Origin: a virus
DNA length: 26,708 bases
IMG/VR virus record: IMGVR_UViG_3300000117_000194
Coordinates: 1-26,708 of that record
Strand: one strand, 5' to 3'
Part shown: positions 1 through 26,708 of the stretch, piece by piece
How positions within the stretch are numbered: the first letter of the stretch is position 1
How the letters are laid out: every line of letters begins with the position of its first letter
Made by a program: the position numbers and the translations under genes
Notes under the pieces: model-generated
Databases searched by the model: none
What the model was told of the DNA's origin: nothing
What the model saw: the letters and a program-made list of their open reading frames with translations, nothing else

Positions 1-3000
1 GTTCTGCGGCTTGTTCTTCTTGAACGGTCCGTACTTCGCCTTCCACCTCTTGTATATCTCCGGCTTGTTTATCATCAGGTACTGCTCTTGTTTCTTGCTC
101 TTGAATGGCATCTTCTTCAAATCTTTTGTTTATACTTCTTCTTGTTTCCTCATCGTTCTCAATAACAATATCCGAAGCCAATATCTGTGCATCGGACATA
201 TCATTTATCTTACTTAAAAAATTTTTTCTTTTAAGTTTTTTACCGTTAATTATATACTTAGCTCTTACGTTCTCTCGTATATCAGCGTCTATATCAGGTC
301 GACCCATAACGGTTCCTATCTCATCTAAGGCAACCTGTTCGGATGGCTTACGTACTATCTTGGTTTCTGCAAGCTCTTTCAGCTCTGCATTAATTTCTTT
401 TATCTTGTCACCAAATATTTCTTTTCTGTTTGTGGTTGAACTCAGCTCATCCTTAGCAGCCATAAGCTGCATTGCTCTATTTAATACATACCCGGATGTT
501 TTACCTTCTGTAGCTGACAATACGTTCTGTGCATTTTGTCTAACACCAAGGTTACTTTGTATTCTTTGGTTTGTCTTCTTGCTTATCTGTCCAAGCTCTT
601 CCATACTGTTAGCCCAATTACTAACTCGTGATGGCGTTGAGCCGAAAGCTCCTTTTAGTTCATTATTTAATCCCTCTATAGTTGCAAGGCTGTTTGCTAT
701 ATCAAGATTGTTTTTACTCCTCAAGTCTAGAGCCATATTTACAGCAGCAAAAGAGCTATTTGCACCTAGACCACCTATCATCTCAGCAAAAACATCCTTC
801 ATATTTATGCCTCTATCATATGATACCTGTGCTAAGTATTCTCCAACACCCTCAGATAAAGGGTCAAATAAAATTCTTTCTGTTGCTTGAGCCGCTAATC
901 TTCTTCCTATACCTGCAGTTTTTCCTACATTAAAAACTCTACCCGCCATACGTGCAGCGAAAATGTCTGTTAATAAAATAGGTATACCTCTTTTAAATCC
1001 TTCTTCGTTTCCATCTTTCCATACCTGAGGGTCATTAAATGCTTGCTCGACCTCTTCAGGAACCATAGGCTTGTAATTGTTTTTTACTATAGCATTCATA
1101 ATAGCATTGGTATATTCTAAACCAAAAGTTGTTGCCATAAATCCTGTACGGAAACCTTGAAATAAACCTGCGATACCTCCGGGTATAGTACCTACAGGAC
1201 CTGCAATAGCGGTTCCATAAGCTGCTCCTGTTGCAGTTCCTATCGCTGTTGCAGCGGGTATAAGATACTTACCATAAGGAAGCATCTGAGATAAACTTTC
1301 TCCTGCAAACTGAAGAGCCATGTCCGCAGGACTATCAGAAAATGAATCCCATATCTCTCTAAAGCCTTTAGCTCTATGGTATCTGTTAAGCTCTTGACTA
1401 GTCTTACCGGTATTCATGTCCTCCATATAGTCCACGTACTCGTTAGCAAGTTCTTTTGTAGTCTTGCCTGTAAGACCAAGACTCTTCTGTAATATTACAG
1501 CACCCATTTCACCTCTAGCTTCTCCTATATCCATAGAGTTGGTAACTCCTGCCCAACCTTCTACTATTTCACCACGTAAGTTTTTATCAAACTTAGAGTC
1601 TAAATATGTTTTTGAGACCTCATATTTGTCTGCAGCCACTTGAGATAATTTTTTAGATGCTTCATATGTTGTGAGTATGGCATCCTGCATCTCAGCTTCT
1701 CTAGTGGTTTTAGGTTCATACTTAGCAAGCTCCTGTAAACTTAATCCAAAGTTTTGATATGAAGATGTGTTCAGCTCATTGTCTACATATGTTGCTGCAG
1801 CATTAGTCTTTACTGCTTCGCCTCTTATATCCTGTAGCTGTTTATCTATAAACACATCATACTCATCACGCACCTGCTGAATGTCATCATCAAGATACAG
1901 GTCTGTAAGTTCATCGTATCTTTTGTTATATTCCTTATATAGGTCTAAGTAATCTGCTCTTAGCTTACCTTCCTTAGTATAGAACTCACTAAACTCTTCC
2001 TGTTCGTAGGGACTTAACTCACTAATATCAAAACCTCTTTGGTCTTTTGAACCACGCTTTAGGCTTTCAATAAAAAGAACCTTATCTCTTGCATCCTCGT
2101 ATTCGTCTACTTGATTTTTTATTGACAGATAATCATATCCTTTGTCTGCAAAAAAACGGTCTGCTTCTGCATCAACATTTGATATATCTTTCCAAGAACC
2201 TCTAGCAAACTCATCTGCTTCTTCTGCGGTTTTAAAATAAAAAAGTTCTCCTCTTTTTTTTGCTTCTTCAAATGCTTCCATACCATCAAGCTCCATCCAA
2301 TACATTGGCTTGTTTGATTTTATTTCAGGATTCTTTTGAAATAAGGTAGGATATGCTACGTTTTTACCGTCAATGTTTGCTGACTCAAACAGGACAGTTG
2401 ATTCTGTACCGTCATCATTTATACGTGGTACGTCTCTAAGATATTTAGCACGAATAGCAGATTGCACTGAGTTTGTCTCTATTTTTTCTACTTTTTCTTC
2501 AGGTTTATATGCGTACTTTGTTACAAAATTTTTGAGTTTTTCTGCTTCTACTAGAGCGTTGCTATCAAACCAAGTATCTAGGTCTATAGTTTCCCTAACT
2601 ACGTTGCCATCAGATAGCGTTTGAGTAACCTCCATTGCATCTCCAACACCAACGGGTCTGAACGTAAATCCATACCTCCCATATAAATCGTTAAAGTATT
2701 CAACAGCTTTATCTTCTTCTGTTTGAATTGATGCTAAGTCTGTTTTGTTTAACGCTTCATTAAAATCAGGGTCTTGAATAATCTCTTCTCTTCCTTCTAC
2801 TGCAGTGTTTATTGCAGCTTGACGTTCAGCTTTTTCTTGTGCCTGAAGTTTATTTAGTTCAGGTTGTTCTAGCTCAACCATAAAAGATGTAAATGCTTGG
2901 TCAGCTGCTATTTGATTTTTTCTGTCTTTATCTTCAATGTCTGAAGGTATTTGAAACCTAAAATCTGAAACACCTCCCACCCCTGTAGTTGGCTGTGGCG

Positions 3001-3448
3001 GAGCTTCAGGTGGCAGATAGCCTGTCTCCCTCATATCACGAGGTTCAAACCCATATAGCTCTTTGAATTGTTTTTTAGCTGCGTCTATTTTAACCTGACG
3101 CTCATCCTGAAGTGCAGCAGGACTTATATCATACTCAATGATATCCTGTGATAAAGCCGAAGAAGTATCGCTTTCCTGAGGCTCCTGTGTAGGAGATACC
3201 GTACCTTCCATCGGCTCCCCATCGAGTTGCGAATCTTTTTTTTTTATGGTTACATCGTTCAAGAAACTTTCAATAGGATACCCAACTTTAAATGCTTGGT
3301 CTAGTCCACCTAATGTATTATATATCTCTGCAGCATATTTACTATCCTGCATATCACTTATAAAACCCTCCAAAGAATAACCATCAGTGAAGCTAGGGTC
3401 TAGAGATGAGATTTGACCGTATAATGTTTGTAAGTATTCTTCTTCCAT
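1..3448 (-). CDS. Large internal virion (ejection) protein candidate, 3' end cut by the window edge
   Basis: The reading frame is open from an ATG at 3448 to the left edge, at least 1149 codons with no stop seen. The ATG directly follows the TAA of the upstream gene. The first ~700 residues are hydrophilic, charged and mostly helical-looking, with a low-complexity acidic/Ser/Thr stretch near residues 70-95. Residues ~722-773 form a Gly/Ala-rich hydrophobic segment (GTATGAAYGTAIAGPVGT inside it), like a glycine-zipper membrane segment. The residues nearest the edge are rich in Glu, Gln and Asp. It is the last of three co-directional genes after the tail genes and far larger than its neighbours, the position held by large internal or ejected virion proteins in podoviruses (compare T7 gp14-gp15-gp16). 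No enzymatic domain was recognised; one may lie beyond the edge. The CDS is certain, the role is inferred. Confidence 0.75.
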   Translation of the reverse strand, partial: MEEEYLQTLYGQISSLDPSFTDGYSLEGFISDMQDSKYAAEIYNTLGGLDQAFKVGYPIESFLNDVTIKKKDSQLDGEPMEGTVSPTQEPQESDTSSALSQDIIEYDISPAALQDERQVKIDAAKKQFKELYGFEPRDMRETGYLPPEAPPQPTTGVGGVSDFRFQIPSDIEDKDRKNQIAADQAFTSFMVELEQPELNKLQAQEKAERQAAINTAVEGREEIIQDPDFNEALNKTDLASIQTEEDKAVEYFNDLYGRYGFTFRPVGVGDAMEVTQTLSDGNVVRETIDLDTWFDSNALVEAEKLKNFVTKYAYKPEEKVEKIETNSVQSAIRAKYLRDVPRINDDGTESTVLFESANIDGKNVAYPTLFQKNPEIKSNKPMYWMELDGMEAFEEAKKRGELFYFKTAEEADEFARGSWKDISNVDAEADRFFADKGYDYLSIKNQVDEYEDARDKVLFIESLKRGSKDQRGFDISELSPYEQEEFSEFYTKEGKLRADYLDLYKEYNKRYDELTDLYLDDDIQQVRDEYDVFIDKQLQDIRGEAVKTNAAATYVDNELNTSSYQNFGLSLQELAKYEPKTTREAEMQDAILTTYEASKKLSQVAADKYEVSKTYLDSKFDKNLRGEIVEGWAGVTNSMDIGEARGEMGAVILQKSLGLTGKTTKELANEYVDYMEDMNTGKTSQELNRYHRAKGFREIWDSFSDSPADMALQFAGESLSQMLPYGKYLIPAATAIGTATGAAYGTAIAGPVGTIPGGIAGLFQGFRTGFMATTFGLEYTNAIMNAIVKNNYKPMVPEEVEQAFNDPQVWKDGNEEGFKRGIPILLTDIFAARMAGRVFNVGKTAGIGRRLAAQATERILFDPLSEGVGEYLAQVSYDRGINMKDVFAEMIGGLGANSSFAAVNMALDLRSKNNLDIANSLATIEGLNNELKGAFGSTPSRVSNWANSMEELGQISKKTNQRIQSNLGVRQNAQNVLSATEGKTSGYVLNRAMQLMAAKDELSSTTNRKEIFGDKIKEINAELKELAETKIVRKPSEQVALDEIGTVMGRPDIDADIRENVRAKYIINGKKLKRKNFLSKINDMSDAQILASDIVIENDEETRRSINKRFEEDAIQEQETRAVPDDKQAGDIQEVEGEVRTVQEEQAAE

Positions 3449-5389
3449 TTATTCTTCTTTTTTACCCCCTGAAGGTCCTTTTTGAAATTTTATATTAGTT
3501 TGTTGAGCTGCCGCCTTAAATGCATCTGCTTCTGACTGAAGACCTTTTCTATAAATCTGTTTGTCTTTATCTGACATGTTGTTAGAAAATCTCAATATTC
3601 CTTTTTCTATTCCTGCTTTTTCTATTAACTCAAGTTTTGATGCCGCATCTGTTGGGTCACTTAAATCCATTTCAAACTTACTTTGGAACTTCTCATTCTT
3701 ACCTAGAGTTACATTTACTTTTTGATTATTAAGTTCAACAGTAATGTCTCCGGGTTCGATACCCTCGATATTTGCTAGTTGCTCCTGAAGAAGATTTTTT
3801 AATTTTTTTCTTTCTTCAAGAGTTGTATTTGATTTTAATAATGGAACAATAACATCATTGTTAAATGCCACTTCGTTTTTAACAGTAAACGCTTCAGGGA
3901 AGGATAACTCTCTTGCTTTTGCAATACCTCTAGATGGTTTAAATCGTATAGTGTTAACTTTTTCGCCTAGCATGTCCTGATACTTAGAACGTTTTAATAT
4001 ATCATCAACGTTCTGTATTTTTTGACCTTCAGATAAAACAAAGTTTACTCCTTGTTTTATGAATCTTGATAGGTCAGTTCCGTATGATAATGGTTCATCG
4101 TTTTTACCTGATGCATCTGTATATCTAATTATAATACCATCAGCTGTTGGCTCAATAGCTTCTATATCTTTGTTGAGTGCACGTAAATTATTTGCTGCTT
4201 CAAATTTTGCAGCGGCATCCCCATAAAATAATTGTCCAAAATTATTTAGTGCATCATTTTGATTTTTGTTTCGGTCACCAATCGCAACCTCAGTTGGAGT
4301 AATAGCTCGTGATTGAGGAGTAAACCCTGCTCCTGTTGTTTGTCTCTTAACATCAATGTTAGCACGTATAGCAAGTTTTAGTTCTTCTTCTACTTTTTCT
4401 TTTTGTCCTTCCTTAAATACAGGAGTCCCTGCAGGATTTTCTGAACGGTCCAAATAAATTAATGAACCTGTTTTGTCTGCATCAAATTCTTTTTTATCAA
4501 ATGTAAACGTATACTTATCACCTGCTTCGGTCTGTAGTACCTTGTCTGTTAATACAGAAGCAATATCGTTTCCATTACGCATCATTGCTGATACTTGAGT
4601 TTTTTCCCACTCCTTATATGTAGCTGCAAACTTTTCTCCTTCTAAACCAAAGTCGTGCTGCTTAGCGTCAATCATTGTTATTATGGTATTAAGCTGTCTG
4701 CTACCTCCAATCTGAACAGCACTCTGCTCTAAAGCTCCTAGTTGTTCTGCTGCTTTGGATGCACTACCATTCAAATCAAACCTATCATACTTCTGCTTAA
4801 GTCTTTGTCTTAACTCATTTACTGTAGCAAAATCAGTTGGTTTCTTGCTCATCTCCATTACCCCGGTCTTAGGGTTTTTAACCATCCTACCTATACTTAC
4901 AACACCATTAGTGGGATTAAGGTATCCTTTTACTTGTCTAAGATTAGCAAGACCTTCTACTGTTTCAGCTTCCCACATCTCACGATAAGAAGACTCATCT
5001 CCTTCCCAACGCTTCATTTTCTCCGTGTATTCTTTCTGATACTCTTCAGCTAGTCCAAATAAATTTGTAGTTCCATCAATAGCATTTTGCCTTCCTATTG
5101 TGTAGTCCTTTACTTTAAGCTGACCGCTTTTTAAAAGACGGTCCTGCATTAGTCTAAACTCCTGAGCGTTTCCTGCAAACTCTAATGCAAATGTATTGCC
5201 CGCATCATAGTCACCTGTAGGAGCGTTTGCTAACTCTTCTCCATATTCTCTTGTAGCCTTATCAATAGCAGCTTTTTTATCCTCACGGAGTTGAACCTCC
5301 TCCTTGAGCATATCGGACATATTCTTTCCAATCTCTGCCCAATTTATTTGCGTATCTGCCGAACGTTCTGCGTACCTAAAGTAACTCAT
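3449..5389 (-). CDS. Probable internal virion protein, 646 aa
   Basis: The protein is long, soluble and mixed-charge. Its N-terminus (MSYFRYAER, then NWAEIGKNMSDML) resembles a protein I recall from flavobacterial and uncultured marine phages, always among virion genes. Residues ~1-150 look helical (AAIDKATREYGEEL; QEFRLMQDRLLKSGQ), the middle is mixed, and the C-terminus is short, basic and Gly-rich (KGPSGGKKEE). There is no signal peptide, membrane segment or catalytic motif. The start ATG overlaps the upstream stop as TAATG, and the next gene begins immediately after its stop, so the three genes 6363-1 are probably translationally coupled. Size and position match the middle protein of a podoviral internal-core trio. 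The alternative is an unrelated tail-associated structural protein. The CDS is certain; ejection by this protein is inferred. Confidence 0.7.
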   Translation of the reverse strand: MSYFRYAERSADTQINWAEIGKNMSDMLKEEVQLREDKKAAIDKATREYGEELANAPTGDYDAGNTFALEFAGNAQEFRLMQDRLLKSGQLKVKDYTIGRQNAIDGTTNLFGLAEEYQKEYTEKMKRWEGDESSYREMWEAETVEGLANLRQVKGYLNPTNGVVSIGRMVKNPKTGVMEMSKKPTDFATVNELRQRLKQKYDRFDLNGSASKAAEQLGALEQSAVQIGGSRQLNTIITMIDAKQHDFGLEGEKFAATYKEWEKTQVSAMMRNGNDIASVLTDKVLQTEAGDKYTFTFDKKEFDADKTGSLIYLDRSENPAGTPVFKEGQKEKVEEELKLAIRANIDVKRQTTGAGFTPQSRAITPTEVAIGDRNKNQNDALNNFGQLFYGDAAAKFEAANNLRALNKDIEAIEPTADGIIIRYTDASGKNDEPLSYGTDLSRFIKQGVNFVLSEGQKIQNVDDILKRSKYQDMLGEKVNTIRFKPSRGIAKARELSFPEAFTVKNEVAFNNDVIVPLLKSNTTLEERKKLKNLLQEQLANIEGIEPGDITVELNNQKVNVTLGKNEKFQSKFEMDLSDPTDAASKLELIEKAGIEKGILRFSNNMSDKDKQIYRKGLQSEADAFKAAAQQTNIKFQKGPSGGKKEE

Positions 5390-6363
5390 TATTTAAATGG
5401 CGTTATTAATTTTCTATCAAATGCAGGGTTGGTTGCCAACTCACTAGTAGAGGTAGGATTAAATCCTAGAAGGTCTATTAACTCTTGAGACACATCTTGA
5501 TTCAAATTTGTTGATTCAAAAAGATTCATTCCTACTCCGGGTATAATATTATTTGCATCCATTATAAGACTTGTGTCAACCATTTTATCAAAACGTTCCA
5601 CATTTTGCGTGTAATCTCTTAGGTCTTTTAATTGGTCAATAGTAAACCTATCCTCATCTGTTATAAAATCTTGAAACTGTAGTGCTGACATATCACCTAA
5701 TCCTGAGGTGTCTACACCACCAAACATTCCTCGTTCTGCTAACTGCTCTTGTAACTGAGGGTTTCTTTTGAGAGCTTGCTTAGCTAATCTAGCTGCTTTT
5801 GTTTTCTGATATAAAGGAACAAAAGATGCCGCTGCTCCTAGCGATGCAGTAACTCCTTCGAAACCTTCTTTCATTGATTTTTGTTTCATCTCTGCTGCTT
5901 CTCTTGCTTTTAGCTGAGCACCTGCAGCTTCCTCCATCATAACGCCTACTTTTAGGTCTCTTAGTCTTGAATCTTCTGCTGCTATTAATTTATCTAAACC
6001 AAACTTTCTCTCTTCCATTTTTGCTGCTTGGTTTTCTAATAGAGCTTGATTTGCCATCACTGTTCTACCTGCTGTTGCTGCAGCACTTCTTGGGTCAGCT
6101 TCACCTGCTGCTTCCATTGCAGTTTTATAAGCCTGTCCTGCTCTTCTAGCTAAATTTTGGTCTGCAAGTTTTGGCAAACCTAAACCTTCATATACGTTTA
6201 CGTCAAGCTCTTTATATATTTGTGATACTTTAGTAGCCGCTTCTTGATTAGCTCTTTCCATTTCACGTTTAGCTTCAGCCATCTGAGAAAAAGACATTCC
6301 TGTTGTCGCTAAAGTATTAACTACCTGAGCACCCGCTGCAAATGCTGCAAATCCTACTGCCAT
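5389..6363 (-). CDS. Probable internal virion protein, 324 aa, Ala-rich helical
   Basis: The first ~25 residues are Ala/Gly-rich and moderately hydrophobic (GFAAFAAGAQVVNTLATTG). A long predicted helical region follows (~25-170) rich in Ala, Glu, Lys and Met, with heptad-like stretches (SQMAEAKREMERANQEAATK). A second mildly hydrophobic Gly/Ala segment lies near residues 165-185, and the tail is less regular. This composition is typical of small internal core proteins of podoviruses (the T7 gp14 type) that enter the host envelope during DNA ejection; that is a resemblance in character, not a demonstrated homology. A TATCTTTG promoter box ends 41 nt upstream, so this gene appears to start its own unit with the two larger genes behind it. 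Its stop overlaps the next start as TAATG. Confidence 0.7.
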   Translation of the reverse strand: MAVGFAAFAAGAQVVNTLATTGMSFSQMAEAKREMERANQEAATKVSQIYKELDVNVYEGLGLPKLADQNLARRAGQAYKTAMEAAGEADPRSAAATAGRTVMANQALLENQAAKMEERKFGLDKLIAAEDSRLRDLKVGVMMEEAAGAQLKAREAAEMKQKSMKEGFEGVTASLGAAASFVPLYQKTKAARLAKQALKRNPQLQEQLAERGMFGGVDTSGLGDMSALQFQDFITDEDRFTIDQLKDLRDYTQNVERFDKMVDTSLIMDANNIIPGVGMNLFESTNLNQDVSQELIDLLGFNPTSTSELATNPAFDRKLITPFK

Positions 6364-6404
6364 ATTATTAAGTATTTTTGGTTAATGATAAAAATGTATT
6401 TCCA

Positions 6405-6412
6405 CAAAGATA
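6405..6412 (-). promoter_or_regulatory. Bacteroidetes-type -7 promoter box (TATCTTTG)
   Basis: The minus strand reads TATCTTTG, an exact match to the Bacteroidetes -7 consensus TAnnTTTG. It lies in the 55-nt gap between the 272-aa and 324-aa genes, 41 nt before the ATG at 6363. No clear -33 TTG was seen at the usual spacing. It would give the internal virion proteins their own transcript. Confidence 0.6.
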
Positions 6413-6418
6413 CTAAAA

Positions 6419-7237
6419 TTAGGGAAATGATTTCATTACCTCTGCTTCTACTGCAAATAATTCTGATGCAGTTTGAGATTTTCCTATTGGTAATTCTAAA
6501 ACAAACTCACAGTAATGACCTAATACTCCGTGAGATTCTGCTATTGGGTTCTTAATATATAAGAAATAAGCATCCTGAATTGGTATAGGATTAGTAGCTC
6601 CCGGCACTGCAGTTGAATCAATTACAATTTGATTAATACCATTTACTTTATCTACATTTATCTGAGTAATAACACCCGCAAAAATAGGCGTGGTATAAGG
6701 AGGTAGTGCATAATACAAATAATCACCCACACTTACTATACTTCCTATGTTTACTGACAAAGCAAAGTCTACTTCATATGAGGCTGCTGCACCACCAACA
6801 GCAGAACTTTTTGAGATACCATTCAATGAACGTAGCTCAAACTCAGCTTCTGTTACGTTAGCTCCTGTGGTTCCATCGTTCCTTACAAAAGCAAACCAAG
6901 CATCTTCTTTTTTCTCAAACCAAGCATCATCAATATATCCTGTTGTCTGAATGTCTGTAGTTAGATATGCTTCCCAAGAATCATCAGCCTCAAGATTTAG
7001 AGTTTTAAATAATTTATTTGTTAAAGGCTCTTGATTAAATACACTAGTTAAAGTAGCAGCATAGTCAACTCCATAAAAATTACAGTGCGTATCATTTGTA
7101 TTATGACTATATATATTACCACCCTTAAAGGTGTAAAAAAACTGATTCATTCCTATCATATAATCAGGAAAGAATGAATAAAAAGAAGGGAATCCTTTTG
7201 ATGATTCGCTATATGTTAGTGTATAATTTGTTGCCAT
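6419..7237 (-). CDS. Tail/stabilisation-type structural protein module, 272 aa
   Basis: The N-terminal ~70 residues carry the pattern KGFPSFYSFFPDYMIGMN - FFYTFKGGNIYSHNTND - NFYG. I recall this pattern near the C-terminus of large beta-propeller tail proteins in crAss-like and marine phages, where it reads roughly GW-SF-SF-P - FYTFK-G-LY-H - N-FYG. Residues ~150-245 look like a small beta domain (NIGSIVSVGDYLYYALPPYT). No signal peptide or membrane segment is present. The gene follows a 304-aa Cys-rich gene by 3 nt and ends the tail operon. Its probable role is a distal tail (muzzle or nozzle-like) component associated with the 1548-aa protein two genes upstream; the module may have separated from that protein. 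Confidence 0.7.
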   Translation of the reverse strand: MATNYTLTYSESSKGFPSFYSFFPDYMIGMNQFFYTFKGGNIYSHNTNDTHCNFYGVDYAATLTSVFNQEPLTNKLFKTLNLEADDSWEAYLTTDIQTTGYIDDAWFEKKEDAWFAFVRNDGTTGANVTEAEFELRSLNGISKSSAVGGAAASYEVDFALSVNIGSIVSVGDYLYYALPPYTTPIFAGVITQINVDKVNGINQIVIDSTAVPGATNPIPIQDAYFLYIKNPIAESHGVLGHYCEFVLELPIGKSQTASELFAVEAEVMKSFP

Positions 7238-7240
7238 ATC

Positions 7241-8155
7241 TTAACAGTTTGCTCTAGTTATTACTACTCCATTTGCATCAACCTCAATATACTCAGTTGC
7301 ATTTATCTTATAAAACCCTTGTGCTAATACATTACTTCCGTATACATCTGAGAACACCCAATCATTTACTGCCGGGTTTCCTGCTGTTCCTGATACCGGT
7401 GCGTTATAATATGTTTCTCCTATTACATACCCACAAGCTGTAGGAAAGTTAGGTCCTACAACAGACGAAGAATATCCTGTAAGCAACACAGGACATTGTA
7501 CTTCTACTGTAAATGATGTTGTAGGACAAGTTCCTACGATATCAATGTTTATATTATTTGGAGATGCAGCTACCTTTGGTATAACCATAATGCAATCACC
7601 GGGTGCTGAACCTGAAGTTAAACTTATTTCTCCTGCTTGAGGCGTTATATCTTCAGTCAAACCTGTGTCTTGAAAACCTACTCCATCTTTATATTTATAC
7701 TTAATAATATTACTATATGTTGTCCCTGCTGTAGGACAAGTACCACCTGCTTGCCCAAGATAAGTATATCCACCCGATACTGTGCTTCCGTGATATCCAT
7801 CAACAGGAGAACTTAGTTTATTATATAACACACCATTATATGTGGCTCGTATACCATCGGGTATGAATACAGGGATAAACTTAACAATAATAGCACCTAA
7901 TGAACTTCCTACATCAACATTAAGTTCATATACACCATCGTTCAGTAAGCCTGTACCTATTAGACTACCACAAGGAGTTAAGCACTCCGGGCAGCTTTGT
8001 ATAGGTCCTAGTATTCCACTAACCTGCTCTCTGCTTATACCACTCCCATCAGCATAGAATCCATCTGCACTAATAATGGTTAATGCAGCATCGTCAAATA
8101 CTGTTGTTGAGTTAGATAGTGTCGTTCCGTTTAAGTAATGTGTAGTTAAAGGCAT
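7241..8155 (-). CDS. Cys-rich phage appendage protein, 304 aa
   Basis: This is a Gly/Ser/Thr-rich beta-type protein with nine cysteines, starting with a CPECLTPCG motif (Cys55, Cys58, Cys62). Later cysteines sit in short repeated contexts (GTCPTAG, GTCPTTS, VQCPVL) and the last residue is Cys. I recall proteins with this layout, namely an early YLNG / YxDAALT segment, the CPxCxxPCG motif and an IPDGIRATYNG-like segment, from flavobacterial phages, without an assigned function. No signal peptide is visible, so any export would be as part of the virion. It lies between the beta-propeller tail protein and its detached module, which suggests a tail appendage or adhesin. Cysteine pairs could bind metal or, outside the cell, form disulfides; both are inference. 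Confidence 0.7.
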   Translation of the reverse strand: MPLTTHYLNGTTLSNSTTVFDDAALTIISADGFYADGSGISREQVSGILGPIQSCPECLTPCGSLIGTGLLNDGVYELNVDVGSSLGAIIVKFIPVFIPDGIRATYNGVLYNKLSSPVDGYHGSTVSGGYTYLGQAGGTCPTAGTTYSNIIKYKYKDGVGFQDTGLTEDITPQAGEISLTSGSAPGDCIMVIPKVAASPNNINIDIVGTCPTTSFTVEVQCPVLLTGYSSSVVGPNFPTACGYVIGETYYNAPVSGTAGNPAVNDWVFSDVYGSNVLAQGFYKINATEYIEVDANGVVITRANC

Positions 8156-8167
8156 AATTTATTTTTT

Positions 8168-11100
8168 TTAACAAGTACAACAAGCATCTTCTATTGTTGC
8201 TCCAAAACATAATTCATCTTCAGTTGATAATCTATAGTCCCAAATCAAATACAAATAAGCTCCTGTATTCGGCATTGTAAATGTAGCAGAGTATCTATCG
8301 GGTGCATCCGTACTGTCTATTGCAGGTACTCCACCATCGGGGTCAATTAGTATTTCTGCTAACAGTAACTTTATATCTGCAATAGTATTATAATATCTTG
8401 TGTTGGTTCTCAGATATCTAAAGTTATTAGGTGTCGGAGGAGTAGGAAGAGGTGAAATCACACCTTCGCTAAATACAAAGTCATCATAATTTATCTTATT
8501 ACATATCATACTGACAGTAGCTGAATCAGCAGGAATAACTCCTGCTCCTTGAAGCCCTGTTATTTGGTCATAATCAGATATCACAAACTCAGTTGTATTG
8601 TCATTGTCGAAAGAAACTAATCGTGAATGTAATGGCGATACAAACGTGCCGTCAGTCCAACTATATTCGCTATGTATGTACTCACCATTGATTGCATCGC
8701 TTGTAATAGATATAGGTATAATAGTAATAGTCTCTGCTTCAGGACAACCAACCGTAATACCTCGTATGTAGCTTTTGTTTGTTGAAGAATTTTCAACTAC
8801 CAAAGTAACCTTTTGGTCAGCAACAGAACTCTTCTGAATAGTTATTGTATCGCTAATAGGAGTGGTTGCACTAAAATATGTATTAGTAACCCCTGCATAT
8901 GTATAGTCTATCCTAAATGAATTATTCCCTGAAACTGATGAGTCTATATCTATATCTATAGTCACATCTCCAACTAAGTCTCCTACGTCAACGCAGAAAT
9001 CATAAGAGTTGGCTACGTCCACAACAATATTACCCACTATTATTCCGCAATCTATGCAGTCTGTAACTACAGGCTTTGGTGTATTGTTTGAACTAAGTAC
9101 GTACTCATTCATATAGGGGTCGAACCCACCTAACTTTTGAGTTTCAAATGAATCTATGAATAGGTCTCTAAACCAACTACGCATACCCTGCTCTGATATA
9201 ACATTTAGTTGTTCGTTTTGAGCTGAACTACCTTTTAATTGTAATACCGCACCACGTTTTGCATCTGTAAAGTATTTGTCTTTACCCCACTGAATAAAAC
9301 TTTCAGGATGGTTAGATATACCGTAGTCCTCTACACGAGCAATTTGTTTCCCTAGTACCTCAGGCACTGATGTTAACGCAGTTCCTGCTCCTGCATCTGA
9401 TAATAAATTTTTACCTTGAAGTACATACGATATTTTATCTTCTTGCAGTGTAAGGATATCTGTTTCTCTACCTGACAATATTTGTATTGGACCGAACGTA
9501 CGTTCAAGTGGTTTAAAGTTAAGAAGACCTAAATTAAATTCATTTAGTTTATTTATATTACTCTCTTCGTTATATACACCACTGTATGTTAGGTCAGCAA
9601 AACGATGTGCTTCTTTATATTCTTGTTCACTTGTAGTAAGAACTCTGTTACCTAAGTTAAATGACTTGCCAACAATAGAGTCTCTTATTTTGTAACTCTC
9701 AGCTCCATTACCAAATGCATAGCAGTTCATGAAATCTGTATCAACTACAGCGGAATCAACATTTGTTTGGTCTTGAGAATTACCTTTATGTCTACCGGGA
9801 TACTCATCTAATGTAACAGGGTCTACATAAGTATAAGTCTCATACGTATCAGCAGATTCATACCACACATCGGGCAAAGCATCCTGTGGCTCTGATTCAA
9901 ATATAACAACACCATCAGCCCTATATACATCAATGGTAGCAATAGCAACAGAACGTTGTCCTGCTTTTATGCCGTCTTGAACTGTACCGTTCATGTTTAA
10001 ATAGCTAGGTATAGTAGTTCCATTTCCCTCTGTATACCAAAATATGTTTTGGTCTTCTGAAGGCTGTATAGGCTGAATGCCTGCAGCGACAGCAGTTGGA
10101 TAAAAAAAGTTTGAATTATTTTCTCCTTCAAACGAAGCCCTATTTAAAAATCCTTGAAAGTTTTCCCCTACAAGAAATTCAAACATATTGTCGTAATCTC
10201 TTGATGCTTGCATAAATACAGACAAGAACATTGTTCTTTTTTTAGTATTTCCTTTTCCTGTTCTGTAAAAGTTTAGATTTACACCTACTCTAGAACCAAA
10301 AGGCACAGTGTAATCAACGTAATTACCCGCTCCATCCAACACAGACATTGGATAAGTTATAAGAGGATATGGTCCCGGTGGATTAGCACTAGGGTAGTCA
10401 ACTATAAATCCATATTGTGTATCATTACCAAATTCAGCTCTTTGTAGCCCATATAATACACTAGCATTCTCTTGCTCAGTTATGCTTAGTTGATTTGTGC
10501 CTACTTTCATATAAGCACCTACTAAACTTCCTGTTTCAATTTCATTTTCTGCGTATACTTTCTTTTCTAATACAGTAACATAAACACAGCTTGTTGTTGG
10601 TCCTGAAGAATCTTTTTTAACAATGAGTCTATCTCCAACCTCAATTTTTTGAGAGTTCTCTCCTTCTAAAAAAAAGTATGCATAGTTAGCATCAGCAGTT
10701 CTGTAGTATATACTACTATATATAACGTCATAATTTTCTTCATCAGGCTTTATAACAAACTTATAGTGCGTTGCCCATTCAGGTGCTATTTGTCTTGGCG
10801 GTATATCTACCTGTATATAGTTTCTGTTTTTAGATGAGCTACAAGGAATATGTAAAGAGTTGTTGTTGCTAACAAGTGCGGTGCTTGAACGACCAAAGTC
10901 ATCCATATAAACTATACCTGTTTCATATCCTCTATTACTGTGAAGGCTTCCTATGCTAGGGCTTGTTCTAATAGTAGCACTTGCAAATGTTACATCATAA
11001 AATTCATATATATCTTCGGTTATGTCCGTACCAACAGTTACATCATTTACAAAACGCATATAAGGTAACTTAAAGATTATAACGTCTTCTAGTAATCCGG

Positions 11101-12814
11101 TTCTAAATGCTATAATATCTATCGGCTCATTTTGTTGATACCCTGTAACACCAACAAGGTCTGCACCGCTTACAGCACTAGCGTATTTTGTTACAGAGCC
11201 GCTTGTAGTGGCAGAAGGCAAGGTGTTAGGTATAGCACAATTAAAAGTATCTGTAAATGTTATTCCATCACAGCTTGTAGGGTCAGGAAGAGGTGCGTAT
11301 ACGGGGTTAATGTTTTTTGGACTAATGCTTCCTACTTTATTTACAAATTCATTACTTGTTGCTAACTCATATACACTATTGTAATTGTTATTTAAAGTAA
11401 TAGAAAAAGAAATATCTATTTCCCCTGTTTCCGATGTTGGCTGAGGGTTACCTGAAGGAGCAAAAATAGCGTGTTTAAATGATATGTCAAATGTTAATGT
11501 GTTCCCGGCTTTAAAATCTTTTACAAAACTTCCTATATTAATAGTTGCTGAACCATCTGTTGGGTCGCTAATACCCCTAGATGGTATAGTGTAGGTAGTA
11601 GCAAGCTCACTTCCCTCTACTTCATTTTCACTTATATCATCAGCTACTAACTCAACAGTATATTCTATTTGAGATGTAGCTCCTTTGTAGTCAATTAAAT
11701 CATATCCATCTATATAGTTTCCATACACAAGCCTATTGCCCATTATAGTCTGAGCCAAAGCAAATCTAGGTACATTATCATATAGTCTTAATATTTCAGA
11801 ATCACGAAGTACGGTAAATATATTACTATTAGTAAACGTGTATGTTTCTGTTGAGTTGTCTGAAAGTCCTCTATCTTTTTTATTGAATTTATCAATTACT
11901 TTTATTTCACTATTGTCACCTTCCTTAAATAACAAATCAATACTCTTAACTAGAGGACCTCCTGTATTATAAGACACTAATGCTGAATTGTAGAGGTTTG
12001 TCATACCCTCATTCAAATTACTGTTTGGGTTAAAATCAAAATCTTTGGGAATAAATGCAGGTTCAGAAAAAGGAGATGTCGCAGAGTATTCTCCATCATC
12101 ATATCTGTATCTATACGCAAAAGAAATAAATCTATCTTCTAAGTAGTTATCTTCTGCAGAGGGAACTTCTTGAAGAGTAACCTCAGGAGAAAAAAGGGGT
12201 GGTCTTTTTATAACTAATAATTTTTCTTGCAACACCAATGGCTCGTTGTCAAAGTCCACTATTCTAGGTGCAGATAATACAGGATTAGCATAACCTTTTC
12301 TTACATTTATAAATCTAGGTGGGTTTAGGTTGTCTGTAAAAAACAATAAGTCTTCTACTAAATCTACTCCTGTTATTAAATATTTTAAATCAAAGTTTAA
12401 TGTTGTGTTTACATCACCACCATCATTCACGCTTATAACGTGGTAGTCAACTATATTATCATTAACATTATATGATACTATCAAGTCTATTTTCCCTGTT
12501 GGAAATAATGATGTAGGTAACCCGGCACCATCTCTAGCAAAGTATGGGTCGTGAACAAACCAATATATTGTTTCGTTAGCTCCATCCTCAAATGCACCAA
12601 TACATCTAGCCTGTGAGCTTAAGTTCTCATTGTTGTACTGAAGAGTAGTAAGCTGTGTATTACCCTTTGTAGTTTCAACTGAGCCAACTTCACTAGCTTC
12701 CGTAGAACCTAATCTAACATTAAGTGCATCTACGTACTCACCATTAGGAACGAGTCTCTCATCAAGACTCTTATTCATTCTACCTAAAACAAAATTTCTT
12801 TGTGTATTCGCCAT
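8168..12814 (-). CDS. Large beta-propeller-type tail stabilisation protein, 1548 aa
   Basis: The N-terminus (residues ~8-56: LGRMNKSLDERLVPNGEYVD, then NVRLGSTEASEVGSVE, KGN) is the signature of the long tail-stabilisation or tail-needle-proximal proteins of crAss-like and related marine phages. A second familiar segment, MGNRLVYGNYIDGYD, lies near residue 356. A third, around residues 1100-1215, runs FGPIQILSGRETDILTLQED - YGISNHPESFIQWG - KYFTDAKRGAVLQL - GMRSWFRD and is propeller-blade-like. Residues ~1251-1358 begin CIDCG and contain FCVDVGDLVGDVTIDIDI, a beta-sandwich-like module. The C-terminus ends in a Cys cluster (EDACCTC). The ATG lies 1 nt after the stop of the connector gene. Its role is probably to close the portal channel and build the short tail, as P22 gp10-type proteins do; that comparison rests on family knowledge and context. 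Confidence 0.85.
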   Translation of the reverse strand: MANTQRNFVLGRMNKSLDERLVPNGEYVDALNVRLGSTEASEVGSVETTKGNTQLTTLQYNNENLSSQARCIGAFEDGANETIYWFVHDPYFARDGAGLPTSLFPTGKIDLIVSYNVNDNIVDYHVISVNDGGDVNTTLNFDLKYLITGVDLVEDLLFFTDNLNPPRFINVRKGYANPVLSAPRIVDFDNEPLVLQEKLLVIKRPPLFSPEVTLQEVPSAEDNYLEDRFISFAYRYRYDDGEYSATSPFSEPAFIPKDFDFNPNSNLNEGMTNLYNSALVSYNTGGPLVKSIDLLFKEGDNSEIKVIDKFNKKDRGLSDNSTETYTFTNSNIFTVLRDSEILRLYDNVPRFALAQTIMGNRLVYGNYIDGYDLIDYKGATSQIEYTVELVADDISENEVEGSELATTYTIPSRGISDPTDGSATINIGSFVKDFKAGNTLTFDISFKHAIFAPSGNPQPTSETGEIDISFSITLNNNYNSVYELATSNEFVNKVGSISPKNINPVYAPLPDPTSCDGITFTDTFNCAIPNTLPSATTSGSVTKYASAVSGADLVGVTGYQQNEPIDIIAFRTGLLEDVIIFKLPYMRFVNDVTVGTDITEDIYEFYDVTFASATIRTSPSIGSLHSNRGYETGIVYMDDFGRSSTALVSNNNSLHIPCSSSKNRNYIQVDIPPRQIAPEWATHYKFVIKPDEENYDVIYSSIYYRTADANYAYFFLEGENSQKIEVGDRLIVKKDSSGPTTSCVYVTVLEKKVYAENEIETGSLVGAYMKVGTNQLSITEQENASVLYGLQRAEFGNDTQYGFIVDYPSANPPGPYPLITYPMSVLDGAGNYVDYTVPFGSRVGVNLNFYRTGKGNTKKRTMFLSVFMQASRDYDNMFEFLVGENFQGFLNRASFEGENNSNFFYPTAVAAGIQPIQPSEDQNIFWYTEGNGTTIPSYLNMNGTVQDGIKAGQRSVAIATIDVYRADGVVIFESEPQDALPDVWYESADTYETYTYVDPVTLDEYPGRHKGNSQDQTNVDSAVVDTDFMNCYAFGNGAESYKIRDSIVGKSFNLGNRVLTTSEQEYKEAHRFADLTYSGVYNEESNINKLNEFNLGLLNFKPLERTFGPIQILSGRETDILTLQEDKISYVLQGKNLLSDAGAGTALTSVPEVLGKQIARVEDYGISNHPESFIQWGKDKYFTDAKRGAVLQLKGSSAQNEQLNVISEQGMRSWFRDLFIDSFETQKLGGFDPYMNEYVLSSNNTPKPVVTDCIDCGIIVGNIVVDVANSYDFCVDVGDLVGDVTIDIDIDSSVSGNNSFRIDYTYAGVTNTYFSATTPISDTITIQKSSVADQKVTLVVENSSTNKSYIRGITVGCPEAETITIIPISITSDAINGEYIHSEYSWTDGTFVSPLHSRLVSFDNDNTTEFVISDYDQITGLQGAGVIPADSATVSMICNKINYDDFVFSEGVISPLPTPPTPNNFRYLRTNTRYYNTIADIKLLLAEILIDPDGGVPAIDSTDAPDRYSATFTMPNTGAYLYLIWDYRLSTEDELCFGATIEDACCTC

Positions 12815-12815
12815 A

Positions 12816-13739
12816 TTATTTTAGCCATTTATCTTTACCCCTCATATTCATTAGTAATCTTCCGGGATGTATATTACTTATTCTAATCTTTGCGTTTCTT
12901 AACAATGCACTTTTTCTTTTACGTGCTCTTGCAATTATATATTCCTGAACTCCTAATTTAGAATTTAGTATGGCGTGTTCAATGTGTGCGTACACATATT
13001 CTTCAAATAATTTATTTACTGTAACGTCTACATCGTTTCCGTTTTCCATTCCATCTGAAACGTACTCAAGAATACAGCTTTGATTAGACATATCAGAACT
13101 AAAGTTAATTACCCCTGACTTTTTATCTACTCTAAAAGTTGGATTTGAATTTGCTGTCTCTGTGTTTAAACCAAACCTAGCACCTATCTGATAATCAAAA
13201 TACCAAACCCCATCACAACAGTAACCCTCATATCCATTGAACGGATTGTTAGCGTTTAGGTATATAGACTTCTTGCTACCTGTTATTCTGTCGTAGTCAA
13301 TATTTGAGAACTGAGGACTTAGAGCATTACCGTCTACGTCAAATAATATTCTTGAATTATTATCCTGAAGATAAGCACTACTCCAATTGGTTTGAATGTT
13401 TTCAGTTAAAGGGTACAATAGACCATCTTTATATACAGATATCCTAACCCAATTAACATAATCAGATGGCAGTACATATCTTAATGTATTACCTACGTTA
13501 AGTTCTAAAATTTTTATTTCCTTAAACGCATCATAGTTTAATTCTTGTATAGCTCTCTTTGCGTGAAACAATACCTTAAACCTCTCCTCATTATTTACAA
13601 GGTTATGGTTCCCGGCATACATCAACATAAAGTTATTTACTATATCATATAATGACACATACTGATATGACCCCCAATTTCCATCTTCAGGTGCGGCACC
13701 TCCGTTTTCGTAATATTGATACTGTGATATATAAGCCAT
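12816..13739 (-). CDS. Head-tail connector / ring protein (tail tubular type), 307 aa
   Basis: Residues ~30-115 include FHAKRAIQELNYDAFKEIKI and TLRYVLPSDYVNWVRISVYK, the pattern of the adaptor/ring proteins of crAss-like phages, comparable in position to P22 gp4 or T7 gp11. The C-terminal third (NKLFEEYVYAHIEHAILNSK) is helical and ends in a very basic tail (RARKRKSALLRNAK; KDKWLK). Two adjacent Cys lie near residue 175 (GYCCDG). It is the second gene of the unit starting at 14690, between another ring protein and the 1548-aa tail protein, exactly where neck proteins are expected. It most likely stacks below the portal and joins it to the tail. Confidence 0.8.
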   Translation of the reverse strand: MAYISQYQYYENGGAAPEDGNWGSYQYVSLYDIVNNFMLMYAGNHNLVNNEERFKVLFHAKRAIQELNYDAFKEIKILELNVGNTLRYVLPSDYVNWVRISVYKDGLLYPLTENIQTNWSSAYLQDNNSRILFDVDGNALSPQFSNIDYDRITGSKKSIYLNANNPFNGYEGYCCDGVWYFDYQIGARFGLNTETANSNPTFRVDKKSGVINFSSDMSNQSCILEYVSDGMENGNDVDVTVNKLFEEYVYAHIEHAILNSKLGVQEYIIARARKRKSALLRNAKIRISNIHPGRLLMNMRGKDKWLK

Positions 13740-13745
13740 ATTTTA

Positions 13746-14690
13746 TTATTTTTCTTGTTGGTCCTCAAAATTTTCTAACCCTTGTCCAAACTGAACAGCC
13801 TGTAGCTCTCTTATAGACATACCTGCATACTGCAATATCTTTAATACCAACGTTGGTTCATCCGATATAGATAACTCAAAGTCTTGAAAGTCCGGTTGCG
13901 ATTGGTCAAACGATGGCTCTCCACCAATTAAATTTATGTACGTCCACTTAGGGTCTTTAGGATATCTAATGTACTGACATTGAACTGCACCTATAGTATT
14001 TACGCTTACAGGAAACAAAGACAATGTCGGCTCTTCTTGCGTGTAAGCCGGGAACATTGTAGATGGTGCTGTAAGCAATGAGTTGTTAAGCATAGTTATT
14101 TTACTATGTGTAACCTTCTCAGCTTCGTTAACCACACTGTCATCATAGATTACATATTGATTTCCTGTAGCAAGAAAGATATTAGCATCTAGTGTAAGTA
14201 TTGATGATGAGTTTACGTTAGTAACAATTGCAGTTGTGTTAGTTGTAATGTTACCTACAACATCTCCTACCTGAACACCTGAAGCAATAAAGTCACCTGT
14301 GGTATTACGTAGTTCGTTAACAACAACAGTGTCGTTTGTTCCGCTAGCCAATAGCCTTGTATATACAAGGACTTTATTAAGTAAGTAATAGTCATCACTA
14401 GTTGTTGTTTGACTAGGTGTAAAAAATTTATTGTTATTGTTGTGCGATAAAAAATTGGTTTCTGAAAAAATATTAATTACCTCCCCATATCCTTTTGTAA
14501 TATCAGCATATCCTGTGCCTGACTGACGGGCATTCTCTTTGTTCAGTTGATAGTTATACTGATAAAAATAATCCTCGAATATATCCAACTGAGCTTGCTT
14601 AGCAAATAAGTTAAAATCAGAAGGAGAAATATATCCGTAATTATTTTTGTTCAGTATAGACAATACTGTGTTTCTAACCGAATTTATCAT
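13746..14690 (-). CDS. Head-tail connector / ring protein with inserted beta domain, 314 aa
   Basis: The start INSVRNTVLSILNKNNYGYI followed by SPSDFNLFAKQAQLDIFEDY matches first-ring or connector proteins of crAss-like phages: a helical N-terminus, then ENARQSGTGYADI. An inserted beta-rich segment sits near residues 115-180 (ASGVQVGDVVGNITTNTTAI, LTLDANIFLATGNQYVIYDD), and helical connector sequence resumes after it (VNEAEKVTHSKITMLNNS). The C-terminal part (SDEPTLVLKILQYAGMSIRE) is helical and ends in Gln/Glu-rich residues. It is the first gene after a terminator-promoter pair (14747-14706), with a leader of about 15 nt. Its likely role is the ring directly below the portal. Confidence 0.8.
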   Translation of the reverse strand: MINSVRNTVLSILNKNNYGYISPSDFNLFAKQAQLDIFEDYFYQYNYQLNKENARQSGTGYADITKGYGEVINIFSETNFLSHNNNNKFFTPSQTTTSDDYYLLNKVLVYTRLLASGTNDTVVVNELRNTTGDFIASGVQVGDVVGNITTNTTAIVTNVNSSSILTLDANIFLATGNQYVIYDDSVVNEAEKVTHSKITMLNNSLLTAPSTMFPAYTQEEPTLSLFPVSVNTIGAVQCQYIRYPKDPKWTYINLIGGEPSFDQSQPDFQDFELSISDEPTLVLKILQYAGMSIRELQAVQFGQGLENFEDQQEK

Positions 14691-14705
14691 CTGTAATACT
14701 TTTCA

Positions 14706-14713
14706 CAAAGATA
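14706..14713 (-). promoter_or_regulatory. Bacteroidetes-type -7 promoter box (TATCTTTG)
   Basis: Minus-strand TATCTTTG lies 15 nt before the ATG at 14690 and only 2 nt after the T-run of the preceding terminator. It should drive the neck and tail genes. No obvious -33 TTG is present; the expected place falls inside the terminator hairpin. Confidence 0.65.
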
Positions 14714-14715
14714 GC

Positions 14716-14750
14716 AAAAAAAAAGAGTCCGATTAAAAACCGGACTCCTT
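14716..14750 (-). terminator. Intrinsic terminator after the 245-aa gene
   Basis: On the minus strand a 7-bp stem GAGTCCG / CGGACTC with a 9-nt loop is followed directly by nine T. It lies 20 nt past the stop at 14771. The upstream flank AACAAGGAGTC is identical to that of the terminator near 24031. Confidence 0.85.
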
Positions 14751-14770
14751 GTTAATATATGCAACCGCTA

Positions 14771-15508
14771 TTAAAGTTGTTTCTCTAAAAACTCTAATAC
14801 ACTTACTCCTTCGTCTGTTTTAAACCAATCAGATAAATATTCAATTGGGTCTACACCAAACGGAATGGTAGTCATTCTTTTTTTATTACCCTGAAGATTA
14901 AAGTAAACATCTCTTTGTTTATTTCTAAAGGCTAATATTTTGTTATCAAAAAACTGCTGTATAGTAGACTGAAGTTTTAAAGATGGGTCTGAAAGTGCCC
15001 GTAAGAAAATCTCAGGACTATTTTTAGCAAACACCAATACATCTCTTTTTAGTTCTGCTGTGCTTACCTTAGACACATCTGTTGAGAATAAAACTCTACT
15101 TACATTCTCAAGCTGTTCTATGCTTAGTTGCTTTGCTTCTATTAAAGCATCTACCTCAACATTAAGTCTTTCAATTTCTTTTGCGGCATCTTGACTAAAG
15201 TCTACCTCTATGAATTTCTTTCCATTAAGTGGGTGGTAGTGTAAGAACTCCTGTAGCACAGGATTGTTTTTAGGGACACGTAACATACCATCTTCAAATA
15301 TGATGGGTTCAACAATTACTGTTCCGTCTTGTTCATCTTCAAAACAACTCTTTTGATTTCTTGAGTATCTTAATGCTCTGTTATAACCTTTCTCTTCATC
15401 AAAGTAAAGTAAAGGACTTCGAGCGTGGTTTCTTGAAGGGATAATGCACGACAATGGTGCTCTGTTTCTTGTGAGTTTATAAACTCTATCTTTTAATTCT
15501 AATTTCAT
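14771..15508 (-). CDS. Conserved capsid-proximal phage protein of unknown function, 245 aa
   Basis: The protein starts MKLELKDRVYKLTRNRAPLS and continues LLYFDEEKGYNRALRYSRNQ, EPIIFEDGMLRVPKNNPVLQ, FLHYHPLNG. I recall similar proteins next to capsid genes in marine phages, without a known function. Residues 1-100 look like a compact, arginine-rich mixed fold; residues ~105-245 are helical, ending LSDWFKTDEGVSVLEFLEKQ. No membrane or signal segment is present. It sits alone between the terminator after the capsid gene and a second terminator, with no -7 box upstream, so it probably depends on readthrough from the capsid transcript. Candidate roles are a minor head protein, a vertex or decoration protein, or a DNA-binding head factor; none is shown by the sequence. 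Confidence 0.75.
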   Translation of the reverse strand: MKLELKDRVYKLTRNRAPLSCIIPSRNHARSPLLYFDEEKGYNRALRYSRNQKSCFEDEQDGTVIVEPIIFEDGMLRVPKNNPVLQEFLHYHPLNGKKFIEVDFSQDAAKEIERLNVEVDALIEAKQLSIEQLENVSRVLFSTDVSKVSTAELKRDVLVFAKNSPEIFLRALSDPSLKLQSTIQQFFDNKILAFRNKQRDVYFNLQGNKKRMTTIPFGVDPIEYLSDWFKTDEGVSVLEFLEKQL

Positions 15509-15528
15509 TTTAATTTAATTTAATTTTT

Positions 15529-15566
15529 AAAAAAAAGGTAAGGGTGTCCTGTAGGACACCCTACCC
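15529..15566 (-). terminator. Strong intrinsic terminator directly after the major capsid gene
   Basis: Minus strand: the perfect 9-bp stem AGGGTGTCC - TACA - GGACACCCT is extended by further G/C pairs around one bulge and followed by eight T. It begins 11 nt past the capsid stop. Like the T7 terminator after gene 10, it would end most capsid transcripts and let a fraction read into the 245-aa gene. Confidence 0.9.
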
Positions 15567-15576
15567 TTATTACTTA

Positions 15577-17070
15577 TTAGTCTTCGAACAATACGAAGTT
15601 GTTTGCACCCATAGTACAAATACATCTCTCAGATAAGTAGTTAACTTGCATAGCATCTAAATCAGATGTTGCCGCACCACCTGCTGAACCTGTAATCCAC
15701 GTTTTGTAACGTCTATCTTCAGTTTCTGAAGCTCGGTAACGTACGTGTAAGAAAGGTCGCTTAGCATTCTTTCCAAGAACTTGGTCATATACAGTAGTAG
15801 AACCTGCAGGAACCATAAGACCATTGATAGCACCTGAACCACCAACACCAACAGCACCTCTTGTGAGTCCGCCACGCATAGTTGGGTCATTCAAATATTT
15901 CCAATCAGTCTTGTAGAAGTCATACCCTCTACGGAATCCTGAGAATCCTAAGTTAAGAGCCATTTCCTCATCGTTGTCAAATAGTCCGTAAGACGTACCA
16001 CCTGCACCATAAGAATTTTGAGCTGCTAACATATCATCAATTGCGAATCCAAATGCTCTGTCAAGGAAAAGTACGTTCTCCTCGATAGCTCCTTGAGAAT
16101 CTAATCGTCCAATAATGGTATCAAAATCTGCAAGTGCATTAGGAACACCACCTGTCCAAAGATTACCTCTCTCAGATACTGAGTAGAATACACCCTCAGA
16201 ACCTTTGTAACCTAATTGCTGAGCATTGCTCTGACCACCAATAGGAGTTGTAGGTGCTACTGCAGGAACTGCTTCAACCATAGATGTCTCTAGATAATCA
16301 TCAAAACGCAAACGAGTTTCGTGCTCTGATTTCATATACCATAGATATCCTGTTGCTCCGTTTTCTGTAGTTACTTCTACCCATCCAATTTGAGCCATAT
16401 CAGAACCTGATACCTCATACTTATCTTTTAAGATAATAGGAGAGTTCTCAAAGATGTAGTCATCAGACTCAAGAGAACCTTCCATCCCTGTTGTTCCTTT
16501 CTTAAATTCAGAACCGTAGATAAATACAGTAACGTCAGAATTTCCAACACCTGTACCTGAGGTTACAAGACCACCTGCTTCATAAAAAGCAACTGTGAAC
16601 TGAATTGGAGATGCAGTTAAATCGACACTAGATACGATACCTTTGTTCTCTCCTGAACCATCATTCTGTGCAATAACAACAGTTTGTCCTTCTCTTATGG
16701 CAATACCGCCTGTAGCTGAGAAAGGAACCTGTCCTGTGGTAGTAACACCTGTAGGAGCAGCCGGGTCATTAACCTGAAAAACTGCTTCACTTGCTGCTGC
16801 TGTAGCTGCAGTACCTACCTGTGAATATTTCACGTGTAGTCTACCTTGCTCCGCCCACTTTACTAAATCTGAATTAGAAGGAAGCTCTGCTCCTACCATT
16901 CTTAAGAATGAACTAATTGTTCTGTTACCATAACGCTCAAACTCTTTCTCATAAGTATCAGGAAGATACTGATTTAAAAAGTCAAAGTTAGTTATGTAGT
17001 TTGTTGACCGTGGCACTTGCTGTGCTGACGGTTGAAGGTCAAAACCGGACCCTGAAAAATTACCTGACAT
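15577..17070 (-). CDS. Major capsid protein (HK97 fold, crAss-like type), 497 aa
   Basis: Residues ~25-80 read TNFDFLNQYLPDTYEKEFER, YGNRTISSFLRMVGAELPSN, DLVKWAEQGRLH, the N-terminal pattern of the major capsid proteins of crAss-like and related marine phages. A beta-rich stretch (~85-215) could be the E-loop plus an inserted domain. The C-terminal half has FLDRAFGFAIDDMLAAQNSY, PFLHVRYRASETEDRRYKTW and the end CTMGANNFVLFED, as expected for the P- and A-domains. Length fits the family (about 500 aa). It follows the scaffold gene by 23 nt, has an A-rich Shine-Dalgarno-free leader, and is closed by the strongest terminator of the window, consistent with very high expression. It forms the icosahedral shell. 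Confidence 0.9.
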   Translation of the reverse strand: MSGNFSGSGFDLQPSAQQVPRSTNYITNFDFLNQYLPDTYEKEFERYGNRTISSFLRMVGAELPSNSDLVKWAEQGRLHVKYSQVGTAATAAASEAVFQVNDPAAPTGVTTTGQVPFSATGGIAIREGQTVVIAQNDGSGENKGIVSSVDLTASPIQFTVAFYEAGGLVTSGTGVGNSDVTVFIYGSEFKKGTTGMEGSLESDDYIFENSPIILKDKYEVSGSDMAQIGWVEVTTENGATGYLWYMKSEHETRLRFDDYLETSMVEAVPAVAPTTPIGGQSNAQQLGYKGSEGVFYSVSERGNLWTGGVPNALADFDTIIGRLDSQGAIEENVLFLDRAFGFAIDDMLAAQNSYGAGGTSYGLFDNDEEMALNLGFSGFRRGYDFYKTDWKYLNDPTMRGGLTRGAVGVGGSGAINGLMVPAGSTTVYDQVLGKNAKRPFLHVRYRASETEDRRYKTWITGSAGGAATSDLDAMQVNYLSERCICTMGANNFVLFED

Positions 17071-17093
17071 TTTTTTTAATTTTTAAAATTGTT

Positions 17094-18188
17094 TTACTTT
17101 TTTTTACTTTTAATTTTTAAGCCTCTACTACTTGGTGTAGATACAGACCTAATTTGCACACCATCCTTTGTACGTGCTACTTGAGGTGTTTTACGCTCTG
17201 TCATATCGACATTTTTCATCTTACGTGTAACGTCCTCAGTTGCATCTGATTTACCCTGCTCATAAAAGAACGAAGCAAACCTTTCCGGATTCATTGCGAT
17301 GGCTAGTGACCTGTGATAACCTTCAGCGTCATTAATAAGCCCTGTCTCTTTATCCATAAATTTTCTTACAAAAACTGATGAATCTAACTGAGCTTCTTTT
17401 ATCTTCTGTGCATCACCGGGATTAAAATTCAAAGTAGCGTCCCCTATCTTGAAATCAAAACCTTTGAAATCTTGGAACACCTCATCGGTTTTATCAACAA
17501 ACCAATTTCTTTTTCTTGTTAATTCCTCTTGGCTACTCTTAGCCGAGTTCAAGTATTGCTTATACTCTTCAAGTTCTTCTTGAAGCTCCGTAGAAATTCC
17601 AACCGTGCTTGACTCAAGGGGTTGTTTGTACATTTCTTTTTGCTCGTTAAAAAACTTTCTTGCTTTAGCAATAGCTTTTTTCTTTATCAACTTTATTTTC
17701 TTTACATCTTTTTCATCATCAAGTTCTTCATCATAGCTGTAATCGTCCATAAGAACTTCTACATCTTCTGAATCAGTAGCCTCTCCTGAAGCAATAAGAT
17801 ATTCAGATAAAAGTTGGTCATCTTCCATAGAAGAAAAATCTCTGTTTAGTTTTACGTAATCTTCGATTCCTCTGCCTGTGGTTTTTTTATAATCAAAGTA
17901 AGCCTTAACATCTTCAGGCAACTCTTCGTTTGATTCTTTTTCTTCAAAGAGTTGGTCTACAGATGTAAACTCCTTTTCATATCTATTCTTAATAAATGAA
18001 AGAACATCTTCTTCATTTAACTGTGAAGATTCAGCGGGCTCTGTTTCTGTAGTTGTTTCTTCAATCTCTACTGTTGCAGAATCCTCAGTTTCATTTTGTT
18101 GCTGCTCGTGCTTTTCGAGCAACTCTTCTTCAATTTGCTGAGTAGATTTTTCTTCAACCGACTCAACTGCTTTTACTTTTATTTCCAT
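17094..18188 (-). CDS. Capsid scaffolding protein candidate, 364 aa
   Basis: Position between portal and capsid genes, composition and size all fit a scaffold. The first ~190 residues are strongly acidic (EIEETTTETEPAESSQLNEE; EVLMDDYSYDEELDDEKDVK). A charged helical centre follows (ELQEELEEYKQYLNSAKSSQ), and the last ~35 residues are basic (RSVSTPSSRGLKIKSKKK), the usual place for a capsid-binding segment. No catalytic protease triad was recognised here or nearby, so proteolytic maturation has no visible agent in this window. A TAACTTTG promoter box lies 15 nt upstream of the ATG, so scaffold and capsid may be boosted independently of terminase and portal. The name rests on context and composition; sequence families of scaffolds are weakly conserved. 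Confidence 0.75.
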   Translation of the reverse strand: MEIKVKAVESVEEKSTQQIEEELLEKHEQQQNETEDSATVEIEETTTETEPAESSQLNEEDVLSFIKNRYEKEFTSVDQLFEEKESNEELPEDVKAYFDYKKTTGRGIEDYVKLNRDFSSMEDDQLLSEYLIASGEATDSEDVEVLMDDYSYDEELDDEKDVKKIKLIKKKAIAKARKFFNEQKEMYKQPLESSTVGISTELQEELEEYKQYLNSAKSSQEELTRKRNWFVDKTDEVFQDFKGFDFKIGDATLNFNPGDAQKIKEAQLDSSVFVRKFMDKETGLINDAEGYHRSLAIAMNPERFASFFYEQGKSDATEDVTRKMKNVDMTERKTPQVARTKDGVQIRSVSTPSSRGLKIKSKKK

Positions 18189-18203
18189 TTAATTAAATTT
18201 TTA

Positions 18204-18211
18204 CAAAGTTA
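18204..18211 (-). promoter_or_regulatory. Bacteroidetes-type -7 promoter box (TAACTTTG)
   Basis: Minus-strand TAACTTTG fits TAnnTTTG and lies in the 50-nt portal-scaffold gap, 15 nt before the scaffold ATG. The leader ends TTTAATTAAATG, almost the same as at 26113. It would raise scaffold and capsid expression above that of the portal. Confidence 0.6.
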
Positions 18212-18238
18212 ATAATAAAATTTTTCTAATTTTATTTA

Positions 18239-20674
18239 CTATCTTGGAGAGAACTCCGCTAAATCAAAACCATCTAAACTATCCTCGTTAGATTCAAATA
18301 TCTGAGGAGGTAAATTATTTTTACGTTGATTTATTAATTTAGATTGCTCTGTGTTCTGCTGACTTATACGAGCAGCCTTAGCACCTTCTCTTTGAGATTC
18401 TCTTTCCTGCAATGCATTCTCAGAAATATCTCTAAGCTGCTGATTGTAGTTAAACTCCTCAGCCATCAACTGACTTTTAAGCTCAGCTTCGTTCTTCATC
18501 TTTTCTATTTCAAACGCAATCTCTGCCTGCTTTAACTGCATCTTACCTTGCATCTCTGCTTGTAGTTTCTGCATAGATGTTTGAGCAGCCATCTGTTGTG
18601 ACTGCATCTGCTGCTGAGCTTGCATAGCTTGTTTCTGCATAGCTAACCTTTCTTCTCTATCTTGCTTTTGCTTACGTTTTAATTTTAAAAGCTGATTAGC
18701 AAGTTTAATGTTTTTAATCTCACGAATATCAATTGCATCTTCTAAGTTAATATCTTGCTTAGATAAAGCCATTTGAATATTCTGCTCAAGCATTGCTTTT
18801 TCTTCTTCATCAGGAGCAATCTCTAAAAATATACCAAAGTCATATATATATAAATCTGATATATCGTTAAGTATACTTACATTGTACTTACCAATTTTAT
18901 TAGTAAAGTCATCTTTAAAGTCTGAGTATTCTAAAATATCTGCAACCCTATATGTAAGTGCCTCTGACAAACTTCTAAATATATAAAGGCTTCCGTCTAA
19001 TATATGACGAGTAGCTACATTTGAATTTAATGCAGCAAGTTTCTGAAGACCTACCAATGAATCCGGGTCAGGCATACTACCATCTCTAGCTTCATTTAAT
19101 CCCGTAACGGTCCTAATCATATTAAGATAGTAATTATAATTAGTAATAAGCATCTGTGTTTTAGATGCACCTGAGTTAGATGTTAACTGCTGTATAGGTA
19201 CTCTTGCATTATTAAAGTCACCATCTTGTGTATATGACCTACCTATTACACTACCTGTTTGAAAATATAATCTTAATGCATCCTCAGGGTTATATGCGTT
19301 TCCTGTACCTAGGTCAACTTCATTTAATCCATCCGCATCTATATACACACCATCAGGTACTACACGTGAAATAACTTGTTGTAGTTTTAAGTGAGTCATC
19401 TGAATTAAATCAGCAAAAGGTATCATACGCCTAACTAAAGATTCAATAGCACCCTTATACATTCTTGGTGCAACTGCAACGTAGTTAGGTAAAGCGTGCT
19501 GACTTGTAGATTTAGGTCTAACCATATTCTTAGCAAGCTCCCACTTTAATATTATATTAGTACCCATAACCATTACGCCCTCATACCACACGTCAATAGT
19601 CTTTTCAAACTTTTCAAAGTTACCTTCTTCCATCACTTCAACAGGCGGGTCAAATTGGTCATCCTTTTCAATAACCTTACTAGCACCCGTAGCCATTACT
19701 TTTTTCTTATAGACCATCTTCTTGGTGGTCTTGTAGTTAAAGTACATTAAAGTAACTGTGTCTCTATAAAAAATATCGTTCTCATAAAACTGAGCTACGT
19801 TATAGTAATCATACCAAGACTGACTGTATTTAGATATCTCCTCTAAATCTTCATTGGTTAGAGAAGGGTCAATTTTTTTACAGTCTATTATTGGCATTGT
19901 TTTTATCTCACCCCAATAAAAGCAATCCTTAAAGTGAGGGTCTTCTGTATAGCTATACACAACGTTAGCAGGGTCAACATAAGACACCTTTACTCCTGAG
20001 CCCGGCAAGAACTCGTGCTTAGCTACCCCTATTCCTAGTACAGCTAAGTCATAATCAAATTGCTTACGTAAATCTAAGTAATGGTTCTCCTCAAGTAAAG
20101 TGTTAATAGCTTCTTCTTCAGCTATCTCAATTGCAGGTTTATAGTTTAACTGCATATATAAAGACAACTCTTCGTCTGTTGCAGGAAGTTCTTCAGCAGG
20201 CACAACAAATGGGTCTACCCCTGTTTGTGATTGTATTATCTGTAATACATCTTTAGCCGCCATTTGTCCCTCAACCATATCTTGATACTTAGAACGTTTA
20301 GCCTGAGACATAGCATCCTGTGCATAAGCCTTTACTTTAAACAACCTATCTGCCATACCGTTTACAACGATATCAACAAACTTTGGTATAATTGGAACGG
20401 GAGTCCAATCAAGATTTAAATAACTTAAATCCCCATCTACTGCTAGTTCACTTTTATATTTACTTATAGATTGCTCGCCTCTTGCGTATAATCTTAATCT
20501 ATGAAACTCTCTCCATTGATTATAATATCTACAACTATTCCCATCTTTCCTGAACCACTCATACTGTATTGCTTGACCTATTTGAAGACCAAACTCAACA
20601 GTAGATTTTTCTGAGTCCGAGGCAAATTGACTAGGAAACCCTGCAGATGAAATGTTTAGTTTTACATCTTTCAT
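18239..20674 (-). CDS. Portal protein (crAss-like type), 811 aa
   Basis: Residues ~55-112 carry REFHRLRLYARGEQSISKYK and LDWTPVPIIPKFVDIVVNGM, the pattern of crAss-like portals, and the length (about 800 aa) agrees. The centre holds YDLAVLGIGVAKHEF, DPANVVYSYTEDPHFKDCFY and NYYLNMIRTVTGLNEARDGS, matching the wing and stem regions of such portals. Residues ~660-780 form a long Gln/Met/Ala/Lys-rich coiled coil (MQAQQQMQSQQMAAQTSMQK), typical of the portal barrel that points into the capsid. The ATG overlaps the terminase stop (ATGA), a coupling that fits the working pair of packaging motor and portal. It forms the dodecameric DNA channel at one capsid vertex. Confidence 0.9.
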   Translation of the reverse strand: MKDVKLNISSAGFPSQFASDSEKSTVEFGLQIGQAIQYEWFRKDGNSCRYYNQWREFHRLRLYARGEQSISKYKSELAVDGDLSYLNLDWTPVPIIPKFVDIVVNGMADRLFKVKAYAQDAMSQAKRSKYQDMVEGQMAAKDVLQIIQSQTGVDPFVVPAEELPATDEELSLYMQLNYKPAIEIAEEEAINTLLEENHYLDLRKQFDYDLAVLGIGVAKHEFLPGSGVKVSYVDPANVVYSYTEDPHFKDCFYWGEIKTMPIIDCKKIDPSLTNEDLEEISKYSQSWYDYYNVAQFYENDIFYRDTVTLMYFNYKTTKKMVYKKKVMATGASKVIEKDDQFDPPVEVMEEGNFEKFEKTIDVWYEGVMVMGTNIILKWELAKNMVRPKSTSQHALPNYVAVAPRMYKGAIESLVRRMIPFADLIQMTHLKLQQVISRVVPDGVYIDADGLNEVDLGTGNAYNPEDALRLYFQTGSVIGRSYTQDGDFNNARVPIQQLTSNSGASKTQMLITNYNYYLNMIRTVTGLNEARDGSMPDPDSLVGLQKLAALNSNVATRHILDGSLYIFRSLSEALTYRVADILEYSDFKDDFTNKIGKYNVSILNDISDLYIYDFGIFLEIAPDEEEKAMLEQNIQMALSKQDINLEDAIDIREIKNIKLANQLLKLKRKQKQDREERLAMQKQAMQAQQQMQSQQMAAQTSMQKLQAEMQGKMQLKQAEIAFEIEKMKNEAELKSQLMAEEFNYNQQLRDISENALQERESQREGAKAARISQQNTEQSKLINQRKNNLPPQIFESNEDSLDGFDLAEFSPR

Positions 20675-22905
20675 CTAATTATTTGACTTATGTTACCGGT
20701 ATTTGTGTACTTTGCAAAGTTAATCATTATTCTTGATTCTTTTTTTCCGGGCTGATATAGGTGTTTTTGACACGCCATAATTGCAAGTCCCGAACTAATA
20801 GACGCATCATATTTTGTTCTGTTGCTTATATCAAACTTAGCCCAATCCTCAAGAGTTCTGTTGAAGGGCATTGTGTTCATGTCTCCCTCTTCACCTTTTA
20901 ATCCAACGTGTTTTTCAATATAAGACTCAATAGCTGCTGCGTGTGCCTGCTTAACATCCTCACTACTATTAGGTATACCTCCGAGCTCACGTTCTGTCTT
21001 AGATAGTTTTGTAAATACTTTATCAGGTCTATTCATACAGAATCCTCTGTACCCCCTGTTCTTAAAATGATACAATAACCTTGGTTTGTTATTCTCTATA
21101 AGTATTGGCATACCATAAAACACACAAGCCATAAGGACATCTTCAAAAAATATCTCTGCTGTTTGTGGTCGTGCTATGTATTCTAAAAAAAATTCGTTAC
21201 TTGGTGCTTCTTCCATACTAAACTTTGTTAGTCCATGTAACGCACCATTAGAGCCAACTCCTCCAACAGTCCCCGATATATCATATGAGTCACATCCGAA
21301 TGCTCCTATATGTTCATTGCCGGGATGCTTTACGCCTTTCTTTGATATTATATTGTTCTGTAGGTTTTTGTTTGGAACCCAAGATATAAAAAACCTTCCA
21401 CGCTTATCAGGATTAAAAACAACTTGACTATCTTTAATTCCGTTCTTCCAACTAAACGAACCACGTGTTACATATTGGTCCGTAATCATTCCATCATTAT
21501 AGTCTATCTGTTGGTATATCTTTGTTAGATTGAATAGAGATTGCTTGCTCTCATCCCTGAAGGCGTGTGACTCTGTCCTTGGAAACTGTCTGTAATATTC
21601 ATTTAGTGCATCAGGGTCGTTCTTTAATGAATCAACTTCATTCTCCCAATACTCAATAGCTCCCATAGAAATCATTTCATTGTCAATGCCTAACACCTCA
21701 ACAGGTGGCGTTTCTAAAACAGGCATTCCGTATCTATCTATAAATCCTTCCATATTCCACTCCATTGGAATAAACAAAGAATACATACCGCTTTTGGTTT
21801 GACCATTGGAGTTACGTTCAAATACATTTGAGTCATAATAAAGATGCTTGAAATTATCACCACCTTTAGATAAAGCATTTGATGTTGAACCCATCATACA
21901 CTTACCTATAATCTTACTACCTAAACGTAAACACGTTTTAGTTACACGCCAATTGTTTAATATATTGTTAGGCTTTAACCACTTACCACTCTCATCGTGT
22001 ACTAGCAATAATAACTTTTCACCATCGTAGCTGTTGTCGTCTGTGTTCTTCCAATCTATTGTTGTATCTAGTCCCTGTATTTCATCTTCATCAGAGTCAT
22101 ACATATTCTTTTTTGTAATCTTGGATGCGGGTACACGATAGGCAAGCTCTGTCTTCGGTTTATCCATACCATCCATAATTGGTTTAAAAAAGAAAGGTAG
22201 CCTACTGTTTATAGGTACAACCTTGTCTGTAAACATCTTCTTAGCATCCGAACCTGTCTTTGATAATATACCAACCCTAGCATCCTTTGCAAGAGTTCCT
22301 GTATTAACGCACTCGGATGATGACATAAATGAAAAACCTGAACGCCTAATCTTAAGGTATGTCATACCAAAACTTCTCTTGTCAGCCTTACAAGCCTCCC
22401 AAAAAATATATAGTAACCTATTAGCCTCTCTGTAGTCAGGGTATCCAACATCTATATTAGTCCACTGCAGATACATATAGTGTGCACCTGTAATATATGT
22501 AGGCACTCCACGATTCATAAACCAACACCCCTCTTCTCTGTAGTCAAACTCTTGCTCTATATAATCAACCCACCTAGATTTAAATTCAGATGGCATTTCA
22601 TTCCATTGGAATATAGATTGAATTTTAGATAGTTGCTTTGGTATATCTTGCCTTTCCCAATACTGTTGTTTTTTATCTGTGTGCCTTTGAATACATTCTT
22701 TAGGTGCTTTAGGTAAAGCAATCTTTAAACCTGACACCTCAATGACATCACCTATCTCTCCTGTCTTTGATATTACAACTATGTCGTACTTGCTATTATA
22801 TCCATAAATCCAAGACCTATTCCTGTTCTTATTTGATAGTACGCTTTTTGGTACTACGTTGTTAAGCAACCTATATAGTTCGTTATTTTGACCTTCTTTC
22901 AGCAA
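20671..22905 (-). CDS. terL: Terminase large subunit, 744 aa, TTG start
   Basis: This is the ATP-driven DNA packaging motor and nuclease. The conserved N-terminal region includes WIYGYNSKYDIVVISKTGEI. The ATPase P-loop is a divergent KIRRSGFSF (residues 185-193), Walker B is LLLLVHDES with Asp304 and Glu305, and the coupling motif is MMGSTS (337-342). PRTESHAF (442-449) leads into the RNase H-like nuclease, with likely metal ligands Asp539 (GCDSYD), Glu604 (ILIENN) and Asp692 or Asp700 (KFDISN, KYDASI). The frame has no upstream ATG before a stop at 22921-22923 and no ATG downstream until residue ~104, past the conserved N-terminus, so the TTG at 22905 is the best start. It overlaps the preceding gene by 23 nt and the portal start by 4 nt. 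All other complete genes here start with ATG. Confidence 0.92.
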   Translation of the reverse strand: MLKEGQNNELYRLLNNVVPKSVLSNKNRNRSWIYGYNSKYDIVVISKTGEIGDVIEVSGLKIALPKAPKECIQRHTDKKQQYWERQDIPKQLSKIQSIFQWNEMPSEFKSRWVDYIEQEFDYREEGCWFMNRGVPTYITGAHYMYLQWTNIDVGYPDYREANRLLYIFWEACKADKRSFGMTYLKIRRSGFSFMSSSECVNTGTLAKDARVGILSKTGSDAKKMFTDKVVPINSRLPFFFKPIMDGMDKPKTELAYRVPASKITKKNMYDSDEDEIQGLDTTIDWKNTDDNSYDGEKLLLLVHDESGKWLKPNNILNNWRVTKTCLRLGSKIIGKCMMGSTSNALSKGGDNFKHLYYDSNVFERNSNGQTKSGMYSLFIPMEWNMEGFIDRYGMPVLETPPVEVLGIDNEMISMGAIEYWENEVDSLKNDPDALNEYYRQFPRTESHAFRDESKQSLFNLTKIYQQIDYNDGMITDQYVTRGSFSWKNGIKDSQVVFNPDKRGRFFISWVPNKNLQNNIISKKGVKHPGNEHIGAFGCDSYDISGTVGGVGSNGALHGLTKFSMEEAPSNEFFLEYIARPQTAEIFFEDVLMACVFYGMPILIENNKPRLLYHFKNRGYRGFCMNRPDKVFTKLSKTERELGGIPNSSEDVKQAHAAAIESYIEKHVGLKGEEGDMNTMPFNRTLEDWAKFDISNRTKYDASISSGLAIMACQKHLYQPGKKESRIMINFAKYTNTGNISQIIR

Positions 22906-23161
22906 ATCCCTGTTTAGTATCTATCTTATTATTAGGTAAAGTTTCTTCTAAAGATTCTTTTTCTTCTTCAATTCTTTTAAGTATTTCAAATGCATCGAAT
23001 ATAGCTAGCTTCTTTGTAGCTGCAGCATTCTTTAACCTATCGGCAGCAAGGTCATCTTCCGGGTCGGGCTTTATTATTTTTTCTTTTGCAACTTTAATAA
23101 GCTGTTCCACCGCTTGATGACCCGCCTCTATTATTTTTAACTTAATTTCTTTATTGCTCAT
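22883..23161 (-). CDS. Candidate terminase small subunit, 92 aa
   Basis: The protein is small and mostly helical: EIKLKIIEAGHQAVEQLIKV, then ADRLKNAAATKKLAIFDAFE and EILKRIEEEKESLEE, ending with a basic tail (FAERRSK). It lies directly before the large terminase and overlaps it by 23 nt; its own ATG overlaps the co-chaperonin stop by 4 nt. Position, size and helical character fit a small terminase that recognises the packaging site, and I recall similar proteins beside terL in flavobacterial phages. No clear helix-turn-helix was identified, so a terminase accessory protein of another kind is possible. Confidence 0.6.
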   Translation of the reverse strand: MSNKEIKLKIIEAGHQAVEQLIKVAKEKIIKPDPEDDLAADRLKNAAATKKLAIFDAFEILKRIEEEKESLEETLPNNKIDTKQGFAERRSK

Positions 23162-23721
23162 ACGACTAAAGTTATTGAGTGGTCATACATCCTGTAAATA
23201 GTTTCACCATCTACATTGAATTTATATTCTTGGTTTGGTTTATAACAAACAGTATCACCTGCTTCTACACCTTTATTTTTTAATCCTTCATTTATAATTA
23301 CCATCTCTCCCATCAGTGGTTCTTTTGTAAAAGGTTTAAATATATAGCTGTCGGTTACAGGAACAGGTTTAATAAAACAATATCTATCGTACCCGTGCCA
23401 CTTGCCATCTTTTTTATAAGCAAAGAATTGGTCAGGGTCTAAGAAAAAAATATTATCTTTCAAAAAACTTTTACCACTCTTACGCCTTCCTTTCATATCA
23501 TTATAGAACTTGAAGACATTGTGATGAACTAATAGCGTGTCACCTTTTTCAATAGGTCCACAGTAATTTAAAGGGGTTTCAATAACAATAGCTTCTCTAT
23601 TAGATGTAGACACATCCTCTTCCGATGTGCTAGTTATAAAGTCAATACCCCCTATGTTTTTGATGTTGTCGTATCTCCTTTTATTTTTAGGTTCTACAAT
23701 AAATTGATAAATAGATTTCAT
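23158..23721 (-). CDS. Phage co-chaperonin candidate with two GroES-like domains, 187 aa
   Basis: The last ~35 residues, AGDTVCYKPN then EYKFN and VDGETIYRMYDHSITLVV, follow the GroES C-terminal pattern (VGDxVLFxKYxGxEVxxDGEEYxIxxxxDILAV). The N-terminal half repeats the plan: IVEP (8-11), EAIVIETP (43-50), KGDTLLVHHN (59-68), then IFFLDPDQFFAY (91-102). The second copy begins near YCFIKPV (114-120). The protein therefore looks like two tandem GroES beta-barrels, longer than cellular GroES (about 95 aa) or T4 gp31 (111 aa). The stretch ~18-42 of the first copy could serve as the mobile loop that contacts GroEL. Its place upstream of the terminase, portal and capsid genes suggests it redirects host GroEL to fold head proteins, as T4 gp31 does for its capsid protein. 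This is homology by pattern only. Confidence 0.6.
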   Translation of the reverse strand: MKSIYQFIVEPKNKRRYDNIKNIGGIDFITSTSEEDVSTSNREAIVIETPLNYCGPIEKGDTLLVHHNVFKFYNDMKGRRKSGKSFLKDNIFFLDPDQFFAYKKDGKWHGYDRYCFIKPVPVTDSYIFKPFTKEPLMGEMVIINEGLKNKGVEAGDTVCYKPNQEYKFNVDGETIYRMYDHSITLVV

Positions 23722-23722
23722 T

Positions 23723-23947
23723 TTAAAAGTTTATATTGTACTCAATAGATATAGGCATTGTGTTTGTGAACTCTTTCCACAAAACAACCTCACTATTTTT
23801 TTCAATATATATTTTTATGGAATCAGAATCCTCGTAATGCTTGATTAAATGAATAGTATAATTGGCACCTAATACTTGTTGACCAACAAGATAGTGCATA
23901 GCTCCCTCTTTATAATCAGGACCTATTGAAATTTTTCTAATGTCCAT
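23723..23947 (-). CDS. Small conserved phage protein of unknown function, 74 aa
   Basis: The sequence runs MDIRKISIGPDYKEGAMHYL, then VGQQVLGANYTIHLIKHYED and ends VVLWKEFTNTMPISIEYNIN. It looks like a compact beta-rich fold with no membrane segment, signal peptide or Cys. I recall near-identical small proteins just before the packaging genes of flavobacterial phages. It opens the unit behind the terminator and promoter at 24031-23969, with a 21-nt A/T-only-like leader, and is followed 1 nt later by the co-chaperonin gene. Function unknown; a partner of the co-chaperonin or an early packaging factor would fit the position. Confidence 0.7.
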   Translation of the reverse strand: MDIRKISIGPDYKEGAMHYLVGQQVLGANYTIHLIKHYEDSDSIKIYIEKNSEVVLWKEFTNTMPISIEYNINF

Positions 23948-23968
23948 TTGTTTAAATTAAATTTTTAA

Positions 23969-23976
23969 CAAAGATA
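23969..23976 (-). promoter_or_regulatory. Bacteroidetes-type -7 promoter box (TATCTTTG)
   Basis: Minus-strand TATCTTTG lies 21 nt before the ATG at 23947 and 17 nt after the terminator T-run. A TTG is present upstream but only about 9 nt away, too close for a standard -33 element. It would start the chaperone-packaging unit. Confidence 0.65.
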
Positions 23977-23993
23977 ATTAAAAAACAATCATT

Positions 23994-24031
23994 AAAAAAA
24001 AGGAGTCCATGTACCTTGTACTAGACTCCTT
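23994..24031 (-). terminator. Intrinsic terminator closing the fibre gene cluster
   Basis: Minus strand: outer stem AAGGAGTC / GACTCCTT and an inner GTAC-AAG-GTAC pairing, followed by T residues (24000-23994). It lies 24 nt past the stop of the 85-aa gene. It shares AACAAGGAGTC with the terminator at 14750. Confidence 0.85.
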
Positions 24032-24054
24032 GTTTTGGCTTTTAAATTATTTTT

Positions 24055-24312
24055 TTAATAAACAACGCATATATTGCTAGCAGCTCCTGCGGAAGCAGGG
24101 GTCCTATACAATTGACCTACCTGTAAAAATCCTGCTAAAGCAGCTGTGTTATCAGCGAATACAGGTAGATTTACACTTACTACAGATAATAACTGAAGCA
24201 ATGATTCTACTGTATAGTTTTTAGTTTTCTTTAAATCCTGCTCATCAGTACCTATTAACATATCTGTTAGGTTAACCTGACCGGATATTGGGTATGTACT
24301 AATTAATGCCAT
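24055..24312 (-). CDS. Small fibre/tail-associated protein, 85 aa
   Basis: The N-terminal pattern STYPISGQVNLTDMLIGTDE followed by LKKTKNYTVESLLQ resembles the (T)YP---DLLIGTD--D---TKNFTV segment seen at the start of many tail-fibre-associated proteins of marine phages. The C-terminus VFADNTAALAGFLQVGQLYR then ending ICVVY resembles the NAAALAGGL-VGDLYRT module that closes many phage structural proteins. Here both ends are joined in one very short protein with no fibre shaft between them. It is the last gene before the terminator and starts 3 nt after the 112-aa gene. It is probably a virion or fibre accessory protein; function is otherwise unknown. Confidence 0.7.
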   Translation of the reverse strand: MALISTYPISGQVNLTDMLIGTDEQDLKKTKNYTVESLLQLLSVVSVNLPVFADNTAALAGFLQVGQLYRTPASAGAASNICVVY

Positions 24313-24315
24313 ATC

Positions 24316-24654
24316 TTAAGACCAAGGTAAAGGTTTAACAGCAGGAACTACAGGAGGATTAATTTTAGTATCAACCTGTAAAGCTAAAGACTTTTCTATA
24401 GACTCAACACCTTCTGTACCTAATGATGATTTAACCCATCCAACAACTTCTTCTTCTGTAAGATTTGCATAAGGTACAAAACCTTCTTCTTCTTTTGGCT
24501 CAATTACAATAGAACCTGCTGATGATGCTCTATATTCTTTTCCATCAACCTCTTCTGTACAATTTACTCTGTAAAGTATAGTTGTAACAAAATCTGTTTC
24601 ATTTACTTCGTCTACTGTCTGTAAACTTTTTATTTTCCAAGTATAATTTTTCAT
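24316..24654 (-). CDS. Small fibre-cluster protein, 112 aa
   Basis: It begins MKNYTWKIKSLQTVDEV and has VTTILYRVNCTEEVDGKEYR, a beta-rich core, then FVPYANLTEEEVVGWVKSSL, a short amphipathic helix, and ends in Pro-rich residues PPVVPAVKPLPWS. I recall this plan (a WxIxSL start, F(I/V)PY--LTEE-VV-WV, and a PW end) in small proteins beside fibre or tail genes of marine phages, often annotated as domains of unknown function. No membrane or signal segment is present. It lies 1 nt after the beta-roll fibre gene and 3 nt before the 85-aa gene, so the three are coupled. An accessory virion protein is likely; no activity can be named. Confidence 0.7.
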   Translation of the reverse strand: MKNYTWKIKSLQTVDEVNETDFVTTILYRVNCTEEVDGKEYRASSAGSIVIEPKEEEGFVPYANLTEEEVVGWVKSSLGTEGVESIEKSLALQVDTKINPPVVPAVKPLPWS

Positions 24655-24655
24655 T

Positions 24656-25714
24656 TTATGCTAATAATATTTTTTGTGATACTCCATTAATTACTACGTT
24701 CCAAACTTTAGAACTTGTATTTGTTTCTGTTGCTACAGCTCCTGAGTTATAGGTTGAAGAACCAACTACAAACTGATTATCTGCTGTTGCCTCTGCTTCT
24801 CTACCTAATAGTACAGAGTGACTAAAGTTACCTGTATTAATATTGTAACCTAGTCCACAATTACCGTTTGCATCTTCTGTTCCATATTCTTCTCCTCCAA
24901 TCATAACATTGTAAGCACCTGTTGTAAGCTCATATAAAGCACCCATTCCAACTCCAACATTATAATTTCCTCCACCTGCATTAAACAATGCTTCAGCTCC
25001 TACTACTGTATTACCTGTACCTTGTCCATCACCCATTGCACTATATCCAACTGAAGTATTTGAATTACCTGTTGCATTAAAACCCTGTGAATAATGTCCC
25101 ACAGCTACGTTTTGTGAACCACTAGTAACTACAAGTAAAGAATCTTTACCTACAGCTACATTTTGTGTTGCAGTTGAGTTATAAACAGATTTATGTGATT
25201 GAGCACCTACGGCAGTATTCTCTCCTCCATTCCAAGCATCATTACCTGAACGGTATCCAATATATGTATTATCAGATGTTCTTGAATTATATCCTGCAAT
25301 AGAACCAACTCCTGTATTTCTATCACCATTAGTAAAAAGAAAAGAAATAAGACCAACAGCAACATTGTCAGTACCTGATGTCAGTTCTTTTAATGCTGAT
25401 GTTCCTATTGCTGTATTACTACTAGCATCAATACTTTCCAATAATGCATTAGAACCTACAGCAACATTAAAGCTTCCTGTACTACTATCTTCCAATGCTA
25501 AATAACCTATTGCTACATTGTCTGTTCCTGTAGTATTGTTTTTAAAAGCATCTAATCCATAAACTGTATTGTTTGTGGTTGGTCCTGCACTCTCAGCAAT
25601 ATCTGCCATTGTGAAAAATGCTGCTCTTGCATTTGTTTGAGATGAGCCTAATTGTTCTACAGTTACACCTGTGGTGTCAGCTCTAAACTGTGCGTTACTT
25701 GGTACGGTTGCCAT
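24656..25714 (-). CDS. YadA-like beta-roll fibre / receptor-binding candidate, 352 aa
   Basis: From about residue 49 to 318 the protein consists of about 16 degenerate repeats of 14-25 residues, each ending N-x-[VTI]-[AGV]-[VI]-G: NVAIG, NVAVG, NTAIG, NTGVG, NTYIG, NTAVG, NTSVG, NTVVG, NVGVG, NVMIG and others. This is the pattern of the left-handed beta-roll head of trimeric autotransporter adhesins (YadA/Hia head, Hep_Hag) and of several phage fibres. The first 45 residues (NAQFRADTTGVTVEQLGSSQ) are likely the attachment region. The C-terminus (NTSSKVWNVVINGVSQKILL) is short; no S74 endosialidase-type chaperone domain follows. It probably forms a trimeric fibre or tip that touches the host surface. 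It is followed at 1 nt and 3 nt by two small genes that may help its folding or attachment. Confidence 0.8.
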   Translation of the reverse strand: MATVPSNAQFRADTTGVTVEQLGSSQTNARAAFFTMADIAESAGPTTNNTVYGLDAFKNNTTGTDNVAIGYLALEDSSTGSFNVAVGSNALLESIDASSNTAIGTSALKELTSGTDNVAVGLISFLFTNGDRNTGVGSIAGYNSRTSDNTYIGYRSGNDAWNGGENTAVGAQSHKSVYNSTATQNVAVGKDSLLVVTSGSQNVAVGHYSQGFNATGNSNTSVGYSAMGDGQGTGNTVVGAEALFNAGGGNYNVGVGMGALYELTTGAYNVMIGGEEYGTEDANGNCGLGYNINTGNFSHSVLLGREAEATADNQFVVGSSTYNSGAVATETNTSSKVWNVVINGVSQKILLA

Positions 25715-25726
25715 AATATTGTTTTT

Positions 25727-25861
25727 TTATTTTTGTTCTTCTTCTTTTGGAAATACTTCTCTTAATGCGTCAACTATTGTTGCTGCATCGTTTAAATTGT
25801 AGCATCCTTTTTGGATTGCTAAGTCTATTGCGTTTACTATTGTTTGTATCTTATCTTGCAT
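25727..25861 (-). CDS. Small helical protein, 44 aa
   Basis: This frame of 44 codons plus TAA starts ATG at 25861 and reads MQDKIQTIVNAIDLAIQ, then a central GCYNLNDA, then ATIVDALREVFPKEEEQK. It looks like two short amphipathic helices joined by a Gly/Cys/Tyr turn. Support: it fills the gap between the 77-aa and fibre genes, it is preceded by an exact -7 box (TATATTTG) ending 4 nt before the ATG, and it stops 12 nt before the fibre start. The tight spacing suggests a transcript with almost no leader. It is possibly a regulator or small structural protein; there is no recognised family. Confidence 0.65.
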   Translation of the reverse strand: MQDKIQTIVNAIDLAIQKGCYNLNDAATIVDALREVFPKEEEQK

Positions 25862-25865
25862 AATG

Positions 25866-25873
25866 CAAATATA
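25866..25873 (-). promoter_or_regulatory. -7 promoter box (TATATTTG) with leaderless geometry
   Basis: Minus-strand TATATTTG is followed by CATT and then the ATG at 25861. With the usual 3-5 nt from box to start site, transcription would begin at or beside the ATG. It lies in the 18-nt gap after the 77-aa gene and would drive the 44-aa and fibre genes. Confidence 0.6.
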
Positions 25874-25879
25874 ATTATT

Positions 25880-26113
25880 TTATTTTTTATCTTTACTCTT
25901 TGAGACTTCGCCTGTCTGTAAATTAATCACAGCGTCCTCTCCATATTTTTTAATAAGTTTTTCTTCTTCTTGTGCGAATCTTGCCCTTACCATAGTTACG
26001 TTTTGAATGAGTCCTGCTTTCTGAATTTCTAATTCACCAAGCTGAACTTTCATTTGCGTAAATTGTTTGTTTAAGTCGTTTATAGACTCTAACTCTGTTT
26101 TAGTTAATTTCAT
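25880..26113 (-). CDS. Small coiled-coil protein, 77 aa
   Basis: Nearly the whole protein looks like one coiled coil: LTKTELESINDLNKQFTQMK, then VQLGELEIQKAGLIQNVTMV and RARFAQEEEKLIKKYGE. A short tail follows that resembles a beta turn (VINLQTGEVSKSKDKK). I recall similar short proteins in uncultured marine phages with no named function. There is no membrane or signal segment. It is the first minus-strand gene left of the divergent promoter region, with a -7 box TATATTTG 17 nt upstream and an AATTAAATG start context. It heads the fibre cluster but could be an assembly aid rather than a virion part. Confidence 0.7.
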   Translation of the reverse strand: MKLTKTELESINDLNKQFTQMKVQLGELEIQKAGLIQNVTMVRARFAQEEEKLIKKYGEDAVINLQTGEVSKSKDKK

Positions 26114-26130
26114 TTAATTATAATTTTCTA

Positions 26131-26138
26131 CAAATATA
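26131..26138 (-). promoter_or_regulatory. -7 promoter box (TATATTTG), minus side of divergent pair
   Basis: Minus-strand TATATTTG lies 17 nt before the ATG at 26113. A TTG at 26157-26155 lies 16 nt upstream of the box, close to the ~19-nt spacing expected for a -33 element. It overlaps the upstream region of the plus-strand promoter. Confidence 0.65.
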
Positions 26139-26146
26139 AAACTTTT

Positions 26147-26154
26147 TATCTTTG
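26147..26154 (+). promoter_or_regulatory. -7 promoter box (TATCTTTG), plus side, leaderless geometry
   Basis: Plus-strand TATCTTTG is followed by CAAT and the ATG at 26159, the same 4-nt spacing as at 25866. Transcription should begin at about the ATG. Only 8 nt separate it from the opposing -7 box, so the two promoters cannot easily be occupied together. Confidence 0.6.
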
Positions 26155-26158
26155 CAAT

Positions 26159-26431
26159 ATGAAGAGCCCACAGGTAATTATTTTTATAGCTTTATATTCG
26201 CTTATAGCTACAGCCATTATAACTAATCTATTGTTTGTTGAAAAAGCAGAAAATAAGATTATATCACCTAAACACAATACTATATCTACCGATACGGTAT
26301 ATATGTCTATTGATAGCTTGGACTCTAAAAGAGATACTGTAAAAATATATTATGAAAGAAAAGTTAGCAATTATCATATATTGCCTTCTTCTGAACGTAT
26401 CAGCCTATTCGCAAGTCGGATTAATAGATAA
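26159..26431 (+). CDS. Membrane-anchored small protein, candidate envelope/lysis component, 90 aa
   Basis: Residues ~5-27 (QVIIFIALYSLIATAIITNL) form one membrane segment with few charges before it, like a signal anchor. The rest is a hydrophilic periplasmic-type domain: TISTDTVYMSIDSLDSKRDT, VKIYYERKVSNYHILPSSER, ending ISLFASRINR. I recall this plan, a membrane anchor followed by ID---KRDT(I/V)-I-YE and an SERI-LFA-RINR end, in flavobacterial phages, always next to a gene for an exported coiled-coil protein. It is the first plus-strand gene and overlaps the next by 80 nt in another frame. By architecture it resembles an inner-membrane spanin (Rz type), but the soluble part is short and no coiled coil is obvious, so that label is tentative. 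Confidence 0.75.
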   Translation: MKSPQVIIFIALYSLIATAIITNLLFVEKAENKIISPKHNTISTDTVYMSIDSLDSKRDTVKIYYERKVSNYHILPSSERISLFASRINR

Positions 26432-26708
26432 CAACGGAGACACATTAGTTGCCATAACTCTTGAGCAGATGGACAACATATACGTTGAGCTAATCCAAAA
26501 GGATAGTTTAATGGAACAGGCTATTATAAGCTCTTCTAAGGAACTTAAACTATACGAGCTAGTAACTATTGCCGAGAATAATCTAAAGTCTTGCGAGAAG
26601 GTATTAAAAGACGTAGGAGATAGTAATATCTATTTATTGTCCGAGAACAAGAAAAAAGATAGTAAACTTAAAAGGACTAGAAAGGTTGCCATATACACTA
26701 CTATTTTT
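26352..26708 (+). CDS. Exported coiled-coil protein, 3' end cut by the window edge
   Basis: An ATG at 26352 opens a frame of 119 codons to the right edge without a stop. The start KEKLAIIIYCLLLNVSAYSQ is a signal peptide with likely cleavage after AYS; the Cys lies inside the hydrophobic core and not in a lipobox, so it is not an evident lipoprotein. The mature part (ITLEQMDNIYVELIQKDSLM, then EQAIISSSKELKLYELVTIA and NNLKSCEKVLK) looks coiled-coil, with one Cys. The last visible residues, KLKRTRKVAIYTTIF, look like a basic flank entering a membrane segment. The gene starts inside the 90-aa gene in another frame, an Rz/Rz1-like overlap. An envelope-spanning lysis partner is plausible; a structural or superinfection-exclusion role is not ruled out. 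Confidence 0.75.
   Translation, partial: MKEKLAIIIYCLLLNVSAYSQVGLIDNNGDTLVAITLEQMDNIYVELIQKDSLMEQAIISSSKELKLYELVTIAENNLKSCEKVLKDVGDSNIYLLSENKKKDSKLKRTRKVAIYTTIF

Follow-up and report, generated by a model that had tools for sequence, protein, structure and literature searches.

S-M-G, a small-medium-giant gene cassette directly behind phage tail genes, is probably an ejection-protein operon with a polyvalent-type cargo

What do three touching genes at the end of a phage tail module encode, and where do their products act? The question is raised by the window analysed here, the whole 26,708-base stretch of IMG/VR virus record IMGVR_UViG_3300000117_000194, in which a small, a medium and a giant gene (S, M and G) follow the tail genes. 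A preliminary description had taken them for an internal-core cassette, possibly an independent solution for a DNA ejection channel across the envelope. We read S-M-G as a podophage ejection-protein (cargo) operon whose giant is a cargo of the polyvalent type (probability about 0.8). What is new here is the polyvalent-type giant behind a conserved glycine zipper, together with a module common to M and G; the ejection operon itself is known and widely shared.

Layout of the cassette and affiliation of the phage

The minus strand of the window carries terminase, portal, major capsid, ring and tail genes, and then S (324 aa, 5389-6363), M (646 aa, 3449-5389) and the first 1149 aa of G (2-3448), which is open at the window edge. 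S and M share one base (TAATG) and M abuts G; the coordinates, sizes and touching ends given in the preliminary description were all exact. The tail module includes a 1548-aa protein in the muzzle position (8168-12814, minus strand; phrog_14478, 3.7e-206) and ends, immediately ahead of S, with a 272-aa protein bearing the C-terminal domain of the crAss muzzle (6419-7237, minus strand; PF25729, 61 bits with a cut-off of 27). In the window this domain is a separate protein, apart from the muzzle-position protein; in the related locus L013 it makes up the C-terminal part of a longer protein with 465 aa (compare phrog_38031 with its 460 positions). Elsewhere in the window, a GroES-like co-chaperonin (23158-23721; phrog_13932) adjoins the terminase, and the relative from Manatee Spring encodes GroEL too. 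A 352-aa protein at 24656-25714 has repeated NTAIG/NVAVG-type motifs, matches tail spike PHROGs and looks like a trimeric repeat fibre.

The preliminary description had looked to sequence left of the window for the remainder of G. The L002 contig, 97% identical, supplies part of it: the frame continues stop-free to 1801 aa, where this contig ends as well, short of the gene end. Complete giants of relatives measure 1963-3859 aa.

The terminase (TerL) and portal proteins match 87 phage records, led by the uncultured Manatee Spring phage MW202828 (75-77%), with Flavobacterium elemo phages at about 46%, followed by Cellulophaga, Tenacibaculum and Maribacter phages. A published structure comparison grouped Pachyviridae and Pervagoviridae near Crassvirales (PMC9855967). 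The window phage is most likely a podovirus related to Pervagoviridae, Pachyviridae and Elemovirus, with a distant link to the crassviruses. As to the host, genome contigs offer only two members of metagenome-assembled genomes (MAGs), whose names are uninformative or doubtful. Contigs L076 (JAAGZR010000546.1) and L075 (NHEP01000160.1) belong to the same phage group and are binned in bacterial MAGs, one named Aliivibrio; they are probably mis-binned phage sequence.

The cassette is conserved well beyond the window. S, M and G measure 302, 644 and 3859 aa in the Manatee phage, 202, 450 and 3694 aa in elemoA, 200, 549 and 1691 aa in phi38:1, and 227, 508 and 1871 aa in phi19:3, each time after the muzzle-position gene; in Gundel_1 (225, 511 and 2482 aa) they stand ahead of TerL. 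The same order occurs in phi40:1 and phi18:3. A scan of IMG/VR with the M alignment recovered 54 loci, in nearly all of which S lies directly upstream of M, and G lies directly downstream wherever the contig continues.

Virion proteins of relatives and parallels with known ejection operons

S was described beforehand as Ala-rich and helical, and it is: 15% of its residues are Ala, and it is predicted to be helical almost throughout. Its first 22 residues (6298-6363, minus strand) form a hydrophobic, Ala/Gly-rich N-terminus that is kept in S homologues; T7 gp14 has a hydrophobic N-terminus too, a likeness of kind that does not imply homology. To avoid circular matches, the S profile was built without the distant groups (phi38:1, elemo, phi19:3, Gundel_1), and it finds phi38:1 gp99 (E 1e-8), elemo gp23 (8e-8), phi19:3 gp126 (1.2e-7) and the Gundel_1 protein (6.5e-7). 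The S proteins of phi38:1 and phi40:1 are 100% identical over 185 aa. By these profile matches, S has virion-protein homologues in three or more known groups of flavobacterial phages, among them gp99 of phi40:1. The AF2 model of S (pLDDT 68.6, pTM 0.29) gave middling PDB matches, which we left out as evidence.

In phi40:1 and phi18:3, all three proteins of the cassette are annotated from experimental virion MS/MS, which agrees with the virion location foreseen in the preliminary description. The cassettes of phi40:1 and phi38:1 (Pervagoviridae), phi18:3 and phi19:3 (Pachyviridae) and Elemovirus share order, place and size pattern with the window, and their S proteins are homologous by profile. 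Nevertheless, the window clade differs from these flavobacterial cassettes in the sequences of M and G. Neither protein has detectable sequence similarity to its counterpart in phi40:1 and phi18:3, so the MS evidence transfers by homology for S only. M shows no sequence similarity to the gp100-type proteins of flavobacterial podoviruses (hhalign under 1%) and is linked to these cassettes solely by a structure match: in BFVD, the first named protein that its model matches is the 511-aa one at the syntenic place in Gundel_1 (prob 0.94, E 4.7e-3). The AF2 model of M (pLDDT 76.2, pTM 0.42) has only middling PDB matches; a helical match over 60 residues to the PhiM1 ejectosome was weak (Z 5.1) and was left out as evidence. 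The G of the window, in turn, has a different N-terminal class.

A positional parallel is crAss001, in which gp45 (C1), gp46 (C2) and gp47 occupy the same place, directly downstream of the muzzle, as two smaller proteins and then a giant. These three are cargo proteins and have been detected in the virion; cryo-EM showed parts of gp45 within the capsid and the tail, and the authors expect gp45 and gp46 to form a channel (PMC10172136). A membrane helix of glycine-zipper type is predicted in C1, but this protein is 842 aa long, against 324 aa for S, and comparisons of S or M with C1 or C2 gave hhalign probabilities of 1.6% and below. The zipper of G also aligned with the C1 membrane helix (53%, E 0.004; hhalign 36.7%), over about 30 Gly/Ala-rich residues; we regard that match as compositional. 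Together with the MS data of the relatives, the shared position with the crAss001 cargo genes supports the internal, ejected cassette of the preliminary description.

MS in the relatives establishes presence in the virion, not position within the head, and cannot separate inside from outside; moreover, S-M-G directly follow the muzzle genes. Both points would fit S, M and G as external, baseplate-like tail parts attached to the muzzle instead of ejected cargo. We consider this quite improbable, because the crAss001 proteins from the same position are cargo, the conserved zipper and helical S suit ejection proteins, and the ADP-ribosyltransferase (ART), GNAT, ParB and zinc peptidase domains found in relatives' giants make sense in the cytoplasm. 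Furthermore, neither S nor M nor the giants gave a receptor-binding or lyase match in Pfam- and PHROG-type searches.

In podophages, an ejection operon of a small, a medium and a giant gene is the standard arrangement (T7/P22 review, PMC8954989; N4, PMC12633501). The preliminary description had likened the order to T7 gp14-gp15-gp16 while seeing no sequence similarity, and both statements hold. T7 has the same gene order, with a membrane-type segment in the large protein as in G; S, M and the zipper have no significant profile match to gp14, gp15 or gp16. Pfam matched no transglycosylase domain in 29 giants of relatives or in the 1149 aa of G in the window, and the complete giants of relatives are about 1.5-3 times larger than the large T7 protein. 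The N4 set gp52-gp51-gp50 (Schitoviridae; 150, 644 and 3500 aa) is a closer size parallel to S-M-G (324, 646 and probably about 3000 aa) than T7 is. Its giant is a multi-domain ejected protein, as G is here taken to be, and an association of the N4 giant's N-terminus with the medium protein has been proposed; no sequence similarity to the solved N4 proteins was seen. For S and M, comparison with the T7, N4 and crAss ejection proteins gave no sequence or clear fold match. The suggestion of an independent solution nonetheless falls away, since S has homologues among the virion proteins of known phages, the cassette is syntenic with theirs, and such operons are standard. By analogy, S would be a small helical ejection protein with a role like that of gp14 or gp52, M a medium ejection protein serving as a portal-side or periplasmic tunnel, and G a giant ejection or cargo protein.

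The N4 giant is an RNA polymerase. The N4 set shares size class and gene order with S-M-G, and the crassviruses have a virion RNA polymerase beside the corresponding place; G might thus be mainly such an enzyme (as N4 gp50 or crAss gp50), with S and M as its delivery channel. This is highly improbable. Searches with a profile built from 16 giants and with the complete giant of the Manatee phage (3859 aa) turned up no solved RNA polymerase, which sets the giants apart from both N4 and crAss001, and neither Pfam nor PHROG returned an RNA polymerase. A DxDxD string at residue 1052 of the window's G has surroundings that give no polymerase support. We rejected a polymerase in G on these profile, Pfam and PHROG negatives from the relatives' giants, and the polymerase domain that the preliminary description had listed as a candidate for the rest of G did not appear in them.

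A common module, a glycine zipper and the payload of relatives' giants

M and G share a module. Residues 492-633 of M (3491-3916, minus strand) hold a C-terminal module of about 100 residues, predicted as alpha-beta-beta-beta-alpha-alpha with pLDDT about 90, and a copy of it lies near the N-terminus of G at residues 229-331 (2456-2764, minus strand; hhalign 98.0%, E 1.6e-13). The M profile finds the window's G at 2.1e-7, and the G profile recovers the C-termini of M proteins with per-domain values down to 6e-12; the C-terminal 100 or so residues of M and residues 229-331 of G are homologous by these profile comparisons. Among all ORFs of the loci, the module is confined to M proteins and giants. 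Similarity of M to G inside phi38:1, elemo and Gundel is weak and coil-like, and we do not claim it. For N4, an association of the giant's N-terminal domain with the medium protein has been proposed (PMC12633501), which makes docking of M to G the natural reading; by this analogy, M would dock to G, probably through the common module. Beyond the module, a 77-aa segment of G (residues 344-420, window 2189-2419) shares 43% identity with gp26 of the Schitoviridae phage Littlefix (NC_048697), which is 147 aa long and is encoded next to N4 gp68/gp69-like genes.

The Gly/Ala-rich segment that the preliminary description placed at about residues 722-773 of G has proved real. It forms a glycine-zipper hairpin (1130-1285, minus strand; GxxxG pairs 737/741 and 757/761) inside a domain, residues 692-961 (566-1375, minus strand), that is conserved in 23 relatives. 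The segment packs six GxxxG motifs into a 52-aa window, which was matched by one of 2000 whole-protein shuffles, and the enrichment persists when the segment itself is shuffled (p = 0.002). Among the 23 diverged relatives, the zipper glycines are kept at G737 in 21, G741 in 22, G757 in 20 and G761 in 21, and S718, E778, R820, G821, D828, G869, E870 and E889 are invariant around them. The zipper is therefore not a chance pattern. It is only moderately hydrophobic on the Kyte-Doolittle scale, with no 19-aa window reaching 1.5, and its insertion into a membrane is possible. In other giants of this phage group the N-terminal domain is a different one, with distant similarity to that of elemo, phi38:1, phi19:3 and Gundel_1 (hhalign 80%, E 1e-5); the anchor region thus exists in more than one version.

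What follows the zipper was read in the giants of relatives, as the window's G is known only to residue 1149. The preliminary description had named protease and transglycosylase as further candidate domains. The first was found at the level of a motif: HExxH, typical of metallopeptidases, occurs in 20 of 36 relatives' giants, where shuffling leads one to expect 0.1, and the Pfam matches include SprT-like beside ART-PolyVal, LPD23, ParB_N, GNAT and RNase_T. The second was not, as Pfam gave no transglycosylase match in 29 relatives' giants or in the window's 1149 aa, and the cassette yielded no cell-wall hydrolase. ART-PolyVal scores above the Pfam cut-off in L030 and L033 and more weakly in L002, L013 and L015; in L002, the contig 97% identical to the window, the ART-like segment reaches 23.4 bits, below the cut-off of 31.2. 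Where giants have the zipper domain, their HExxH and ART motifs are situated on its C-terminal side. The ART-like segments of L002 (13784-14470), L015 (9896-10558) and L013 (10013-10666) are far more alike than the rest of these diverged giants, which suggests a recent domain exchange. A PDB search with the ART segment gave no significant match.

ART-PolyVal, metallopeptidase motifs, LPD23 and ParB in long polypeptides, as in these giants, are features of polyvalent proteins, a category that also takes in the virion RNA polymerase of N4 (PMC5512222). The difference here is that the payload sits behind the conserved zipper domain of an ejection-operon giant. A search of the available literature found no paper joining crassvirus-type cargo with polyvalent proteins. 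With multi-domain, polyvalent-type giants in the relatives and enzymatic motifs after the zipper, it is unlikely that G serves solely as a channel. A milder alternative would have G mainly as a structural inner-membrane channel in the manner of T7 gp16, its enzyme domains acting only within the virion or on G itself, by self-cleavage. The zipper domain conserved in 23 giants fits such a protein, and self-processing has been proposed for the MPTase domains of polyvalent proteins (PMC5512222). We think this unlikely on balance, as varied and swappable non-peptidase domains (ART, GNAT, ParB) would be unexpected in a purely structural protein.

For a cargo operon with a polyvalent-type giant, we infer a delivery route by analogy with T7, N4 and crAss001. 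S, M and G would be packed within the virion near the portal and would exit through the muzzle ahead of the DNA. S, helical and with its hydrophobic N-terminus, would leave first and line an outer-membrane pore, and M would build a periplasmic tunnel. G would follow, its N-terminal part docking to M, probably via the common module, and its zipper hairpin would enter the inner membrane. The part C-terminal to the zipper would then reach the cytoplasm as a multi-enzyme payload, which in the relatives would comprise ADP-ribosyltransferase, zinc metallopeptidase, acetyltransferase and ParB-type domains. The zinc peptidase may cut the payload free, the enzymes being either released or displayed in the cytoplasm.

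It is tempting to speculate further that M and G are coupled like a threaded train, the tunnel protein pulling the giant by the module that both contain, with the zipper hairpin as an inner-membrane stop that divides the conserved channel portion from a payload of enzymes that can be exchanged. We offer this tentatively; if it held, the phage group would be a modular natural protein-delivery device. The cargo reading puts the large proteins of a widespread Bacteroidota podovirus group in a testable frame, that of a conserved anchor and a swappable payload delivered before the DNA. If it is correct, the C-terminal half of a single gene would reveal the early takeover enzymes of these phages. 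The module of M and G would then also be a handle on the loading and ordering of ejection proteins, a long-open question in podophages.

The gap ahead of the cassette

The 55-base gap ahead of S (6364-6418) holds TATCTTTG at 6405-6412, 49 nt before the S start. It is part of TTAGTATCTTTG (6405-6416, minus strand), a promoter element of Bacteroidota type that matches TAnnTTTG, the known -7 element of Bacteroidota. On the sense strand of the window, six of 24 matches to TAnnTTTG fall within 620 bp of intergenic DNA (p = 1.5e-5). A scan for sigma70-type promoters stayed at or below shuffle level, and terminator-like matches lie mostly on the plus strand. The separate promoter of the preliminary description is plausible in the subclade of the window, where TTAGTATCTTTG is conserved in L002, L017, L019 and L060. 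It is not general: most other relatives are without the gap and have another ORF directly abutting S, so a separate promoter would be a subclade feature.

The region between muzzle and S is highly variable among relatives, and in L013 (294-5659) it contains three glycosyltransferase-like genes. A small ORF stands directly ahead of S in most loci and is absent from the window; in MW202828, this ORF is a 137-aa acetyltransferase by name.
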